A stretch of 64,000 nucleotides of DNA, taken from Gammaproteobacteria bacterium. GTDB taxonomy: Bacteria > Pseudomonadota > Gammaproteobacteria > Pseudomonadales > Azotimanducaceae. The DNA lies in assembly GCA_028821125.1 (NCBI GenBank), contig JAPPHD010000193.1, forward strand, positions 19,418 through 83,417, written 5' to 3'. Shown piece after piece: positions 1 through 64,000 of the stretch; the first letter of the stretch is position 1, and every line of letters begins with the position of its first letter. A program made the translations under genes and the position numbers. The notes under the pieces are model-generated. The model had not been told where the DNA came from. It worked only from the letters and a program-made list of their open reading frames with translations, and searched no databases.

Positions 1-743
1 GCGGCGACTTCAGGTACATGTTCGCGGAACTGTTCGGCAAGGCGACCGGGTACTGCAAGGGCAAGGGCGGCAGCATGCACGTCTCCAACCTGGAAATCGG
101 CATGCTCGGCGCAAACGGCATCGTCGGGGCAGGCACCACCATCGCCATGGGCGCCGCCTTTTCCTCCAAGTTCAGGAAAGCCGACAACGTGACGGTCTGC
201 TTCTTCGGCGACGGCGCCAGCAACGAAGGGGCGTTCCACGAGTCCGCGAACATGGCCGGCCTCTACAAGCTGCCCTGCGTCTACGTGTGCGAGAACAACG
301 GTTACGGCGAGTACACGCCCCAGGCCAATCACCAGGCCATCGTCGATATCGCCGACCGGGCGCCGGGCTACGGCATGCCGGGCGTGGTGGTGGACGGCAT
401 GGACGCGGTGGCGGTCTATGAAGCGGCCGGCGAAGCCATCGACCGTGCGCGTCGCGGCGAAGGGCCCACCCTCCTCGAGTGCAAGACCTATCGTTACTAC
501 GACCACGTCGGCGTACGCGGTATGGGGCTAAGTTACCGGACCGATGAAGAGGTCGAGCAGTGGCGCAAGAAAGACCCCATCGACACCTTCGAGGCCCGGC
601 TTGCCGAACAGGGGGTGCTCTCGGCGCAAGCGGCCAAGGCCGTTCACGATGAGATCCGGGCCGAGGTCGATGCAGCCGTGGACTACGCCGACGAGAGCCC
701 CTTCCCCGATCCCGCGACCATTCTCGAAGACGTTTACGCTTAA
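1..743 (+). CDS. acoA: Acetoin/pyruvate dehydrogenase E1 component, alpha subunit (5' truncated by window)
   Basis: This is the thiamine-diphosphate-dependent decarboxylase alpha subunit of a 2-oxo acid or acetoin dehydrogenase complex. The frame is open from base 3 to a TAA at 743, so the N-terminus lies outside the window and the ATG at 18 is internal. The ThDP/Mg motif is clear: GDGASNEG, then about 20 residues later ENNGYGEYT. The early KGKGGSMH stretch is typical of E1 alpha proteins. It is followed by the beta subunit, AcoX and E2 on the same strand. The presence of acoX favours an acetoin-type system over housekeeping pyruvate dehydrogenase. Substrate is inferred from context, not proven. 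Confidence 0.93.
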   Translation, partial: GDFRYMFAELFGKATGYCKGKGGSMHVSNLEIGMLGANGIVGAGTTIAMGAAFSSKFRKADNVTVCFFGDGASNEGAFHESANMAGLYKLPCVYVCENNGYGEYTPQANHQAIVDIADRAPGYGMPGVVVDGMDAVAVYEAAGEAIDRARRGEGPTLLECKTYRYYDHVGVRGMGLSYRTDEEVEQWRKKDPIDTFEARLAEQGVLSAQAAKAVHDEIRAEVDAAVDYADESPFPDPATILEDVYA

Positions 744-761
744 GTTTTGAAGGAGCCGGAC

Positions 762-1760
762 ATGGCCGAAGCACAGGAGAAACTCCGGGAAATCCCATAC
801 GTCGCGGCAATCGCCGACGGTATCCGGTGTGTGCTGCAGGAACAGCCGGATGCGTTTGTCGCCGGCGAAGACGTCGGCCAGGCCGGCGGCGTGTACGGGT
901 ATTTCCACGGGCTGCAGAAGGAATTCGGGGCAGATCGGGTGGTCGATACACCCATCTCCGAAGAAGGCATCGTGGGCCTCGGCGTCGGCGCTGCGGCCAC
1001 CGGCTGCCGGCCCGTCATCGACGTGATGTTCATGGACTTCATGGGCGAGTGCATGGACGAGATCGCCAACCAGCTCGCCAAGATGCGCTACATGTTCGGG
1101 GGCCGCGCCACCCTGCCGGTGACGGTATTGACCATGGCCGGTGCCGGCGCCAGTCTGGCCGCCCAGCACAGCCAGAGCCTGGAGGCCTGGATCTGCCACG
1201 TTCCGGGCCTGAAGGTGACGATGGCGTCCACGCCGTATGACGCCAAGGGCCTGATCATCAGCGCCGCCCGGGACGACAACCCGGTATTCGTCATCCTGAA
1301 CAAGATGTCGCTGGCCATGAAGGGGCACGTGCCGGAAGAGCCCTACACCATTCCCCTCGGCGAGGCGAACATCGTCCGCGAGGGTTCCAACTACACCATC
1401 ATCGCCACGGGCCGCATGGTGCACGAAGCGCTTGCCGCCGCCGAGCAACTCACCGAGGTCGGCATCGATGCGGAAGTGATCGACCCGCGCACGCTGCAGC
1501 CGTTCGACACCGATACGGCGGTGGCGTCCCTGAAGAAAACCCACCGGGCGATGATCGTGCACGAAGCCGTGCGTTTCGGCGGAATCGGCGGCGAGATCGC
1601 CGCCCAGCTTCAGGAACTGGCGTTCGACTGGCTCGACGCACCCGTCGCCCGGGTCGGCGCCCCCTTCTCGCCGGTGCCGTTCAGCCCGGCGCTGGAGCCG
1701 CACTACGTGCCGAATGCGGAGCGCATCGTGGCGGAGGCGCGAACGCAGCTCGGGATCTAG
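762..1760 (+). CDS. acoB: Acetoin/pyruvate dehydrogenase E1 component, beta subunit
   Basis: This 332-residue transketolase-like protein pairs with E1 alpha to form the active site that decarboxylates the substrate and passes the C2 unit to lipoyl-E2. The N-terminal half carries EDVGQAGGVYGYFHGL and DTPISEEGIVGLGVGAA, typical of E1 beta. The C-terminal transketolase domain has IDPRTLQPFDTDT. The ORF track begins at a TTG at 747, but the ATG at 762 has an AAGGAG ribosome site eight bases upstream and gives the expected N-terminus. It starts 18 bases after the alpha stop, consistent with one operon. Length is normal for the family. Confidence 0.94.
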   Translation: MAEAQEKLREIPYVAAIADGIRCVLQEQPDAFVAGEDVGQAGGVYGYFHGLQKEFGADRVVDTPISEEGIVGLGVGAAATGCRPVIDVMFMDFMGECMDEIANQLAKMRYMFGGRATLPVTVLTMAGAGASLAAQHSQSLEAWICHVPGLKVTMASTPYDAKGLIISAARDDNPVFVILNKMSLAMKGHVPEEPYTIPLGEANIVREGSNYTIIATGRMVHEALAAAEQLTEVGIDAEVIDPRTLQPFDTDTAVASLKKTHRAMIVHEAVRFGGIGGEIAAQLQELAFDWLDAPVARVGAPFSPVPFSPALEPHYVPNAERIVAEARTQLGI

Positions 1761-1893
1761 CCCGTGAAAGGAGTCCGCCCACGTTCGATCGCGGACGCAT
1801 CCCACCTGCCGGCGTTGCCCGGTGCTCTCGGTGCGACGCCGGGCTTCCGCCACGGGCCGGCTGCTGGGCTGCGCTCCACAAGGTAACTGTTCC

Positions 1894-2910
1894 GTGGGCG
1901 TCATCGGCATTGTCGCCAACCCGGCGTCCGGCAAGGACGTGCGCCGCCTGGTCGCCCGAGCCTCGGTGTTCGACAACCAGGAAAAGCAGGCTATCGTCAG
2001 CCGTGCATTGGTCGGCGCTCACGCCGCCGGGGCACGCAAGGTCGCCTGGCTCGACGATGCGCACGGCATCGTTGCAGGGGCGGTGAAGGACCATGACGAC
2101 CTCGAGTGCACAGCGCTGGATGCAACCCGCACCGCCACCCCGCTCGACACGATTACCGCCGCCCGGGCACTCAAGGACATCGACTGCGCCGTGGTCATCA
2201 CCCTGGGGGGCGACGGCACCAACCGCGCCTTCGCCATCGGCTGGCACGACGCGCCGCTGATCGCCCTGTCGACAGGCACCAACAACGTGTTCCCCTGCCT
2301 GCTCGAAGGCACGGTCGCCGGGGCGGCGGCCGGGCTGATCGCCGCCGGGCGCATCCGTCTCGACGAGGTGGCCCGGCAACAGAAACTAATACGTGTGGAG
2401 GTCGAAGGAGAGCGCGGCGATCTCGCTCTCATCGATGCCGTCCTCAGCCGGGAACGTTTCATCGGCGCCCGGGCGCTGCTCGCGCCGGAATTGCTCGACT
2501 CCGCCCTTCTGACCTGTGCCGATCCGGCCGCGGTGGGGGTGACTTCAATCGGCGGGCTCCTGCACAGCGTCAGCCGCGATGACGATTGCGGCCTGCGCTT
2601 GGTTTTCGGGCCCGGAGGCCACACCGTCCAGGCGCCCATCGCACCCGGGCTCTATCGCCAGGTTGCCGTCTCCGACCATGGGACCGTTCCATTCGGCGAG
2701 CGGGTCGAGATCGCCGGGCAGGGAGTACTGGCATTTGACGGCGAGCGGGACCGGACCCTGAAGGCGGGCCAGAAAGCCAGGATGTTTGTCGAATGCAGCG
2801 GCCCGCACGTGGTCGACGTGTGGAAAACACTCGAGTTGGCGGCCGAGAGAGGATTGTTTAGCATGGCGCGCGAATCGCAGACGGCCGAAGCGCCGCACGA
2901 TGCGGGCTGA
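1894..2910 (+). CDS. acoX: AcoX-like NAD kinase-fold protein
   Basis: This about 338-residue protein belongs to the ATP-NAD kinase/AcoX family. It shows the NAD-kinase signature LGGDGTNR around residue 105 and the following STGTNN. AcoX genes accompany acetoin dehydrogenase operons, but the biochemical role of AcoX is not settled. I placed the start at the GTG at 1894, preceded by AAGG, because MGVIGIVANPASGKD is the conserved beginning; the ORF track's 24 extra residues are Arg-rich and look untranslated. It sits between E1 beta and E2, supporting assignment of this operon to acetoin rather than pyruvate. Its C-terminal half carries no second catalytic domain I recognise. Confidence 0.88.
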   Translation: MGVIGIVANPASGKDVRRLVARASVFDNQEKQAIVSRALVGAHAAGARKVAWLDDAHGIVAGAVKDHDDLECTALDATRTATPLDTITAARALKDIDCAVVITLGGDGTNRAFAIGWHDAPLIALSTGTNNVFPCLLEGTVAGAAAGLIAAGRIRLDEVARQQKLIRVEVEGERGDLALIDAVLSRERFIGARALLAPELLDSALLTCADPAAVGVTSIGGLLHSVSRDDDCGLRLVFGPGGHTVQAPIAPGLYRQVAVSDHGTVPFGERVEIAGQGVLAFDGERDRTLKAGQKARMFVECSGPHVVDVWKTLELAAERGLFSMARESQTAEAPHDAG

Positions 2911-3017
2911 AAAACAAAGAGTACGCGGGACGGGCAGCAGAATACCGCCGGCGCACGCGATGGTGAGTCAATCGCCAGGAAATGCCTGCCTATTCGTGAC
3001 CACCGGAGGAATTTGAA

Positions 3018-4355
3018 TTGCCCCAGGAAATCTACCTCGTAAAGGTCGGCATGAACATGACCGAAGGGATCGTCGAGGAGTGGTGCATCGCCGACGGCGA
3101 GCGCGTTGAAAAAGGCGACCTCCTCTATCGCCTGGAGACCGAGAAGGTCAATCTCGATGTGGATGCCGAGGCGACCGGAATCGTCAGGCACATCGTCGCC
3201 GAAGGCGTCACCATGAAGCCCGGCGACGTGGTCGGCTACATCTACGAACCCGGGGAAGCGATACCGGACATCCTGCCCAAAGCCGGCGGCGCCGCTGCCG
3301 CGGTCGAAACGCCTTCGGCCGATGCAGGTGCCGCGGCCGCTGCAGCCACCGTGCCGATGTCAAAGAACGGAAGGCAGTTCTCCTCTCCCGCGGCCCGGCG
3401 GCTGGCCCGCGAACTGAATGTCGAGATCGCCACCGTGAACGGAACCGGGCCGGGAGGCCGTGTCGTCGAAGCCGACGTGCAGGCAGCGTCGGCGGCCAGG
3501 CCGGAACCGGCCAAACCGCCGGCCTCCTCGCCCATGGCCCGCAAGCTGGCACGCGAACTGGGCGTGGATCTGGCGGGCATTCAGGGCACGGGCCCGGGCG
3601 GCCGCATTACCAAGGAAGACGTGGAACAGGCGGCCAGTGCCCCCGCCGCACCCGAATTCGCTCCCGCCGAGGACCGCACCGTGCCGGTCCGGGCCATGCG
3701 CAGGACAATTGCCACGCGCATGCACGACAGCCTGCAGACATCCGCGCAGTTGACCATGGACATGGATGTCAACATGGACGACGCGGTCAAGCTTCGCACC
3801 CAGCTCATCGATGAATGGAAGGACGAGGGGCTGCGGCCGACCTATACCGACCTGGTGATCCGCGCCTGTGCCAAGGCGCTGGCGAAGCACCCCAACATGA
3901 ACAGTGTTTACGGTGAAACGGAAATTACCCTGCGGGGCGACATCAACGTGGGGATGGCGGTGGCCCTGGAAGAGGGGCTCATCGTCCCGGTCATACGGCA
4001 CGCCGACCGGCTCACGATGAAGCAACTCGTCCAGCAGAGCGCGCGCCTGGCCGGCGCGGCCCGGGACGGCACCCTGACACCCGACGACCTGCACGACGGC
4101 ACCTTCACCGTCTCGGCGCTCGGAATGTTCGGCGTGGACTCGTTCACGCCAATCATCAACGCGCCGCAAGCGGGCATTCTGGGCGTCAACCGGATTCGCG
4201 ATGGGGTCGCGTGGGAAGGCGCGACGCCCCGCAAGACCCAGGAGATGCGCCTGTCACTCACCTGGGACCACCGCGTGCTCGACGGCGCCCCTGCCGCGCT
4301 GTTCCTGGGCGCTGTCCGCGATCTGCTGGAGGCTCCGTACCGCTTGCTGGTCTGA
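3018..4355 (+). CDS. acoC: Dihydrolipoamide acyltransferase (E2) with two peripheral-subunit-binding domains
   Basis: This 445-residue E2 core transfers the acyl group from lipoamide to CoA. Residues 1-78 form the lipoyl domain, with the modified lysine in ETEKVNLD (K43). Two E3/E1-binding domains follow: SSPAARRLARELNV...GTGPGGRV (about 122-156) and SSPMARKLARELGV...GTGPGGRI (about 170-204). The catalytic domain occupies the remainder and contains DHRVLDG (H418). Most bacterial E2 proteins have one such binding domain. Translation appears to start at TTG 3018 behind GGAGGA; no ATG gives the lipoyl N-terminus. No E3 gene is visible in the window, so E3 must be shared or lie elsewhere. Confidence 0.94.
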   Translation: MPQEIYLVKVGMNMTEGIVEEWCIADGERVEKGDLLYRLETEKVNLDVDAEATGIVRHIVAEGVTMKPGDVVGYIYEPGEAIPDILPKAGGAAAAVETPSADAGAAAAAATVPMSKNGRQFSSPAARRLARELNVEIATVNGTGPGGRVVEADVQAASAARPEPAKPPASSPMARKLARELGVDLAGIQGTGPGGRITKEDVEQAASAPAAPEFAPAEDRTVPVRAMRRTIATRMHDSLQTSAQLTMDMDVNMDDAVKLRTQLIDEWKDEGLRPTYTDLVIRACAKALAKHPNMNSVYGETEITLRGDINVGMAVALEEGLIVPVIRHADRLTMKQLVQQSARLAGAARDGTLTPDDLHDGTFTVSALGMFGVDSFTPIINAPQAGILGVNRIRDGVAWEGATPRKTQEMRLSLTWDHRVLDGAPAALFLGAVRDLLEAPYRLLV

Positions 4356-4386
4356 CGGGCCAGTTCGCGTCATTCAGGCGATCGGT

Positions 4387-4830
4387 TCAACCTCGCTCTG
4401 CGGTTGCTGCCGTGGCGCCCGAAACTGAATCCGCCGCGGGTGCGTTGCGGCTCACGTCCACACCCATGTGGGCAACCGCCAGGCTGATCACGTCCATCTT
4501 TGCGCCGAGGGCCCTGATTTCACCTCGCAGTTCGCGAATTTCACCTCGCAGTTCGCGAGTTTCACCTCGCAGTTCGCGACGGAGGTCCTCGACATCCTCG
4601 CGCCTTTCCCGCCGCAGAGTCTGATCCGCTTCGTTCATGTCGCGACGCAATTCAGCCATGGAGTCGCGCAATGCAGCGGATTCGTCGCCAATCTTGCCGT
4701 TCAGGCTACTCCATCCCGCCAAGAAACTCAGGAGCACCGTCACTCCGATCGCCAGAATCGCCAGCGTCTCCTGAGACAGGTTCCCGGCAACGCCACGAAT
4801 GCCGCAGACGGTCTTTGCAATCTCTGTCAT
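4387..4830 (-). CDS. Small membrane-anchored coiled-coil protein with heptad repeats
   Basis: This 147-residue hypothetical protein has one membrane segment (about residues 21-37, LAILAIGVTVLLSFLAG). A long charged helix follows, with RELRGEI-type heptads repeated in tandem, predicting a coiled coil. The DNA shows three near-identical 21-bp units at 4518-4580. I chose the ATG at 4830 (MTEIAKTV) with GGGAGA upstream; the ORF track's extra 22 residues are unlikely. It has the same layout as the protein at 57462-57794. Function is unknown. Such small proteins may act in oligomerisation or scaffolding, but that is inference. It converges on acoC. Confidence 0.72.
   Translation of the reverse strand: MTEIAKTVCGIRGVAGNLSQETLAILAIGVTVLLSFLAGWSSLNGKIGDESAALRDSMAELRRDMNEADQTLRRERREDVEDLRRELRGETRELRGEIRELRGEIRALGAKMDVISLAVAHMGVDVSRNAPAADSVSGATAATAERG
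4518..4580. repeat. Three tandem 21-bp units inside a coiled-coil gene
   Basis: The unit TTTCACCTCGCAGTTCGCGA plus one variable base occurs three times head to tail. Each unit encodes exactly one seven-residue RELRGEI heptad on the minus strand. A degenerate continuation is visible on the promoter-proximal side of the gene. Unit gain or loss would keep frame and change coiled-coil length by one heptad. Confidence 0.9.
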
Positions 4831-5068
4831 ACCCAATCTCCCGCGCGTGACGAACGGGGCCAGCACCAAGCAATGACACTTGGGAAATACTAACACCGAC
4901 GACTCTGCTTAACAGGCGTGATTGCCCGCATTTGCGTGCGCGCCAGGCCAGTTCAAGGGTAAGAAACGGGGTAAGTGACAACCAACACGCGGCAGCCCGC
5001 ATATCGGTCCAAGGGCCGAGATGGTCGATACACCTCCAGCCACGCAAGCCTGAAACACCGCATCCCCT

Positions 5069-6103
5069 TCAATCTGGTGCAATCGTCCAGTCGGATTGCG
5101 GATGCGCCTCAAGAAACGCCAAAAGGTTCTTCGGCCGATAACTCGGCATGTTGAGAAAGCGTTCGCGTACGGAATCGTGAACGGTCTCCAACCCCGGCAG
5201 CAACTTGCCGATGGGCCGCACATGACGGCCCTTGACCCGGTACATGCCCGTCCAGGATCGATGCAGCTTGCCCAGGGGGTCGGGTCGCACCTTCGCGTTC
5301 CGATAGCCATCGTCGAACGCGAGACCATGCGCCGCCGCCCGGGACCACATCCATTGCAGCGCCACGTGGGCCAGGCCGGGATCGGCGTTGCCGCCGCCCA
5401 CGTCGCCGTGCACGCCGGCAAACCATTGCTGTTCGATGGTCTGGCCGTCTTTCGGCAACCGTTTCCAGAGCGTCGGCTCGAAATCGATGCGCTTCTCGTC
5501 GATCGCGACGGCGTGGCAGGCGTTCTCGATGATCCCGCTCAGCGACGTATCGTGGAATGCGTACTTGCGGTTGCCCCCCATCGCCTCGAAGATCTGGCTC
5601 GGAACCCCCAGGGCGCCGACCGTATCCCAGACACCGACGAACCGGATGCGCACTTCTTGGGAGTATTCGCGCCGGAACTCGAGCGCCGTCGGCACGTCAG
5701 GCCCTGCTCGGCGCCGGTACATTCTGTAGGCGGCGGGAATCCGGTCAGCGTGGACTTTCTTCAGCACCCCGGCATTGCGAATCAGGCCGGCAAGGCTACG
5801 CGCAGTATAGGCGCCACGGCTGAAACCGAAGAAAAAGATCTCATCGCCGCGCGAGTAGTTATGCACCAGGAAGCGGTAGGCATCCTGAATGTTCTTGTCG
5901 ATGCCGGCACCGAGCATGCCGCCCCGGATCTTGTCGCCGTAGGAGCCGATCCCCCAGTCGTAGAAGACGACCTGGGGGACGCACTGGTCGTCGACAGGCC
6001 GCAGTGCGCGGGCTGTGCGAACCACGTTGGTTACGTGATGCTGCTCCGGGCTGTTCCAGGTGCCGTCGCAGCAGACCACCAAGCGTTTCTTCGTTTCGGG
6101 CAT
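5069..6103 (-). CDS. DUF2235 (Tle1-like) alpha/beta hydrolase
   Basis: This 344-residue protein matches the DUF2235 family, an alpha/beta-hydrolase group that includes the type VI secretion phospholipase Tle1. The N-terminal RLVVCCDGTWN and the nucleophile elbow GFSRGAYTAR (serine about 95) are diagnostic. RFVGVWDTVGALG and GVHGDVGGG, which probably carries the acid/His part of the site, follow. There is no signal peptide and no VgrG, PAAR or immunity gene alongside, so a secreted effector role is not supported here; a cytoplasmic lipase or esterase is equally possible. It starts at an ATG at 6103 and is transcribed alone, with a 240-base gap to the next coding region on its strand. Confidence 0.85.
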   Translation of the reverse strand: MPETKKRLVVCCDGTWNSPEQHHVTNVVRTARALRPVDDQCVPQVVFYDWGIGSYGDKIRGGMLGAGIDKNIQDAYRFLVHNYSRGDEIFFFGFSRGAYTARSLAGLIRNAGVLKKVHADRIPAAYRMYRRRAGPDVPTALEFRREYSQEVRIRFVGVWDTVGALGVPSQIFEAMGGNRKYAFHDTSLSGIIENACHAVAIDEKRIDFEPTLWKRLPKDGQTIEQQWFAGVHGDVGGGNADPGLAHVALQWMWSRAAAHGLAFDDGYRNAKVRPDPLGKLHRSWTGMYRVKGRHVRPIGKLLPGLETVHDSVRERFLNMPSYRPKNLLAFLEAHPQSDWTIAPD

Positions 6104-6239
6104 GGCGTATTTCCTTGACTACTCGCCGGTGCGAAACCCGGAAAATTGTAATCGAATACAACGAGTCTCACATCAAGTCAGGAGCAATTGAACTGCGTAA
6201 CGCAGCGGATTCGCCGCCCTCCTTCCTGGCTGGCCCACA

Positions 6240-6271
6240 AACAAAACGGCCCGGAACGATGTGCCCGGGCC
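6240..6271 (-). terminator. Rho-independent terminator of the TonB receptor gene
   Basis: Read on the minus strand, GGCCCGG and CCGGGCC form a stem around a ten-base loop and are followed by GTTTTGTTTGT. It lies 37-68 bases after the receptor stop codon. Confidence 0.75.
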
Positions 6272-6307
6272 TTATGGCAAGATTCTCTTCGACCGATTCG
6301 CGGCTTG

Positions 6308-8803
6308 TTACAGATCCATCGAAACTTCGAGACCCCAGGACGAACCTTGAGTGACCGTGCTGGATGCAAAAAGTGTGGCGATGGTAGCTGGCGTCTCGAA
6401 TACTTCATCGGTCAGATTGCGGCCATAGACCGTAACCGCCAAGTTGTTCCAGCGATACGTCGCAGCCGCGCTCAGATTTTCGCGAGAAGCCACTTCGTTA
6501 AACCTGGTATTGAGCAAAACCGTCTGAATAGTATCGATCCAGTCATACTTGGCGTAGATCTCTATTTCGCCAGGTCCCACCGGCCATGTCGCCGTACCGC
6601 CAACGCCCATTGTAAATTCAGGCGCATTCCTCGGAATCAGGTGTGTTGCGTCCTCAATTATCGTTAGGTTATCCGTTGGGTCAATATCAGTTTCGAACTC
6701 TTTGTACTTGGCATCGAGCCAGCCAAACGAGGCAAAAAAGCTCATATATTGGTTTGCGACAAACTGAAGCTCAGCCTCGATGCCTTTGTACTGCGCATCA
6801 GCCACATTGTCGAAAACAGTTGCAACGGTATCCGTAGTGGCGTCGAACTGCACAGATGCTTCTTGCTTGTCCTTGAAATCATTCAGGAAGAAAACTGCAT
6901 TGAATTGAACCCGATTGTCCAGGAATTGACTCTTTACGCCAGCTTCCCACGAATTGGCGAATTCAGGATCGTACTGGTCTCGCTCAAAGTCCGAGACATT
7001 CTGGTTGACGCCAAAAAACCCACCAGAGTGAAATCCTTCGGAATAGGATGCATACAAGAGAACGTCGTCTGAAAATCGATAGGAAAGACCAAACTTCGGC
7101 GAGATCTCATCCCACTTGTTGTCCAGGTCGGCAAAGTTTGGAAAATTTTTGATTCGCTGCCTGGCGACAGAACCGAGATAGGCTTGGCCAGCCTCAAAAT
7201 CCTTCTCTTCCTGCGTCCAGCGCAATCCAGCGGTGAGAGTCCAATCCGGCACAAATTCCCAATCCACTTGCGCATAGAACGCAATCGATTCCGTAACTTG
7301 ATGCTCGAACAACCTTTGGGTGTAGGCATCACCGAGCCCGCTCAGAGACGCACCGGTGTCACACCATACTTGCCCAAAGAACAGAGCACGGTCGGGACTC
7401 CAACACATTTCCAATGGCGTCGGATAACGCGCAATGGTCTCTGCCAATCCAGGAACGAGTCCAAGCAACGGTCCCGGCGCACCCCAGGTATTGTTGCGCA
7501 AATCGTAGCCATGAAAAGGATTCAGTTGGCTTACGAAATACCAGAATTCTCCGCCGGTGACCCAATCCTGCTCGAACTCACTTTCCCAATAATATCCTCC
7601 AACAACGAAGTCGACGTTATTCCACGAACCTTCCAAGCGAAGTTCTTCGCTAAACTGATCGTAGTCGTTCAGCCGCTCAATGGTGATGTGGTTGCGAAAT
7701 GTTCCGTCGAAATCGAACTTTCGATCCTCGATCATGTCCCTATAGCCCGTCACTGAAACAAGCCTTAAGTTGTCCGTGATGTCGAAGGACAGATTCAATG
7801 TATACGCATCCACCGCCGTCTTGGCCGGGTTGTTGATATCAATTTCGGTCGTCGACGGAATGTCCAGATTCGTCCGACAGGGTACTCCGGCACCGAATAA
7901 AGGCGCCAGGGTGCAAGCCAGGAATCCATTGCTGAAGTTTGGTTCTTTCGGATCCGTCGGCGGGGAGGCTACGCCCGGCGCCAAGTTCCAGTTATGCATC
8001 GTGGAACCGATTTCGCTGTTGTCATCGAACTTCTCGACTGTCAGCATGGCTTCAAAACGATCATTGGGCGTGGCGAGCAACGTAACGCCATAGTTCTGGT
8101 AGTCGGTCTCCGGCATCCTCTTTTCGAGATAGGTATTCCGTATGTAGCCGTCGTTTTGAATGGAAGTGAAAAACACCTTGGCTGCAAGCTGATCTTCGAT
8201 TACCGGCGTGTTCAACACCGCTCTGATTTCTTTCTGGTCCCACTTGCCGATAGTGGCTTTGAACCGAGCGCCCAACTCGCCGGTTGGTCTGCTCCGAATC
8301 ACGTGGACCAATCCCCCGACCGTGTTCTTTCCAAACAAGGTACCTTGAGGCCCGCGGAGTATTTCGACTCGTTCAATGTCGAAATTCTCGAGCACCTGGC
8401 CGCCTAGCGAACCCAAGTAAATGCCATCGATCATTACCCCAATCGGGGAATCGAAAGAGTTGTCATCCGTGCGGACCGGACTGATGCCCCGAATGATGAT
8501 CGATGACCCATTGTTACGACCCGGATTGTCATCGATTCGTACGTTCGGCGCGAAGCCATTCAAATCCGCGAGGTTACGTATGTTGGACTTGGTCAACTCC
8601 TGAGACAATGCAGTGATGGCCACAGGCACCTCTTGGGCCGATTCCTCCCGCTTCCGAGCGGTAACGATGATTTCCTCGAGCACCGCATCGGAGGACGCGC
8701 CCTGCCCGGACTCTGCGAACGCCGTTGTGGATGCTCCAAGCCCAATAACCACGAATGCTGCAACTGACGCAGGCAAAATCAACGACTTGCTCACTTTCAA
8801 CAT
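6308..8803 (-). CDS. TonB-dependent outer-membrane receptor (AT-richer, probably acquired)
   Basis: This 831-residue protein has a signal peptide ending near AFAESG, a TonB-box-like LEEIIVTARKREESAQEVPVAI segment, a plug domain with ILRGPQGTLFGKNTVGG, and a 22-strand barrel ending in an aromatic-flanked terminus (SWGLEVSMDL). It imports an unidentified large nutrient using proton-motive force relayed by TonB. The IIVTARKREE box is usual in sphingomonad-type and marine gammaproteobacterial receptors for carbon compounds. The base composition is visibly lower in GC than its neighbours, with many AT-ending codons. Its upstream side abuts a broken carboxylesterase gene. A good GAGGGAG ribosome site precedes the ATG. 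No SusD-type partner or transport operon is adjacent. Confidence 0.95.
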   Translation of the reverse strand: MLKVSKSLILPASVAAFVVIGLGASTTAFAESGQGASSDAVLEEIIVTARKREESAQEVPVAITALSQELTKSNIRNLADLNGFAPNVRIDDNPGRNNGSSIIIRGISPVRTDDNSFDSPIGVMIDGIYLGSLGGQVLENFDIERVEILRGPQGTLFGKNTVGGLVHVIRSRPTGELGARFKATIGKWDQKEIRAVLNTPVIEDQLAAKVFFTSIQNDGYIRNTYLEKRMPETDYQNYGVTLLATPNDRFEAMLTVEKFDDNSEIGSTMHNWNLAPGVASPPTDPKEPNFSNGFLACTLAPLFGAGVPCRTNLDIPSTTEIDINNPAKTAVDAYTLNLSFDITDNLRLVSVTGYRDMIEDRKFDFDGTFRNHITIERLNDYDQFSEELRLEGSWNNVDFVVGGYYWESEFEQDWVTGGEFWYFVSQLNPFHGYDLRNNTWGAPGPLLGLVPGLAETIARYPTPLEMCWSPDRALFFGQVWCDTGASLSGLGDAYTQRLFEHQVTESIAFYAQVDWEFVPDWTLTAGLRWTQEEKDFEAGQAYLGSVARQRIKNFPNFADLDNKWDEISPKFGLSYRFSDDVLLYASYSEGFHSGGFFGVNQNVSDFERDQYDPEFANSWEAGVKSQFLDNRVQFNAVFFLNDFKDKQEASVQFDATTDTVATVFDNVADAQYKGIEAELQFVANQYMSFFASFGWLDAKYKEFETDIDPTDNLTIIEDATHLIPRNAPEFTMGVGGTATWPVGPGEIEIYAKYDWIDTIQTVLLNTRFNEVASRENLSAAATYRWNNLAVTVYGRNLTDEVFETPATIATLFASSTVTQGSSWGLEVSMDL

Positions 8804-8876
8804 AGATGAATCTCCCTCTGTGTGCGCAAGCTCCCCGGAGGAGAGCCCACCAACTCTATCTGGCGGCGCAGATAAT

Positions 8877-8908
8877 ATAACGTGTTTACCCTTCGTTCCA
8901 GTGCAGGT
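8877..8908 (-). promoter_or_regulatory. Candidate promoter for the TonB receptor
   Basis: On the minus strand a TGGAAC-like -35 is followed after 17 bases by TATTAT within an AT-rich stretch. It lies about 80 bases upstream of the receptor ATG. The -35 match is weak, so the site is tentative. Confidence 0.35.
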
Positions 8909-8948
8909 CTCAGGGAATCCCCGCGTGACTTCGCTGCGGTCCTGCCGT

Positions 8949-9200
8949 TACCACGACGCCGAGATCCCCTACGGATTCGAAACCCACGACCGCTGGCTTC
9001 TCACCAGTGCGGCCGATGCGGCGCTTACCCGGCAGATGATGAACTACTGGCTGAACTTCGCGGCCACCGGCGACCCGAACCACGACGGGGCCCCGGTCTG
9101 GCCCCGCTGGACACCCGGTGGCAAGGCCCTGATACTGGATGCGGAGGTACATGCCGCCCCGCTCGACACCCGGCTTTGTTCGCTGCTGGACGACGGGTGA
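8949..9200 (+). pseudogene. C-terminal remnant of a type B carboxylesterase
   Basis: The last 83 codons of ORF 8613-9200 read YHDAEIPYGFETHD, then LTRQMMNYWLNFAATGDPNHDGAPVWPRW, the conserved C-terminus of carboxylesterase type B (family knowledge). HDAEIPYGF carries the catalytic histidine region. The nucleophile and oxyanion parts, about 400 residues, are absent. Upstream in this frame the sequence is simply the antisense of the TonB receptor and its promoter. This is therefore a truncated gene whose 5' part was replaced or deleted near 8949. It retains the GC-rich composition of the window, unlike the receptor. Confidence 0.82.
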
Positions 9201-9215
9201 CGGCCCTACGAGGCC

Positions 9216-10754
9216 ATGCAATCCCAACCGCAAGTCGACAACATCATCTTCGGCGCCAGCGCCGGGCTCATCGCCGCCGCCTGCATTCCCATCGTCCTGG
9301 CGCCCGAGCAGGCCTCCGCCGCGGTGTCCGATACCTACGATTTCATCGCCGGCAACTTCGGCCTTCTCTACCAGTGGATGACGCTGGGCGCGGCAGTGAT
9401 CCTTGGCGTTCTGGCGCTCGGCAAGTACGGCAACAGGCGGCTTGGCGGGCCCGATGCCCGCCCCGCCTACTCGAACATTTCCTGGATGGGCATGCTGTTC
9501 TGCGCGGGCATCGGCGGTGGCCTGCTTTACTGGTCGCCCATCGAATGGGCGTACTACCTGGATTCTCCGCCGTTCGGCCTGGATTCCGGGTCCGCCGAAG
9601 CGCGGGAATGGGCCGCGACCTATGGCATCTTCCACTGGGGCTTCTCCGCCTGGTGCATCTACTGCCTGCCGACCGTGGCGATCGCGTATCCCTACTACCA
9701 GCGCAGGATTCCGCAACTGCGCCTGTCAACGTCCCTGGCCGGGCTGGCCGGGAACGACGTCGCCCAGCGCCCGCTCGGCCGTGCCGTGGACTTCGTGTTC
9801 GTCATCGCCCTGGTCGGTGGCGCCGGTACCTCTCTGGGTCTTGCGACGCCGATGATCGGGGCCTGCATCAGCGCGCTTTTCGGCGTAGCGGAATCCGGCG
9901 TCATGGACGTATCCGTCGCCCTCATCGCGGTGGCAATGTTCGCGTTCAGCGTCTACATGGGCCTCGACAAGGGCATCAAGCGGTTCAGTGACGTCAATGT
10001 CGGCATTGCCGGCGCCTTTGCCGCGTTCGTGCTGCTGGCCGGCCCGACGCTGTTTTCGCTGAAGCTGGGCACCAACAGCCTGGGGCTGATGACGCAGGAC
10101 TTCATCCGTCTCAACACCTGGACAGACCCCGTCCTGGAAACGGGTTTCGTCGAGGACTGGAGCATCTTCTACTGGGCCTGGTGGCTGGCCTACGGCCCCT
10201 ACGTGGGTATTTTCGTGACCCGCATCTCCCGGGGCCGCACGCTCAGGCAACTGATCTTCGGCATGGTGGGGTTCGGCACCCTGGGCTGCGCCCTGTTCTA
10301 CGTCGCGCTCGGCAACACCGCCATGTGGATGGACATGGAGGGGCTGGTGCCGGTACAGGAACTGGTCAATGCAGGCCAGGCCGACACCGCCATCGCTGCC
10401 ATCGTACAGGCGTTGCCGCTGCAGCCCCTGCCCCTGTTCGCTTTCGTGATCATGGCCTTCATATTCGTCGCCACCACCTACGACTCCGCCTCCTATTCCA
10501 TCGCCGCCGCCGCCACCCGGCGCCTGCCCGCGGGAGCCAACCCGGCGCGCTGGCACCGGGTCTTCTGGGCCTTCGCCCTGATGGTGCTGCCCCTGGCGCT
10601 GATGCTTCTCGGCGGCCTGCGCGCCGTGCAGTCCGCGGTGCTGGTGGTTTCACTGCCGGTGCTCGCAATCACCGTGGCGATGACCGTCGCCCTGTTCGTC
10701 GCGCTTCGGGACGATTCAGCGGCGCCCGGGGCTCCCGGCATTGCCGCCGGCTGA
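9216..10754 (+). CDS. BCCT-family betaine/carnitine/choline-type transporter
   Basis: This 512-residue inner-membrane protein has about twelve hydrophobic segments and the BCCT signature: a Trp-rich WAWWLAYGPYVGIFVTRISRGRTLRQ near the middle. Members take up quaternary ammonium or sulfonium compounds, using sodium or proton gradients or by exchange. The start region lacks the long cytoplasmic tails of osmosensing BetP, so a catabolic uptake role is more likely. Substrate cannot be told from the sequence. The ATG at 9216 follows 15 bases after the esterase remnant; the ribosome site is weak. No betaine or carnitine enzyme is next to it. Confidence 0.93.
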   Translation: MQSQPQVDNIIFGASAGLIAAACIPIVLAPEQASAAVSDTYDFIAGNFGLLYQWMTLGAAVILGVLALGKYGNRRLGGPDARPAYSNISWMGMLFCAGIGGGLLYWSPIEWAYYLDSPPFGLDSGSAEAREWAATYGIFHWGFSAWCIYCLPTVAIAYPYYQRRIPQLRLSTSLAGLAGNDVAQRPLGRAVDFVFVIALVGGAGTSLGLATPMIGACISALFGVAESGVMDVSVALIAVAMFAFSVYMGLDKGIKRFSDVNVGIAGAFAAFVLLAGPTLFSLKLGTNSLGLMTQDFIRLNTWTDPVLETGFVEDWSIFYWAWWLAYGPYVGIFVTRISRGRTLRQLIFGMVGFGTLGCALFYVALGNTAMWMDMEGLVPVQELVNAGQADTAIAAIVQALPLQPLPLFAFVIMAFIFVATTYDSASYSIAAAATRRLPAGANPARWHRVFWAFALMVLPLALMLLGGLRAVQSAVLVVSLPVLAITVAMTVALFVALRDDSAAPGAPGIAAG

Positions 10755-10875
10755 CACTTGACCCCGCTTCCGTCGGGGATGCAACATCCTGCAACGCCTC
10801 GCGCCGGGGTCCACCGAACCCGCGTGAACTCACGCGTGCGAGCGACGAACCCCGCAACATTGCCGGAAAACGCGA

Positions 10876-11457
10876 ATGGATCTTCAGGAAGTCTGCGACG
10901 GTGTCATCAAGGAAACCGAGGCGGTCCTGAACTGCCTGGTTTTCGACCTCGACGGTGACCGCACCCTGGCCTCGGCCAGCCGCCCCGACTCCGCCCTTCA
11001 GGAAGCCGAAATAGGCGCCGCGCTCAATACCGGCAAGGAACTCTTTCGGGGCAAGTACGTCGAACAGTTCGTTCAATCCCTGGCAACGGGCCTGATCGCG
11101 ACACGTGGTTTCGTGCGTGAGGTGCAGATCACCAACGCTCACAACTACCAGTTCATGGCTGCCGTTCCGGGCCGCGACGATGCCGTGCTGGTGGTGTTCA
11201 CCGAGAAAACCCTGACCCTGGGCCTGGGCTGGATGGCCGTTCACCAGACCCAGGACCTGCTCGCGGAGTCACTCGGGGTCGAACCCCGCGTGCACGAAGG
11301 GCAGACCGGTTCCGGTCAGGCGCCTGCCGCGCCGGAGCCGCCCACCGAAGCGGCGGTGGACCCCAAACCGGTGCCGCCGCCGAGCGAAGAGGCTGAGCCG
11401 GAACCCCTGCCCAATCCGCTGGCGAAGCGATGGACAGCCAGGAACAGGAAGGATTGA
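10876..11457 (+). CDS. Roadblock/LC7-like protein with Pro/Glu-rich tail
   Basis: The first about 125 of 193 residues resemble Roadblock/LC7 domains: VLNCLVFDLDGDRTLASAS near the start, then YQFMAAVPGRDDAVLVVFTEKTLTLGLGWMAVHQ. The tail (about 140-193) is rich in proline and glutamate and probably disordered. Bacterial Roadblock proteins usually act as small scaffolds or regulators of Ras-like MglA GTPases, but no GTPase gene is visible here. Its closest relative in the window is the convergent gene at 11507-11950. Family assignment rests on pattern recognition, so it is moderately secure; the role is unknown. Confidence 0.7.
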   Translation: MDLQEVCDGVIKETEAVLNCLVFDLDGDRTLASASRPDSALQEAEIGAALNTGKELFRGKYVEQFVQSLATGLIATRGFVREVQITNAHNYQFMAAVPGRDDAVLVVFTEKTLTLGLGWMAVHQTQDLLAESLGVEPRVHEGQTGSGQAPAAPEPPTEAAVDPKPVPPPSEEAEPEPLPNPLAKRWTARNRKD

Positions 11458-11506
11458 CAGCCGCGCGCAACCGATACTGAACGCCGAAGCGGAAAGCCGC
11501 GCTTTG

Positions 11507-11950
11507 CTATTCGGGCCGGTCGGCGGCGCGTTCGTCGTGCAGGTTGCCGAGGTGATCCAGGGCCTGGCGCATGGCCATCCACCCCAATCCGAGATTCGAG
11601 TCCCCGCGGTTGGTGACAAGCACGAGCAGGACCCTGTCGTCGCCCGGCACCAGCGACATGAAGTTGTAGGTGAGTTCGGTGGTGACCTGAATCTGCCGCG
11701 GGCCCGAATCCCCGCCCGTGCCGGCTTCATCCCCTGACGCCGGTTCCGGCCGGCCCCCGGCACCGCCACTGAAACACGCCACCGCAGCCGCGGAAATCAT
11801 CTCCAGCGCCGTGTTGGTTACCAGCGAATCGGACCGGGCGCAAAGGGCGAGCGGCAGCCCCGTCGCGAGGTCGACCAGCGCACAACCGAGGGCGCCGTCC
11901 ATGCGCTCGACAATCTGGTCGCAGACGTCGCTGGATTCAAACCGCCACAT
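11507..11950 (-). CDS. Second Roadblock/LC7-like protein, convergent paralogue
   Basis: This 147-residue protein shares the Roadblock pattern: MDGALGCALVDLATGLPLAL, then YNFMSLVPGDDRVLLVLVTNRGDSNLGLGWMAMRQALDHL. It aligns with the neighbour at 10876-11457 over the C-terminal half of the domain. A glycine/glutamate-rich insert (about residues 62-85) replaces the loop found in the partner. The genes point at each other with about 50 bases between stops. The pair may form a heterodimer, as Roadblock proteins often dimerise; this is inference. It lies 12 bases downstream of the acyl-CoA ligase stop and may be co-transcribed with it. Confidence 0.7.
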   Translation of the reverse strand: MWRFESSDVCDQIVERMDGALGCALVDLATGLPLALCARSDSLVTNTALEMISAAAVACFSGGAGGRPEPASGDEAGTGGDSGPRQIQVTTELTYNFMSLVPGDDRVLLVLVTNRGDSNLGLGWMAMRQALDHLGNLHDERAADRPE

Positions 11951-11962
11951 TCGTCTTGCCTG

Positions 11963-13516
11963 TCAAAGGGACGCCCCCTGGCCCTCCCAGAACGGCGCCC
12001 GCAATTCCCGCTTCAGGATCTTGCCGGAACCGGTCTTGGGAATCTCGCCGGTAAAAGTCACGGACCGGGGAATCTTGTATCCCGCCAGGTGATCCCGAGC
12101 GAACGACTGGACGGCGGCGGTGTCGACACCCGCCCCTTCCCGGCCGACCACCACGGCATGCACGCTCTCTCCCCACTCCTCGCTCGGGATGCCGAACACG
12201 GCTGCCTCCAGAATATCGGGATGCAGTTCGAGGGCGTGCTCCACCTCGGCGGGATAGATGTTCACCCCGCCGGAAATGATCATGTCCTTCTTGCGGTCGC
12301 AGATGTAGTAGAAGCCGTCCTCGTCGAAATAGGCCACATCGCCCACGGTGTGCCAGTCATCCCGCCTGTCCTCCATGAACTTGTCGTGGGCCTTGTGATA
12401 GGTGGTGAACTGCCCCTCGGTCCTGACGTACAGCTCGCCCGGCTCGCGCACCGCCTCGACCATGCTGCCGTCGTCCCGGAATAACCGGATCTCGACGCCG
12501 GGCGCCGGCCGCCCGCACGACCCCGGCTTGCTGCGCTGAAACTCCGGGGTCATGATCGTGTTGACGCCCAGTTCCGTGGAGCCGTACACCTCGAACAGGG
12601 ATTCCTCCGGAAAGCGCTCCAGATAAGCCAGTTTCAGGGCATAGGACCAGGGCGCCGCGTTGGCGATCATGATGCGCAGCCGGTCGCGCCGGTATCGCCC
12701 GATGACATCGTCGGGAAGCTGGCAGATGCGCCTGATCGGTGTCGGCGCCGAGAATGTGCAGGTCACCTCGTAGGTGTCGAGCAGCCTCAGCCAGTCTTCG
12801 GCATCGAAGCGGCGCTGCACCACCGCCGTGTTGCCGAGCAGGTGCGCCAGCGCCAGGAAACCGCCCGGCCCCGAGTGGTACAGGGGGCCCGTGGTGAGAT
12901 AGACATCGTCCGGCCGCCAGCGGTACAGCTTCATCATCGCTTCCAGAAGCGCCGGGTCGCCGGCGCCGCCGGCGCGCACCGCACCCTTGGGTTTCCCCGT
13001 GGTGCCGGAGGTATAGATCATCGTGCCTGCCGCGGACGGGTCTGCGCCCACTTCCACCGGCCCCGCGCCGGCTCCTGCGAGCAGGGGCGCCGCGTCAAGC
13101 TGACCTGGTTCCGCCGCCCCGTCGTAGACGATCACCTGCGCGACGTTCGGCGTCTCCGGGCGGATTTTCGCGAACAGCGGTGCGAATTCCGCATCCACCA
13201 GCACAACCTTAGCATCGGAGTTGTGCACGACGTAGGCCGCCTCCTCCGCGGTGAGCCGATAGTTCAGCGGCACCGAAATGGCCCCCACCTTGCGCGCCGC
13301 ATGGCCGCACGCCACCGGCCAGTGGGAGTTGCGCCCGCACCACATGACCCTGTCTCCAGGGTCGACGCCGTTTTCGAGGAAGACGTTCGCCAGGCGATTG
13401 GCGTTGGCTGCCAGTTCGGCGAAGCTCCAGCGGATCAAATTCCCGCCGGGCCGGTCCTCGATCAGCGCCGGTTTGTCGCCAAGGCGGCTCGCCAGATCGG
13501 TCAGCATGTCCGCCAT
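11963..13516 (-). CDS. AMP-forming acyl-CoA ligase (FadD-like)
   Basis: This 517-residue ANL-superfamily enzyme activates a carboxylic acid with ATP and CoA. The P-loop-like motif TMIYTSGTTGKPKGA lies near residue 167. EVYGSTELG supplies the adenine and Mg site, and DWHTVGDVAYFDEDGFYYICDRKKDMIISGGVNIYPAEVE covers the hinge and A8 region. The C-terminal PKTGSGKILKRELR lysine is intact. Size and motifs fit medium or long-chain, steroid or cyclohexyl acid ligases; substrate is unknown. It is followed on the same strand by a Roadblock gene and preceded by an SDR gene, and lies opposite a DUF35/thiolase pair, so a catabolic CoA pathway is likely. Confidence 0.92.
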   Translation of the reverse strand: MADMLTDLASRLGDKPALIEDRPGGNLIRWSFAELAANANRLANVFLENGVDPGDRVMWCGRNSHWPVACGHAARKVGAISVPLNYRLTAEEAAYVVHNSDAKVVLVDAEFAPLFAKIRPETPNVAQVIVYDGAAEPGQLDAAPLLAGAGAGPVEVGADPSAAGTMIYTSGTTGKPKGAVRAGGAGDPALLEAMMKLYRWRPDDVYLTTGPLYHSGPGGFLALAHLLGNTAVVQRRFDAEDWLRLLDTYEVTCTFSAPTPIRRICQLPDDVIGRYRRDRLRIMIANAAPWSYALKLAYLERFPEESLFEVYGSTELGVNTIMTPEFQRSKPGSCGRPAPGVEIRLFRDDGSMVEAVREPGELYVRTEGQFTTYHKAHDKFMEDRRDDWHTVGDVAYFDEDGFYYICDRKKDMIISGGVNIYPAEVEHALELHPDILEAAVFGIPSEEWGESVHAVVVGREGAGVDTAAVQSFARDHLAGYKIPRSVTFTGEIPKTGSGKILKRELRAPFWEGQGASL

Positions 13517-13597
13517 TTTTCCAGTCCCTCCGTGTCAACACCCCGAGACGGCCGCCAGAATCCGGCCTGTGCGCCGTCGCGTCAAGGTGCCGTTTAA

Positions 13598-14356
13598 TCA
13601 GATCGCAGTCATTCCCGCATCGACCGTGAATTCGGCGCCGGTGACGTAGTTCGACTCGTCGGACGCCAGGTACAGAATGCAGTTGGCGATGTCCCGGGGT
13701 TCGCCCATGCGGCCGAGGGGAACCTGTTCCCGCGGCAGCTCCCCGGGGCCGGTGGCTGCGCCGGCCTGGGCCTGCATGTTGGTCCAGATGAAACCCGGGT
13801 GCACCGAATTGCAGCGGATATTGTCCGGCGCGCCCTCCACCGCCAGCGTCTTCGACATGATGCGCACCCCGCCCTTGGCCGCCCCGTAGGCGGAACAGGT
13901 GGCGAGCCCCACCAGCCCCGCCACGGAGGAGAGGTTGACGATGGAGCCGCCGCCCGATTCGCGCATGGCCGCCATTCCGTACTTGCTGCCCAGGAAAACG
14001 CTGGTCAGGTTCACGTCGATCTGCCGGTTCCAGTCGGCCAGCGTCATCTCGGCAATGGGCATCAGCACGGCGATGCCGGCGTTGTTGACCAGGATATCGA
14101 GACGGCCGAATTCATCCAGGGTGCGGGCGATGACGGCTTGCCACTGCGCTTCGCTGGTCACGTCCTGGTGCAGCGCCAGCGCTTCGCCTCCGGCGTCCCG
14201 GATCGCTGCCGCACAACGTTCCGCGCCGGGCTCATCGATGTCAGTGACCACCACTGTGGCGCCTTCGGCGCCGAGCGTGAGCGCCGTCGTGTACCCAAGA
14301 CCCGGATCCGACGCCCCTCCTGTCACAAGGGCGATCTTGTCCTGTACTCTTCCCAT
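13598..14356 (-). CDS. SDR-family NAD(P)-dependent oxidoreductase
   Basis: This 252-residue classical short-chain dehydrogenase has the nucleotide-binding motif TGGASDPGLG near residue 13 and DIDE at the end of beta2, which suggests NAD preference. NNAG lies near residue 90, and the catalytic Ser...YxxxK appears as LSSVAGLVGLATCSAYGAAK. The C-terminus ends in YVTGAEFTVDAGM, as in FabG-like and hydroxysteroid or hydroxyacyl-CoA dehydrogenases. The spacing in TGGASDPGLG is slightly unusual. It faces the DUF35/thiolase genes across an 80-base divergent promoter with a 20-bp palindrome. Probable role: oxidising a hydroxyl group in a CoA thioester pathway. Confidence 0.93.
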   Translation of the reverse strand: MGRVQDKIALVTGGASDPGLGYTTALTLGAEGATVVVTDIDEPGAERCAAAIRDAGGEALALHQDVTSEAQWQAVIARTLDEFGRLDILVNNAGIAVLMPIAEMTLADWNRQIDVNLTSVFLGSKYGMAAMRESGGGSIVNLSSVAGLVGLATCSAYGAAKGGVRIMSKTLAVEGAPDNIRCNSVHPGFIWTNMQAQAGAATGPGELPREQVPLGRMGEPRDIANCILYLASDESNYVTGAEFTVDAGMTAI

Positions 14357-14370
14357 TTTGCCTCCAGCGA

Positions 14371-14399
14371 TTGGCTAATCGATTCGAATCGGTTAAAAC
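14371..14399 (+). promoter_or_regulatory. Divergent promoter with an operator palindrome in the -35/-10 spacer
   Basis: TTGGCT, a 17-base spacer and TAAAAC form a plausible plus-strand promoter for the DUF35/thiolase pair. The palindrome TAAtCGATTCGAATCGgTTA (14376-14395, one mismatched pair) fills the spacer. Its perfect core is CGATTCGAATCG. It is 20 bases from the SDR start on the other strand, so a bound repressor could control both directions. The regulator gene is not in the window. Confidence 0.6.
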
Positions 14400-14436
14400 A
14401 GTCATTTTAGACGGTAACCAGCGGACGGGGGGACCC

Positions 14437-14877
14437 ATGCCGAGCATCGCCGACCAGGTGCCCATCGCCGAGGGCCTGTTCACCTGGCCTTCCAACGACC
14501 CGCGGCTTCTCGGCAGCAAATGCCGCGATTGCGGCGTGGTCACCTTCCCCGCCCAGTCGGGCTGTCCGGCCTGCTGTGGCCAGGACACCGAGACCCTGGA
14601 ACTCGAGCGCCAGGGCAAGCTCTGGACCTGGACGATTCAGGGCTTCCTGCCCAACCGCCCCCCCTACGAAGGGCCCGAAACACCGGAAACGTTCCGGCCT
14701 TTCGGCGTGGGTTACGTCGAGTTGCCGGGCCAGGTGCGCGTGGAAGCGCGCCTGCAGACCGAAGACCTGTCCAAACTCCGCATCGGCATGGACATGGACC
14801 TGGTGGTCGAGAAATACATTGAACGGGACGGCAAGGACATCATTGCCTTCTTCTTCCGTCCCTCAGACGAATCCTGA
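14437..14877 (+). CDS. DUF35 Zn-ribbon/OB-fold acyl-CoA partner protein
   Basis: This 146-residue protein has a rubredoxin-like zinc ribbon, CRDCG...CPACC, near residues 29-48, and then an OB-fold, as in the DUF35 family. These proteins pair with thiolase-fold enzymes; the ChsH2/Ltp2 aldolase of steroid side-chain degradation is one studied example. The start is placed at ATG 14437 (MPSIADQV), since the ORF track's earlier ATG at 14371 lies inside the promoter. The thiolase follows 34 bases later on the same strand, which strongly supports a complex. The acyl substrate is unknown. Confidence 0.88.
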   Translation: MPSIADQVPIAEGLFTWPSNDPRLLGSKCRDCGVVTFPAQSGCPACCGQDTETLELERQGKLWTWTIQGFLPNRPPYEGPETPETFRPFGVGYVELPGQVRVEARLQTEDLSKLRIGMDMDLVVEKYIERDGKDIIAFFFRPSDES

Positions 14878-14911
14878 TCGAACGCAACCAGACAGCTTAA
14901 GGAGCCAGCGC

Positions 14912-16054
14912 GTGGACGTAGCAATCATCGGAATCGGCATTCATCCCTTCGGCCGCACCGAAGGCGTCACCGGCCTGGAACAGGGCACCCACGCCGCGCG
15001 CCAGGCACTGGCGGACACGGGGCTCGACTGGAGCGACATGCAGTTCGCCTACGGCGGCTCGTCGGCCGCGGGCGCCGCCGACACCATGGTCTCCAAGCTC
15101 GGGCTGACGGGCCTGCAGTTCATCAACGTCTCCAACGGCTGCGCCACCGGGGGCAGCGCCCTGCAGTCGGCCTACATGGCCATACAGTCCGGTATGTTCG
15201 ACATCGGCATGGCGGTGGGTTTCGACAAGCACCCGCGGGGGGCGTTCACCATCAACCCCGAGGGCAGCGGCCTCGGCAAGTGGTACGGCGATATCGGCAT
15301 GGCGCTCACCCCGCAGTTCTTCGGCATGAAGATCCAGCGCTACATGCACGACTACGACATCACCGAGGACGCGCTGGTGCGGGTCGCCGTCAAGAATTAC
15401 AGGAACGGCTCGAAAAACCCCAACGCGTGGCGGCGCAAGCCATTCAGCTACGAAGACGTGGCGGAATCCATGATGGTCTGTCATCCGCTGCGCAAGTACA
15501 TGTTCTGCTCCCCCGCCGAGGGCGCCTGCGCCATGATCCTGTGCCGCGCCGACAAGGCCCGCAAGTACACCGCCAAGCCGGTTTTCCTGAAGGCCGTGGC
15601 CGTCAAGACCCGGCAGTTCGGCTCGTTCGAGGTGTTCTCCCAGTCCCAGGCCCTCGACCGCGCCCCGGCGCCCACCGTCCAGGCTTCCAGGGCGGCCTTC
15701 GAGATGGCCGGCGTCGGCCCGGAAGATATCGATGTGGCGCAACTCCAGGACACGGAATCCGGCGCCGAGATCATGCACATGGCGGAGAACGGCTTTTGCG
15801 CCGACGGCGACCAGGAGAAGTGGCTGCAGGAAGGCTACACCGAGATCGACGGCAAGCTGCCCGTGAACACCGACGGCGGCTGCATGGCCAACGGCGAGCC
15901 CGTGGGCGCCTCAGGCCTGCGCCAGGTTTACGAGATTTGCCTGCAGCTCCGCGGCGAGGCGGGCGAACGGCAGGTCCCGGACAACCCGAGCACCGGCTAC
16001 ACCCATGTCTATGGCGCACCGGGGCTGAGCGGGGTGACCGTACTGACGACCTGA
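14912..16054 (+). CDS. SCPx/lipid-transfer-type thiolase-fold enzyme
   Basis: This 380-residue protein begins at GTG 14912 behind AAGGAG; the ORF track's long N-terminal extension overlaps the DUF35 gene in another frame and is not real. It has the thiolase nucleophile region VSNGCATGG (C77), and GGCMANGEPVGASG plus a C-terminal YGAPGLSG loop. These are features of SCPx-type thiolases and of Ltp2-like aldolases rather than of biosynthetic AtoB. Together with DUF35 it may cleave a 3-oxoacyl-CoA or act as a retro-aldolase on a branched or steroid side chain. Which reaction occurs cannot be decided from this sequence alone. Confidence 0.88.
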   Translation: MDVAIIGIGIHPFGRTEGVTGLEQGTHAARQALADTGLDWSDMQFAYGGSSAAGAADTMVSKLGLTGLQFINVSNGCATGGSALQSAYMAIQSGMFDIGMAVGFDKHPRGAFTINPEGSGLGKWYGDIGMALTPQFFGMKIQRYMHDYDITEDALVRVAVKNYRNGSKNPNAWRRKPFSYEDVAESMMVCHPLRKYMFCSPAEGACAMILCRADKARKYTAKPVFLKAVAVKTRQFGSFEVFSQSQALDRAPAPTVQASRAAFEMAGVGPEDIDVAQLQDTESGAEIMHMAENGFCADGDQEKWLQEGYTEIDGKLPVNTDGGCMANGEPVGASGLRQVYEICLQLRGEAGERQVPDNPSTGYTHVYGAPGLSGVTVLTT

Positions 16055-16089
16055 GGCTCTGTGGTCGACGGGCGCCGGGCGAGGCGGTC

Positions 16090-18387
16090 TCACAGTTCCC
16101 AGGTCAGTTCGGCGCCCCAGGTTCGCGGCGGGGTGAGATAGTACCAGCGGTGCCCGAGCGCGGACGCCCCGAGGTGGAAATAGACCTCGTCGGTCAGGTT
16201 GCGCCCGAACAGCGCCAGCTTCCAGCGTCCCGGTGCGTCCATGAACGTCACGCTCGCATCCACCAGCGAATACGCCTTCGCCTCGGTGGTGTTCCGGTCG
16301 TCTGTCCAGACCTCGGACACGTACGACCAGGAGGCGCGCCAGATGAGCGCATTCCCGCCGGGCAGGTGCATGTCGTACGTTGCGGACAGGTTCGCGGTGA
16401 CGTCCGGCGCCATCGTGAATCCGAGGCTGCCGGCGGGCTTGCCGGTCGTCCGGGTGACGGCTTCGAACTCGTCGTAACGGGCGTCCAGCAATCCGGCTGA
16501 GACCTCGAACACCCAGCGCTCGTCCGGGGCCAGCATCGCCTCGATTTCCAGCCCCCGTATGGTCGCCTGGGCCGCGTTGAGAATCTCCTGCACGCCGGCT
16601 TCGTCGACGATGGTTCGCTGCAGGTCGTCGTAGTCGTTGTGGAACAGTGAAACGTTCAAGCGCGCACGCCCGTCGAGCAGCGTGGACTTCAGGCCGATCT
16701 CGAAGGCGTCCACCACTTCTTCGTCGTAGGGACCGGGAGCCGACAGCGGCGTGGCGGTGACGTAGCTCAGATCCGTAAAGCGCACGTTGTAGCCGCCGCT
16801 GCGGAACCCGCGGCTGTAGCTGGCGAACGCCAGCACATCGTCGCTCCAGTCCCAGGCGAGGCCGACCCGGGGCGAGAAGTTGCTCCAGTCCTCGCCATCC
16901 GCCAGCACAGTCCGGCAGTCGCGGAGCTGCGGCCTGCCGGTCTCGAAGGGAGCGCCCCGGGTCGCACAGTCGCCGGTCGCGGCGGGGTCACCGATCAGGC
17001 CGATTTCGGCGTCCTTGTCCTCCCAGGTGTAGCGCCCGCCCAGGGTCAGCGTCAGGCGCTCGACGAGACCGATGTCGGCCTGGGCGAAGACTCCCTGGGT
17101 AGCGTGCTTCACGCTCGAAACGCCGCGCCGGTCGGTGACGTTGAGCAGAATGCGGCGTTCCGCGTAGGTATAGTCCTGTTCGAACAGGTACAGCCCCGCG
17201 GTCAGGCTGATACCCCAGAACGGATTGCCGCCCCACCGGAGTTCGGCACTGACCTGGTCCGACACCAGCCGCGACCCGTCCGCGAACAGGCCCCAGTTCT
17301 CCAGATATCCGGTCAGGTCGGCGGAAAAGCGCTGTTCCAGGTCCCGGAATCCGAACACCGCCGTCAGCTCTCCCTTCCAGAGTTCCCAGTTGGCTTCCAG
17401 CCCGGCATTCACCCACGCCAGATCGTTGTCGCCCTTGTCGTGCTGAGCGGTGGTTCGGGAAGCGTAGGGATCCACGAGCGGCTCGCCCGCAAATTCGAAG
17501 GCCCGCACGCCAGCGCCGTCGCCCTGCGTCTTTCCGTACTCGACGATCAGGGCGGCGTCGAAGAGGCCCCGGCGCCAGGTCAGCGCGGGCCGTACCAGGA
17601 GAGACCTCGCGCTCCCCTGCCTGCCGGCGAACTTGCGGTTCTTCCAGTAGCCGTCGTGCTCTTCGTGTAGAACGGCCAGCTTGCCTCCCCAGTCGTCGCC
17701 CAGCGGACCGCCGAAGGTGGCGGCCAGGCCGCGGCTGCCGTGGGAGCCCCCGGTGGCCCGCAGCTTTCCCTCGAACGACTCTCCCGGCCTTCTGGAGCGC
17801 ATCGAAATGACTCCGGCCGTCGCGTTGCGCCCGAACAGGGTGCCCTGCGGCCCGCGCAGGACTTCGATGGCTTCCAGGTCGAACAGGTCGGTAATCACGC
17901 CGAAGATCGTGCCGTAGGAGATGCCGTCCATGACCACGCCGACGGCCGGATCCGCGGAGGGAATGCTCTGGCCGACGGTTCCCATCCCGCGAATGACGAA
18001 ATTGGCGACGCCTTTTATGGACGACACGGGCGCCAGATTGGCGTTGGGAACGTGCCGGCCGATGTCCGTCAGGTCGACCGCGAACATGGCGTCGACCTTG
18101 TCCCCGGAAAAGGCAGAGACGGACACGGGCACGTCCTGCACCGCCTCGGCGGTCGACTTCTTGCGAGCCGTGACCCTGATCTCCTCGATCAGCCCGCTCA
18201 GGTGGTCCGAGCGGGCGTGGCGCTGGCCCTCGTGACCCGGGCGCTCATGGGACGCGGAATGTCCCTCGTCGCCATGCGGCCCCTCGCTCTCCGCGCCCAC
18301 AGGCACTGCGAGCACCAGCGAGAGAGCCGTCAGCACCCAGCAACCGCAGGCGATCCGCGCGAACGCGCGCCCGGCCATTCGTTTCAT
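16090..18387 (-). CDS. TonB-dependent receptor with His-rich N-terminal extension
   Basis: This 765-residue outer-membrane receptor starts at the ATG at 18387 (MKRMAGRAF), giving a signal peptide that ends near VGAES; the ORF track's start lies inside the HAD gene. After the signal comes a histidine-rich stretch, GPHGDEGHSASHERPGHEGQRHARSDH, then the TonB box region IEEIRVTARKK, the plug (VLRGPQGTLFGRNATAG) and the barrel, ending WGAELTWEL. It imports an unknown substrate. The His-rich extension is uncommon and may bind metal. It is 28 bases downstream of the HAD gene, and probably in the same transcript. Confidence 0.93.
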   Translation of the reverse strand: MKRMAGRAFARIACGCWVLTALSLVLAVPVGAESEGPHGDEGHSASHERPGHEGQRHARSDHLSGLIEEIRVTARKKSTAEAVQDVPVSVSAFSGDKVDAMFAVDLTDIGRHVPNANLAPVSSIKGVANFVIRGMGTVGQSIPSADPAVGVVMDGISYGTIFGVITDLFDLEAIEVLRGPQGTLFGRNATAGVISMRSRRPGESFEGKLRATGGSHGSRGLAATFGGPLGDDWGGKLAVLHEEHDGYWKNRKFAGRQGSARSLLVRPALTWRRGLFDAALIVEYGKTQGDGAGVRAFEFAGEPLVDPYASRTTAQHDKGDNDLAWVNAGLEANWELWKGELTAVFGFRDLEQRFSADLTGYLENWGLFADGSRLVSDQVSAELRWGGNPFWGISLTAGLYLFEQDYTYAERRILLNVTDRRGVSSVKHATQGVFAQADIGLVERLTLTLGGRYTWEDKDAEIGLIGDPAATGDCATRGAPFETGRPQLRDCRTVLADGEDWSNFSPRVGLAWDWSDDVLAFASYSRGFRSGGYNVRFTDLSYVTATPLSAPGPYDEEVVDAFEIGLKSTLLDGRARLNVSLFHNDYDDLQRTIVDEAGVQEILNAAQATIRGLEIEAMLAPDERWVFEVSAGLLDARYDEFEAVTRTTGKPAGSLGFTMAPDVTANLSATYDMHLPGGNALIWRASWSYVSEVWTDDRNTTEAKAYSLVDASVTFMDAPGRWKLALFGRNLTDEVYFHLGASALGHRWYYLTPPRTWGAELTWEL

Positions 18388-18415
18388 TTCAGGCTCCGGC
18401 AGGGGGCAATCACGC

Positions 18416-19219
18416 CTACAACCTTCCGCGGTCAAGCAACCGATGGATGGCATGGGCGACGCCCGCATCGGTGTTTGCCTTGCTGACGTATGTGGCTTCC
18501 GACTTTGTGGCGGCATCTGCCTGTCCCATGGCCACGGAAGCGCCGGCAATCCTGAACATGTCCACGTCGTTCTCGGCATCGCCGAAGGCAACGACGGCCG
18601 CGGGGTCGAGGCCCATGTGCCCGCAGGCCGCGGCGAGCGCCGCTCCCTTGGTGGCGTCCCTGGCCGTGAGGGTGAGAATGATCTTGCCGGTGGGGCCGAT
18701 CGAATCCAGGACGGCGACCGTATCAAGGAATGGCTCCTTCAGTTCCCGGCGTATGCGATCGCCGCAACGGCTGCCCTGAATCGCCGCAATTCTGGGGACG
18801 TTGCCGTTCATCAGCCGCAACCGGTCCGTCCAGCGCATCTCCGGTGTGAGGAACCGTTGCTCGGGCCGCCCGTCCATCTTGATTTCCACATCGTCATTGA
18901 GCGTCACCGTGGCAATGCACCGTTCTTCGTTGCAGATCGCATAGAGCGCTTCGACGAACTCGCCGGGCAGCCGCCGGTCGAATACATCGCCGGGCAGCGC
19001 CGGGTCGAAGACCTGGGCGCCGGAACAGGCGATCACCGGCCCGTCGATGCCGAGCCGCTTGCCGAGCTCGAGCGCGTAATGCGACCAGCGGGCGGTCGCG
19101 ATGATGACCTCAAGGCCCGCATCGAGCGCCGCTCGCACGGCATTCACGTTGGCCTCGGGGATTTCGTCCCCCACCAGCAGGGTGCCGTCCAGATCGATGG
19201 CCAGTGCCGAATACCGCAT
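18416..19219 (-). CDS. Cof-type HAD-superfamily phosphatase
   Basis: This 267-residue HAD hydrolase has motif I DLDGTLL at the N-terminus, the conserved threonine in IATARW, a C2B cap, and motif IV GDAENDVDMFRIAG near the end. Cof-like enzymes dephosphorylate sugar phosphates, flavin or pyridoxal phosphates; the substrate here is unknown. I chose ATG 19219 (MRYSALAIDLDG), since the upstream 79 residues of the ORF are Pro/Arg-rich and unconserved in appearance. It is followed closely by the His-rich TonB receptor gene. Confidence 0.9.
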   Translation of the reverse strand: MRYSALAIDLDGTLLVGDEIPEANVNAVRAALDAGLEVIIATARWSHYALELGKRLGIDGPVIACSGAQVFDPALPGDVFDRRLPGEFVEALYAICNEERCIATVTLNDDVEIKMDGRPEQRFLTPEMRWTDRLRLMNGNVPRIAAIQGSRCGDRIRRELKEPFLDTVAVLDSIGPTGKIILTLTARDATKGAALAAACGHMGLDPAAVVAFGDAENDVDMFRIAGASVAMGQADAATKSEATYVSKANTDAGVAHAIHRLLDRGRL

Positions 19220-19296
19220 GTTTGGTACGCCTGTTGAGTGAAAAGAGGTATCGCCCCACGCGGGGACGGGGTTCGAATCAAAGAGAACGCATCCGG

Positions 19297-19770
19297 CTAT
19301 CGGGTCTTGTCGCCGCCGGCGCCCGGCTCGTCGACTTCCTCGGCCGAGGGCTCCCGGCGCGCCTGAGGCGGCGCTGGGGGCCAGCGCGGCTCGAACGCCT
19401 GGCGCATCAGGTTGAGCGGGTTCATCTCGTTGAGTTGCCGGAGATGGGTGCGCCACTGGTCCTGGTGATCCAGGAAAGCCACGATGCTCTGCTCGATATA
19501 GCGCCCCACCACGCCGCCCATGCGGTCTCCGTAGAACCGGATGAGGTTTTCAATCACCCGGTTCGTCAGCACGCTCTCGTGCCCCTCCGACTCCTGCTCG
19601 GCCAGGATCTGCAGCAGCACCGAGCGGGTGATGTCCCCGCCGTCTTTTCCGTCGACCACATGGATGCTTTCCCCGGCGACGATCAGCTTGCGCACGTCGT
19701 CGATGGTGACGTAGCGGCTCTCCGTGGTGTTGTAGAGGCGCCGGTTGGGGTATTTCTTGAGCTCGTGCAT
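19297..19770 (-). CDS. phaR: Polyhydroxyalkanoate synthesis repressor PhaR
   Basis: This 157-residue protein begins at ATG 19770 with the hallmark KKYPNRRLYNTTESRYVTIDDV, the PHB/PHA accumulation regulator DNA-binding domain. The PHB_acc domain follows, from LLQILAEQE through FYGDRMGG. In known systems PhaR binds both DNA and nascent PHA granules and represses the phasin and its own gene. The phaC stop and phaR start are separated by one base, indicating translational coupling. A TGC-rich region upstream of the phasin gene at 24.2 kb is its probable target. The tail from about residue 125 is Pro-rich and disordered. Confidence 0.95.
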   Translation of the reverse strand: MHELKKYPNRRLYNTTESRYVTIDDVRKLIVAGESIHVVDGKDGGDITRSVLLQILAEQESEGHESVLTNRVIENLIRFYGDRMGGVVGRYIEQSIVAFLDHQDQWRTHLRQLNEMNPLNLMRQAFEPRWPPAPPQARREPSAEEVDEPGAGGDKTR

Positions 19771-19771
19771 G

Positions 19772-21448
19772 TTACTTTTCCCGGACGTACAACCCAGGGG
19801 CGTCTTCCAGCGGCGGGTAGGTGCGGCTGCCCAGGGTATCCGGCGCATCCTTCTCTTCCGAGTGGCCCTTGAGCCAGGAAACCCAGTGCTCGCGCCAGTT
19901 TCCGGCCGTCTCCTCGCTCGCCCGCCACCATTCGTCCGGGTCCGCCGGCAGCGTCTCGCCCTGCCAGTAGCGCAGGTGACGGTTGTCGGGCCGCGCGCTG
20001 ATGGTCTGCGTGTGATTCTGGCTGGTCAGGATGAACTCCACGCCCTCGCCGAACAGGTGCGCGCTGCGGTAGCAGGCCTTCCACGGCGTGATGTGGTCCG
20101 TGGAGCCGGCCATGATGTATACAGGGTAGCCGATGGAGGATAGGTCCACCCGGTGCCCGAGCAGTTCGAGCGTACCCGCGGCCAGTGAGTTCTTGTGCCC
20201 AAGGTCGATCAGGTCGCACTGCAGTTCCGCCGGCACCCGGGTGTAGTCCATCGACCAGAACAGCAGCGGGTGGGCGAGCGGGTCTTCGCCCCGGAAATAG
20301 TTGCTGCGCATGAAGCTGAAGACGCTCTCGTCGAGCCGCAGCATGGCGAACATCTCCAGGATGTCCCGCTCGGTCATGCCGCCCTGGGCGCGCACGCGCT
20401 GTTTCTGGGCGACGACCGACTCATCGGTAACGAAGAGTGTGAAACCGCTGTCGCCGGGCTCGTTGTCGAGAATCGACACGAACAGCGACAGCGAGTTGAC
20501 CCAGTCGTCGCCCCGGGCCCGCAGCACGCCCGCCGCCGCCGCCGCGACGATGCCGCCCGCGCAGAGGCCGATCAGGTCGAGCCTGCGCTGGCGGGTGATG
20601 CTCCTGGTGATGCGAACCGCCTCGATCACCCCCTCGGTATAGGTGGCCAGCGACCAGTGGGCGTCCTCCCGAGAGGGATTCTTCCAGCTCATGGCGAAAA
20701 CCTGAATGCCGCTTTCCACCAACTGCCTGAACAGGCTGCGGCCCGGCGTGAGGTCGCCGAGATAGAAGCGGTTCACCTGGCTGAACACGTAGAGCAGCGG
20801 CTTCCTGTGCACCTTCGGCGTGGTGGGCCCGTACTGGATCAGCTCGAACAGCTCATTCCTGAAAACCACCTTTCCGGGTGTCGCCGCAACGTCCTTGCCC
20901 AGCTCGAAGGCATTGCGGTCCGCCACGGCGGGATAACCGTGGTTGTGCTGAAGGTCGTCGAAGAACTGCTGGATGCCCTTGACCACGCTGGCGCCGTTGG
21001 TCTCCACTGCCTTCTTGATGGCTTCCGGGGTGAAGGGGTTGTTGACGGGCGCGTAGATGTCCTTGGCCGCGTCCATGAGAAACTCGGCCCGCTGCCGGTC
21101 TATGCCTTCCAGGCCCGACTTCTCAAGCCATTCGTCCAGCGTGCGGGTCCAGGCCACGTACGACTGCCGTACCCGCTTGAAGACCGGGTTGTCTTCCCAG
21201 GCCGGGTCCGCGAAGCGCGCGTCGGCGGGCATTTCCATCGACCGGTTGCCGAACCAGATATCGGCAAGCTCCGCCTGGTAGCGCATCTGGGTTTCCAGCG
21301 CCAGGGCCGGATGGGCGCCCAGGTCCCTGGAAAACCGCTGCCAGGCCTCTGCGATGCTCTGGCGGTCGGCGCCCCACATGCTGCCGAGCGAGAGGCCTTC
21401 CATGGCCTCGCCGCCCTTCTCCGCATCGTTCCCGGCTGTATCCGCCAT
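19772..21448 (-). CDS. phaC: Class I poly(3-hydroxyalkanoate) synthase
   Basis: This 558-residue polymerase links 3-hydroxyacyl-CoA monomers into PHA at the granule surface. The lipase-like box with cysteine nucleophile is LIGLCAGG (C296). The Asp/His parts are seen in GSTDHITPW and SQNHTQTI. The N-terminal FADPAWEDNPVFKRVRQSYVAW matches PhaC N-domains, and the length is usual for class I (single-subunit) enzymes. It is immediately followed by phaR. No phaA/phaB pair is adjacent, although thiolases and an SDR occur in the window, so monomer supply is probably encoded elsewhere. Confidence 0.96.
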   Translation of the reverse strand: MADTAGNDAEKGGEAMEGLSLGSMWGADRQSIAEAWQRFSRDLGAHPALALETQMRYQAELADIWFGNRSMEMPADARFADPAWEDNPVFKRVRQSYVAWTRTLDEWLEKSGLEGIDRQRAEFLMDAAKDIYAPVNNPFTPEAIKKAVETNGASVVKGIQQFFDDLQHNHGYPAVADRNAFELGKDVAATPGKVVFRNELFELIQYGPTTPKVHRKPLLYVFSQVNRFYLGDLTPGRSLFRQLVESGIQVFAMSWKNPSREDAHWSLATYTEGVIEAVRITRSITRQRRLDLIGLCAGGIVAAAAAGVLRARGDDWVNSLSLFVSILDNEPGDSGFTLFVTDESVVAQKQRVRAQGGMTERDILEMFAMLRLDESVFSFMRSNYFRGEDPLAHPLLFWSMDYTRVPAELQCDLIDLGHKNSLAAGTLELLGHRVDLSSIGYPVYIMAGSTDHITPWKACYRSAHLFGEGVEFILTSQNHTQTISARPDNRHLRYWQGETLPADPDEWWRASEETAGNWREHWVSWLKGHSEEKDAPDTLGSRTYPPLEDAPGLYVREK

Positions 21449-21693
21449 GGCAAACTCCTGACTCGTTCCGGCGCGTCGATGTTTGTAGTGTTAGCAGGCC
21501 CTAATGTAAACTCCGCGCCGCTCACGGCTCCGGGCCATTGTATATCGGGGCAAGCGGGCTCTTGATTTGCCCGCCTGCACCGGTTGAGCGGGATGCCTTG
21601 CCGGCGCCCGCCGCCGGGCAAGAAAACGCCGCCGGTTGCAACAGGTTGGCCGGACGCCGCCGGGCACCATGATACTGTATCTGCCACCGGAAT

Positions 21694-21712
21694 TTGCCGG
21701 CACAGCCGGCAA
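21694..21712 (+). other. Hairpin in the leader of the 80-residue protein gene
   Basis: TTGCCGG and CCGGCAA form a perfect seven-base stem with a CACAG loop, ending 15 bases before the ATG at 21728. It may affect translation. The rest of the 280-base gap between phaC and this gene shows nothing I can name apart from GC-rich palindromic pieces. Confidence 0.4.
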
Positions 21713-21727
21713 GGCGATGACATTGCC

Positions 21728-21970
21728 ATGAAAATCAATGTGGAAGTGGACCTCACGCCCGAAGAACTGCGCCGCTTCATGGGCCTGCCGGATGTCGGCG
21801 CGGTGCAGAAGGAACTGCTGGAACAGTTCACCCAGCGTGTTTCCGCTTCGAACGAGCAGCGGGACGAGTTTCTGCGCAACCTGTTGACCGGCGCCGTGGC
21901 GCCCTGGCAGAGCTTTTTCAACATGGTTTCGGGAACCGGCGCGCAAACGGGCGACCCGCGCGACAAGTAA
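21728..21970 (+). CDS. Small DUF6489-like protein
   Basis: This 80-residue protein reads MKINVEVDLTPEELRRFMGLPDVGAVQKELLEQF. It has a short beta-like start and an acidic helix with the LTPEE-RRFMGLPDV pattern I associate with DUF6489, an uncharacterised family often found near PHA genes. There is no signal peptide or membrane segment. I placed the start at ATG 21728; the ORF track's 48 additional residues look like untranslated leader. It is divergent from phaC and 127 bases upstream of the WS/DGAT gene. Function unknown; a granule-related role is only suggested by position. Confidence 0.72.
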   Translation: MKINVEVDLTPEELRRFMGLPDVGAVQKELLEQFTQRVSASNEQRDEFLRNLLTGAVAPWQSFFNMVSGTGAQTGDPRDK

Positions 21971-22097
21971 GGGCCGCCGCAAACGGGACAAGATCAGCGA
22001 ACCGGCGCCGCCCGCCAGCGGCGTCCGCAACGGAAATGACTCTGGAAAACACCGACAACCCGCCGGGCGAAACCATCCGGGGTTCCGGGGAACCAAC

Positions 22098-23543
22098 ATG
22101 CGGCTGAGCACACAAGACGCATCGTTTCTGTATTCGGAGACGGCCAGCGGCCCCATGAACGGTGCCGGGCTCGCCATTATCGAGGGCGAACTGCCGTTCG
22201 AGACGGTTTATCGTCACATCGAATCGCGCCTGCACCTGGTGCCGCGCTACCGCCAGCGCCTGGCAATCGTGCCGTTCAATCTCGCCCACCCCAAATGGGT
22301 GGACGACCCGGATTTCGACCTCGCCAATCACGTCAGGCGCCACCGGCTGCCGGAAGGCTCTACCCTCGACGACGCCATCCGCGCCGCGCTCGACCTGAAC
22401 GAGCCGCTGCTGCCGCGCGACAAGCCGCTGTGGCGGATGACCGTCATCGAGGGCGTCAAGAACCGCACCATACTCGCCCAGACCGGCCACCACGCCATGG
22501 TCGACGGCGCCTCCGGCGTCGACATCACGCTGGCGTTGTTCGACCTGCAGAAAGACGCGCCAAAGCCGGAACCGCAAGCCTGGCATCCCAAGCCCCTGCC
22601 CTCCCCGGTGGAACTCGCCACCGAAGCGGCGCTGGAGACGGTGCACACCCTGTCCGGGGAGAACCCGTTCAAGGCCGTGAACTTCACGTCCGAGCGCGCT
22701 GAAATGCTGCGGCGCGCCACCGAGTCGATGACGCGGTTCCTGGCGGAGCCGGTACTGACCGCACCCTGGAACGCAGCGCCCGTCGGGCCGAAGCGTCATT
22801 TCCTGTGGCGCAAGTACCCGTTCGGGGATTTCCGCCGCATTCGTTCCACACTAGGCGGCACCATCAACGACGTGGTGCTCGCAGCGGTGACCGAAGCCGC
22901 CGCCCGCTACCTGCAGGCCCACGGCGAACGCACGTCGGGCCAGCACCTGCGCATCATGTGCCCCGTGAACGTACGCACCGAAGACGAGCGCGGCGCGCTC
23001 GGCAACCGCGTCTCCGCCATTTTCCCGATGTTCGACGCCGAACCCACGGGCATGGCGGAGCGGCTGCACAAGGTGCGCTGGGAAACCGAGCAGATCAAGA
23101 ACAACCGCGAAGCACAGGCCATGCAGTTGATGATGGAGTCCGCGCCGGCCATGCCGCCGGTGGCGATGGCGCCGGCCCTCCTGGTGGGAACCCCGTGGGA
23201 CCCGACCGCAATCAGCGCCAACTTCCCCCTTCCGGTTCCGCCCGCGTTCGGTCCGCGCCCCCCCATGTTCGGCTTCAACTTCACCTGCACGAACGTCCCC
23301 GGCGTACAGACCGCGCAGTACCTGGCCGGCCACCGCATACTCGACAACCTGGCTTTCCTGATGCTGGGCGGCACCCTGGGCTATGGGATCGTGATTACAA
23401 GCTACAACCAGAACATCTATTTCAATTTCATCTGCGACCGCCGCCTGATGCCCGACCTGGAACTCATGGCGAACGGCGTCGACGATGCTTTCGAAGAACT
23501 ACTGGCCGCAGCGGAGCAGGCGAAATCCGCAGCGGCGAACTGA
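22098..23543 (+). CDS. Wax ester synthase/diacylglycerol acyltransferase (WS/DGAT)
   Basis: This 481-residue acyltransferase makes wax esters or triacylglycerol from acyl-CoA and a fatty alcohol or diacylglycerol. The catalytic HHxxxDG motif is present as TGHHAMVDGASG (about residue 132). The C-terminal WES domain includes FNFTCTNVPGVQ, close to the family's NVPGP pattern. Length is normal. It directly precedes a GNAT gene (17 bases apart) and a phasin, and is near phaC, so storage-lipid functions are clustered. Which ester is made cannot be told. Confidence 0.94.
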   Translation: MRLSTQDASFLYSETASGPMNGAGLAIIEGELPFETVYRHIESRLHLVPRYRQRLAIVPFNLAHPKWVDDPDFDLANHVRRHRLPEGSTLDDAIRAALDLNEPLLPRDKPLWRMTVIEGVKNRTILAQTGHHAMVDGASGVDITLALFDLQKDAPKPEPQAWHPKPLPSPVELATEAALETVHTLSGENPFKAVNFTSERAEMLRRATESMTRFLAEPVLTAPWNAAPVGPKRHFLWRKYPFGDFRRIRSTLGGTINDVVLAAVTEAAARYLQAHGERTSGQHLRIMCPVNVRTEDERGALGNRVSAIFPMFDAEPTGMAERLHKVRWETEQIKNNREAQAMQLMMESAPAMPPVAMAPALLVGTPWDPTAISANFPLPVPPAFGPRPPMFGFNFTCTNVPGVQTAQYLAGHRILDNLAFLMLGGTLGYGIVITSYNQNIYFNFICDRRLMPDLELMANGVDDAFEELLAAAEQAKSAAAN

Positions 23544-23560
23544 CCGGCCACGGAGGATTC

Positions 23561-24163
23561 ATGTCCGCCACACCAAGCATTGAAAGCAACCTCGAGAAGT
23601 ATCCTCAGGAGGTCACGCTCACCGACGGGCGCAGGCTGGAACTGCGCGTGGTCGGCGCTGTCGACCGAAACGCCATCCTCGCATTCGCCCGCGGCCTCCC
23701 CGAGCAGGACCTTTTGTTCCTGCGCGTGGACATCACCAGGCCGGAGGCTGTCGACCGCTGGCTGGCCAACGTCGCCGAGGGCACCACGCTGTCACTCATC
23801 GCCTACGACGGCGACGCGATGGCCGGCTATGCAACGGTCGACCGCACCCCCGCCCGCTGGACGCGGCGCGTGGGCGAACTGCGGCTCACGGTGGGGCAGG
23901 GCTATCGCGGCCAGGGCCTCGGCCGCCACCTGAGCGCCAGGATCTTCGACATCGCCAAGAGCCTCGGCCTGAAGAAGCTGACGGCCAACATGACGCCCGA
24001 CCAGCGCGGTGCCCAGGCCGCCTTCCAGCGCCTGGGGTTCGTCGCCGAAGCCCTCCTCACCGATTTCGTGGAAGACCGCGACGGCGGCCTGCACGACCTG
24101 GTCATGATGACTTTCGATGTGGACGGCCTCACCGACCACGCCGACCACTCGCTGCAGCTCTAG
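23561..24163 (+). CDS. GNAT-family N-acetyltransferase
   Basis: This 200-residue protein carries the acetyl-CoA-binding motif VGQGYRGQGLGRHL in the second half, followed by LKKLTANMTPDQRGAQAAFQRLGF, typical of GNAT enzymes. The ATG at 23561 has GGAGG seven bases upstream; the longer ORF in the track runs through the WS/DGAT gene in another frame. It probably shares a transcript with WS/DGAT. The acceptor substrate is unknown. The stop is followed by the regulatory region of the phasin gene. Confidence 0.9.
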   Translation: MSATPSIESNLEKYPQEVTLTDGRRLELRVVGAVDRNAILAFARGLPEQDLLFLRVDITRPEAVDRWLANVAEGTTLSLIAYDGDAMAGYATVDRTPARWTRRVGELRLTVGQGYRGQGLGRHLSARIFDIAKSLGLKKLTANMTPDQRGAQAAFQRLGFVAEALLTDFVEDRDGGLHDLVMMTFDVDGLTDHADHSLQL

Positions 24164-24200
24164 CCAGCGGCAAAAGTCCCGTGTGGCAATATGCGGTTTT

Positions 24201-24294
24201 TGCTGCATTGCATTAGCCGCCAACAACCACCAAAAAAAGGGTTGCATCAAAAAATGCTGTGGTGCACAATAAGCATGTTTGTGCGATGCAGCAT
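24201..24294 (+). promoter_or_regulatory. Phasin promoter with clustered TGC/GCA boxes (probable PhaR operators)
   Basis: An AT-rich gap holds TTGCAT (24242-24247), a 17-base spacer and CACAAT (24265-24270), a plausible sigma-70 promoter. Three TGC-rich boxes surround it: TGCTGCATTGCA (24201-24212), TGCTGTGGTGCA (24255-24266) and TGCGATGCAGCA (about 24282-24293). PhaR of other proteobacteria is known to bind TGC-rich sites at phasin promoters, and phaR is 4.5 kb away. The operator assignment is inference from that knowledge. Confidence 0.65.
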
Positions 24295-24334
24295 ATTCGC
24301 TGACTCGATCGTTGAAACCAATTGGAGGTAGTCG

Positions 24335-24700
24335 ATGAACCCGTTCGAACAACAGATGAAGCTTGGCCGCGACCTGATGGAACTCAACTCCGAATGGTTC
24401 AGGAAGCTCGCCGAGCTCGATTCCAGGAATTTCAGCGACTACGTTCAGTTCAATCAGGATTTCGCCGGCAGGCTGCCGGAGGTGAAGGACATCCAGAGTT
24501 TCGTCGACCTGCAGCGCGAGTACGGCGAGCAGCTCTGGAACGGCGCCCAGGAAGCCCTGAAAACCCGCGGCGAGATGCTGCGTGACGCGTTCAACGCCAA
24601 CAACGAAACGATTCGCAGGGCGTTCAGCCCCGAAGCCGAAGAGAAGCCGCAGGCGAAGCGCAGCTCCACGAAGAGCGGCGCCACCAAAGCGGCCGCCTGA
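24335..24700 (+). CDS. Phasin-family granule-associated protein
   Basis: This 121-residue protein is mainly amphipathic helix, with the phasin-type beginning MNPFEQQMKLGRDLMELNSEWFRKL and a Lys/Ala-rich tail (KRSSTKSGATKAAA) like those that bind DNA or polymer. Phasins coat PHA granules and set their size. It has a TGGAGGTAG ribosome site, its own promoter with probable PhaR sites, and a strong terminator. No signal peptide or catalytic motif is present. Confidence 0.88.
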   Translation: MNPFEQQMKLGRDLMELNSEWFRKLAELDSRNFSDYVQFNQDFAGRLPEVKDIQSFVDLQREYGEQLWNGAQEALKTRGEMLRDAFNANNETIRRAFSPEAEEKPQAKRSSTKSGATKAAA

Positions 24701-24733
24701 GCGGTAACGAATACCGCTTTCCTCCCCCTGCAC

Positions 24734-24783
24734 ACCCCCGGTAACCGGAGACTTTCTCCAGTTACCGGGGGTTGTGCTTTTCT
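24734..24783. terminator. Strong terminator between convergent phasin and GYD-PlsC genes
   Basis: ACCCCCGGTAAC pairs with GTTACCGGGGGT, with an inner GGAGA/TCTCC stem and a CTT loop, so nearly the whole element folds. A T-rich run (TTGTGCTTTTCT) follows on the plus strand. It ends 26 bases before the convergent stop and could serve both genes. Confidence 0.85.
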
Positions 24784-24808
24784 GGTGCCTGAGAGTTGGG
24801 GCGGCGTC

Positions 24809-25795
24809 CTATAAGCTCTGCTGCGAGAGAATCCGCTCGTGAAAGTCGCGCATGGTTGAATACAGGCGTTCGGTGGCTTCCGGTACCGTCGTATTCGCCT
24901 CGAACCGGATGGGGTCGAGCACGTGTGCCGCGACCGGGCCCGGCCGGGCCTCCCGCGTACCCGGCGGCCGGATCTGCTTGAGGCCTTCCAGATAGACCGG
25001 CACCACCGGCACCTTCGCTTCCAACGCCAGGATGGAGACGCCGTGCTTGAAGTGCGACAGGTGGCGGCCCCGTGCGCGCGTTCCCTCCGGGAACAGCATC
25101 AGGTTGGCTCCGTGCTTCAACAGCCATTTCGGATACTCCAGGGTGCGCGACCCGCCGCCCCGCTGGATCGGATACAGACCCGTAACCAGCGACTGGTACC
25201 ACGGCTGAAGCGTGACCTCCTTGCGCCCCTTCAGGAACCAGCGGTCGGCCGCCGCCCCGAAGAAGAGATTCGTACGGACCCGTAGCGGAATCGCCTTCAT
25301 CAGGCAGTACTGGTCGAAGTGGCTCTGGTGATTGGCGACAACGATGCACGGCCCCCGGACCGAGGCGAACTTCCTCTTGCCGTAGACCCGGTGTTCCGTG
25401 AAGAAGCGCCAGGCCCAGCGCTGATAGACGTAGGGATACATCAGGAAACGCACGAAGCGCGCCCACCACCGAACCTGCCAGCGATGCGGCCCTGCCGTCT
25501 GCGCCGACTGGCTCAACAGGCGCTGGAAGAGCGGCAGATCGATTGCGGGCAGAATCTCCGTATCCGCCGTGGTACTCATTTCCTGAGCGAGAGTGGCCCG
25601 ATACGCCTTGAAGTTGTCCGGCGCGTCGACAATGAAGCACTGGTCCCACTCGCCGAGCAGGCGATACCCCAACAGGATCTTCGCTTCCCAGCGCTCCAGG
25701 GCCTCGCAAACGCGCTCGACGGCACTCGGGCCTTCCGACTTCATGGCCTTCAGGCCCTCGGAGTGGTCCCGCATGAGAAGAACGTAGACGCCCAA
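24809..25795 (-). CDS. Fusion protein: GYD domain plus PlsC-type acyltransferase
   Basis: This 328-residue protein has two parts. Residues 1 to about 95 resemble the GYD protein encoded just upstream: VYVLLMRDHSEGLKAMK, then LLGYRLLGEWDQCFIVDAPDN. The remainder is a lysophospholipid acyltransferase domain, with ANHQSHFD (the HX4D motif, about 190) and LFPEGTRARG, as in 1-acyl-glycerol-3-phosphate acyltransferases. It should acylate a lysolipid at the inner membrane. The start is a TTG, three bases after the GYD stop codon, so translation is probably coupled. The GYD fusion is unusual. Confidence 0.85.
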   Translation of the reverse strand: MGVYVLLMRDHSEGLKAMKSEGPSAVERVCEALERWEAKILLGYRLLGEWDQCFIVDAPDNFKAYRATLAQEMSTTADTEILPAIDLPLFQRLLSQSAQTAGPHRWQVRWWARFVRFLMYPYVYQRWAWRFFTEHRVYGKRKFASVRGPCIVVANHQSHFDQYCLMKAIPLRVRTNLFFGAAADRWFLKGRKEVTLQPWYQSLVTGLYPIQRGGGSRTLEYPKWLLKHGANLMLFPEGTRARGRHLSHFKHGVSILALEAKVPVVPVYLEGLKQIRPPGTREARPGPVAAHVLDPIRFEANTTVPEATERLYSTMRDFHERILSQQSL

Positions 25796-25798
25796 GGT

Positions 25799-26107
25799 TC
25801 AGCCCGCGCTTTCCGGGGCGGCACTTTTCATCATGTTGATGTATCTCTCGATGGCAATGGCCGGAAACGTCGTGATCTTGATGGTTCCCCGGGAGCCGAG
25901 TTCCATGGAAAGGCGCGCCATGATCTCGTTCGAGGGCGCCTCGATCACGTTGACGAAGTCGTAGCCGCCGAGCACGGCGTACTGGGCGACCACCCGTGCC
26001 CCCATGCTCTCGACTTCCTTGTTGACCTCGCCCAGGCGCTCCGGGCGTTCCTTGAGCGTCTTGCGCCCTTCGTCGGTGAGCGTGCTGAGCATGATGTATG
26101 TCGCCAT
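25799..26107 (-). CDS. Stand-alone GYD-domain protein
   Basis: This 102-residue protein begins MATYIMLSTLTDEGRKTLKERPERLGEV and includes LGGYDFVNVIEAP, the motif that names the GYD family, with a ferredoxin-like beta-alpha-beta pattern. Functions of GYD proteins are largely unknown. ATG 26107 has a consensus AAGGAGG site. It lies immediately upstream of the GYD-PlsC gene, and the two likely arose by duplication of the GYD part. They may interact, which is inference. Confidence 0.88.
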   Translation of the reverse strand: MATYIMLSTLTDEGRKTLKERPERLGEVNKEVESMGARVVAQYAVLGGYDFVNVIEAPSNEIMARLSMELGSRGTIKITTFPAIAIERYINMMKSAAPESAG

Positions 26108-26342
26108 CGATTGCCTCCTTGTCCATTTTCCCCGGTTGATCCGGCAAGGCCGTCGCGGATCGGCGCAGGTCACTGCCGGCCCGTGAATCTGCGCTCGCGC
26201 GGCTCGGACCGACGCAATCACGCGCCGGCAGTTTGCTCCGCGCACACTCGGGGCGCAACCGATCCCCGGGAAGGGGACCGATTGTTGACCCTGAAAAAAC
26301 ACTGCGCCACACTTCGTGACGAAACGATGACGGGAGTTCAGG

Positions 26343-27152
26343 TTGTCACTGTCCATCGATCCGGCACCGCGGCAACGCCCCGGGCCATCGAGAGCGAACT
26401 TCGCCTGGGAGTTGCCACGCCTCTTCTTTGAGGTCGGCCGTCTCGGGTTGTCCTGGCCGCTCCTGCTCCAGCAGGCGGCGCGCGGCGACGGGCATCCGGT
26501 CATGGTGCTTCCCGGCTTCCTCGGGGGCGATGATTCCACCCTCATCCTGCGCAGGTTTCTCACGCAACTCGGATACGTCTCCCTCCCCTGGCTGCACGGC
26601 CGCAACACCGGCAACCCGGCCCAGCTCGACGGGGCAATACTGCGTTTCTACCGGGCCCATCACGCCAGCGGTGAGAAGATCTCCCTGATCGGGCAGAGCC
26701 TTGGCGGCATCTATGCACGGGAGATCGCCCGCAAGTTTCCCGATGCGGTGCGCAGCGTCATCACCCTGGGCAGCCCGTTCGCGGCCCGGGACGACGCCCA
26801 CACCGCGAATCCGCTGGTAACCCGGCTGTTCGAGTCGCTGTCCGGCCACACGGCGGAGGAGATGCGCCGGCGCATGGGCAACCGCGACGACCCCAGGGCG
26901 CCCCTGGGCATTCCAAGCACCTCGGTCTACAGCAGGAGCGACGGCGTGGCGTACTGGAAGGCCTGCGTAGACCGGGAGAGCGAACTGTCGGAAAACGTCG
27001 AGGTACGGGCCAGCCACACCGGCATGGCCATGAACCCGGATGTGCTGTACGTGATCGCCGACCGCCTGGCGCAGGACGCGCAAGCCTGGCAACCGTTCGA
27101 CCGCACCCGGGGTTGCCGGCCCTGGGCCTATCCGGAGCCTTTCAGCGCCTAG
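26343..27152 (+). CDS. Alpha/beta hydrolase (lipase/esterase-like)
   Basis: This 269-residue hydrolase has VMVLPGFLGGDDST (oxyanion region) and the nucleophile elbow IGQSLGGIYA (serine about 121). RASHTGMAMNP near residue 225 probably gives the catalytic histidine. There is no signal peptide. The ORF begins at TTG 26343 behind GGGAG. The substrate is unknown; location beside phospholipid acyltransferase genes suggests a lipid. The TAG stop is part of the CTAG end of the palindromic element at 27149-27193. Confidence 0.86.
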   Translation: MSLSIDPAPRQRPGPSRANFAWELPRLFFEVGRLGLSWPLLLQQAARGDGHPVMVLPGFLGGDDSTLILRRFLTQLGYVSLPWLHGRNTGNPAQLDGAILRFYRAHHASGEKISLIGQSLGGIYAREIARKFPDAVRSVITLGSPFAARDDAHTANPLVTRLFESLSGHTAEEMRRRMGNRDDPRAPLGIPSTSVYSRSDGVAYWKACVDRESELSENVEVRASHTGMAMNPDVLYVIADRLAQDAQAWQPFDRTRGCRPWAYPEPFSA

Positions 27153-27193
27153 TCCGCGTTCGCCACCAACTTCCTGCTGCGGACGCGGACTAG
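27149..27193. repeat. 45-bp palindromic element (CTAG-ended) between convergent genes
   Basis: CTAGTCCGCGT and ACGCGGACTAG are perfect 11-base arms around 23 bases. It shares the 23-mer CACCAACTTCCTGCTGCGGACGC, and the CTAG-CCGC start, with the larger element at 59484-59667. CTAG reads TAG on both strands, and it supplies the stop codons of both the hydrolase and larC. Confidence 0.85.
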
Positions 27194-28377
27194 TCGCTGT
27201 TCGCGCGGCTGGCCGCGATCTCCCGGTCGATTTCCGCCCTGGTTCTCAGGAAATCCAGCCCGCGCGACTCGGCGATACGCCGTACGTCGTCGAACTCGGA
27301 TTTCCAGCGCACCAGCCCGTCCGGCTGGGTGATGACCTTGATGCGCACGGGCCCGAAGCTGGTGTCTACGGTTTCGTTCTCCCGAGGCAGCGCGTGCTTG
27401 ACGAACGGCAGCACGCGCAACCCGATCGTCGTGGAACGGTTCAGCACCGCATCGATGAGAGCTTCCTGCAAGTCCAGGCGGCAAAGTACCGACAGGCAGG
27501 TGCCCGGGCGTGACTTCTTCATGACAACGGGCGTCAGGTAGACATCGTCGGCGCCGAGTTCGAGCAGATGGTCGAGTAGCGGTTCGAAGGCTTCCGGGCT
27601 CATGTCGTCAATGTTCGCCTCGATCTTCAAGTGCCGCGCACGCTCGAGGGCGCCGGTTTCCAGTTCCCCGGCCAGCACGCGCAGCACGTTCGGCACGGCG
27701 AAGTCCCGTGTGCCGATGCCGTAGCCGAGCGCCGTGGCGGTGAAGTTTGCCGGCGCCTCGAAACGGTCGACGCTTGCCTTGAGGATGGCGGCGCCGGTGG
27801 GCGTCGTGCTCTCGCCGTCCACGCCGCCGTATGAGCACGGCACGCCCTTGAGAATCTCCTGGGTTGCCGGCACCGGCACCGGCAGGCGGCCGTGGGCGCA
27901 ATCGACGTAGCCGCCCCCCACTTCCACCGTGCCGCACAATACCCTGTCCACATCGAGGTAGTTCAGGCAGATTGCCGCCCCGACCACGTCGACGATCGAG
28001 TCCACCGCGCCCACCTCGTGAAAGTGAACCCGCTCCACCGGAACGTCGTGAATCTTCGCTTCCGCGATCGCGATCGCATCGAAGATGCCAAGCGCCCGGT
28101 CCGAAACATCCTGGGGCAAGTCCGCCTTTCGAATGAGGGCCTGTATGTCGCTGTAATGCCGGTGATCCGGCTGCTTGACGCATTGGCGTACCTGGGCCCG
28201 AATGCCCGATATGCCCTGCTTGCTGTCCGGGCGAAAGGTCACCTCGAACTCTTCCGTGCAGGGTAGGCGGTTCAGGCTGTCGAGGATATGGTCCTCGGGC
28301 ACGCCGAGATCCGCCATGGCGCCGAGGTGCATGTCGCCGCTGATTCCGGCCTGACACTGATAGTAGAGAGCTTTCAT
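27190..28377 (-). CDS. larC: LarC-like nickel pincer cofactor biosynthesis protein (DUF111)
   Basis: This 395-residue protein matches the LarC/DUF111 family: QCQAGISGDMHLGAM at the start, VHFHEVGAVDSIVDVVGAA, TPTGAAIL and KIEANIDDMSPEA. LarC inserts nickel into the pincer cofactor made by LarB and LarE. Neither partner gene is in the window, nor a lactate racemase-like target. I took ATG 28377 (MKALYYQCQAG); upstream ORF sequence is not conserved-looking. It is the last gene of the Liv run, 85 bases after livJ. Its TAG stop lies in the palindromic element. Confidence 0.93.
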   Translation of the reverse strand: MKALYYQCQAGISGDMHLGAMADLGVPEDHILDSLNRLPCTEEFEVTFRPDSKQGISGIRAQVRQCVKQPDHRHYSDIQALIRKADLPQDVSDRALGIFDAIAIAEAKIHDVPVERVHFHEVGAVDSIVDVVGAAICLNYLDVDRVLCGTVEVGGGYVDCAHGRLPVPVPATQEILKGVPCSYGGVDGESTTPTGAAILKASVDRFEAPANFTATALGYGIGTRDFAVPNVLRVLAGELETGALERARHLKIEANIDDMSPEAFEPLLDHLLELGADDVYLTPVVMKKSRPGTCLSVLCRLDLQEALIDAVLNRSTTIGLRVLPFVKHALPRENETVDTSFGPVRIKVITQPDGLVRWKSEFDDVRRIAESRGLDFLRTRAEIDREIAASRANSD

Positions 28378-28462
28378 CTCCCGCTGCCCCGGTTGCGGGG
28401 CGCAAGGGTGTTCGCAAGACGTACCCCGATTCCCGGACCCGTCGGCAGGCCAGGGACCCGGT

Positions 28463-29653
28463 TCAATACGAAATCGACTGTTCGAGAACCACCCACCGGC
28501 CGTTCCGAACCTGAGACAGGGCGCTCTCGGTCGCGCCCTTGTGATTCTCGGCGGAAAACGCGACCTTGTAGCCGAAAATGTCGGTGTAGTCCGCAATCGC
28601 CTCGACACCGCCGAGCAGCGACTCGACGGTCAGGTCGGGGCCGGCATTTTTCAAAGCCTCCACAACGAGGTCCGCGCCCCGGTAGCCCTCCATTGCCGGC
28701 AGGCCCGGTTCCACGTCGTACAGGGCCATGTAGCGGTCCCACCAGGCCTGTACCTCCGGCGATTTCTCGTCGTCGGGATAGAGCCTGGCCATGTGCACGA
28801 AGGCGTAGTAACCCTCGCCGCTCTCCTGGTCGGCGATCACCTGCCCGTAGGCGGCGTTGTTGCCCACCCAGGCGACACCGGTCCAGCCCATCTTGCGGGC
28901 CGTGTCGAGCACGAGGATGGTGTCCCGGTGCACCGTGCCCATCAGCACCAGGTCGCAACCGGCGTTCCGGAGCCTGAGCACCGCCCCGGTGAACTCGCTT
29001 TCCGTGGGCTTGTGCGCCGCCTCGGCGGCGACTTCCAGCCCCATTTCCCGGACCTGGTCTTCAACGGCATCCCGTATCTCGAGCCCGTAGTCGGTATCGT
29101 GATAGATGGCGCACACCGCAGACCTGCCCTCGCGTTCCACGAAGTACTTCACGGCCGCCCGCACCTCGTCGTAGTAGATGCCGTGCTGCGAGAACTTCAT
29201 CGGGTGGAAGGGCTCGACCATCGCCCGGGCGCCGGAGACCGGGAACAGGTTGGGCACGCCCTGCTCGAACTGCTGGGGCATGACCGCGTTGTTGGTTGGC
29301 GTACCGACCGACAGGATCATGGCCAGGATGTTGTCGCGGTTGATGAGCTTGTTGGCCGCCTGGATGGCTCGCGGCACCTGGTAGGAGGTGTCTTCCACCA
29401 CGAAGCGGATCCGCCGCCCGTAGACGCCGCCCGCTTCGTTGGCCTCGTCGAATCGCATGCGCGCCCCGTTGACCACGCCCACGCCCCAAATGGCGATCGG
29501 GCCCGACACATCAGTATAGGTACCGAGCACGATCTCGTCGTCGGTTACCCCGCGGGTCGCAACGGCGGCATCGTCTTCCGGTTCGCCGCCCGGACACCCG
29601 GCCAGCAGCAGCGGCAATGCCAACAACAGGCTCTTCGCGACAACTGCTCTCAT
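28463..29653 (-). CDS. livJ: Branched-chain amino acid-type ABC transporter substrate-binding lipoprotein
   Basis: This 396-residue protein has a lipoprotein signal peptide ending LLLAGC, so it should be anchored at the membrane. It belongs to the LivJ/LivK periplasmic-binding family: EIVLGTYTDVSGPIAIWGVGVVNGARMRFDEAN, and later FTGAVLRLRNAGCDLVLMG. It delivers the ligand to LivH/LivM/LivG/LivF encoded upstream. With an acyl-CoA ligase gene between livF and this gene, the ligand may be an organic acid (for example aromatic or branched) instead of an amino acid. That is inference. Confidence 0.92.
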   Translation of the reverse strand: MRAVVAKSLLLALPLLLAGCPGGEPEDDAAVATRGVTDDEIVLGTYTDVSGPIAIWGVGVVNGARMRFDEANEAGGVYGRRIRFVVEDTSYQVPRAIQAANKLINRDNILAMILSVGTPTNNAVMPQQFEQGVPNLFPVSGARAMVEPFHPMKFSQHGIYYDEVRAAVKYFVEREGRSAVCAIYHDTDYGLEIRDAVEDQVREMGLEVAAEAAHKPTESEFTGAVLRLRNAGCDLVLMGTVHRDTILVLDTARKMGWTGVAWVGNNAAYGQVIADQESGEGYYAFVHMARLYPDDEKSPEVQAWWDRYMALYDVEPGLPAMEGYRGADLVVEALKNAGPDLTVESLLGGVEAIADYTDIFGYKVAFSAENHKGATESALSQVRNGRWVVLEQSISY

Positions 29654-29723
29654 TCGCTAAAGATTCAATCCAGCACGCTGCCCGATTTTACTGCGTCCGG
29701 CTCCCCGAGACGAGGCACGAGGG

Positions 29724-31538
29724 CTAGTACATCTCCCCGATCAGATCAGCGTATTTCTCGTGAACGACCTTGCGCTTCAGCTTCTGGGTGGGAGTCAGCT
29801 CGTCGTCCTCGGGGTCGAGAAGCTGGTCGATCAGGCGGAACTTCTTGATGGTCTCCACGCGCGCGAACTTCGCGTTGACCCTTTCGACCTCTTCGCCGAT
29901 CAGGTCCTGCACCTCGGTGGTGTGGCAGAGGCTCGTGTAGTTGGTGAACGGCACGTCGTTGTCCTGGGCGAACTTGGTGACGTTCTCGTGGTCGATCATG
30001 ACCAGGCAGGTCAGGAAGGGGCGCCGGTCGCCGACGACCACCGCATCGGTGATGAAGGGCGAGAACTTGAGCTGGTTCTCGATCTCGCTCGGCGTGACGT
30101 TCTTGCCGCCCGCGGTGATGATGATGTCCTTCATGCGGTCGACGATGTAGACGTAGCCGTCCTCGTCGATACGGCCCACGTCCCCCGTATGCAGCCAGTC
30201 CTGCCGGATGGTCTCCGCCGTCTTCTCCGGCTTGTTCCAGTAGCCCTCGATGACGCCGGCGCTCCTGATGAGGATTTCGTTTTCTTCCGAGAGCGTCACC
30301 TCCACCTCGCGGTTGGATCTGCCGACACTGCCGATGCGGGACTGCCCGGGCAGGTTGGCGGTTGCGAGGCCGCTGCACTCCGTCTGCCCGTAGACCTCGT
30401 ACATGGGCTTGTTCAGGGCCCAGAACCAGTCGATGAGTTCCGGAGCGATGGGCGCGGCGCCCGTCGACAGCCACCGGCAGCGGTCGATGCCGAGGAATAT
30501 CCGGATGTTCTTGAACACCAGGAAGTCCAGGACCGGGTACGCCAGGGCCAGCGCCCAGGGCACGGGCTCCGCCGCCTTGAGATGTTGCGCGCGCCTGAGC
30601 CCGAGCTTGAGGGCCAGGTCGTAAGCAAGACGCCCGAGCGCCGTTCCGTCCTTCAGCTTGATGACGATCGTCGAGTGTTGCTTCTCCCATACCCTGGGCA
30701 CGGCGAACGCCACCGTCGGCGCCACCTCCTGCTGGTCGTGCACGAAGGTTTCGGGTTCCTCCACCAGGTTGACCACACAGCCGGACGCGATGGCGCTGGA
30801 AATGTAGAACATGCGTCCGGCGATGTGGGCGAGCGGCAGGAAACCGAGCTGCTCGTCGGTATCGCGGAATCCGTAGATCTGCTGCATGTTGCGCATCATG
30901 AAGAGCATGTTGCGCTGGCTGATCATGGCGCCCTTGGGCGGGCCGGTGGTGCCGGAGGTGTAGGTAAGCACCATGAGATCCTTCGGGCGGGCGGCATCGA
31001 TCTCCCGGTTCCATACATCCGGGTGTTCCTCACCATAGGCGCGTCCGAGCGCCAACAGGTCTTCATAGCTCAGGCACGCCCCGTCACGAAAGTTGCGCAG
31101 CCCCTCCATGTCGAAGATGACGATCTTCTCCAGTGTCGGCGTACGCTCGCGCACCTCGAGGATCTTGTCGAGCTGCTCCTCGTCCTCGGCAAAATAGAAG
31201 CGGGTGAAACTGTCGTTGACCAGGTACTCCACCTGTACCGGCGCATCCGTGGGATAGACGCCGTTGGTGACGCCGCCGATGCAGTTGATGCCGAGGTCGG
31301 TGAACACCCATTCCCGGCAGACCTCGGCGGCGACCGAGCAGACATCGCCGCGTTTCAGCCCCAGCGCCTTCAGCCCGAGCCCGACCAGGCGCGCCTGTTC
31401 GCCGTAGTCGGCCCAGGTGTATTCGTTCCAGATGCCGAAGTCCTTTTCCCTGAGCGCGACCGTCTCCGACCATTCGGCGACCCGCTTGCGGAATAACCGG
31501 GGCAGCGTATCGCAGCCATCGACGGTCTGTTCATTCAT
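29724..31538 (-). CDS. Long-chain acyl-CoA ligase (AMP-forming)
   Basis: This 604-residue enzyme has ANL motifs: LTYTSGTTGPPKGAMISQ near 190, YGQTECSG, WLHTGDVGRIDEDGYVYIVDRMKDIIITAGGKNVTPSEIE, and a basic C-terminus ending KLKRKVVHEKYADLI. Its size is typical of long-chain or steroid/aromatic acyl-CoA ligases. I chose ATG 31538 because GAAGGAGA is correctly placed; the ORF track's start is an upstream TTG. It is inside the Liv operon between livF and livJ, coupling uptake with CoA activation. Confidence 0.93.
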   Translation of the reverse strand: MNEQTVDGCDTLPRLFRKRVAEWSETVALREKDFGIWNEYTWADYGEQARLVGLGLKALGLKRGDVCSVAAEVCREWVFTDLGINCIGGVTNGVYPTDAPVQVEYLVNDSFTRFYFAEDEEQLDKILEVRERTPTLEKIVIFDMEGLRNFRDGACLSYEDLLALGRAYGEEHPDVWNREIDAARPKDLMVLTYTSGTTGPPKGAMISQRNMLFMMRNMQQIYGFRDTDEQLGFLPLAHIAGRMFYISSAIASGCVVNLVEEPETFVHDQQEVAPTVAFAVPRVWEKQHSTIVIKLKDGTALGRLAYDLALKLGLRRAQHLKAAEPVPWALALAYPVLDFLVFKNIRIFLGIDRCRWLSTGAAPIAPELIDWFWALNKPMYEVYGQTECSGLATANLPGQSRIGSVGRSNREVEVTLSEENEILIRSAGVIEGYWNKPEKTAETIRQDWLHTGDVGRIDEDGYVYIVDRMKDIIITAGGKNVTPSEIENQLKFSPFITDAVVVGDRRPFLTCLVMIDHENVTKFAQDNDVPFTNYTSLCHTTEVQDLIGEEVERVNAKFARVETIKKFRLIDQLLDPEDDELTPTQKLKRKVVHEKYADLIGEMY

Positions 31539-31559
31539 CGACTCGTTCTCCTTCAAGCA

Positions 31560-32327
31560 TCAGCGCCAGGTCTTGCGCTGTTTCCACCGGCGCCGGCCCC
31601 GCACTCCCTGGTCTTTCATCCCGAGGTAGAACTCCTGGATATCCGTTGCGTTCTTCAGCCGCTCGCAGGAATCCTCCATGACGATGCGGCCGAGTTCCAT
31701 GACGTAACCGTAGTCGGCGACATCCAGCGCCATTTTCGCGTTCTGTTCGACAAGCAGCACCGTTACCCGCTGCTCGGCGTTCAGTCGCGTGACGATCTCC
31801 GCGATCTCGTGCACCAGCTTCGGGGCCAGCCCCAGGGATGGCTCATCGAGCAGCATGAGCCGGGGCCGCAGCATCAGGGCACGGCCGATAGCCAGCATCT
31901 GCTGCTGGCCGCCGGACAGCACCTGGGCGGGCTGCCTGACGAAACCCTTCAGGACCGGGAAATAGTCGTAGACCAGCTCCACATCCTCATCGACTTCCCG
32001 GTCCCTGCGCGAATACGCGCCCATGCGCAGGTTTTCCTCGACGGTGAGGAACGGAAACACCTCGCGCCCCTCCGGGACGTGGCCGATGCCGAGCCGCGCC
32101 ACCCAGTCCGGGTCCCGCGCCTGAATGGGACGGCCATCGAAAAGCACGCTGCCTTTCTGCGGGTCCATGGCGCCGCTTACGGTCTTCAGCACCGTGGTCT
32201 TGCCCGCGCCGTTGGCCCCGAGCACGGTGACGATGCTCCCCTCCGGCACGCGCATGCTGATGCCGTGGATGGCGAGGATCGGCCCGTAGTAGGTCTCAAC
32301 GTTGCGCAGTTCGAGCAGGTCCGCCAT
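31560..32327 (-). CDS. livF: ABC transporter ATP-binding protein LivF
   Basis: This 255-residue ATPase has Walker A GANGAGKTT, the signature LSGGQQQMLAIGRAL, Walker B LMLLDEPSLGLAP and a switch histidine-like segment LLVEQN, as in LivF proteins. It powers the Liv importer with LivG. ATG 32327 (MADLLELRNV) is two bases after the livG stop. An Arg/Lys-rich tail (RGRRRWKQRKTWR) extends about 15 residues beyond the usual end. Confidence 0.94.
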   Translation of the reverse strand: MADLLELRNVETYYGPILAIHGISMRVPEGSIVTVLGANGAGKTTVLKTVSGAMDPQKGSVLFDGRPIQARDPDWVARLGIGHVPEGREVFPFLTVEENLRMGAYSRRDREVDEDVELVYDYFPVLKGFVRQPAQVLSGGQQQMLAIGRALMLRPRLMLLDEPSLGLAPKLVHEIAEIVTRLNAEQRVTVLLVEQNAKMALDVADYGYVMELGRIVMEDSCERLKNATDIQEFYLGMKDQGVRGRRRWKQRKTWR

Positions 32328-32329
32328 CG

Positions 32330-33088
32330 TCAGTCTCCGAGATAGGCACGCAGCACTTCCGGGTGGTTCTGAACGGCGCCGGGCTCGCCGATGGTGATCG
32401 TCTGCCCGTCCGCCATGGCCAGTACCCGATCCGATGCGCTGGTTACCAGGTTCATGTCGTGCTCGACCATGATCACGGTGATGCCGAGTTCTTCGTTGAT
32501 GTCCTCGAGCCAGAACGACAGGTCCTCGGTCTCCTCCGGATTGAGCCCGGAGGAAGGCTCGTCGAGCAGCAGGAGCTTCGGCTTCAGGCACAGGGCGCGT
32601 GCGATCTCCACCATCTTGCGCACACCGTAGGGCAGCTCGCCGATCACCTTGTGCCGGTGGCTGCGCAGGTCGAGCAGATCGATGACATCCTCGACCGCGT
32701 CGCGCAACTTCAGCTCCTGGCGCCGCACCGACGGCAGAAACAGCAGTTCGGAGAACAGGTTGCTGCGCCGGTGGATGTGGCAGCCGATCAGCAGGTTCTT
32801 GAGCACCGTTTCCTGCTCGAACAGTTCCGTGTTCTGGAAGGTGCGGGCAATGCCGAGTTCCGCGATCGCATGGGCGGGAACCCCGGTGATGTCGCGCCCG
32901 TCGAAGACGATCGAGCCGTGGTCCACATCGTGGATGCGGCTGACGAGATTGAAGATGGTGGTCTTGCCCGCGCCGTTGGGCCCGACGATGCTGAACACCT
33001 GCCCCGGTTCAACGGCGAACGAGACTTCCTGCACCGCCTTGACGCCGCCGAAACTCACCGAGATGCCGTTGGCGGCCAGCAGTGTCAC
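32330..33088 (-). CDS. livG: ABC transporter ATP-binding protein LivG
   Basis: This 252-residue ATPase shows Walker A GPNGAGKTT, GIARTFQNTELF (Q-loop), a variant signature YGVRKMVEIARAL and Walker B LLLLDEPSSGLNP. It starts at GTG 33088, sharing GTGA with the livM stop, so the ORF track's 771-residue frame is chimeric. The canonical LSGGQ is replaced by LPYGVRK, as in many LivG relatives. It forms the ATPase heterodimer with LivF. Confidence 0.93.
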   Translation of the reverse strand: MTLLAANGISVSFGGVKAVQEVSFAVEPGQVFSIVGPNGAGKTTIFNLVSRIHDVDHGSIVFDGRDITGVPAHAIAELGIARTFQNTELFEQETVLKNLLIGCHIHRRSNLFSELLFLPSVRRQELKLRDAVEDVIDLLDLRSHRHKVIGELPYGVRKMVEIARALCLKPKLLLLDEPSSGLNPEETEDLSFWLEDINEELGITVIMVEHDMNLVTSASDRVLAMADGQTITIGEPGAVQNHPEVLRAYLGD

Positions 33089-34158
33089 TTCAGCCGCTCC
33101 GTGCGCAGATAGCTCTTCTGCCGCTTGTAGGTTGCGCGGCGGTACAGCGGGAACTGCTCGAAATAGAGGCGGATCTTCCGCCAGCGCCCGTAGAGCCCAA
33201 GCGGCTCGTAGATCAGGAACAGGATCAGGATCAACCCGAAGATGCCCGGCTCCAGGCCCGGGATGTGCCCTATTTCGGGCGGAACGGCATCCCTGAACAT
33301 CGCGATTCCCTGGGGCAACAGGCCGATGAACATGGCGCCGAATATGACCCCGTGCATGGACCCGAGGCCACCGACCACAACCATCAGCAGCAGTTGAATC
33401 GACATGATGATGGTGAACGCATCCGGCGCGAGGTAGCTGATCTTGTGGGCGAACAACCCGCCCGCGAGCCCGGTGAACCCGGCCGAAATCGCAAAGGCGA
33501 GGCTCTTGGTGTAGGCGAGATGGATGCCCATGCTCTCCGCCGAGGTCTCCGAGTCCCGCACCGCCACCATGGCCCGCCCGGTGGGGCTGCGCAGCCAGTT
33601 GAGCGCCGCGATCAGGCAGAAAAAGAGCACCGCGAGACACAGGTAATAGAAAGCAGTGGGGGTCGACAGGTCGATGAGAAACTCGGCCTTGGGCACGGCC
33701 AGGCCCCGGTAACCGCCGGTCACCGACTCCCAGTGCCCCAGCACCTGCTCGACGATCATGGCGAACGCCAGGGTGGCGACCGCCAGATAGATCCCGGTCA
33801 TGCGCAGCGCCGGAATGCCGACGATGCCGCCCACCACCGCCGTCAGCCCGGTCGCCGCGGCCAGGGCCAGCGGCAGCGGCCAGCCATGGGAGAGAAGCCA
33901 GGCATGGGCATAGGCGCCGATGGCCAGAAAGGCCGCGTGGCCCAGGCTCACCTGGCCCGTGTAGCCCACCAGCAGCATCAGCCCGATGCCGGCTATGGCG
34001 TAGATGTACACCAGGGCCAACTCGCCGAGGTAGAACCGGCCCAGCACCAGGGGAGCGAGCAGCACGGCAAGCGCCAGCAGCCCGTACCACAACCACTGCC
34101 CCCGGTGCTCGAAGAGGTCGATGTCCTGGCCGTAGTGGACTTTGCGAATGAAACGCAC
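33085..34158 (-). CDS. livM: Branched-chain amino acid-type ABC permease LivM
   Basis: This 357-residue inner-membrane permease has about nine to ten hydrophobic segments, with LLVGYTGQVSLGHAAFLAIGAYAHAW, the LivM hallmark, and EAA-loop-like IHLAYTKSLAFAISAGFTGLAGGLFAH. It overlaps livG by four bases and lies six bases after livH. It forms the membrane channel with LivH. The C-terminal tail after TM10 is basic. Confidence 0.94.
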   Translation of the reverse strand: MRFIRKVHYGQDIDLFEHRGQWLWYGLLALAVLLAPLVLGRFYLGELALVYIYAIAGIGLMLLVGYTGQVSLGHAAFLAIGAYAHAWLLSHGWPLPLALAAATGLTAVVGGIVGIPALRMTGIYLAVATLAFAMIVEQVLGHWESVTGGYRGLAVPKAEFLIDLSTPTAFYYLCLAVLFFCLIAALNWLRSPTGRAMVAVRDSETSAESMGIHLAYTKSLAFAISAGFTGLAGGLFAHKISYLAPDAFTIIMSIQLLLMVVVGGLGSMHGVIFGAMFIGLLPQGIAMFRDAVPPEIGHIPGLEPGIFGLILILFLIYEPLGLYGRWRKIRLYFEQFPLYRRATYKRQKSYLRTERLK

Positions 34159-34164
34159 GTCGCC

Positions 34165-35034
34165 TCAAACCTTCTTTTGCTGCATCGTGGCGAACAGGCC
34201 TTCCGGCCGCACGATGAGCATGACCAGCAGCAGCACGTAAGCGCTCAGCTCCGAGAACCCCGGCCACAGGTAGCGCCCCGCAAACTGCTCGACCAGCCCG
34301 ATGAGCAGCCCGCCGATCAGCGCGCCCGGCAGGTTGCCGAAACCGCCGACGATGGCCGCGGCGAAGGCCTTGATGCCGATGAAGCCCATCAGGGGGTCGA
34401 TCAGCGAGACCGGAGCCATCAGCACGCCGGCAAAGGCCGAGATGACCGCCGAGAGCGCCCAAACCAGGGAGAAGACGCGCTTGACCGGAATGCCCACATA
34501 GAACGCCGCCAACTGGTTCTGGGACGCCGCCTGCATGGCGATGCCGAGGCGTGTGAACCGGAAAAACAGGTAGAGCAGCCCGCACAGCACCAGGGTGCCG
34601 CCCATGATGACCACGTTCTCCGCACCGATCACAAGATTGTCCCATTGCCAGACGATGCCCACGTACGGCAGGTCGAGCGCCCGGGGCTCGTTGCCCCAGA
34701 TGGCGCCCGCCACCGCACGCAGCGCGAATCCGAGTCCGATGGTGAGCATCAGCACCGCGAAGTGCGGTTCGCCGATCATGGGCCGCAGCAGAACCCGTTC
34801 GAGCAGGGCTCCCACGACAGCCATGACACCTATCGCGGCGAGCAGGCCCAGCGCAAAGGGCCAGTCAAGGAGGTTGATGAACACGACCGCCATGAAGGCG
34901 CCGATCATCATGATGTCGCCCTGGGCGAAGTTGACCATCTCGGTGGCCTTGTAGATGAGCACGAAACCGAGCGCGATCAGGCCGTAGACACACCCTTGCG
35001 AAACGCCGCTGATCAGAAGCTGGACGACCTCCAC
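34165..35034 (-). CDS. livH: Branched-chain amino acid-type ABC permease LivH
   Basis: This 289-residue permease starts the minus-strand Liv run. LISGVSQGCVYGLIALGFVLIYKATEMVNFAQGDIMMIGAF is the usual LivH opening. About eight membrane segments follow, and the EAA-like GIKAFAAAIVGGFGNLPGALIGG is well conserved. Divergent from the peroxiredoxin gene, with the promoter expected in the 148-base gap at 35035-35182. Confidence 0.94.
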   Translation of the reverse strand: MEVVQLLISGVSQGCVYGLIALGFVLIYKATEMVNFAQGDIMMIGAFMAVVFINLLDWPFALGLLAAIGVMAVVGALLERVLLRPMIGEPHFAVLMLTIGLGFALRAVAGAIWGNEPRALDLPYVGIVWQWDNLVIGAENVVIMGGTLVLCGLLYLFFRFTRLGIAMQAASQNQLAAFYVGIPVKRVFSLVWALSAVISAFAGVLMAPVSLIDPLMGFIGIKAFAAAIVGGFGNLPGALIGGLLIGLVEQFAGRYLWPGFSELSAYVLLLVMLIVRPEGLFATMQQKKV

Positions 35035-35182
35035 TGGCAGACCTTACCCCGGCCGGGGCGCCTGGCCGTAATTGCCGCCCACGTTGCGCAACGTTCTTCC
35101 CTGTCCCAGGACAAGCGGGGGAGTATCACATTTATCACCAAAGGGTGGTAGATTTGCGCCCTCCAACGACATTGGGACGATC

Positions 35183-35842
35183 ATGACGCTTCGCATCAAT
35201 TCCACAGCGCCCGATTTCACCGCCGAGACCACCCAGGGAACCATCAGCTTCCACGACTGGATCGGCGACGGCTGGGCCATCCTGTTCTCGCATCCCAAGG
35301 ATTTCACCCCGGTCTGCACCACCGAGCTCGGCTACATGGCCGGCCTCGCACCGGAATTCGCCAGCCGCAACTGCAAGGTGATCGGCCTGAGCGTCGACCC
35401 GGTTACCAACCACGCCGAGTGGTCGAAGGACATCGAGGAAACCCAGGGCCACGCGGTCAACTATCCGCTGATCGGCGATCCGGAACTCAACGTGGCCAAG
35501 CTCTACGACATGCTGCCGGCGGATGCGGGCGACACTTCCGAAGGCAGGACCCCGGTCGACAACGCCACGGTGCGTTCAGTGTTCGTGATCGGCCCGGACA
35601 AGACCGTCAAGGCCATGCTCACCTACCCCATGAGCACCGGCCGCAACTTCGACGAGGTGCTGCGGCTGCTCGATTCCTGCCAGCTCACCGCCAGGCACCA
35701 GGTGGCAACACCGGTGAACTGGCAGCACGGCGAAGATGTCATTATTGTGCCCGCGGTATCCGACGAGGCGGCCCGGGAGAAGTTCCCGGACGGCTGGCGG
35801 GCGCCGAAACCCTACCTGAGAATCGTGCCGCAGCCCGAATAG
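35183..35842 (+). CDS. 1-Cys peroxiredoxin (Prx6/AhpC-TSA family)
   Basis: This 219-residue thiol peroxidase reduces hydrogen and lipid peroxides. The peroxidatic motif is FTPVCTTELG (C45), and no resolving cysteine appears at the usual C-terminal position. The C-terminal domain (TPVNWQHGEDVIIVPAV...FPDGW...PYLRIVPQP) marks the Prx6/1-Cys subgroup. ATG 35183 gives the usual N-terminus; upstream ORF codons are in the promoter. It is divergent from the Liv operon. Confidence 0.95.
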   Translation: MTLRINSTAPDFTAETTQGTISFHDWIGDGWAILFSHPKDFTPVCTTELGYMAGLAPEFASRNCKVIGLSVDPVTNHAEWSKDIEETQGHAVNYPLIGDPELNVAKLYDMLPADAGDTSEGRTPVDNATVRSVFVIGPDKTVKAMLTYPMSTGRNFDEVLRLLDSCQLTARHQVATPVNWQHGEDVIIVPAVSDEAAREKFPDGWRAPKPYLRIVPQPE

Positions 35843-35871
35843 GTTCCCCATTGCTCCGGCCGCGGTAGTTC

Positions 35872-37149
35872 ATGCATGAACAGGTGCGGCCACACGGCAT
35901 GAACGGGCCTGGAGCAGGCTCCGGGCGCCTTGCCGCGCTCGGGCCGGGCATCCTCTACGCCGCGGCCGCCATCGGCGTTTCCCACGTGGTTCAGTCCACC
36001 CGGGCCGGCGCCATCTACGGGCTGGCCATGATCGCGCTGATCGCGGTGGTGGGCATCGTCAAGTACCCCGCGATCCGGTTCGGCAGCCAGTACACCGCCG
36101 CCACCGGCAGGAGCCTGCCCGAAAACTACGTCGACCAGGGCTGGTGGGCGGTATCCCTGTACCTCATCACGCAGCTTGTGTCCGTCTGGTTCGTGCTGGC
36201 CGCCATCGCCGTCACGACCGCCGGGCTGGTGCTGACCGTTTTCGACCTGACGATGAGTGCCGTCGCGATGACCGGCTGGCTCATGGCCGGCACGGCGCTC
36301 CTGCTTACTGTCGGCCATTATCGGTGGCTCGAGCGCGTCGGCATGGCGCTGGTCTTCGTCCTGGTGATCATGGTCGTGGTTGCGGCGGGCGCCTCCATTG
36401 CGCTGATCGACTGGAAACCCTCCGAGTTCGCGGTCGGGCGCCTGGACATCCCCCTGTTGATGTTCGTGGTCGCCATGGCCGGCTGGCTGCCGACGCCGGT
36501 GGACGCCTCCATTCTCAATTCCGTGTGGACAAGCGCCAAGCTGAAGGCCTCGGGCCAGCGGATCTCGAACACGGCCGCCCGTTTCGACTTCAACCTGGGC
36601 TACGTGACCGCGATGGTGCTTGCCGTCGGTTTCCTGCTGCTCGGCGTCGCCGTCATGCACGGGCCCGGTATCGCTCCGAAGGACTCGCCCCCGGAATTCG
36701 CCGCCCAGGTCATCGCGCTCTTTACCGAAACCATCGGCGGCTGGAGTTTCTACCTGATCGGTGCTGCCGCCGTCGCGGCGATGTTCTCCACCCTGCTCGC
36801 CGCCATGGACGGCTACCCGCGCCAGTTCGCCTATGCGTTCTCACGGCTGAGTGGAACCGACATCCCTGCCTGGTTCGTCCCGGTACTCGTCTGGGCCTGC
36901 GGCCTGGGCTCATTCGCGTTGCTGGCGACGCTGCTGACCTCGTTCACCCGCTTCATCGACCTGGTCACGACCCTGGGGTTCGTCATGGCGCCCATATACG
37001 CCTTTCTCAATCACCGCGCCATGGCCGGCGCGGAAGTGCCGGAGGCTTACCGGCCATCGCGCGGGCTCAGGCTCTGGAGCCTCGGGAGCCTCGTCATTCT
37101 CACCGCGGCCAGCATCGTTTATCTGGTCGTCCGTTTCGCCCGGGGTTGA
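35872..37149 (+). CDS. Nramp-like membrane transporter
   Basis: This 425-residue protein has about eleven membrane segments and looks like a divergent Nramp/SLC11-type transporter: LGPGILYAAAAIGVSHVVQSTRAGAIYGLAMIALI in TM1, and VVAMAGWLPTPVDASILNSVWTSA in the TM6 region. The classic TM1 DPGN and TM6 MPH motifs are replaced, so divalent metal transport is uncertain. It may carry another substrate. It follows the peroxiredoxin by 29 bases and could be co-transcribed with it. Confidence 0.8.
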   Translation: MHEQVRPHGMNGPGAGSGRLAALGPGILYAAAAIGVSHVVQSTRAGAIYGLAMIALIAVVGIVKYPAIRFGSQYTAATGRSLPENYVDQGWWAVSLYLITQLVSVWFVLAAIAVTTAGLVLTVFDLTMSAVAMTGWLMAGTALLLTVGHYRWLERVGMALVFVLVIMVVVAAGASIALIDWKPSEFAVGRLDIPLLMFVVAMAGWLPTPVDASILNSVWTSAKLKASGQRISNTAARFDFNLGYVTAMVLAVGFLLLGVAVMHGPGIAPKDSPPEFAAQVIALFTETIGGWSFYLIGAAAVAAMFSTLLAAMDGYPRQFAYAFSRLSGTDIPAWFVPVLVWACGLGSFALLATLLTSFTRFIDLVTTLGFVMAPIYAFLNHRAMAGAEVPEAYRPSRGLRLWSLGSLVILTAASIVYLVVRFARG

Positions 37150-37272
37150 TATCGCCTGCCGGGCATCGCGCCGCGTTTCCATTCCATTTTCATTCCACAT
37201 TTGCTGTGAACTGACTACAGCATTGCCCCTTAGCATTGAACTCAACCGATTACAGGCGCACCTGTTGCCAAG

Positions 37273-37413
37273 GTGGATGACGTGAACGGAATCAACATGA
37301 ACGGAATCGACATGAACGAGAGTGACGCGCCCCTGACGGCGAACGAAACCGCGCTACTCCTCGGCGCTTTCGCCACGCTGGCAGTGAGCATGCTCTCGTT
37401 TCTCGCCCTGTAA
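37273..37413 (+). CDS. Candidate small single-pass membrane protein
   Basis: A GTG at 37273 or ATG at 37297 or 37312 opens a frame of 33-46 residues ending NETALLLGAFATLAVSMLSFLAL. The end is a clear hydrophobic helix, which the ORF track missed through length. A strong terminator follows at 37464. No family is recognised. The start is undecided: AAGG precedes the GTG. Evidence is the hydrophobic segment and transcription end only. Confidence 0.35.
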   Translation: MDDVNGINMNGIDMNESDAPLTANETALLLGAFATLAVSMLSFLAL

Positions 37414-37463
37414 CCGGTCAATCCCAACTCTCCGTAGAGACCTTGTGATGACCTATCTGGCCA

Positions 37464-37488
37464 ACCCCGCGTAAGCGGGGTTTTTTTT
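37464..37488 (+). terminator. Rho-independent terminator
   Basis: AACCCCGC and GCGGGGTT pair around a GTAA loop and are followed by a run of eight T residues. It ends the transcript of the small ORF at 37273 and probably of the Nramp-like gene. It is close to ideal in form. Confidence 0.9.
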
Positions 37489-37635
37489 GGCCTGCACCCG
37501 CGCCCGGAACGGAAGGCAACCGGGCGACTTCCCATAGACCCCTGCCCGCCCTTGCAGTGGCCGGCATCCGGTAGGACACTTGCGTTGCAACCCGCAAACG
37601 CCTGCACGGCCAAAGCCTGATGGGAGGTTACCCAC

Positions 37636-38055
37636 ATGAAATACCTGCACACCATGGTTCGCGTCACCGATATCGACGAATCCCTGGACTTCTACTGCAA
37701 CAAGCTCGGGCTCGAAGAACTGGACCGGTACGTCAATGAGGGCGGCCGCTTCACGCTGGTCTTTCTGGCCGCACCGGGCAACGAGTCCGCACAGGTCGAA
37801 CTCACCTGGAACTGGGACCCTGAGGAATTGTCCGGCGGGCGCAATTTCGGGCATCTCGCCTACGAGGTGGACGACATCTACGCGAAGTGCCGGCACCTCA
37901 TGGACTCGGGTGTGACCATCAACCGCCCGCCACGCGACGGACGCATGGCATTCGTCCGTTCGCCGGACGGTGTGTCCGTGGAACTCCTGCAGCGCGGCGA
38001 GGCGCTGCCGCCCGCGGATCCCTGGAAAGACATGGGAAACACCGGCGTCTGGTAG
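37636..38055 (+). CDS. gloA: Lactoylglutathione lyase (glyoxalase I)
   Basis: This 139-residue enzyme of the vicinal oxygen chelate fold isomerises the methylglyoxal-glutathione hemithioacetal. Metal ligand positions are visible: H at MKYLHTMVRV, E in VELTWN, H in FGHLAYEV and E in VSVELLQ. Length and motifs fit nickel-type bacterial GloA. It has a GGGAGG ribosome site. The following 285 bases to the RND adaptor hold only short hairpins, such as CGGGGCATCGCCCCG at 38319, just before the next start. Confidence 0.92.
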   Translation: MKYLHTMVRVTDIDESLDFYCNKLGLEELDRYVNEGGRFTLVFLAAPGNESAQVELTWNWDPEELSGGRNFGHLAYEVDDIYAKCRHLMDSGVTINRPPRDGRMAFVRSPDGVSVELLQRGEALPPADPWKDMGNTGVW

Positions 38056-38340
38056 CGTCTTCGCGTGCCGTTCAGAGTACCGAACGCCCACGCCCCATAC
38101 CCATCCCCGGAGCCGGAACGAGGCAACTGTTCCGCCGTACGGTGGCTCTGCCCGCCACGATGTGTTACTTTTCGTAGCACTTGCTTCATTTTCACCCCGA
38201 CTGGCGGGTCGCCCGAAATGCCTGTAAACGGCCGGCCCGCGAAACCAGAACCCCCGATGCGCGGAATAGGTTGTCAATTGAGTAAAGTTCACACCCGTTC
38301 GCCGCAATCTCCCCAGGGCGGGGCATCGCCCCGGTAGGCC

Positions 38341-39519
38341 ATGCGCCGAACGTACATAACCGCGTTGGCCATCGCCTTCGCTATCGGCATCTGGCTGCTT
38401 TCCGGGCAGATCGGCTCCGAGGATCCGCCGCCCAAGCCTACTCCCGCCGAACTGGCAAAACAGCGGGCTGCCATGTCCCAGGACCGTCCCGCGACCCGCG
38501 TACGCGCCCGGGTCATTCACGCCACACCGCAGTTTCGGCAACTGCGGGTACGGGGCAAGACGGAAAACAAGCGAACGGTGCAGGTGCGCGCCGAATTGAC
38601 CGGGACCATCGTGCAGCGGCCGGTGGAGCGCGGCTCGCGGGTAACGGTCGGCGACCTGCTCTGCCGCATCTCCATCGAAGACCGGGAGGCAGGCCTAAAG
38701 CAGGCGACCGAGGCGCTCAACCAGGCGCGCCTCGAATACGACGGCAGTCTCGAACTGCGGGAGCGGGGGCTGCTGTCCGAGACTGCCATTGCCCAGGCCA
38801 GCGCCTGGCTGGCCACCGCGGAAGCGGAACTGAAGCGCAGCGAACTGGACTTCGCCAGAACGCACATCGAGGCACCGTTCAACGGCATCGTCGAAGACGT
38901 CCATCTGGAAGTCGGCGACTATGTGAATCCCGGTTCCCCCTGCGCCACCATCGTCGATCTCGACCCGATGCTGCTCGTCGGCCGCATCTCCGAATCCGAC
39001 GTCCAGCGCGTGACCGTCGGGCAGCAGGCCCGGGGGACGCTGAGCGACGGGCGGCAGGTTGCGGGGGCGATCAGCTTCGTGGGCCAGCAGAGCGACCCGG
39101 ACACCCGAACCTATCGAATCGAAATACCCATTCCCAATCCCGCCTACGACTTGCGCAGCGGCATCACCACCGAGATTTCGGTTCCCGTCGCAGAGATTCA
39201 GGCGCAACACATAAGCCCGGCCCTGTTTGCGCTGGACGACGCGGGGGTCATCGGCGTTCGCACGATCGGGGACGATGGCCGCGTCCGGTTTTATCCGGTG
39301 GACATCGTCCGGGAAGACGCTGCCGGGGTCTGGGTGTCCGGCCTGCCTCCCGTGGCGACGCTGATCACCGTCGGGCAGGAACTGGTTGTCCCCGGAGAAT
39401 ACGTCGAGGTCGACTTCGAGCATGCCTTGGAGATGCCCGCCGCGGCGCCGACCTCCACGACCCCCGGCAGCGAACCTGAATCCTCCCATACCCCCGCGCA
39501 TCAGCCCGCCAGCGCATGA
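38341..39519 (+). CDS. RND efflux periplasmic adaptor (membrane fusion protein)
   Basis: This 392-residue protein has an N-terminal anchor (ITALAIAFAIGIWLL), a barrel-sandwich hybrid lipoyl-like domain, a short alpha-hairpin with EAGLKQATEALNQARLEYDGSLELRERGL, and the beta-barrel and MP domains. It links the inner-membrane RND pump to an outer-membrane channel that is not in the window. The stop overlaps the pump start by four bases. A six-base GGGGC stem precedes the start and could limit translation. The C-terminus is Pro/Ser-rich. Confidence 0.92.
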   Translation: MRRTYITALAIAFAIGIWLLSGQIGSEDPPPKPTPAELAKQRAAMSQDRPATRVRARVIHATPQFRQLRVRGKTENKRTVQVRAELTGTIVQRPVERGSRVTVGDLLCRISIEDREAGLKQATEALNQARLEYDGSLELRERGLLSETAIAQASAWLATAEAELKRSELDFARTHIEAPFNGIVEDVHLEVGDYVNPGSPCATIVDLDPMLLVGRISESDVQRVTVGQQARGTLSDGRQVAGAISFVGQQSDPDTRTYRIEIPIPNPAYDLRSGITTEISVPVAEIQAQHISPALFALDDAGVIGVRTIGDDGRVRFYPVDIVREDAAGVWVSGLPPVATLITVGQELVVPGEYVEVDFEHALEMPAAAPTSTTPGSEPESSHTPAHQPASA

Positions 39520-42500
39520 ACGCGATCATCGACGCGGCCATAAACCGCTACAAGACCACCCTCATGGTCATGTTCATGGTGGTGGTGGCTGGCCTGCTGG
39601 CCCGCAACGCCATTCCCGTCGCCAACGAGCCGGACATCCAGGTTCCCTTCTACGTCGTAACCGTCATACACGAAGGAATCACGCCGGAGGATGCCGAACG
39701 GTTGCTGGTCATGCCCCTGGAGGTCGAGCTGCGCAACGTCGAGGGCATCGATGAGCTGACGTCGTTTGCATCGGAAGGGGCGGCAACGGTGATGATCGAG
39801 TTCGATGCCGAGTACGACCTCGATCGCGCGCTCCAGGACGTCCGGGAAGCCGTGGACAGCGCCAGGCCCGAGATGCCGGGCACCATCGAGGAACCCATCA
39901 TCCGCGAGACGAGCACCGACGATTTCCCGATTCTCCAGGTCAATATCGTGGGCGAAGACGTACCTGAACGGGTGCTCTACGACCTTGCGATCGAACTCAA
40001 GGACCGTATAGAGATCATTCCCGAAGTGCTCGACGCCGAGATGCAGGGTCACCGCGAGGAAGTGCTCGAAGCGGTCATCGACCCCAACGCCCTGGAAGCC
40101 TACCGGATCGCCAACGACGAACTGATCAACACCATCGTGCGCAACAACCGGCTGATTCCCGCGGGCAGCCTGGACACGGGCCAGGGGCGGTTCTCCGTCA
40201 AGGTACCGAGCGTGATCGAGGAAGCCCGCGACGTGTTCGACCTGCCGGTGCGGGTGAAGGACGATACCGTGATCACCCTCGGCGACGTAGCAACCGTGCG
40301 CCGCACCTTCAAGGACCGGACCTGCTATGCCCGCGTGAACGGCGAGGCAGCCATCTCCCTGAACATCGTCAAGCGCGCCAACGCCAACATCGTCGACACG
40401 ATCGATTCCGTGAAGCGCACGGTCGACCGCTTCCGGCCCAGCCTGCCCGGCAGGGTGACCATCTTCTATTCGCAGGACCAGGCGCCCTGGGCACTGCAGC
40501 AGGTAACCGAACTGCAGGGAAACATCTTCACGGCGCTGGCTCTGGTGATGATCGTCGTGGTGGCGGCCATGGGGTTCCGTAGCGGCGCTATCGTCGGGCT
40601 CGGCATTCCCGTCTCCTTCCTGTTCTCGATGATCCTGCTCTACCTGCTCGGGTACACGTTCAACTTCATGGTCATGTTCGGCATGCTGCTCGGGCTCGGC
40701 ATGCTGATCGACGGGGCCATCGTCGTCACCGAGTACGCCGACCGCAAGATGGTCGAGGGCTTCGACCGGCGCAGCGCCTATGCGCTGGCCGCCAAACGCA
40801 TGCTCTGGCCGGTGACCGCCTCGACCGCGACCACGCTCGCCGCATTCACCCCGCTCATGTTCTGGCCCGGCGTGCCCGGACAGTTCATGCGCTACCTGCC
40901 GGTGACCGTTTTTACCGTCCTGACCGGGTCGCTGCTGTACGCGCTGGTGTTCGGGCCGGTACTGGGGGCCCTGTTCGACCGTCCGGGCGCCAGGGACGCG
41001 CGCTCGGTGGAAACGCTGAAGCAACTGGAGGAAGGCGACCCCACCAGCATGCGCTCGATCACCGGGCTGTATGCCCGGATTCTCGCCGTGGCGGCCCGGC
41101 ACGCATGGCTTACCCTTTCCCTGGCCCTGGCCATCGTCTCCGGCACTTTCTGGGCATACGGCGAGTTCGGCAAGGGGCTCACCTTCTTCTCCGATACGGA
41201 GGGCAAGTGGGCCATCGTCACCGTACGGGCGCGGGGCAACCTGGCCGCCGAAGAGATCAACACCCTGGTCACCGAGGTGGAAGAGCAGATCCTGCAGATT
41301 CGCGGCATCCTCGATGTCAATACCCAGACATCGTTCACCAGCACCGCCTCGCCCTTCGGCGGCGGCGGGTCCGACATCGTCGGCCGGCACTTCATCGAAC
41401 TGCACGACGAGAACGAAAGGGACAAGAAGTCCACGGAAATCCTGGAGGAAATCCGCACGCGCACCGAGGGCCTCTCGGGCATCGCCGTGGAAGCCCGGCA
41501 GATGGAACAGGGCCCGCCCCAGGGCAAGCCGATCGAGATTGAATTCGCCTCCCACGACAAGTCGCTGCTCGAACCCGCGGTCGAAGCGGTACTGGACCAC
41601 ATGGAACGGCACGTGGAGGGGCTGCGCGATATCGAAGACACGCGCTTCCTGCCCGGAATCGAGTGGAAACTCATCGTCGACAGGGCGCAGGCCGCCCTCT
41701 ACGGCGCCGATGTTTCCCAGGTCGGCGTGGCCGTTCAACTGGTCACCAACGGGGTGAAGGTCGGGGAGTACCGGCCCGACAAATCCGACGACGCGGTGGA
41801 TATCCGGGTGCGCTACCCGCTGGAGGCCCGGGGCCTGAGCATGCTGGACGAGTTGAAGGTCAGTACCGTCGAGGGCCTGGTGCCCATATCCAACTTCGTG
41901 CGGCGGGAGGCCGTGCCGAATGTGGATACCATCCAGCGCTCCAACGGCGTACCGGTGAAATACATTCGCGCCGATGTCGCACCCGGCGTGCTGGCGGACA
42001 ACAAGGTAAAGGAAATCGAATCGTGGCTGGCGAGCGAAACCTTCGACCCGCGGCTCAGGATCCAGTTCCGCGGCACCAACGAGGATCAGCAGGACTCCAT
42101 CGACTTCATATCGGTGGCTTTCAGCCTGTCGCTCCTGCTCATGTTCGTGCTGCTGGTCACGCAGTTCAACAGCTTCTACCAGTCCCTGCTCATCCTGTTT
42201 GCCGTGGTCCTCTCCACCGCCGGCGTCCTGCTCGGTTTGCTGGTGTTGTCCCAGCCGTTCAGCGCGGTGCTGACCGGAATCGGTGTGGTGGCGCTGGCCG
42301 GCATCGTCGTGAACAACAACATCGTGCTGATCGACACCTACAACCATCTGCGTCGGGAACATCCCGAACTCGACTACATTGCCGTAATCGTGCGCACGGG
42401 CGCGCAGCGCCTGCGCCCGGTCACCCTGACCACGCTTACCACCGTCTTCGGCCTGCTGCCCCTGGCAAGCAACTTCAGCATCGACCTGGTGAATCGGACG

Positions 42501-42686
42501 ATCATCTACGGAGGCATGCTGTCTGCGTTCTGGGTGCCGCTGGCCCAGGCCATCGTGTCCGGGCTGACGTTCGCGACCCTGCTGACCCTGGTGGTGACCC
42601 CCGCCATGCTGGCGGTGCCGCACAAGTTCGCGGCCGGCATCCATCGATTGAAGTCACGGATTCGCCGCCGCCTTGCACCGGCATAG
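39516..42686 (+). CDS. RND-family efflux permease
   Basis: This 1056-residue inner-membrane pump has the usual twelve segments with two large periplasmic loops. The proton-relay helix 4 reads GLGMLIDGAIVVTEYADRKM; one aspartate is retained, and the second is Gly, as in several HME/HAE relatives. The second half shows TQFNSFYQSLLILFAVVLSTAGVLLGLL and ALAGIVVNNNIVLIDTYN. Length is normal. Substrate is unknown. The gene overlaps the adaptor by ATGA. Confidence 0.95.
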   Translation: MNAIIDAAINRYKTTLMVMFMVVVAGLLARNAIPVANEPDIQVPFYVVTVIHEGITPEDAERLLVMPLEVELRNVEGIDELTSFASEGAATVMIEFDAEYDLDRALQDVREAVDSARPEMPGTIEEPIIRETSTDDFPILQVNIVGEDVPERVLYDLAIELKDRIEIIPEVLDAEMQGHREEVLEAVIDPNALEAYRIANDELINTIVRNNRLIPAGSLDTGQGRFSVKVPSVIEEARDVFDLPVRVKDDTVITLGDVATVRRTFKDRTCYARVNGEAAISLNIVKRANANIVDTIDSVKRTVDRFRPSLPGRVTIFYSQDQAPWALQQVTELQGNIFTALALVMIVVVAAMGFRSGAIVGLGIPVSFLFSMILLYLLGYTFNFMVMFGMLLGLGMLIDGAIVVTEYADRKMVEGFDRRSAYALAAKRMLWPVTASTATTLAAFTPLMFWPGVPGQFMRYLPVTVFTVLTGSLLYALVFGPVLGALFDRPGARDARSVETLKQLEEGDPTSMRSITGLYARILAVAARHAWLTLSLALAIVSGTFWAYGEFGKGLTFFSDTEGKWAIVTVRARGNLAAEEINTLVTEVEEQILQIRGILDVNTQTSFTSTASPFGGGGSDIVGRHFIELHDENERDKKSTEILEEIRTRTEGLSGIAVEARQMEQGPPQGKPIEIEFASHDKSLLEPAVEAVLDHMERHVEGLRDIEDTRFLPGIEWKLIVDRAQAALYGADVSQVGVAVQLVTNGVKVGEYRPDKSDDAVDIRVRYPLEARGLSMLDELKVSTVEGLVPISNFVRREAVPNVDTIQRSNGVPVKYIRADVAPGVLADNKVKEIESWLASETFDPRLRIQFRGTNEDQQDSIDFISVAFSLSLLLMFVLLVTQFNSFYQSLLILFAVVLSTAGVLLGLLVLSQPFSAVLTGIGVVALAGIVVNNNIVLIDTYNHLRREHPELDYIAVIVRTGAQRLRPVTLTTLTTVFGLLPLASNFSIDLVNRTIIYGGMLSAFWVPLAQAIVSGLTFATLLTLVVTPAMLAVPHKFAAGIHRLKSRIRRRLAPA

Positions 42687-42720
42687 CCAGCCCTTTCGGA
42701 AACCGGGTAGGAAAAAGACA

Positions 42721-42807
42721 CCCCGGCGACAAGGACTCGGGGAGGAAGGGATCTGAGCGTCGCCGGGGCGGTTCCCAAAGGAACGAGCAGGGGTAATTCT
42801 GCTCGTT
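42721..42807 (+). other. Cluster of hairpins after the RND operon
   Basis: Three inverted repeats follow one another: CCCCGGCGAC/GTCGCCGGGG with a 28-base loop, GTTCC/GGAAC with a CAAA loop, and AACGAGCAG/CTGCTCGTT with an eight-base loop. There are no T-runs. The rest of the 393-base gap to the LLM gene shows no gene that I can support. Confidence 0.55.
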
Positions 42808-43079
42808 CGGCTCCGGAATCAATATGGGATATGTCTCTAACTCGTGTAGGAAATTCGCCATTCCGGCTGCCCGAAATCACTGAACCAGGCATCGGGTCGA
42901 CGCCCCGCAACCGCTGAGGGAACGGAATCCCAGCCCGCATCCGTCGCCAACTCCCTGCTGCAATCGCCGGACCACGCGCGACGAAATCCGGTGACGGACG
43001 CGGGCCAGGCTGGATTTCGGTTTCGATTGCTTGCAAGCTTCCCCTTCCGTCCACCACCGCCAATCGGGAAGTTGATGTC

Positions 43080-44021
43080 GTGAGCCTGTCTCTCGGAGTG
43101 CATATCGGCCAGCAGAACATGTCCATGGACGGCCTGCGCGCCCTTTGGCGCAAGCTCGACGGGGCCGGCGTCGACTGGCTCTCGGCCTGGGATCATTTCT
43201 ACGAGGCGCCGCCCAAGAACGGAACCGAGCCCCACTTCGAGGCCCTGGCGACGCTCGGGGCGCTGGCCGCGGAAACCCGTCACGCGCGTATCGGCTGCCT
43301 GGTGTTCTACATCGGCTACCGCAATCCCGCCCTTCTGGCCAAGGCCGCGACAACGCTCGACCACATCAGTGGCGGCCGTTTCGAACTGGGGCTCGGCGCC
43401 GGCTGGCACATCTGGGAGGCTACCGCCTACGGCTACCCGTTTCCGGACATCGGTACCCGGCTCGACATGCTGGAAGAGGGCGTACAGATCATCAGGCAGA
43501 TGCTCCTTGAGGAGCGCACCGACTTCAACGGCAGGCATTTCCAGGTGGTGGACGCGAGTTGCCTGCCAAGGCCCGTTCAGCGCCGGTTGCCCATCTGGAT
43601 CGGCGGAACCGGCGAAAAGCGCACGCTCAGGATCGCCGCCGCCCATGCGGACGGCTGGAATGCCGCCTACCTGTCCCCCGGCGAGTTCAGCCGCCTGAAC
43701 CAGGTGCTCGACCACTGGTGTGAGGAGGAACGACGCGACCCCGGTGACATCAAGCGTGCCATCAACCTGATGTTCAATCTCGGTGTCGACCGCGCGGACG
43801 TGGAGCGGCAGCGGCTGCGCATCGCCGAAGACTGGCGGGTGCTGCGCGGTCGCATCCCGGAGGGTGCGCTTCTTTGCACGCCGGACCGTGCCGTCGAGCG
43901 CCTGGGCGAATACGTAGCCGCCGGCGCCCGGGAAATCAATATCGCACTGCGCGCTCCCTGGAATGAGGAAGCGCTGGATGCGTATCTGACGGAAGTGATG
44001 CCCCGGGTTCGGGCCTTGTAG
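43080..44021 (+). CDS. LLM-class (luciferase-like) oxidoreductase, F420 type
   Basis: This 313-residue TIM-barrel flavin or F420-dependent oxidoreductase has SLGVHIGQQNMSMDGLRALWRKLDGAGVDWLSAWDHFYEAP and LDHISGGRFELGLGAGWHIWEATAYG, and PIWIGGTGEKRTLRIAAAHADGWN. The TIGR03560-like pattern suggests F420 dependence, but this cannot be established from sequence reading alone. Start is GTG 43080; upstream holds the 390-base non-coding gap. Substrate unknown. Confidence 0.85.
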   Translation: MSLSLGVHIGQQNMSMDGLRALWRKLDGAGVDWLSAWDHFYEAPPKNGTEPHFEALATLGALAAETRHARIGCLVFYIGYRNPALLAKAATTLDHISGGRFELGLGAGWHIWEATAYGYPFPDIGTRLDMLEEGVQIIRQMLLEERTDFNGRHFQVVDASCLPRPVQRRLPIWIGGTGEKRTLRIAAAHADGWNAAYLSPGEFSRLNQVLDHWCEEERRDPGDIKRAINLMFNLGVDRADVERQRLRIAEDWRVLRGRIPEGALLCTPDRAVERLGEYVAAGAREINIALRAPWNEEALDAYLTEVMPRVRAL

Positions 44022-44051
44022 ATCCGATCGGGCCGCGACCCGCGGCGGCAC

Positions 44052-44465
44052 TCAGGCCCGCAGTTGCCTGCCGATTTTCCGGGGTACGGAAAAGAAACCG
44101 ATGCGATGCCGCTCGCCGGCTTCAATGCAGTCCGCCTTCAGGCGGCAACTGTATTCCGCGAGCACGGGAATCATGGCGAACGCACCGAGCAGTTGGCCGA
44201 GCGCCTTGGTGTGCACCGCGTACCAGCCGTTGCCGAGGTGGGGCGCCATCTGGAAGAAGCCGATGAAGTAGAAGAAGGTGGCTGCGGTGGTGACCAGGGC
44301 CAGCACGCGCGCCACGTTGAGCGGAAGCCTTCTGACCAGGGTGACGAAAGCCAGGGCAGAGCCGAAAAGGTACGCGCCGATCAGGAATGAGGCATCGGGA
44401 ACCCCAAGGTGAAGAAGCGCCAGCAGGATGAAACCGAAACCGATGAATCCGTTGAGGTAACTCAT
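44052..44465 (-). CDS. Four-helix membrane protein of unknown function
   Basis: This 137-residue protein has four hydrophobic segments: FIGFGFILLALLHLGV, FLIGAYLFGSALAFVTLV, VLALVTTAATFFYFIGFF and LGQLLGAFAMIPVLAEY, with a basic C-terminus. I do not recognise its family. It converges on the LLM gene. A 76-residue frame upstream on the same strand (44479-44709) may or may not be coding. Confidence 0.65.
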   Translation of the reverse strand: MSYLNGFIGFGFILLALLHLGVPDASFLIGAYLFGSALAFVTLVRRLPLNVARVLALVTTAATFFYFIGFFQMAPHLGNGWYAVHTKALGQLLGAFAMIPVLAEYSCRLKADCIEAGERHRIGFFSVPRKIGRQLRA

Positions 44466-44852
44466 GCCGGCCCCGATCTCACTCGCCGTCGGTAAACGGC
44501 GGGTGAGGCGCCGGGGACGGTGGCGATACCGGCGTACAGGACCATACCGGCAGCGAACGGGTGGCGGTGATTCGCTCCGCCAACACCTCCTGCCAGAACT
44601 GTTTTCGCCTCATACGCGGCCCGCGATGCCCCTCGGCATGAATAACGTAATGGCGAATACTCGTAAAACGGGCCGTTGCCGTCAACCGTTTCGTTACATT
44701 TGGTGACACTTTTTTAGGTGTCGGGCGTGCGATTTTGGTTTTTCGAATATTAAATTCATTAGTAATAACTTGAGGGAATAAAAACCGCTACACTCCCGAC
44801 GGCCGTTGTGGACCGCCGACGATGCCCGGCGGCAGCCGGACCCGGCATTTCG
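44466..44852. other. Intergenic region with an AT-rich block
   Basis: This 387-base stretch contains a GC-rich part with an uncertain 76-codon minus-strand frame starting at GTG (MSPNVTKRLTATARF) and ending 14 bases before the membrane protein gene. The AT-rich block at about 44695-44790 includes GACACTTTTTTAGGTGTC and is the likely promoter for minus-strand transcription. No RNA gene is seen. Confidence 0.4.
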
Positions 44853-46082
44853 CTACATGCGCTCCAGTATGGTGGCGGTGCCCATTCCTCCACCCGTGCA
44901 CATCGCCACCAGCGATGTTTCCGCATCGAGGCGGTGCAACTGCTCCAGGGCGGTGCCGATCAACATGCCGCCGGTCGCCCCGATGGGGTGGCCGAGGGCG
45001 ATGGCGCCGCCATCCACGTTGACGATGTCATGGTCGACATCGAGTTCCTTCATGAATTTCAACACCACCGAAGCAAAGGCCTCGTTGATTTCGAACAGGT
45101 CGATGTCGTCTTTTGTCATGCCTGCCTTTTCCAGGCACCTCGCTGCCGCCGGCGCCGGCGCGGTGAGCATGATCAGCGGCTCCGTGCCCGCTGTCGCCGT
45201 CATGCGAATGCGCGCTTTCGGCTTCAGCCCGTGGGCCCTGGCGTAGTCGGGGCTGGTGACCAGCACGGTGCTGGCCCCGTCCACAACGCCCGACGAATTG
45301 CCCGCGTGATGCACGTGCTCAATGGCGTCCACCTCCGGGTAGACCTGGTGCACCAGATCCTTGAACGGCCGGTCGAAACCCTCGGGTTGCAATCCGGTCA
45401 TGGCCGCAAACGACGGCTTGAGGCCCTCCAGGCTTTCCATGGTCGTGCCTGGGCGGGGATGTTCGTCCCGATTCAGCGCCAGGCTGCCGTCGTCGTTGTA
45501 TATCGGCACCAGCGCGTCCTTGAATCGTCCTTCCTCGATCGACCGCGCCGTGCGCGTCTGGCTTTCAACGGCGTAGGCGTCAACATCGTCCCTGGAGAAA
45601 CCTTCAAGGGTCGCGATCAGGTCCGCGGAAATGCCCTGGGGTACCTGCGGGTGCATCCGGTGCAGGTGTTCGTTGTTGGCATGAAAGCCGTTCGCATGGA
45701 CCGGTGCGTACCGGGACATGAATTCCACGCCGCCGCCGATGACGGCTTCCTGGTGCCCCGACATCACGCCCATGGCGGCGAACGAGACCGCCTGCTGGCC
45801 GCTGCCGCAAAACCGGTGCAGCGTGACCCCGGTGACCGAGAGCGGCCAGCCGGCGTCAAGTACCGACATGCGCGCGATATCGTGGGCATGGTCGCCGCTG
45901 CCGGAACCGCAGCCCGCCACCACGTCCTCGATGTCGGCGGGGTCGAATCCCACCCGTTCCTGCAGGCCTCGCAACACCTGCGCCAGGCATCGCTGCGGAT
46001 GCAGGTGGCTCAGGGAACCGACACCGGGCTTGCCCCGCCCCCGGGGGGACCGGGCGTGATCGACGATCCAGGCTTCGCGCAT
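44853..46082 (-). CDS. Acetyl-CoA acetyltransferase (thiolase)
   Basis: This 409-residue classical thiolase has the acylated cysteine in RFCGSGQQA (C92), the FEINEAFASV segment, and the C-terminal pair NVDGGAIALGHPIGATG and CTGGGMG that place the catalytic His and second Cys. It condenses or cleaves acyl-CoAs and could supply PHA monomers or serve beta-oxidation. ATG 46082 has GAGGAG upstream. Divergent from the PotD-like gene. No hydroxyacyl-CoA dehydrogenase is adjacent. Confidence 0.94.
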   Translation of the reverse strand: MREAWIVDHARSPRGRGKPGVGSLSHLHPQRCLAQVLRGLQERVGFDPADIEDVVAGCGSGSGDHAHDIARMSVLDAGWPLSVTGVTLHRFCGSGQQAVSFAAMGVMSGHQEAVIGGGVEFMSRYAPVHANGFHANNEHLHRMHPQVPQGISADLIATLEGFSRDDVDAYAVESQTRTARSIEEGRFKDALVPIYNDDGSLALNRDEHPRPGTTMESLEGLKPSFAAMTGLQPEGFDRPFKDLVHQVYPEVDAIEHVHHAGNSSGVVDGASTVLVTSPDYARAHGLKPKARIRMTATAGTEPLIMLTAPAPAAARCLEKAGMTKDDIDLFEINEAFASVVLKFMKELDVDHDIVNVDGGAIALGHPIGATGGMLIGTALEQLHRLDAETSLVAMCTGGGMGTATILERM

Positions 46083-46119
46083 GTCAATATCTCCTCAAGT
46101 CGGCGAATATAGCAAAAAA

Positions 46120-46154
46120 CCGTCAAGTTCGACGGTCAAGCTGAACCGGTCAAA
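46120..46154. promoter_or_regulatory. GTCAA-repeat operator candidate between divergent genes
   Basis: CCGTCAAGTTCGACGG forms an inverted repeat (CCGTC/GACGG). Three related words, CGTCAAG, GGTCAAG and GGTCAAA, occur at 13- and 14-base spacing (46121, 46134, 46148). The block lies 38-72 bases from both starts, as expected for a regulator binding site. The regulator is unknown. Confidence 0.4.
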
Positions 46155-46192
46155 CCGCGTGATACCATCGCGCGCTTTCACGGAGGACCAGC

Positions 46193-47287
46193 ATGCACCC
46201 GACCATCGTTGCTCGAATCGCCATTGCGCTGTCCGGCGCGCTGGCCGCGCTGGGAGCCGCCTTCTCGGCGGCTGAATCGCTCACCGTGGTGTCCTGGGGC
46301 GGTTCTTACGCCAGGGCCTGCGAGGAAGCCTATCTGAAGCCCTTTGCGGCGGAGACGGGCATCCGGGTGCGCCTCGAAGACTACAACGGCGGCCTTTCCC
46401 AGGTGCGCGCCCAGGTGGAAGCGGGCAACGTGCACTGGGACATCATCGATCTGGAGTATGCCGACCTGGTCAGGGGTTGCGACGAAGGGCTGTTCGAGAT
46501 TCTCGACACCTCCATGCTGCCCGAGGGAGCCGACGGTTCCTCGCCTGAAGACGACTACTACCCGGACATGATCAGCGAGTGCGGTGCCGGCAAGCTGTTC
46601 TATTCAACCGTATACGCCTACAACCATGAACGGACCACCGGCAAAGTACCCGCCACGATCCAGGATTTTTTCGACCTGAAACGCTTCCCCGGCCGCCGGG
46701 GCATGCGTCGTTCGCCGCTCGCCAATCTCGAATTCGCGCTGATGGCCGACGGCGTTCCGGCCGACGAAGTCTACGCCGTTCTCGATACCCCGGCTGGCGT
46801 CGACCGTGCGTTCAGGAAGCTCGACTCCATCAAGGACCGCGTGGTGTGGTGGGAAGCCGGGGCACAGCCGCCGCAGATGCTCGCCGATGGCGAAGTGGTC
46901 ATGACAACCGCCTACAACGGCCGCGTCTTCAATGCCCAGGTACTTGAGAACCAGCCCTTCACCATCGTCTGGCACGGCCAGGTGCTCGATACCGGGCATC
47001 TCGCCATCGTAGCCGGGTCCAGGAACATCGACGCGGCGCGCCGGCTCGTCACCTATGCCTCCAGGCCCGCATCCCTGGCCGCAATCACCCGCTACATCGC
47101 CTACAGCCCCGCGCGCCGGTCCGCGGAAGCGCTGGTCTCCACACACGCCGAAACCGGGGTCGCAATGGCGCCCCACATGCCGAACGCACCGGAAAACACC
47201 AGGCTCGCCGTGAGGAGCGACTGGTTGTGGTGGGCCGACAACGGCGAGGACATGAACGAACGGTTCAGCGCCTGGCTGCTGCGGTAA
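46193..47287 (+). CDS. PotD/PotF-like periplasmic solute-binding protein (orphan)
   Basis: This 364-residue protein has a signal peptide (cleaved near FSAAES) and the family 1 binding-protein start SLTVVSWGGSYARACEEAYLKPFAAETGIRVRLEDYNGG. Members bind polyamines or similar cations for ABC uptake. No permease or ATPase gene is adjacent, so it may work with a transporter encoded elsewhere. GGAGGA precedes ATG 46193. It is divergent from the thiolase gene, with a possible shared operator. Confidence 0.9.
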   Translation: MHPTIVARIAIALSGALAALGAAFSAAESLTVVSWGGSYARACEEAYLKPFAAETGIRVRLEDYNGGLSQVRAQVEAGNVHWDIIDLEYADLVRGCDEGLFEILDTSMLPEGADGSSPEDDYYPDMISECGAGKLFYSTVYAYNHERTTGKVPATIQDFFDLKRFPGRRGMRRSPLANLEFALMADGVPADEVYAVLDTPAGVDRAFRKLDSIKDRVVWWEAGAQPPQMLADGEVVMTTAYNGRVFNAQVLENQPFTIVWHGQVLDTGHLAIVAGSRNIDAARRLVTYASRPASLAAITRYIAYSPARRSAEALVSTHAETGVAMAPHMPNAPENTRLAVRSDWLWWADNGEDMNERFSAWLLR

Positions 47288-47434
47288 GGCAACGATCTCC
47301 GGCAACTCGCGCCGCTGACGATTGCCGGCCGACACCCCAACCGGACGGAATCGAAGCCGCGAGGCCGCTTTCGGAGCTTGTCCCCGGGCCGTGACTTCGC
47401 CCCGGGAGCGACTTCCGTGCCGCAAGATCCCGAA

Positions 47435-48655
47435 TCAAGCGCTCAGGTTCGTTCCGCTTCGAAACGTGGCCTCGTATCCCTGTTCGCCGAGGGCGGCAAG
47501 CACCTGCTCCACCTGTTCCTCGCCACGCATCTGCAGCACCAACTCCACCACGGTCGCCCGCACCGACGAGCCCCCGAAGGTGCGCTGGTGCACGATGTCG
47601 ACGATGTTGCTGTCCAGCCGGCCGAGCACCGCCGTCAACTCCGCCAGCGCGCCCGGCACGTCGGGAATCTCAACATCCAGCCGCGCCAGCCGATGGCTGC
47701 GCACCAGGCCCCGTTGCAGCACCGATGAGAGGATCATCATGTCCACGTTGCCGCCGGACAGCACCAGCACCACCTTCCTGCCGCGATACCGTTCGGCATT
47801 GGCGGTCAGCGCCGCCAGCGCCGCCGCCCCGGCGCCCTCCGCCACGGTTTTTTCGATCTCGAGCAAGGTGAAGATGGCCTGTTCGACCTCGGTCTCGCCA
47901 ACGACGAACAGATTGTCGGCATGGGCCTCGATCAACGGCCAGGTTTTCCGGCCCGGAGACTTGACGGCGATACCCTCCGCAACGGTTGCGGACGGGCCGG
48001 GCTCGCTGCCGCGCCCGTGGAAGCGGTCGTGGGCGGCGGAGAACCGCTCTACCTGAACGCCCGACACTTCCACGGCAGGCGCCGTCGATTTCACCGCCAG
48101 CGCCACGCCGCCGATCAGCCCCCCTCCGCCCACGGGAACGATGATCGCGTCCACGTCCGGCGCCTGCTCCAGGATCTCCAGGCCCACGGTACCCTGACCC
48201 GCAATCACCCGTTCGTCGTCGAACGGATGCACCAGCGTCAACCCCCGGGCCCGCGCCAGATCCTCGGTATAGGCCAGGGTCTCTTCGAAGGTGGTTCCCT
48301 CGAGATGCACCTCGGCGCCGAATACCCGGGTCTGCTGCACCTTGACGTTGGGCGTCGATCGGGGCATCACGATGCAGGCGGGCACGCCGAGCCGGGACCC
48401 ATGGCAGGCCAGGGCCTGGGCATGGTTGCCCGCCGACATGGCGATGACCCCGCGCCGCCTTTCCTCGCCCGTCAGCATGAGCAGGCAGTTCAGCGCGCCG
48501 CGCTCCTTGAACGAGGCCGTGAACTGGTGGTTCTCGAACTTGAGATACACCTGTGCACCGACGATGGCCGAGAGCGTGGTCGAACGGGCGCACGGCGTAC
48601 GCTCGACCCGGCCCGCGATCCTGTCCCGGGCGGCGTGAATGTCGGACAGCTTCAT
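47435..48655 (-). CDS. ilvA: Threonine ammonia-lyase (PLP-dependent, with C-terminal ACT domain)
   Basis: This 406-residue enzyme deaminates L-threonine to 2-oxobutanoate. The PLP lysine is in ASFKERGAL (K50), with GGGGLIGG as the phosphate-binding loop. The last about 75 residues, RLARLDVEIPDVPGALAELTAVL and so on, are an ACT-like regulatory domain. Size fits the single-ACT form (TdcB-like to short IlvA), so the choice between catabolic and biosynthetic roles is uncertain. Start is ATG 48655. The promoter region has an inverted repeat, GCGCCA-N7-TGGCGC. Confidence 0.92.
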   Translation of the reverse strand: MKLSDIHAARDRIAGRVERTPCARSTTLSAIVGAQVYLKFENHQFTASFKERGALNCLLMLTGEERRRGVIAMSAGNHAQALACHGSRLGVPACIVMPRSTPNVKVQQTRVFGAEVHLEGTTFEETLAYTEDLARARGLTLVHPFDDERVIAGQGTVGLEILEQAPDVDAIIVPVGGGGLIGGVALAVKSTAPAVEVSGVQVERFSAAHDRFHGRGSEPGPSATVAEGIAVKSPGRKTWPLIEAHADNLFVVGETEVEQAIFTLLEIEKTVAEGAGAAALAALTANAERYRGRKVVLVLSGGNVDMMILSSVLQRGLVRSHRLARLDVEIPDVPGALAELTAVLGRLDSNIVDIVHQRTFGGSSVRATVVELVLQMRGEEQVEQVLAALGEQGYEATFRSGTNLSA

Positions 48656-48656
48656 C

Positions 48657-48675
48657 GCGCCAGTATACTTGGCGC
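48657..48675. promoter_or_regulatory. Inverted repeat in the divergent ilvA/flavodoxin promoter
   Basis: GCGCCA and TGGCGC flank GTATACT, giving a 19-base imperfect palindrome just before the ammonia-lyase start. TATACT within it reads as a -10 on both strands. A repressor bound here would block both genes. The regulator is unknown. Confidence 0.4.
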
Positions 48676-48727
48676 CGGGCCGGCGGCGCTCGACGCCGCA
48701 GGTGCGCGAAACTGTCGGGTCAAACCC

Positions 48728-49189
48728 GTGAAACACCTGCTGATCGTCTACCACTCTCAATCGGAAAGCACCGGGCGCATGGCGGAAGCGGCCTACCGGG
48801 GCGCCTGCCACGAAGACGTCTCCGGCGTGCAGGTGAAACGGCTGCTGTGCCGCGATGCGGGCGCCGAAGACCTGCTGTGGGCCCATGGCCTGCTGCTCGG
48901 CACGCCGGAGAATTTCGGCTACATGTCGGGGGCCATGAAAGACTTTTTCGACCGCACCTTCTATGCCGTGGAAGGGAAGATAGCTCCCCTGCCCTACTCG
49001 GTATTCATCAGCGCCGGCAACGACGGCACCGGTGCGCTCACCGCCATCCGGCGCATCGCCAAGGGCTATCCGTTCATCGAGGTGCAGGAGCCCGTGATCG
49101 CACGGGGAGAACTGACCGCCGCTCACCTCCAGCAATGCCGCGACCTCGGCACGGCGCTCGCCCTCGGCCTTGAGATGAGCCTCTTTTAG
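48728..49189 (+). CDS. Flavodoxin/NADPH-dependent FMN reductase-like protein
   Basis: This 153-residue protein begins at GTG 48728 with HLLIVYHSQSESTGRMAEAAYRGA, where SQSESTGRMA is the FMN phosphate loop of the flavodoxin fold. Next comes LLLGTPENFGYMSGAMKDFFDRTFY, typical of flavin reductases and WrbA relatives. It lies upstream of the SelW-like gene with 84 bases between, on the same strand, and may share its transcript. Divergent from ilvA. Confidence 0.87.
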   Translation: MKHLLIVYHSQSESTGRMAEAAYRGACHEDVSGVQVKRLLCRDAGAEDLLWAHGLLLGTPENFGYMSGAMKDFFDRTFYAVEGKIAPLPYSVFISAGNDGTGALTAIRRIAKGYPFIEVQEPVIARGELTAAHLQQCRDLGTALALGLEMSLF

Positions 49190-49273
49190 AAGCCACCCTC
49201 CGCACCGGATGCAATTCCGCGCGCCAGTGTCTATGCTTCCCCCACAGTCTCACAATCGAACGCATCAGGCGAC

Positions 49274-49495
49274 ATGGAAATCTCGATCAAATATTGCGTG
49301 CAGTGAAACTACGAACCGCAGGCGGTCAGTCTGGCTGCCAGGTTCCAGGAAGCATTCGGCGCCGATACCCACCTCATCGAAGGGGGCGGCGGCATCTTCG
49401 ATGTCAGGGTCAACGGCGAACTGGTCTATTCCAAACACCAGACAGGCAGCTTTCCCGACGAAGGCGCCTTGGTGCAGCAACTGAACGGGCGATAG
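49274..49495 (+). CDS. SelW/Rdx-family selenoprotein with in-frame UGA (CxxU)
   Basis: This gene is hidden in the ORF track because TGA at 49304-49306 interrupts it. Reading UGA as selenocysteine gives 73 residues: MEISIKYCVQ, then U11, then NYEPQAVSLAARFQEAFG and on to GGIFDVRVNGELVYSKHQTGSFPDE, a full SelT/SelW/SelH-family fold with CxxU replacing the common CxxC. The conserved end and codon pattern run without further stops to TAG at 49495. A hairpin (49313-49345) starts six bases after UGA, with GGUC in its apical part, 17 bases from the UGA, similar to E. coli fdhF. Role: thiol/selenol redox protein. It needs selABCD elsewhere in the genome. Confidence 0.88.
49313..49345 (+). promoter_or_regulatory. 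Bacterial SECIS-like stem-loop
   Basis: GAACC pairs with GGTTC and GCAG with CTGC, leaving a CA bulge and an apical loop that contains GGTC (49324-49327). It begins six bases after the UGA codon inside the coding sequence, as bacterial SECIS elements do. The GGUC loop and spacing match what is known for SelB recognition in E. coli fdhF. Confidence 0.75.
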
Positions 49496-49552
49496 AAATA
49501 CTTGACCCGGTATCCGGTACGCTAACGCGCAAGGAACAGACGACCGCTAGGA

Positions 49553-49667
49553 GAGAGTAGGTGTGCGGTACGGGTATCCGGCACCTTTAAAGCACCCCTG
49601 CGCACTCGAACTCCACGAAAACGCGTCCGCTTGGCGTGCCGGATACCCGTACCGCATACCTGCTCTC
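49553..49667. repeat. 115-bp element with 32-bp terminal inverted repeats
   Basis: GAGAGTAGGTGTGCGGTACG... and its inverted copy ending at 49667 match at 30 of 32 positions; the inner 21 bases are perfect. The 51-base centre holds no ORF. It lies between selW-like and the exporter operon, in a 262-base gap that shows no other gene. It may be a small non-autonomous element or a large RNA hairpin. Confidence 0.85.
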
Positions 49668-49757
49668 GGTGCCTGATCGAAGCAATCTTTTGCCACGCTT
49701 ATTCCAAAAATGATATTTAATTCAATCGCTTGAGAAACTGTTCCATGCAAGTCCGCT

Positions 49758-50921
49758 TCACTCTCCGCGTAGCGCCGTGGTAATCGGCAGCCGCGCAGCG
49801 CGCACCGCCGGAAACAGGCCGCCGAACAGCCCAAGCGTGACGGCCCAGCTCAGCCCCGACAACAGCAAATCCGGGGTGACCGCAAAGTCGAAGGCAACCT
49901 GTGAAAACGAGCCCTGGTTCAGCGTCGAGACCGTGAACCCGTTGAACCCGAAGTAGGCTACCGCACCGCCGAGAAGGCCGCCCAGCACGCCCAGCGCGAG
50001 CGCCTCGATGATCACCGACACCACCACAGGCCCGCCGCCGAAGCCCAGTGCCCGCAGGGTCGCAATCTCCACGGTACGCGCGGATACGGCGGTGTACATG
50101 GCATTCAACGCGGCAAACACCGCTCCAACCGCCATGATCAGGGCCACCGTATAGCCGAATCCCCGGATCAGGCCGCTCATCGCGTCCGACTGGCCCCGGA
50201 AGAACTCCTCCTCGCCGATTACCTCCAGGTCGAGGCGCGGGTCGTCCCGCACCCGTTGCGCCAGGGCCGGGATGTCGCGCGGCGATTCCACCCGTATGCG
50301 CATGGACTGGGTGGCGCCGCCACGGCGGAACGCCGACTGGGCGACGGGCAGGTCGGCCCACATCTCGCTTTCGTAAGCCGAGGCGTTGGCTTCGAACAGC
50401 CCCGTGATGGCCCACTCGCCGTCACGCAGTTCGACCGTCGCTCCGAGGTCGATGCCCCGGAACTCCGCCGAGGCTTTCCGGCCCGCGATCATTTCCCGTG
50501 TTCCCGGGTTGAAGTGGCGACCGGCGACGATCCTGACTTCCGGGCGAATCTCGAACCCGCTACGTTCCACGCCGCGAATCACGAGGTTGGCAACCTGCCC
50601 CCCGGACCGCTTGGGTACATCGACCACGAGATAGAGTTCGGCGCTCGAGGCGTCGACCTCTTCCATGGAAGAGACAATGTTCACCGCATCCTGACCGACG
50701 TTACTGGCCATCTCGCTGTCCGAGCCGCTTCTCAGGACGATGGCCCGGTCCGGCGCGCCGCCGCGCTCCAGTGCCGCCTCGAATCCGCCAGCCATGGCGA
50801 GCAACGCAACGAGTACCCCGACCACCCCGGCAATGCCGACCACGATCACCGAGGAACTGCCGACCCGCGACGGCAGGTTGCTCAGGTTCATGGCCGTGAT
50901 TTCGATTACCTGTCGAAGCAT
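49758..50921 (-). CDS. FtsX-like ABC permease, second subunit
   Basis: This 387-residue protein has an N-terminal membrane helix (SSSVIVVGIAGVVGVLVALLAMAGG), a large periplasmic MacB-like domain and three C-terminal helices (FGYTVALIMAVGAVFAALNAMYTAVSARTVEIATLRALGF). It starts at ATG 50921, 14 bases after the first permease stop. With its partner, ATPase and adaptor, it forms an exporter. The cargo is unknown. Confidence 0.9.
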   Translation of the reverse strand: MLRQVIEITAMNLSNLPSRVGSSSVIVVGIAGVVGVLVALLAMAGGFEAALERGGAPDRAIVLRSGSDSEMASNVGQDAVNIVSSMEEVDASSAELYLVVDVPKRSGGQVANLVIRGVERSGFEIRPEVRIVAGRHFNPGTREMIAGRKASAEFRGIDLGATVELRDGEWAITGLFEANASAYESEMWADLPVAQSAFRRGGATQSMRIRVESPRDIPALAQRVRDDPRLDLEVIGEEEFFRGQSDAMSGLIRGFGYTVALIMAVGAVFAALNAMYTAVSARTVEIATLRALGFGGGPVVVSVIIEALALGVLGGLLGGAVAYFGFNGFTVSTLNQGSFSQVAFDFAVTPDLLLSGLSWAVTLGLFGGLFPAVRAARLPITTALRGE

Positions 50922-50935
50922 GGTCCCTGTTTTTT

Positions 50936-52102
50936 CTAGTTGCGGTGCGAACGCAGGGCGTCGACGATCGACAGGCGCCTTGCCGAAACCGACGGCACAG
51001 CTCCCACCGCAAGGCCGAGTACGAGGGAGATCCCGAACGCCGCCGCCATGACCGACCAGGAAACCTTGAACTCGCCGAAAAAATCCTCGAGCTGTGGCCC
51101 GACCGCGAACGCCACCCCAACCGCCGCCAGGATTCCCAGAATCGCGCCCAGCCCGCACAGGAGCAGAGCCTCGCCGAGCATCAGCCAGGCCACCGCCGCG
51201 TCGGTGAAGCCCACGGTTTTCAACACCGCCAGTTCGGGCACCCGCTCGCGCAATCCCTGGGCCATCGTGTTGCCTGTGAGCAGCAGGATCGTGAAGAAGA
51301 CGGCGCCCAGTATCCCCGTCATCATCAACTCGATGTCGCCGACCTGCTCGATGAACTGCCGGCTGTACTCGGCCTCGGTGGCCGTCCGGGTGGGGTTCAG
51401 GGAATTCTCGAACAGCGCGTCGATCGCGCTCGCAATTTCGGGCGCCCGCTCCGTGTCGGTGATGCGGACGACGAACCAGCCTACGTTCCCCTCCCCGAAT
51501 TCATTGGCTTCGCTGAAAAAGTCGTAGTGAAACAGGAACTCGCCGGGTTGGGGTTCGTTTTCCGGACCCCGGTAAGTGCCGACGAGATCGAACTCCCAGA
51601 GCCGGCTGCCGTCCCGCATGGCGTAAATCTGGCCCTGGAACGGAAGCTTGTCGCCGACCTGCCAACCGTATTTCTCCGCCAGGCCAACCGGCGCCACCGC
51701 TCCGCTGCGGGTGCGCGCAAAGGCGTCGAGCTCGTCCGGATCGATGACGAACTCCGGGTGCAGATCGAACCAGTCCAGCGGCTGCACGGGGAATTGCGGG
51801 AAGAAATTGCGCGGATCCTGGTACACGCCACCGAACCAGTCGGCGTGTGCTGCATTGTCGACGCCCGGGACCGACTCGATCTGCCGGAGATAGGATACCG
51901 GCAACGGCTCGATGATGGAGTACTTCGGCGCCACCACGAGCCGGTCGATGCCGGGCTGGCTGAAGCCTCCCCCGCCGAACGCATCCGTTGCGGTTCTGAG
52001 CAGCGTGAACAGCAGGAAAGCCACCAGCACCGAAAAGAGCGTGAGCACCGTGCGCAGCTTCCGGCGAAACAGGTTCGACCATATGAGGCCGGCCGTGCTC
52101 AT
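50936..52102 (-). CDS. FtsX-like ABC permease, first subunit
   Basis: This 388-residue protein has the same layout: an N-terminal helix (LTLFSVLVAFLLFTLLR), a periplasmic domain and TMs including GILGAVFFTILLLTGNTMAQGLRERVPELAVLKTVGFTDAAVAWLMLGEALLL. It differs enough from the second permease to be a heterodimer partner. It overlaps the ATPase gene by four bases. The arrangement recalls the Dev/MacB-type split systems. Confidence 0.9.
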   Translation of the reverse strand: MSTAGLIWSNLFRRKLRTVLTLFSVLVAFLLFTLLRTATDAFGGGGFSQPGIDRLVVAPKYSIIEPLPVSYLRQIESVPGVDNAAHADWFGGVYQDPRNFFPQFPVQPLDWFDLHPEFVIDPDELDAFARTRSGAVAPVGLAEKYGWQVGDKLPFQGQIYAMRDGSRLWEFDLVGTYRGPENEPQPGEFLFHYDFFSEANEFGEGNVGWFVVRITDTERAPEIASAIDALFENSLNPTRTATEAEYSRQFIEQVGDIELMMTGILGAVFFTILLLTGNTMAQGLRERVPELAVLKTVGFTDAAVAWLMLGEALLLCGLGAILGILAAVGVAFAVGPQLEDFFGEFKVSWSVMAAAFGISLVLGLAVGAVPSVSARRLSIVDALRSHRN

Positions 52103-52779
52103 GCCGCCTGCCCCGTCAGCTTGCCCTTGTCCATGTACAGCGTATGGGTCGCGTGTTCCGCGGCCTTAGGGTCGTGGGTGACGACCACGACGGTCTTGCC
52201 GTGGGCCCGGTTCAGCGTTTCCAGCAATTCGAGAATCTGGTCGGCGGTGTCGCGGTCGAGGTCGCCGGTGGGCTCGTCGCACAAAAGCAACGTCGGGTCC
52301 GCAACGATGGCCCGGGCGATGGCGACCCGCTGTTGCTGACCGCCGGACAGTTCCCCCGGCTTGTGCCCGGCCCGGTCGGATAGCCCGACGATCTCCAGGG
52401 CCGTGGCGGCGTTGCGGCGCCGCTGTTTGGCGGACAGCCGGGTCAGCAGCAGGGGCAGTTCCACGTTGCGCTGGGCGCTCAACACGGGCAGCAGGTTATA
52501 GAACTGGAAAATGAACCCGACGTTCTCGGAACGCCATCGCGCAAGCTGCCGGCCACTCATGCCGTTGAGCGCCATGCCGCCCACTTCCACCGCCCCGGCC
52601 GTCGGTTGGTCCAGCCCGCCGATCAGGTTCAGAAGCGTGGTCTTGCCCGACCCCGACGGGCCCATGAGGGCCAGGAAATCGCCCTCTTTGATATCCAGGT
52701 CGATCCCGGTCAGCACCTCGACCGTCTCCCTGCCCTTGACAAAGCTCTTCTCGAGCGCGCGGCAGTTCACCAAACCCAT
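52099..52779 (-). CDS. MacB/LolD-type ABC ATPase
   Basis: This 226-residue ATPase has Walker A GPSGSGKTT, the signature LSGGQQQRVAIARAI, Walker B LLLCDEPTGDLDRDTADQ and the switch VVVTHD. These are features of the MacB/LolD/FtsE class that drive mechanotransmission in FtsX-type permeases. Length is normal. It lies between adaptor and permease genes, overlapping the latter. Confidence 0.95.
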   Translation of the reverse strand: MGLVNCRALEKSFVKGRETVEVLTGIDLDIKEGDFLALMGPSGSGKTTLLNLIGGLDQPTAGAVEVGGMALNGMSGRQLARWRSENVGFIFQFYNLLPVLSAQRNVELPLLLTRLSAKQRRRNAATALEIVGLSDRAGHKPGELSGGQQQRVAIARAIVADPTLLLCDEPTGDLDRDTADQILELLETLNRAHGKTVVVVTHDPKAAEHATHTLYMDKGKLTGQAA

Positions 52780-52833
52780 GACGCGACCCCTGCTCTTCTC
52801 GACTGCATCCTCATCGACCCGCCCGGATTCCGA

Positions 52834-54093
52834 TCACGGCTCGAATGAAACCCGCGCACCGTCTGCCAGACCCGCCAGCACCGCTTCCGCCAGGTCTGCG
52901 ACCACCCGCTCCCCGGACTCGAGGCCCGAAACGATGCGCACTCGTCCACCCTGCGTATCGCCCGGAATCACCAGCCGCCGCTCGACCCGGTCGCCCGCCA
53001 CCACCATCACATAAGCGCCCTCGCCGTCTTCCGCGACGGATGCCCCGGGCACCAGCACGCCGCCGGGCTTCTTCACCGGCCTCACCGTCGCCCGGTCCTC
53101 CAGAAACGCCACCCGCACACCCATGTCCGGCAATACCCGCCCGTCGCGCTCCACGAATCCTATGCGCACGCGGACTGTCGCCTTGTTGCGGTCAGCCGCC
53201 GGAATGATCGCGATGACTTCCGCTGCATAGTCGTCTTCCGGCCAGGCGTTCAGGGCCACCTGCACGGGCTGCCCGCTGTACACCCGGTTGATGTAGGCCT
53301 CGTTGACATCCACTTCCACTTCCAGGGAATCCATGTCGACGATGGTGCAGATGCCGGTGCGGGTAAAGCCGCCGCCGGCGGATACCGGCGAGATCATCTC
53401 GCCCGGCTGGGCGGCCTTGGCGACCACGATGCCGGCGAAGGGTGCGCGAATCCGCATGTCCTCGACGATCCGGCGCTGGACGGCGGCACTGCGTTGTGCC
53501 ACCACGATGTCCTGGCCGGCGCTTTCCAGACGCGCGAGCAGGCCCTCCACCGACAGTTGATTCCTGTCCAGGTCCGCCTGGCTCGCGAGCTGCCGTCCGG
53601 CCAGTTCCTCGGTGCGTTCGAGATCGAGGCGGGCCTGCCTGAGCTGAACGTCAAGCTCGCGCAGGTAACGCCGGGCGGCCTCGAGCTGCGACTGCGCCAG
53701 TTCGAGCTGTGCCCGAGGAATACTGTCGTCCAGACGGGCAAGCAGTTGGCCTTCCTCGACCACCACCCCCTCCTCGATCAACACCTCCACGACCTTGCCC
53801 GTCGCCTTGCTGCTCACCGTCGCCTGGCGGCGCGCCACCACATAACCCGTCGCATCAAGTACGCTCGGCCCGGTGGAACTGACCGGCGCCGCCTGCGCCA
53901 CCGCCGTACCGACCGCAGGCAGCCCGTCATTTCCGGGGAACTCGAAGAACCACAGGACAAACCCGGCACCACCCACCAGCGCGATCAGCAGGAACCACTT
54001 GAGCGGCCGCCCGCCCGGGGCCGGCGCCTCGGAACGGTCGATGCGAAGCTGATCGAGAAGGGCTTTCTTGTCGGTTTGCGAAGCTCCGGGCAT
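52834..54093 (-). CDS. Periplasmic adaptor (HlyD/MacA-like) of the exporter
   Basis: This 419-residue protein has one membrane helix at residues 34-53 (WFLLIALVGGAGFVLWFFEF), a split lipoyl-like domain, a long coiled-coil hairpin (about 130-200; RAQLELAQSQLEAARRYLRELDVQLRQARLDLERTEEL), then beta-barrel and MP domains. It is the first gene of the exporter operon and would bridge the permeases to an outer-membrane channel. No channel gene is present. Confidence 0.92.
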   Translation of the reverse strand: MPGASQTDKKALLDQLRIDRSEAPAPGGRPLKWFLLIALVGGAGFVLWFFEFPGNDGLPAVGTAVAQAAPVSSTGPSVLDATGYVVARRQATVSSKATGKVVEVLIEEGVVVEEGQLLARLDDSIPRAQLELAQSQLEAARRYLRELDVQLRQARLDLERTEELAGRQLASQADLDRNQLSVEGLLARLESAGQDIVVAQRSAAVQRRIVEDMRIRAPFAGIVVAKAAQPGEMISPVSAGGGFTRTGICTIVDMDSLEVEVDVNEAYINRVYSGQPVQVALNAWPEDDYAAEVIAIIPAADRNKATVRVRIGFVERDGRVLPDMGVRVAFLEDRATVRPVKKPGGVLVPGASVAEDGEGAYVMVVAGDRVERRLVIPGDTQGGRVRIVSGLESGERVVADLAEAVLAGLADGARVSFEP

Positions 54094-54110
54094 TGCAGCG
54101 AGTCCCTGAG

Positions 54111-54187
54111 TTCAAGCGGCGCAGTCTAGCAGCCCGGGAGATTCAAGGGCACGAGAGCCGCAACAGCTTGACGTTGCGCCGCTTGAA
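54111..54187. promoter_or_regulatory. Inverted repeat with an alternative inner hairpin in a divergent promoter
   Basis: TTCAAGCGGCGCA and TGCGCCGCTTGAA are perfect 13-base arms separated by 51 bases. Within the spacer CGCAAC pairs with GTTGCG (54159-54178), overlapping the second arm, so two folds exclude each other. It covers most of the gap between the exporter and FemAB-like genes. Confidence 0.55.
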
Positions 54188-54222
54188 GCATGGCGGGCCG
54201 CCCGTGTTAGGGTAATTTCATC

Positions 54223-55404
54223 ATGGTGGCACGATCGGCGCGCATCCTGCACGGCATCGACGAGATCGATGCTGAAACCTGGGACCGTTGCGCAAATCCC
54301 CCCGGCGAGCCCTTCAATCCATTCATCACCTACGGTTTCCTGCACGCCCTGGAAGCCAGCGGCAGCACCACGGCGCGTACCGGATGGCAACCCTTCCACC
54401 TGGCCCTCGAAGAGAGCGGCGCCGTGCTCGGCGTGGTGCCGATGTACGTGAAGGGGCACTCCCAGGGAGAGTACGTCTTCGACTACGCCTGGGCGGATGC
54501 CTGGCACCGGGCCGGCGGCAAGTACTATCCCAAGTTGCAGGGGAGCGTGCCGTTCACCCCGGCCACCGGCCGCCGCCTGCTCGCGCCGGACAGCGATGAG
54601 GAAACCGAACGGTCCCTGCTCGGAGCCTGTGCGCAGGTCGCCGAAAAGATCGGGGTGTCGTCGCTGCACTTCACCTTCATGCCCGAGCGGCAGTGGCGGC
54701 TGGCCGGCGAATCGGGATATCTCCGGCGCATGGACCAGCAGTTCCACTGGCACAATCCGGGTTACGACACCTTCGACGCCTTCCTGGCCGACCTTTCCTC
54801 CAGGAAACGCAAGAATCTCCGCCGCGAGCGCCGCGACGCGCTGGCCGCCGGGGTCACGGTGGAATGGGTCACCGGAGCCGACCTCACCGAAGCGCATTGG
54901 GACGACTTCTACCGCTTCTACATGGACACCGGGTCCCGCAAGTGGGGCTCGCCTTACCTCACCCGCGAGTTCTTCAGCCGCATCAACGAATCCATGGCCG
55001 AGCACACGCTGCTGGTGATGTGCTCCCGCGGCGGGCGCCACATCGCCGGGGCGCTGAACTTCATTGGCGGGGACGCGCTCTACGGCCGCAACTGGGGTTG
55101 CATCGAGGATCACCGGTTCCTGCACTTCGAGGCCTGTTACTACCAGGCCATCGACTTTGCCATCGCACGCAAGCTCGCACGGGTCGAGGCGGGCGCCCAG
55201 GGGCCCCACAAGGTGGCCCGGGGCTATCTCCCCCAGGCGACTTACAGCGCCCACTGGATCCAGGACCCGGGGCTGCGTGCGGCCGTGGCCCGGTTCCTCG
55301 GCGAGGAACGCCATCACGTGCAGCAGGACATCGACTGGATCGAGCGGCACAGCCCGTTCAAGTCCGGCATCGAGCTGGATACCATCCGGGGAATCGGCGA
55401 CTGA
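54223..55404 (+). CDS. FemAB-like/GNAT-family acyltransferase (DUF482 type)
   Basis: This 393-residue protein resembles the peptidogalycan-biosynthesis FemAB-like family (PF04339): the N-terminal ETWDRCANPPGEPFNPFITYGFLHALEASGST, the central FLADLSSRKRKNLRRERRDAL and the C-terminal EAGAQGPHKVARGYLPQATYSAHWI. The active acceptor is unknown. No signal peptide is seen. The ATG at 54223 follows a region with a 13-base inverted repeat. Divergent from the exporter operon. Confidence 0.85.
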   Translation: MVARSARILHGIDEIDAETWDRCANPPGEPFNPFITYGFLHALEASGSTTARTGWQPFHLALEESGAVLGVVPMYVKGHSQGEYVFDYAWADAWHRAGGKYYPKLQGSVPFTPATGRRLLAPDSDEETERSLLGACAQVAEKIGVSSLHFTFMPERQWRLAGESGYLRRMDQQFHWHNPGYDTFDAFLADLSSRKRKNLRRERRDALAAGVTVEWVTGADLTEAHWDDFYRFYMDTGSRKWGSPYLTREFFSRINESMAEHTLLVMCSRGGRHIAGALNFIGGDALYGRNWGCIEDHRFLHFEACYYQAIDFAIARKLARVEAGAQGPHKVARGYLPQATYSAHWIQDPGLRAAVARFLGEERHHVQQDIDWIERHSPFKSGIELDTIRGIGD

Positions 55405-55444
55405 GTGTCCTCGTCCCGCCGTCCTCGTCCCGCCGCCAAAACTG

Positions 55445-55810
55445 CTAGCCGTCGTCGGGTTTGTGCTCTCCGGCTGGCTCCTCGGGGGGATCTTCCGCCA
55501 ATTCGGGTTCTTCCATCCACGGATTGTCGCCCACCTTCTCTTCCGGCCAATCGTCGAACGGAAAGGGCTGAGACTCCGTGTTGAACGTCTGGTACCGAAA
55601 CACCCGCCAGACGTAGGCGCTCAGGTTGTTCCCGAATTGCAGGAGTTTCTCGTTGGCGCGGCCGGTGAACAGCACGATGAAGAACTGGACGACCACCACT
55701 GCCCAGACCACCAGTTCGGCGACCGCGTATGCGATCGCGAAAAACACCATGAAAAGCGCCCGTACCCACACTGCACGCCGGGTGAGCCGTTCCTTGATCC
55801 GATCGTCCAT
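55445..55810 (-). CDS. DUF4389-family membrane protein
   Basis: This about 121-residue protein has a hydrophobic pair (VWVRALFMVFFAIAYAVAELVVWAVVVVQFFIVLFTGR), then LLQFGNNLSAYVWRVFRYQTFNTESQPFPF, the DUF4389 pattern, and an acidic, Pro-rich tail. Function unknown. GAGG suits the ATG at 55810; another ATG at 55822 is possible. The gap up to asnS shows no gene. Confidence 0.85.
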   Translation of the reverse strand: MDDRIKERLTRRAVWVRALFMVFFAIAYAVAELVVWAVVVVQFFIVLFTGRANEKLLQFGNNLSAYVWRVFRYQTFNTESQPFPFDDWPEEKVGDNPWMEEPELAEDPPEEPAGEHKPDDG

Positions 55811-56080
55811 GATCTGCCTCATTGCAACTTAAACTTGATTTGGATGCAGCAAGATCGGTGCCAACCGGTTTTCCTGCCAGTTGCACCCTGGATTTGGCTG
55901 AACCTGCACATCGCGCTGGTCGATCCCGCCAGATTGCGGGCAAATCGCCCAATATCCCGCAGTGAACATTCCGCTTCCACCTGACCCATCCTGCACGTTT
56001 CGGCAACCGTCCGTCGACAAGCCTTCGGGACGCGCAATCCATTATCATGCGAAGCCCGTTCGCACGCCAACCGAACCAAG

Positions 56081-57460
56081 ATGACGCCACATTCGATACG
56101 GGCCATCCTGCGCCATGAAGTTCCTCCCGGCACCCGGGTCTGCATCGAGGGCTGGGTACGTTCGAGACGCAGTTCCAAGGGCGGGTTTTCGTTCGTCCAG
56201 GTGCACGACGGCTCCTGCTTCGACGGGTTGCAGGCAGTGGTCGACGACGCCCTGCCCAACTACGCCTCCGAAGTGGAGGCCCTCGGCGCCGGGTGTGCCG
56301 TGCGCATCACCGGGCGACTCGTCGAATCGAAGGGCAGGCATCAGGACCGGGAAATCCAGGCCAGCGCCGTCGAGGTGCTCGGCTGGGTGGACGACCCGGA
56401 AACCTATCCCATCGCCAAGAAACGGCATACCTTCGAATACCTGCGCACCGTCGCCCACCTGCGCCCGCGCACCAATACCTTCGGCGCCATCGCGCGCGTG
56501 CGCAACGGCATCGCCCAGGCCGTGCACGGCTACCTGCAGCGGCGTGGTTTCCTCTGGGTCAACACGCCGCTCATTACGGCGAACGACTGCGAGGGGGCCG
56601 GCAAACTGTTCCGGGTATCGACGCTGGATGCCGTCAACCGCAATACCGATTTCGGCGACGACTTTTTCGGCAAGCAGACCTGGCTGGCCGTTTCCGGACA
56701 GTTGAACGCGGAGAGCTACGCCTGCTCGCTGTCGAAGGTATACACCTTCGGCCCGACCTTCCGCGCCGAGAATTCCCATACCACCCGCCACCTGGCGGAG
56801 TTCTGGATGATCGAGCCCGAGGTCGCCTTCGCGGATCTCGACGACATCGCCGACCTCGCCGAGGACTTCCTGAAGACCGTGAGCCGCGAGGTGCTCGACG
56901 CCCATTCCGACGACCTGCATTTCTTTGCGGAGCGGATCGATCCCTCGACGATCGATCGCCTGCGGCAGGTCGTCGAATCGAAATTCGCGCGCATCGACTA
57001 CGGCGAAGCGGTCGAGGCATTGCAGGGCTCCGGGCAATCCTTCGAGTACCCCGTGGAGTGGGGCCTTGACCTTAAGACCGAGCACGAGCGCTGGCTCACC
57101 GAAAAGCACGCCAACGGCCCGGTGGTGGTGACCAACTACCCCAAGGACATCAAGGCGTTCTACATGCGCCGCAACGACGACGGCAGGACAGTGGCCGCCC
57201 TCGATGTGCTGGTGCCGGGTGTCGGCGAGATCATCGGCGGCAGCCAGCGGGAGGAACGCCTGGAGGTGCTCGACGCCAGCCTGGACGAGCACGGGTTGAC
57301 CACGGACCTCTGGTGGTACCGGGACCTGCGCCGCTACGGCACGGTGCCCCATTCCGGTTTCGGGCTCGGGCTTGAGCGGCTCGTTCTCTACATGACGGGC
57401 ATGGACAACATCCGCGATGCCATCCCCTTTCCCCGCACGCCCGGGAATGCTGCCTTCTGA
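56081..57460 (+). CDS. asnS: Asparaginyl-tRNA synthetase
   Basis: This 459-residue class IIb synthetase attaches asparagine to tRNA-Asn. Residues 1-105 form the OB anticodon-binding domain ([26 protein letters not shown]). The core has [21 protein letters not shown] (motif 2) and [27 protein letters not shown] (motif 3). Length is normal. It converges on the small coiled-coil gene with one base between stops. Confidence 0.97.
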
Positions 57461-57461
57461 T

Positions 57462-57794
57462 TCAGAGGGTTTGCGTCTCGTCGGATGGCTCGCCCTCAAC
57501 GAGGGGCCGCCTACCGAGGACGTGGCTTTCTACCACGGCCAGGCGCTTGTCTATCCTGGCGATCTTGGCGTCGAGCTTGGCGACCTTGGCATCTAGCGAC
57601 CTGATCTCGCCGCTCAACCTGGTTTCCAGACCGTCTACCCGGGCATTTACCGAGCGGATGTCTTCGCGGAGCCAACCCGCTATCGTGAGAACCAGTGCGG
57701 CAATGCCGAGGAACGCCATCAGGAGCGTGACGGCCGATCCGACAATTGCCCAGAATTCCGGGCTAAGCCTGCGTACTGCGATTTCGCCAGCCAT
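57462..57794 (-). CDS. Second small membrane-anchored coiled-coil protein
   Basis: This 110-residue protein starts at ATG 57794 (MAGEIAVRRLSPEFW) and has a membrane helix (AIVGSAVTLLMAFLGIAALVLTIAGW) followed by a coiled coil with VDGLETRLSGEIRSLDAKVAKLDAKIARIDKRL. It parallels the gene at 4387-4830 in layout, although sequence identity is low outside the LSxE start. Unknown function. Confidence 0.7.
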   Translation of the reverse strand: MAGEIAVRRLSPEFWAIVGSAVTLLMAFLGIAALVLTIAGWLREDIRSVNARVDGLETRLSGEIRSLDAKVAKLDAKIARIDKRLAVVESHVLGRRPLVEGEPSDETQTL

Positions 57795-57913
57795 ACCGGA
57801 ATCATAACGATTCGGCCGACCCGCAGCTATTCCGTCGCTGTACGAAAACACCGCGGCAACTGTGAGAAAACTCCTATGAAAAATCTACAACCCTATGATT
57901 TTCCATGATTTAG

Positions 57914-59422
57914 TCAAAACTCCGCGCCGTCACTCACCGCGGGTGCGGTGGAAAGATTGGTCAGATGGCCGCTCGGGCTTTTGAGAAGGCTCATGACCAT
58001 GAGGGACTGATCGGACCGTACGATCAAGCGCCATTTGCCCACGCCTGCTCCCAGTTCACCCTCAAGGACGCCCCGATCACCCGCCAGCTCCAGGTCGTCC
58101 CGGTATTCGTCAGATTCCAGGGATGCTGACGAAACCGTACCTGCCCCACCCGGGGGTAATGTCAGCCGCACCGTGTCAGATGAGTTCCCCGCATCATCGA
58201 TACCCTCGATGGTGATGGCGGCTTCCTCGGTTCCGGGATTGATCAGGCGCAGCAGGCTCTTCTGGTTCTTGTTCCTCCCCGGGTTGAATGTGGCTACCCG
58301 ATGAACGTCTCCCTCGCCCGGGACGGTATCGTGCATTGCGGTCAAGAAGCCATCCGAGTGGCGGATGTAGGCGAGAACCTCGACGTCCAATGGCGTGGTC
58401 ATTTCCAGGCGCGAATCACCCGGGCCGGCACCCACCGCCACGGACAGGCCCTTCTCCTCATTGCCCATTTCCACGTCGTCGGAATTGAAATGCGCGGTTT
58501 CTCCGGCGCCGATGGACAGCGAAAGGGGATCAGAGCGCAATCCCATGTCATTGACGGCAACCACCTGCACCTCACCGCCTTCATCGGAGCGATTGATCAC
58601 CCGCACGAATCCCTGTCGGCCATAGGAGTCGCTTGAGGAAGGCATGAGCGGGACATTCCAGACTACCGGATCCGGTGGCCGCAGCGCTGTACAGCCACTC
58701 AGGCACTCGAAACCCAGCCTCGCCATCGGCGCATCGCTGAATCTGCCCATTCCCCTGATGCTCGTGATGACTCCCTGCGGCACCGTGGCGGGATTACTGA
58801 GCGAGAACCCTTCCCCATCCTCGGTACCGGCATCGTAGGGATACAGGTCGACCTCCACGTTCGTTCGCCACTGCCCCCCATCGTCCAGCATCGGCAATCC
58901 GGAAACGCCCACGAACCAGTCCGGGCTCGGTGCAATCATGGTGATCAGGGTTACCAGGGGATACTCCTGATTCACCTCGAAATCGATATGCGCCCGCGGC
59001 GTTCCGCCACCCGGCAAGGACTTCTCCAGAATGGCGAGGGCATGGCCGCTGCCGTCGATCTCGCGCCTGAACGTACCGGTAACACCGAGTTCCGCGACCC
59101 GCTCCACGCCCTGACTGGCCATCTCCCCAACTTCCCAGAACGTCACTTCACCGTTGTGCACCGCGCCGATGAGCGGCGAGAAATGTGCCCCGCCGGGCAA
59201 CCCGCCAGGCGTGGCCTGCGTGGTCCAGGTGCCCTCAAAAGTCACCCGGTAACTCGCCGGTGACGACGTATCCTGCGCCAGCGCGGACAGCGGTGAACAC
59301 CAGGCAGCCATCAACAGAAACGCCGCGAAAACACGGCCGCGTCCATCACCGACGATTGGCAGGTCGTGAAACGGACGCGCAGTGAACAACCGCCATACGC
59401 ACACTCCCACCAGTCGTCCCAT
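57914..59422 (-). CDS. Secreted spondin-domain protein with C-terminal beta repeats
   Basis: This about 502-residue protein has a hydrophobic export signal (VFAAFLLMAAWCSPLSALAQD), then a spondin_N domain (YRVTFEGTWTTQATPGGLPGGAHFSPLIGAVHNGEVTFWEVG). Two beta-rich repeats follow: GFVRVINRSDEGGEVQVVAVNDMGLRSDPLSLSIGAGE and SLLRLINPGTEEAAITIEGIDDAGNSSDTVRLTLPPGG. The end is SDGAEF. The start is uncertain: ATG 59422 leaves a long basic region before the signal. A surface or adhesion role is inference. The palindromic repeat lies 62 bases upstream. Confidence 0.8.
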   Translation of the reverse strand: MGRLVGVCVWRLFTARPFHDLPIVGDGRGRVFAAFLLMAAWCSPLSALAQDTSSPASYRVTFEGTWTTQATPGGLPGGAHFSPLIGAVHNGEVTFWEVGEMASQGVERVAELGVTGTFRREIDGSGHALAILEKSLPGGGTPRAHIDFEVNQEYPLVTLITMIAPSPDWFVGVSGLPMLDDGGQWRTNVEVDLYPYDAGTEDGEGFSLSNPATVPQGVITSIRGMGRFSDAPMARLGFECLSGCTALRPPDPVVWNVPLMPSSSDSYGRQGFVRVINRSDEGGEVQVVAVNDMGLRSDPLSLSIGAGETAHFNSDDVEMGNEEKGLSVAVGAGPGDSRLEMTTPLDVEVLAYIRHSDGFLTAMHDTVPGEGDVHRVATFNPGRNKNQKSLLRLINPGTEEAAITIEGIDDAGNSSDTVRLTLPPGGAGTVSSASLESDEYRDDLELAGDRGVLEGELGAGVGKWRLIVRSDQSLMVMSLLKSPSGHLTNLSTAPAVSDGAEF

Positions 59423-59483
59423 TGGCGGGCACAACTTCACTGAAAAACCGTTCACTTTGTTCGAATCCGCCAAGGGTCCGGTC

Positions 59484-59667
59484 CTAGCCCGCAAATCTCA
59501 CCAACTTCCTGCTGCGGACGCCGATGCACTCGCCCTGCGCGGCCGTGCTCCCTCCAGCCGGTTTGACATACTGTCGAGTATGCCTGCACCGGCTTCCGGT
59601 CCGCGCGGCCACGCAGGACGGCGCCTCGACGCCCTCGCGACGAAAGTTGGTGAGATTTGCGGGCTAG
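59484..59667. repeat. 184-bp palindromic element with 24-bp perfect terminal inverted repeats
   Basis: CTAGCCCGCAAATCTCACCA... (59484-59507) is perfectly inverted at 59644-59667. The interior is also imperfectly palindromic (CCTGCG-GGCC, AGCCGGT/ACCGGCT) around CATACTgtcgAGTATG at 59567-59582, so the whole element could fold as one hairpin. It carries CTAG ends, no ORF, and shares a 23-mer with 27149-27193. This looks like a MITE-type or REP-like element. Confidence 0.9.
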
Positions 59668-59783
59668 TGAGGTCATCGCAGATTTCGTCATCTTCCGGTG
59701 CCGGCGCGGTTCGTATTCAATGTACCCGATCGGACTCCTGACGTCGCTGCAGGTTCCGCCCGACGCGGTGGTTCGACACTGGT

Positions 59784-59789
59784 TATAAT
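59784..59789 (+). promoter_or_regulatory. Consensus -10 box (TATAAT) upstream of the ABC exporter
   Basis: TATAAT at 59784-59789 sits 43 bases before the ATG of the first exporter subunit. No clear -35 is seen at 16-18 bases upstream. The 410-base gap otherwise holds the palindromic element. Confidence 0.5.
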
Positions 59790-59832
59790 CCCCGGCCGCA
59801 GTGCCGCGCCTTCGAACCCCCACAACCGTCCC

Positions 59833-61617
59833 ATGCTGAACTCGCTGCTTCGCCTGAAGCCGTTTGTGCGCCCCTACCGGCTGCGACTCGCAAGTGGCAT
59901 CGCAAGCTTCGGCTTCGCACGGGTATTCGAAGCCCTGGTGCCCTTCTTTCTGGCCACCGGTATCGACAAGGTGGCCGGTGGCGACGGTGACGTCACCAAC
60001 CAGGTTTTCGGCATCGTGGCAGCGGTTGCGGGGCGCTATGTCTTCGTCACGTACGCGCGCTATTCCGTGCGCAGCGTCGGCATGCGCGTCGCTTTCGACC
60101 TGCGCGGGGCACTGTACGACGCCCTGCAAAAGCAGGGCTCCGGATTCTTCTCCACGCACACCATCGGCGACATGATGACCCGGGCGGTGGCAGACATCAG
60201 CCTGGTGCAGCGCCTGATCTCCATGGGCAGCATCCTGCTCATCATCCTGGTCTACGCCTCCATCGTCGGGTTCGGCTTCATGCTCTACTACTCGCCGGCC
60301 CTCACGCTGCTGCTGCTGCCGCCCCTGCCTGTCGTCTACTACTACGCCAGGCACGCATCGCGCCAGATGGGCGTGGCGTCAAAGGACATGCAGGACCGCC
60401 TTTCCGATCTCGGCGCGCAGGTGCAGGAGAACCTGTCCGGCATCCGCACCATCCAGGCCATGGCCCAGGAAGACAATGAAATCGCCCGCTTCGCCCGGAC
60501 CAGCCAGGCCTACGCGGACGCCTTCTACCGTCAGGCCCGCATCAATTCCCTGATGATGGCCTGGATGCCGAGCCTGGCCGCGCTGTGCTCCATCACCATC
60601 GTCGGGTTCGGCGGTTACCTCGTGTTGAGCGGCGAGATGTCGCCGGGCGCGCTGGTCGCCTTCCTGATGTACGTGAACATGGTTGTGCAGCCGTTTCGCG
60701 TCGCCGGCTTCATGGTCAACCTGTTTCAGCGGGCGGCGGTGGCCAGCGACCGCCTGTTCGAGGTGCTGAGCCTGGAACCCGAAATCGAGGACCTTCCCGG
60801 GGCGGATGCTCCGGCCCGGGTCCGGGGCGTCCTCGAGACCAGAAACCTGAGCTTCCGCTATGGCGACGGCCTGCCCCTGGCGCTCGACGGCATCAGCCTG
60901 TCCATCGGCCGCGGCGAGTCCATCGCCGTCATGGGCCGGGTGGGCTCCGGCAAGACAACGCTCCTGCGGCAGTTCGTGCGCCTGCTCGACCCCCCGCCGG
61001 GGCAGGTCTTCCTGGATGGGCAGGACATCCGCGACTATCCCCTCGCGCAACTGCGGGCACAGACGGCGCTGGTGCCCCAGGTCACGTTCCTGTTCAGCGA
61101 GACACTGCGCGACAACCTCACCTACGACGACCCGGGCCGCGAGATCGATTCGATCTGGGCCGCGGCGGAAGCCGCCGACCTGAAGGAGACCATCGAAGGA
61201 TTTCCCGACGGCATGGACACCGTGGTCGGCGAACGCGGCGTCACCCTCTCCGGCGGCCAGGTGCAGCGCGCCACCCTGGCACGGGGGCTGATTCGCGACG
61301 CGCCGGTGCTGCTGCTCGACGACTGTTTCTCCAGCGTCGATACCGAAACCGAGGAGCGCATTCTCAAGGACCTGCGCCGGCTGCGGCGGGGCAAGACCAC
61401 CGTGGTCGTTTCCCATCGCGTATCCACGGCCCGGCACTGCGACCGGATCCTGGTGCTCGACGCCGGCCGGATCATCGAGTCCGGCACCCACGAGGAACTG
61501 ATCCGGCAAGACGGGCTGTATGTCGAGTTCGAACGCATCCAGCGGGAAGGCGCCGGCGAGTCGGACTATCGGGGCGCGGCGTCGCCCTTGGCGTTCGCCG
61601 AAAGGGCTGTCGAATGA
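59833..61617 (+). CDS. ABC exporter half-transporter, subunit 1 (degenerate site)
   Basis: This 594-residue protein has six membrane helices and an ATPase domain: Walker A GRVGSGKTT, signature LSGGQ, and Walker B VLLLDDCFSSVD, in which Asp replaces the catalytic Glu, as in the degenerate half of heterodimeric exporters. ATG 59833 (MLNSLLRLKPFVRPYRLRL) is used; the upstream ORF codons are in the promoter. The next subunit follows after a small overlapping ORF. It resembles MdlA/YheI-like lipid or drug exporters. Confidence 0.93.
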   Translation: MLNSLLRLKPFVRPYRLRLASGIASFGFARVFEALVPFFLATGIDKVAGGDGDVTNQVFGIVAAVAGRYVFVTYARYSVRSVGMRVAFDLRGALYDALQKQGSGFFSTHTIGDMMTRAVADISLVQRLISMGSILLIILVYASIVGFGFMLYYSPALTLLLLPPLPVVYYYARHASRQMGVASKDMQDRLSDLGAQVQENLSGIRTIQAMAQEDNEIARFARTSQAYADAFYRQARINSLMMAWMPSLAALCSITIVGFGGYLVLSGEMSPGALVAFLMYVNMVVQPFRVAGFMVNLFQRAAVASDRLFEVLSLEPEIEDLPGADAPARVRGVLETRNLSFRYGDGLPLALDGISLSIGRGESIAVMGRVGSGKTTLLRQFVRLLDPPPGQVFLDGQDIRDYPLAQLRAQTALVPQVTFLFSETLRDNLTYDDPGREIDSIWAAAEAADLKETIEGFPDGMDTVVGERGVTLSGGQVQRATLARGLIRDAPVLLLDDCFSSVDTETEERILKDLRRLRRGKTTVVVSHRVSTARHCDRILVLDAGRIIESGTHEELIRQDGLYVEFERIQREGAGESDYRGAASPLAFAERAVE

Positions 61618-61757
61618 AACAGCTCGGCACCCGTTCAAATCTCGCAGCTCGCACCGGGGCATCACCCAGGCCAAGCGGCAAGCAGGTGGGGCCTGCCAAA
61701 AACGCGAGCCACGATTCGGCGCCACCCACGCCCGGCGGCAAGCAGGCGGTGGATTGA
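61614..61757 (+). CDS. Small intercalated ORF between ABC subunits
   Basis: An ATG overlapping the stop of subunit 1 (ATGA) opens 47 codons, MKQLGTRSNLAARTG to GGKQAVD, ending three bases before subunit 2. It is Pro/Gly/Ala-rich, with two GKQ-containing segments, and matches no family I know. AAAGGG could be a ribosome site. It might be a translational-coupling peptide, or only chance. Confidence 0.35.
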   Translation: MKQLGTRSNLAARTGASPRPSGKQVGPAKNASHDSAPPTPGGKQAVD

Positions 61758-61760
61758 TCG

Positions 61761-63653
61761 ATGGCGGAAGCTGCCCAGGCGCCGCCCCGGCGCGACCACT
61801 CCCTGTTCGATGCCGAACTGTCCGGCGCGGTGCTCAACACGCGCCTGCTCCGGCGCCTGTTCCGGTGGATGAAGCCCTACCGGCTGACCTTTGCCGCAAG
61901 CGGCCTTCTGGTGCTGGCAGCCTCGACCTTCCAGGTGCTGCTGCCGGTCATCGTCTCGCTGGTGGTTATCGACCACGTCATTCGCGGCGAGACGGAGCAT
62001 GCGCCACCGGATTTCGGCATGGTCGACCTCACGGCAGGGCTGTCCGCGGTGCTGCACATCCATCCCCTGGCCGCCGCCTGCCTGCTCTACGCCGCCGCCC
62101 ACCTCTGCTGGGCCGCAGCCGCCCACGCCCACCGGCTGACGCTGACCAGTTCCGTCATCAACGGCCTGCGCGACCTGCGCCTCGACCTGTTCAGCCACCT
62201 GGAAAGGCGGCCGTCGTCTTTCTACGACAAGGTTGCGGTGGGCCGGGTCATGACCAGGGTGACCAACGACATCGAAGCGCTCTACGAACTGTTGCGCGGC
62301 ATCGGCACGCTCATCGGCGAGTTCGTGCCCTTCCTGGTGGCGCTCACCATCATGCTGACCATCGATGCCGAGCTGACGCTGATCCTGCTCTTGACCCTGC
62401 CGGTCATGGGCGCGGTCACCTGGTGGTTCCGCCGCACCACACGCGAGCTGTTCCGGCTGGTGCGGGCTTCCGTCTCCGCGCTCAACCAGAACATGCAGGA
62501 AAACCTGGCCGGCCTGCAGGTGGTGCAGCTCTCCGGCCGCGAGGCACACAACCTGGAGCGCTACACGGAGATCAACCGCCGGAACCGGCACAACGAATTG
62601 CGCTCCGCCCGCTGGGAAACCCTGTACGGCGCGCTCAACGACACCATGGCGCACGTCGCCATCGGCATCGTCCTCTACTACGGCGCCGGCGAAGTGATCC
62701 AGGATCGCATGTCGCTCGGCAGCGTCATCCTGTTCACCCGCTTCATCGACATGCTGTTCCACCCCATCGTCGCGCTCGGCGAGCAGACCAACATCCTGTT
62801 CCGGGCCATGGCCAGTGGCGAGCGCATCTTCCAGGCGCTCGACTGGGACGAGCGCGTGCGCGAACCGGACCGTCCCGTGGCATTGCCAGGCCGGCTTGCG
62901 GGTGAAATCGAATTCCGGCGGGTCGACTTTGCCTACGAACCGGACGTGCCGGTGCTGAACGACGTATCGTTCACCATCCGTCCCGGAGAAAAGCTGGCCA
63001 TCGTCGGCCCGACCGGCTCCGGGAAAAGCACCCTGATCCGCCTGCTCGGCCGCTTCTACGACTTCGACGACGGAAACATCTTCCTCGACGGCATCGATCT
63101 CAACCGCATTCACACCCGCGACCTGCGCCGGCGCATCGGCGTCGTGCTGCAGGACTTCCACATCTTCTCCGGGTCCATCGCCGACAACATCGCCCTCGGC
63201 GACCCCGCCATCACGCGCGAAGCCGTGATGCGCGCGGCGAGTAGGGTGAACGCGCACGGGTTCATTTCGGCCCTGCCCCAAGGCTACGACACGGAACTGG
63301 CCGAGCGCGGCCAGAACCTTTCCCAGGGCCAGCGGCAGCTCCTGGCTTTCGCACGGGTTCTGGCCGCCGACCCCGAAATCCTCGTGCTCGACGAGGCCAC
63401 CGCCTCCATCGACACGGAAACCGAGCTCCTGATCCAGGATGCGCTCGCGAAGCTGACCGCGGGACGCACCTCGATCCTGATCGCCCATCGCCTGCAGACG
63501 ATCCAGCACGCCGGCCGCATCCTGGTGATGAACGGCGGACGGATTGAAGAACTCGGTTCGCACCGGGAGTTGCTGGAGCAAGGCGGGTTGTATTCCCGGC
63601 TGCACGCCCTGCAGTTTCAGGACAACGCCGAAACGGGCTTGCCGGTCCGATGA
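61761..63653 (+). CDS. ABC exporter half-transporter, subunit 2 (canonical site)
   Basis: This 630-residue protein has six membrane helices and a full ATPase: Walker A GPTGSGKST, signature LSQGQRQL, Walker B ILVLDEATASID with the catalytic Glu intact, and the switch IAHRL. A Pro-rich N-terminal extension precedes TM1. With subunit 1 it forms a heterodimer with one canonical and one degenerate site. Cargo unknown, perhaps lipid. Confidence 0.94.
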   Translation: MAEAAQAPPRRDHSLFDAELSGAVLNTRLLRRLFRWMKPYRLTFAASGLLVLAASTFQVLLPVIVSLVVIDHVIRGETEHAPPDFGMVDLTAGLSAVLHIHPLAAACLLYAAAHLCWAAAAHAHRLTLTSSVINGLRDLRLDLFSHLERRPSSFYDKVAVGRVMTRVTNDIEALYELLRGIGTLIGEFVPFLVALTIMLTIDAELTLILLLTLPVMGAVTWWFRRTTRELFRLVRASVSALNQNMQENLAGLQVVQLSGREAHNLERYTEINRRNRHNELRSARWETLYGALNDTMAHVAIGIVLYYGAGEVIQDRMSLGSVILFTRFIDMLFHPIVALGEQTNILFRAMASGERIFQALDWDERVREPDRPVALPGRLAGEIEFRRVDFAYEPDVPVLNDVSFTIRPGEKLAIVGPTGSGKSTLIRLLGRFYDFDDGNIFLDGIDLNRIHTRDLRRRIGVVLQDFHIFSGSIADNIALGDPAITREAVMRAASRVNAHGFISALPQGYDTELAERGQNLSQGQRQLLAFARVLAADPEILVLDEATASIDTETELLIQDALAKLTAGRTSILIAHRLQTIQHAGRILVMNGGRIEELGSHRELLEQGGLYSRLHALQFQDNAETGLPVR

Positions 63654-63706
63654 ACTGCTAACATCGCCCGCCATGAGTGGATCAGCGGAAGCTTGAGGAG
63701 GTCGGC

Positions 63707-64000
63707 ATGGCCGGTGTAAGCAGGAGATCGGTGTTGGGAATCGGAGCAGCGGCGCTTGCGCTCCCGTCACTACGCGGACTCTGGGCCGCCGAGCCCGCCT
63801 TCCCAAACACCCTGGCGCCCGTTGCCGACGCCACCACGGGCCTGCCGCTCCTGAGGCTCGGCGAGGGCTTCTCATATCGCTCTTTCTCCTGGACCGGCGA
63901 CGCCATGGCGGGCGGCGGGGGGGGGGGGGGGAAGGGCCCCCCCCCCCGGGGGGGGGGGGGGGCGGGCGGGGGGGGGCCGGCGGGCGGGGAACCCCCAGGG
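63707..64000 (+). CDS. PhoX/DUF839-like Tat-exported protein (3' truncated; end unreliable)
   Basis: The ATG at 63707 has GAGGAG upstream and opens with a Tat signal, SRRSVLGIGAAALALPSLRGLWAAEP. PVADATTGLPLLRLGEGFSYRSFSWTGDAMAGG, typical of PhoX/DUF839 phosphatase-like proteins, follows. It is readable only to about 63915; after that the sequence is poly-G/C and should not be translated. Enzymatic function cannot be told from 70 residues. Confidence 0.75.
   Translation, partial: MAGVSRRSVLGIGAAALALPSLRGLWAAEPAFPNTLAPVADATTGLPLLRLGEGFSYRSFSWTGDAMAGGGGGGGKGPPPRGGGGAGGGGPAGGEPPG
63915..64000. other. Low-complexity poly-G/C end, probable artefact
   Basis: The last about 85 bases are almost wholly G and C homopolymer runs, unlike any coding pattern elsewhere. 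They follow the conserved SWTGDAMAGG of the PhoX-like gene in mid-domain. This fits a failed read or contig end. Confidence 0.85.

Follow-up and report, generated by a model that had tools for sequence, protein, structure and literature searches.

The window analysed here, a stretch of 64,000 nucleotides from a gammaproteobacterium of the family Azotimanducaceae, encodes a protein, GYD-PlsC, in which an N-terminal GYD domain is fused to a PlsC-type acyltransferase, next to a gene for a lone GYD protein and amid genes for storage lipids. From our point of view, GYD-PlsC could be an accessory lysophosphatidic acid (LPA) acyltransferase for neutral-lipid storage that carries a GYD module, possibly acting with the lone GYD protein, and we put the probability of this reading as a whole at about 0.5.

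The fusion protein and its predicted fold

The GYD-PlsC gene (328 residues; 24809..25795, minus strand) starts with a TTG at 25795 and its stop ends at 24809, and the gene for the lone GYD protein (102 residues, ATG start; 25799..26107, minus strand) ends in a TGA at 25801-25799. The TTG thus lies three bases past this stop, and both the coordinates and the spacing given by the sequence-only reading proved exact. In an alignment the TTG lines up with ATG, GTG or TTG starts of the relatives, which together with the short gaps between the genes makes the proposed start credible; across the relatives the gap ranges from -4 (an ATGA overlap) to +23 bases, with a single exception at +66. Read-through of the lone GYD stop into a GYD-GYD-PlsC protein would be in frame in the window, but is in frame in only 12 of 24 relatives and was rejected since the frame between the two genes varies.

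The lone GYD protein matches the Pfam family GYD (PF08734) with 97.6 bits (E 4.3e-28; curated cut-off 31.4), and residues 4-87 of the fusion reach 36.7 bits against the same cut-off (E 4.4e-9). BLASTP finds 25% identity between the two proteins over the GYD region (E 3e-9), and all 23 orthologues scanned matched both the GYD and the acyltransferase family, GYD matches being counted at E <= 0.01. The earlier claim of a GYD domain fused to PlsC beside a lone GYD gene is hence borne out by Pfam, by the predicted fold and by the orthologues. The GYD motif itself is kept in the lone protein; in the fused domain its place is taken by G-x-(mostly W/Y/F/H)-D, where G48 never varies among the orthologues and D51 hardly does; overall, the fused and the lone GYD have strongly diverged and conserve different residues.

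Behind the fused GYD domain (residues 1-95; 25511..25795, minus strand), for which Pfam, predicted fold and Foldseek searches agree, follows a conserved linker (residues 96-135; 25391..25510, minus strand) with a T-x-GP-x-x-WQ motif and a long aromatic and basic helix (110-131) that might contact the membrane. Its invariant residues among the orthologues are T100, G102, P103, W106, Q107, W111 and R116. The PlsC-type catalytic domain (residues 136-269; 24989..25390, minus strand; Pfam E 4.5e-19) carries NHxSHxD (H156, D161), PIxRGG and FPEGTR motifs, and N155, H156, D161, F235, P236, E237, G238, T239 and R240 are invariant. The PF01553 match with the HX4D and FPEGTR motifs places the protein among the PlsC/AGPAT acyltransferases, with a score below the cut-off of the NCBIfam AGP acyltransferase family TIGR00530 (66.7 vs 102.95 bits).

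An AlphaFold2 model of GYD-PlsC, built on a 75-row alignment, has a mean pLDDT of 88 and a pTM of 0.72. Residues 1-95 are predicted to fold as beta-alpha-alpha-beta-beta-alpha-beta-alpha (with a block pLDDT of 75-92 as far as residue 90), and in a Foldseek search against the PDB this part matches 2djw (TM 0.71 by target), 1mwq, 2e1a, 2cvi, 2zbc and 5ixu, which we take, going beyond the PDB titles, to be stand-alone RAM (Lrp-type) or dimeric alpha/beta-barrel proteins. The model thus supports a ferredoxin-like, RAM-like alpha/beta fold, and the suggestion that residues 1-95 resemble the GYD fold stands, since Pfam match, model and Foldseek agree. A search among the sequences of solved structures gave no relevant GYD match. 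In a model of the tandem GYD-GYD form that read-through would yield, both halves show an equal order of elements, their relative placement being of low confidence (pTM 0.44).

The C-terminal part of the model finds the PlsC structure 5kym as its best solved match (E 3.4e-9), besides PatA and GPAT1. One could imagine that the acceptor is not LPA, but for instance a different lysolipid or a molecule connected with PHA metabolism, given the score well below the AGP acyltransferase cut-off, the several acceptors that PF01553 spans and the additional matches to PatA and GPAT1. We consider this quite unlikely, as PlsC is the best solved structure and the pathway setting described below fits LPA acylation.

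Signs of coupled translation

The lone GYD gene is preceded by an AAGGAGG Shine-Dalgarno sequence (26114..26120, minus strand) with a predicted pairing energy to the anti-Shine-Dalgarno sequence of -11.4 kcal/mol, compared with -3.8 kcal/mol at the GYD-PlsC start. In each of the 24 pairs the lone GYD gene has the stronger predicted pairing (mean -9.4 vs -5.1 kcal/mol), the p value of 2e-5 being indicative only since the rows are related. At L014, the one locus without a lone GYD gene, the GYD-PlsC start has a strong site of its own (-8.4 kcal/mol), and because this natural exception carries its own ribosome-binding site, translational coupling of the pair is supported. The coupling proposed by the sequence-only reading is accordingly backed, as far as signals in the DNA can tell, by the junction spacing, the stronger upstream site in 24/24 pairs and the L014 exception.

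A strong terminator-like hairpin on both strands (24728..24786) separates the convergent phasin and GYD-PlsC genes, with -38.7 kcal/mol on the plus strand (z -8.9), where it shows a terminator pattern, and -43 kcal/mol on the minus strand (z -7.9). No Rfam element was found in the region.

Distribution of the gene pair

The relatives searched numbered 58, and 37 of the genomes belong to the family of the window, its own included. Whole-length GYD-PlsC orthologues (49-79% identity) are present in 22 of these 37, and further relatives occur in MAGs of Gammaproteobacteria or Pseudomonadales. A lone GYD orthologue (64-87% identical) lies directly upstream in 24 of the 25 non-redundant loci, the window among them; at L014 alone it is missing, none was found elsewhere in that genome, and the fused GYD is still recognisable. 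High-scoring lone GYD orthologues turned up only in the fusion-bearing genomes of the family, the others having lower-scoring GYD proteins or none. The lone GYD is better conserved than either part of the fusion (mean pairwise identity 0.76; fused GYD 0.56, PlsC part 0.62), and once the variation of the PlsC part is taken into account, the two GYD sequences vary together only weakly (partial rank correlation 0.28).

These data bear on the question whether the two GYD domains work together at all. It could be that the fused GYD is only a module for homodimerisation or for membrane or granule targeting, that the lone GYD does something else and that the two genes adjoin because they are expressed together. 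The divergence of the two domains, the L014 locus with its fused GYD and no lone partner, and the tandem model without a confident interface are in line with this possibility, which we nevertheless regard as rather unlikely because adjacency and co-occurrence are otherwise complete (24 of 25 loci) and come with signs of coupled translation.

Profile searches that covered 392 genomes from the order and 369 from the class gave no fused GYD beyond the family; the matches there are lone GYD proteins in frames of 106-140 residues. In the phylum, 40 of 399 genomes have a GYD match, and the loci examined, several of them with long frames, contain no fused or nearby relative of the PlsC part of GYD-PlsC. 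The long frames were considered as candidate GYD fusions in other Pseudomonadota and rejected, the GYD domain there ending open frames that extend upstream by chance. The sampling outside and around the family comprised about 1,100 genomes in all, and GYD-PlsC may represent a new domain architecture, which InterPro architectures may already contain without comment.

Four genomes of the family (G023, G020, G017 and G026) also encode PlsC paralogues without GYD (L087-L090); since these share the GP-x-x-WQ linker, the PlsC subfamily exists without GYD as well. The paralogue of G017 adjoins a WS/DGAT gene. In the genome of the window there are six further PF01553 matches, one in a stand-alone frame of 252 residues, so that GYD-PlsC looks accessory, and this speaks against an essential role in housekeeping.

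Origin of the fused GYD domain

The sequence-only reading had proposed duplication and fusion. The fusion itself is well founded (Pfam, fold, orthologues), while a duplication of the neighbouring gene is no more than possible: the fused and the lone GYDs form two separate clades (support 100/99 and 97/93) in a tree that has only 96 columns and long branches, and the data neither back nor reject a group exclusive to the two (p-AU 0.133). That the fused domain arose from a tandem copy of the lone GYD gene would agree with the neighbouring position, the same fold and the 25% identity, and the p-AU value leaves it unrejected. It appears somewhat doubtful to us, however, since the lone clade groups with the unlinked GYDs L103 and L154 at 99/94 and the fused clade falls outside, although the short alignment and the long branches weaken this argument.

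A storage-lipid setting

The surroundings of the pair are a locus for PHA, wax-ester and triacylglycerol storage, which the sequence-only reading had missed. Convergent with GYD-PlsC lies a phasin gene (24335..24700, plus strand; Phasin_2 E 1e-6), the product being a granule-surface protein, and beyond it a WS/DGAT gene (wax ester synthase / diacylglycerol acyltransferase; 22098..23543, plus strand; Pfam 6e-46) with 311.8 bits to TIGR02946 (cut-off 309.95). Farther away are genes for a PhaC polyhydroxyalkanoate synthase (19772..21448, minus strand; PhaC_N E 2.4e-51), for a PhaR-type regulator of PHA accumulation (19297..19770, minus strand), with a presumed start inside the ORF 19297-19848, and for a Cof-like HAD-type phosphatase (18416..19219, minus strand; Hydrolase_3 E 1.7e-40; start presumed), a candidate phosphatidate phosphatase. 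Over the tblastn match, PhaR is 68% identical to a protein of a relative with a PHB_acc_N match of E 4e-26. An alpha/beta hydrolase gene (26343..27152, plus strand; Abhydrolase_1 E 4e-6) diverges from the lone GYD gene. Between PhaC and WS/DGAT lies a gene for a small DUF6489 protein (21584-21970), which recurs in several related loci and is possibly a further granule-associated protein, and between WS/DGAT and phasin a GNAT acetyltransferase gene (23561-24160) that is conserved in loci of equal gene order.

Several of these genes recur near GYD-PlsC in 24 loci, some of which lie on contigs too short to show all genes: the HAD phosphatase in 20, an S33-type hydrolase, presumably monoacylglycerol-lipase-like, in 17, the alpha/beta hydrolase in 16, phasin in 15, PhaR in 14, PhaC in 11 and WS/DGAT likewise in 11 (the window and 10 further, within about 6 kb).

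The gene order of the window from 18416 to 26107 (PhaC, DUF6489, WS/DGAT, GNAT, phasin) matches that of G021 and of the MAG loci L034 and L035 better than that of its own genus, and its GYD-PlsC is closest to that of G021 (79%, vs 71-74% in its own genus), a hint that the cluster has been transferred or rearranged.

WS/DGAT is present in all 22 fusion-bearing genomes of the family and in one of the 15 without the fusion (Fisher p 2.5e-9, uncorrected for relatedness). The best rpoB tree implies 9 changes of the trait, and the full tree gives 9 contrasts; the well-supported branches hold only 3 independent contrasts, nearly always agreeing and never opposing, which is too few for p 0.05. PhaC is nearly as well matched to the fusion, with only partial PhaC matches in G026, G032 and G035. 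In the single-contig genome of G001, which belongs to the same genus, GYD-PlsC, lone GYD, WS/DGAT and PhaC are all absent, as would fit a loss of storage-lipid function as a whole. The assembly of the window (G000) holds two rpoB-like genes outside the window, on contigs C130 (L158) and C96 (L194). The copy on C96 clusters with the genus; that on C130 is only 57-64% identical to the rpoB of the listed relatives and is a second rpoB that has diverged, or else stems from contamination.

Context and co-distribution thus point to neutral-lipid storage, and the "phospholipid synthesis" named by the sequence-only reading is probably the wrong pathway label. PlsC chemistry does yield phosphatidic acid, a phospholipid precursor, and in 13 of the 24 loci, some on short contigs, no WS/DGAT gene is nearby, as one would expect if GYD-PlsC served general phospholipid remodelling or membrane homeostasis and its storage-lipid neighbourhood were incidental. 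The other PlsC-type proteins of the genome, the lack of GYD-PlsC in 15 of 37 family genomes, its tracking of WS/DGAT and the recurrence of phasin, PhaC, PhaR, HAD and lipase-like neighbours, however, give such a role a low probability.

Possible function and relation to known systems

The conservation of the pair in genomes that make storage fat suggests a dedicated storage enzyme rather than altered membrane synthesis. On the preferred reading, GYD-PlsC would act as an accessory LPA acyltransferase whose phosphatidic acid would feed triacylglycerol synthesis by the neighbouring WS/DGAT and/or supply the granule surface, and not bulk membrane growth. Its N-terminal GYD, as a RAM-like alpha/beta domain, would dimerise and probably bind a small ligand of lipid metabolism, and the lone GYD, co-translated and probably produced in surplus, would most likely pair with GYD-PlsC as a regulatory or assembly subunit. 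The presence of WS/DGAT near GYD-PlsC in fewer than half of the 24 loci counts against this explanation, as do the small number of well-supported contrasts, the low confidence of the tandem GYD model and the weak covariation of lone and fused GYD, and no ligand pocket was identified in the GYD domain. A more specific version, in which a heteromeric alpha/beta-barrel sensor, built from lone GYD and GYD-PlsC together, turns on a dedicated PlsC for the synthesis of triacylglycerol, wax ester or PHA granules, seems unlikely to us.

With PlsC of T. maritima (5KYM), GYD-PlsC has the catalytic fold and the HX4D and FPEGTR motifs in common; it differs by the N-terminal GYD, the GP-x-x-WQ linker, the coupled lone GYD gene and the score below the NCBIfam cut-off. 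In published WS/DGAT clusters, genes for PlsC and HAD proteins or for an AGPAT-HAD fusion occur (PMC4850399, PMC10351704). The latter, which rhodococci and other bacteria encode in WS/DGAT operons (PMC4850399, PMC10351704), is likewise a PlsC with an added domain, and clustering with WS/DGAT and a HAD hydrolase is common to both systems; in GYD-PlsC, however, the added domain is GYD, whereas the HAD hydrolase is encoded by a separate gene. RAM-type domains (the Lrp/AsnC C-terminal domain, 2ZBC, 2E1A; TTHA0845, 2DJW) resemble GYD in their ferredoxin-like fold and in occurring both as small stand-alone proteins and in fusions. GYD, in contrast, belongs to another sequence family (PF08734) and has no DNA-binding domain, the likeness being one of predicted fold; from such a fold, a regulatory role of GYD is plausible. 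The lone GYD protein is an ordinary member of PF08734 and is set apart by its link to an acyltransferase gene, seen in one family only.

In the literature searched, no function was found for any GYD protein; the only paper found under the name GYD domain lists such a protein among those induced in stationary phase in Burkholderia (PMC12322963). Both bacteria and archaea have GYD proteins. The fusion to a well-understood enzyme, together with a coupled partner and storage-lipid surroundings, offers a testable handle on their role. If the heteromeric sensor did exist, it would provide the first function for the GYD family, and GYD would count as an allosteric or assembly domain of a new class. 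For the Gammaproteobacteria, the gene pair may mark a point of control where the paths to membrane and to storage lipids diverge.
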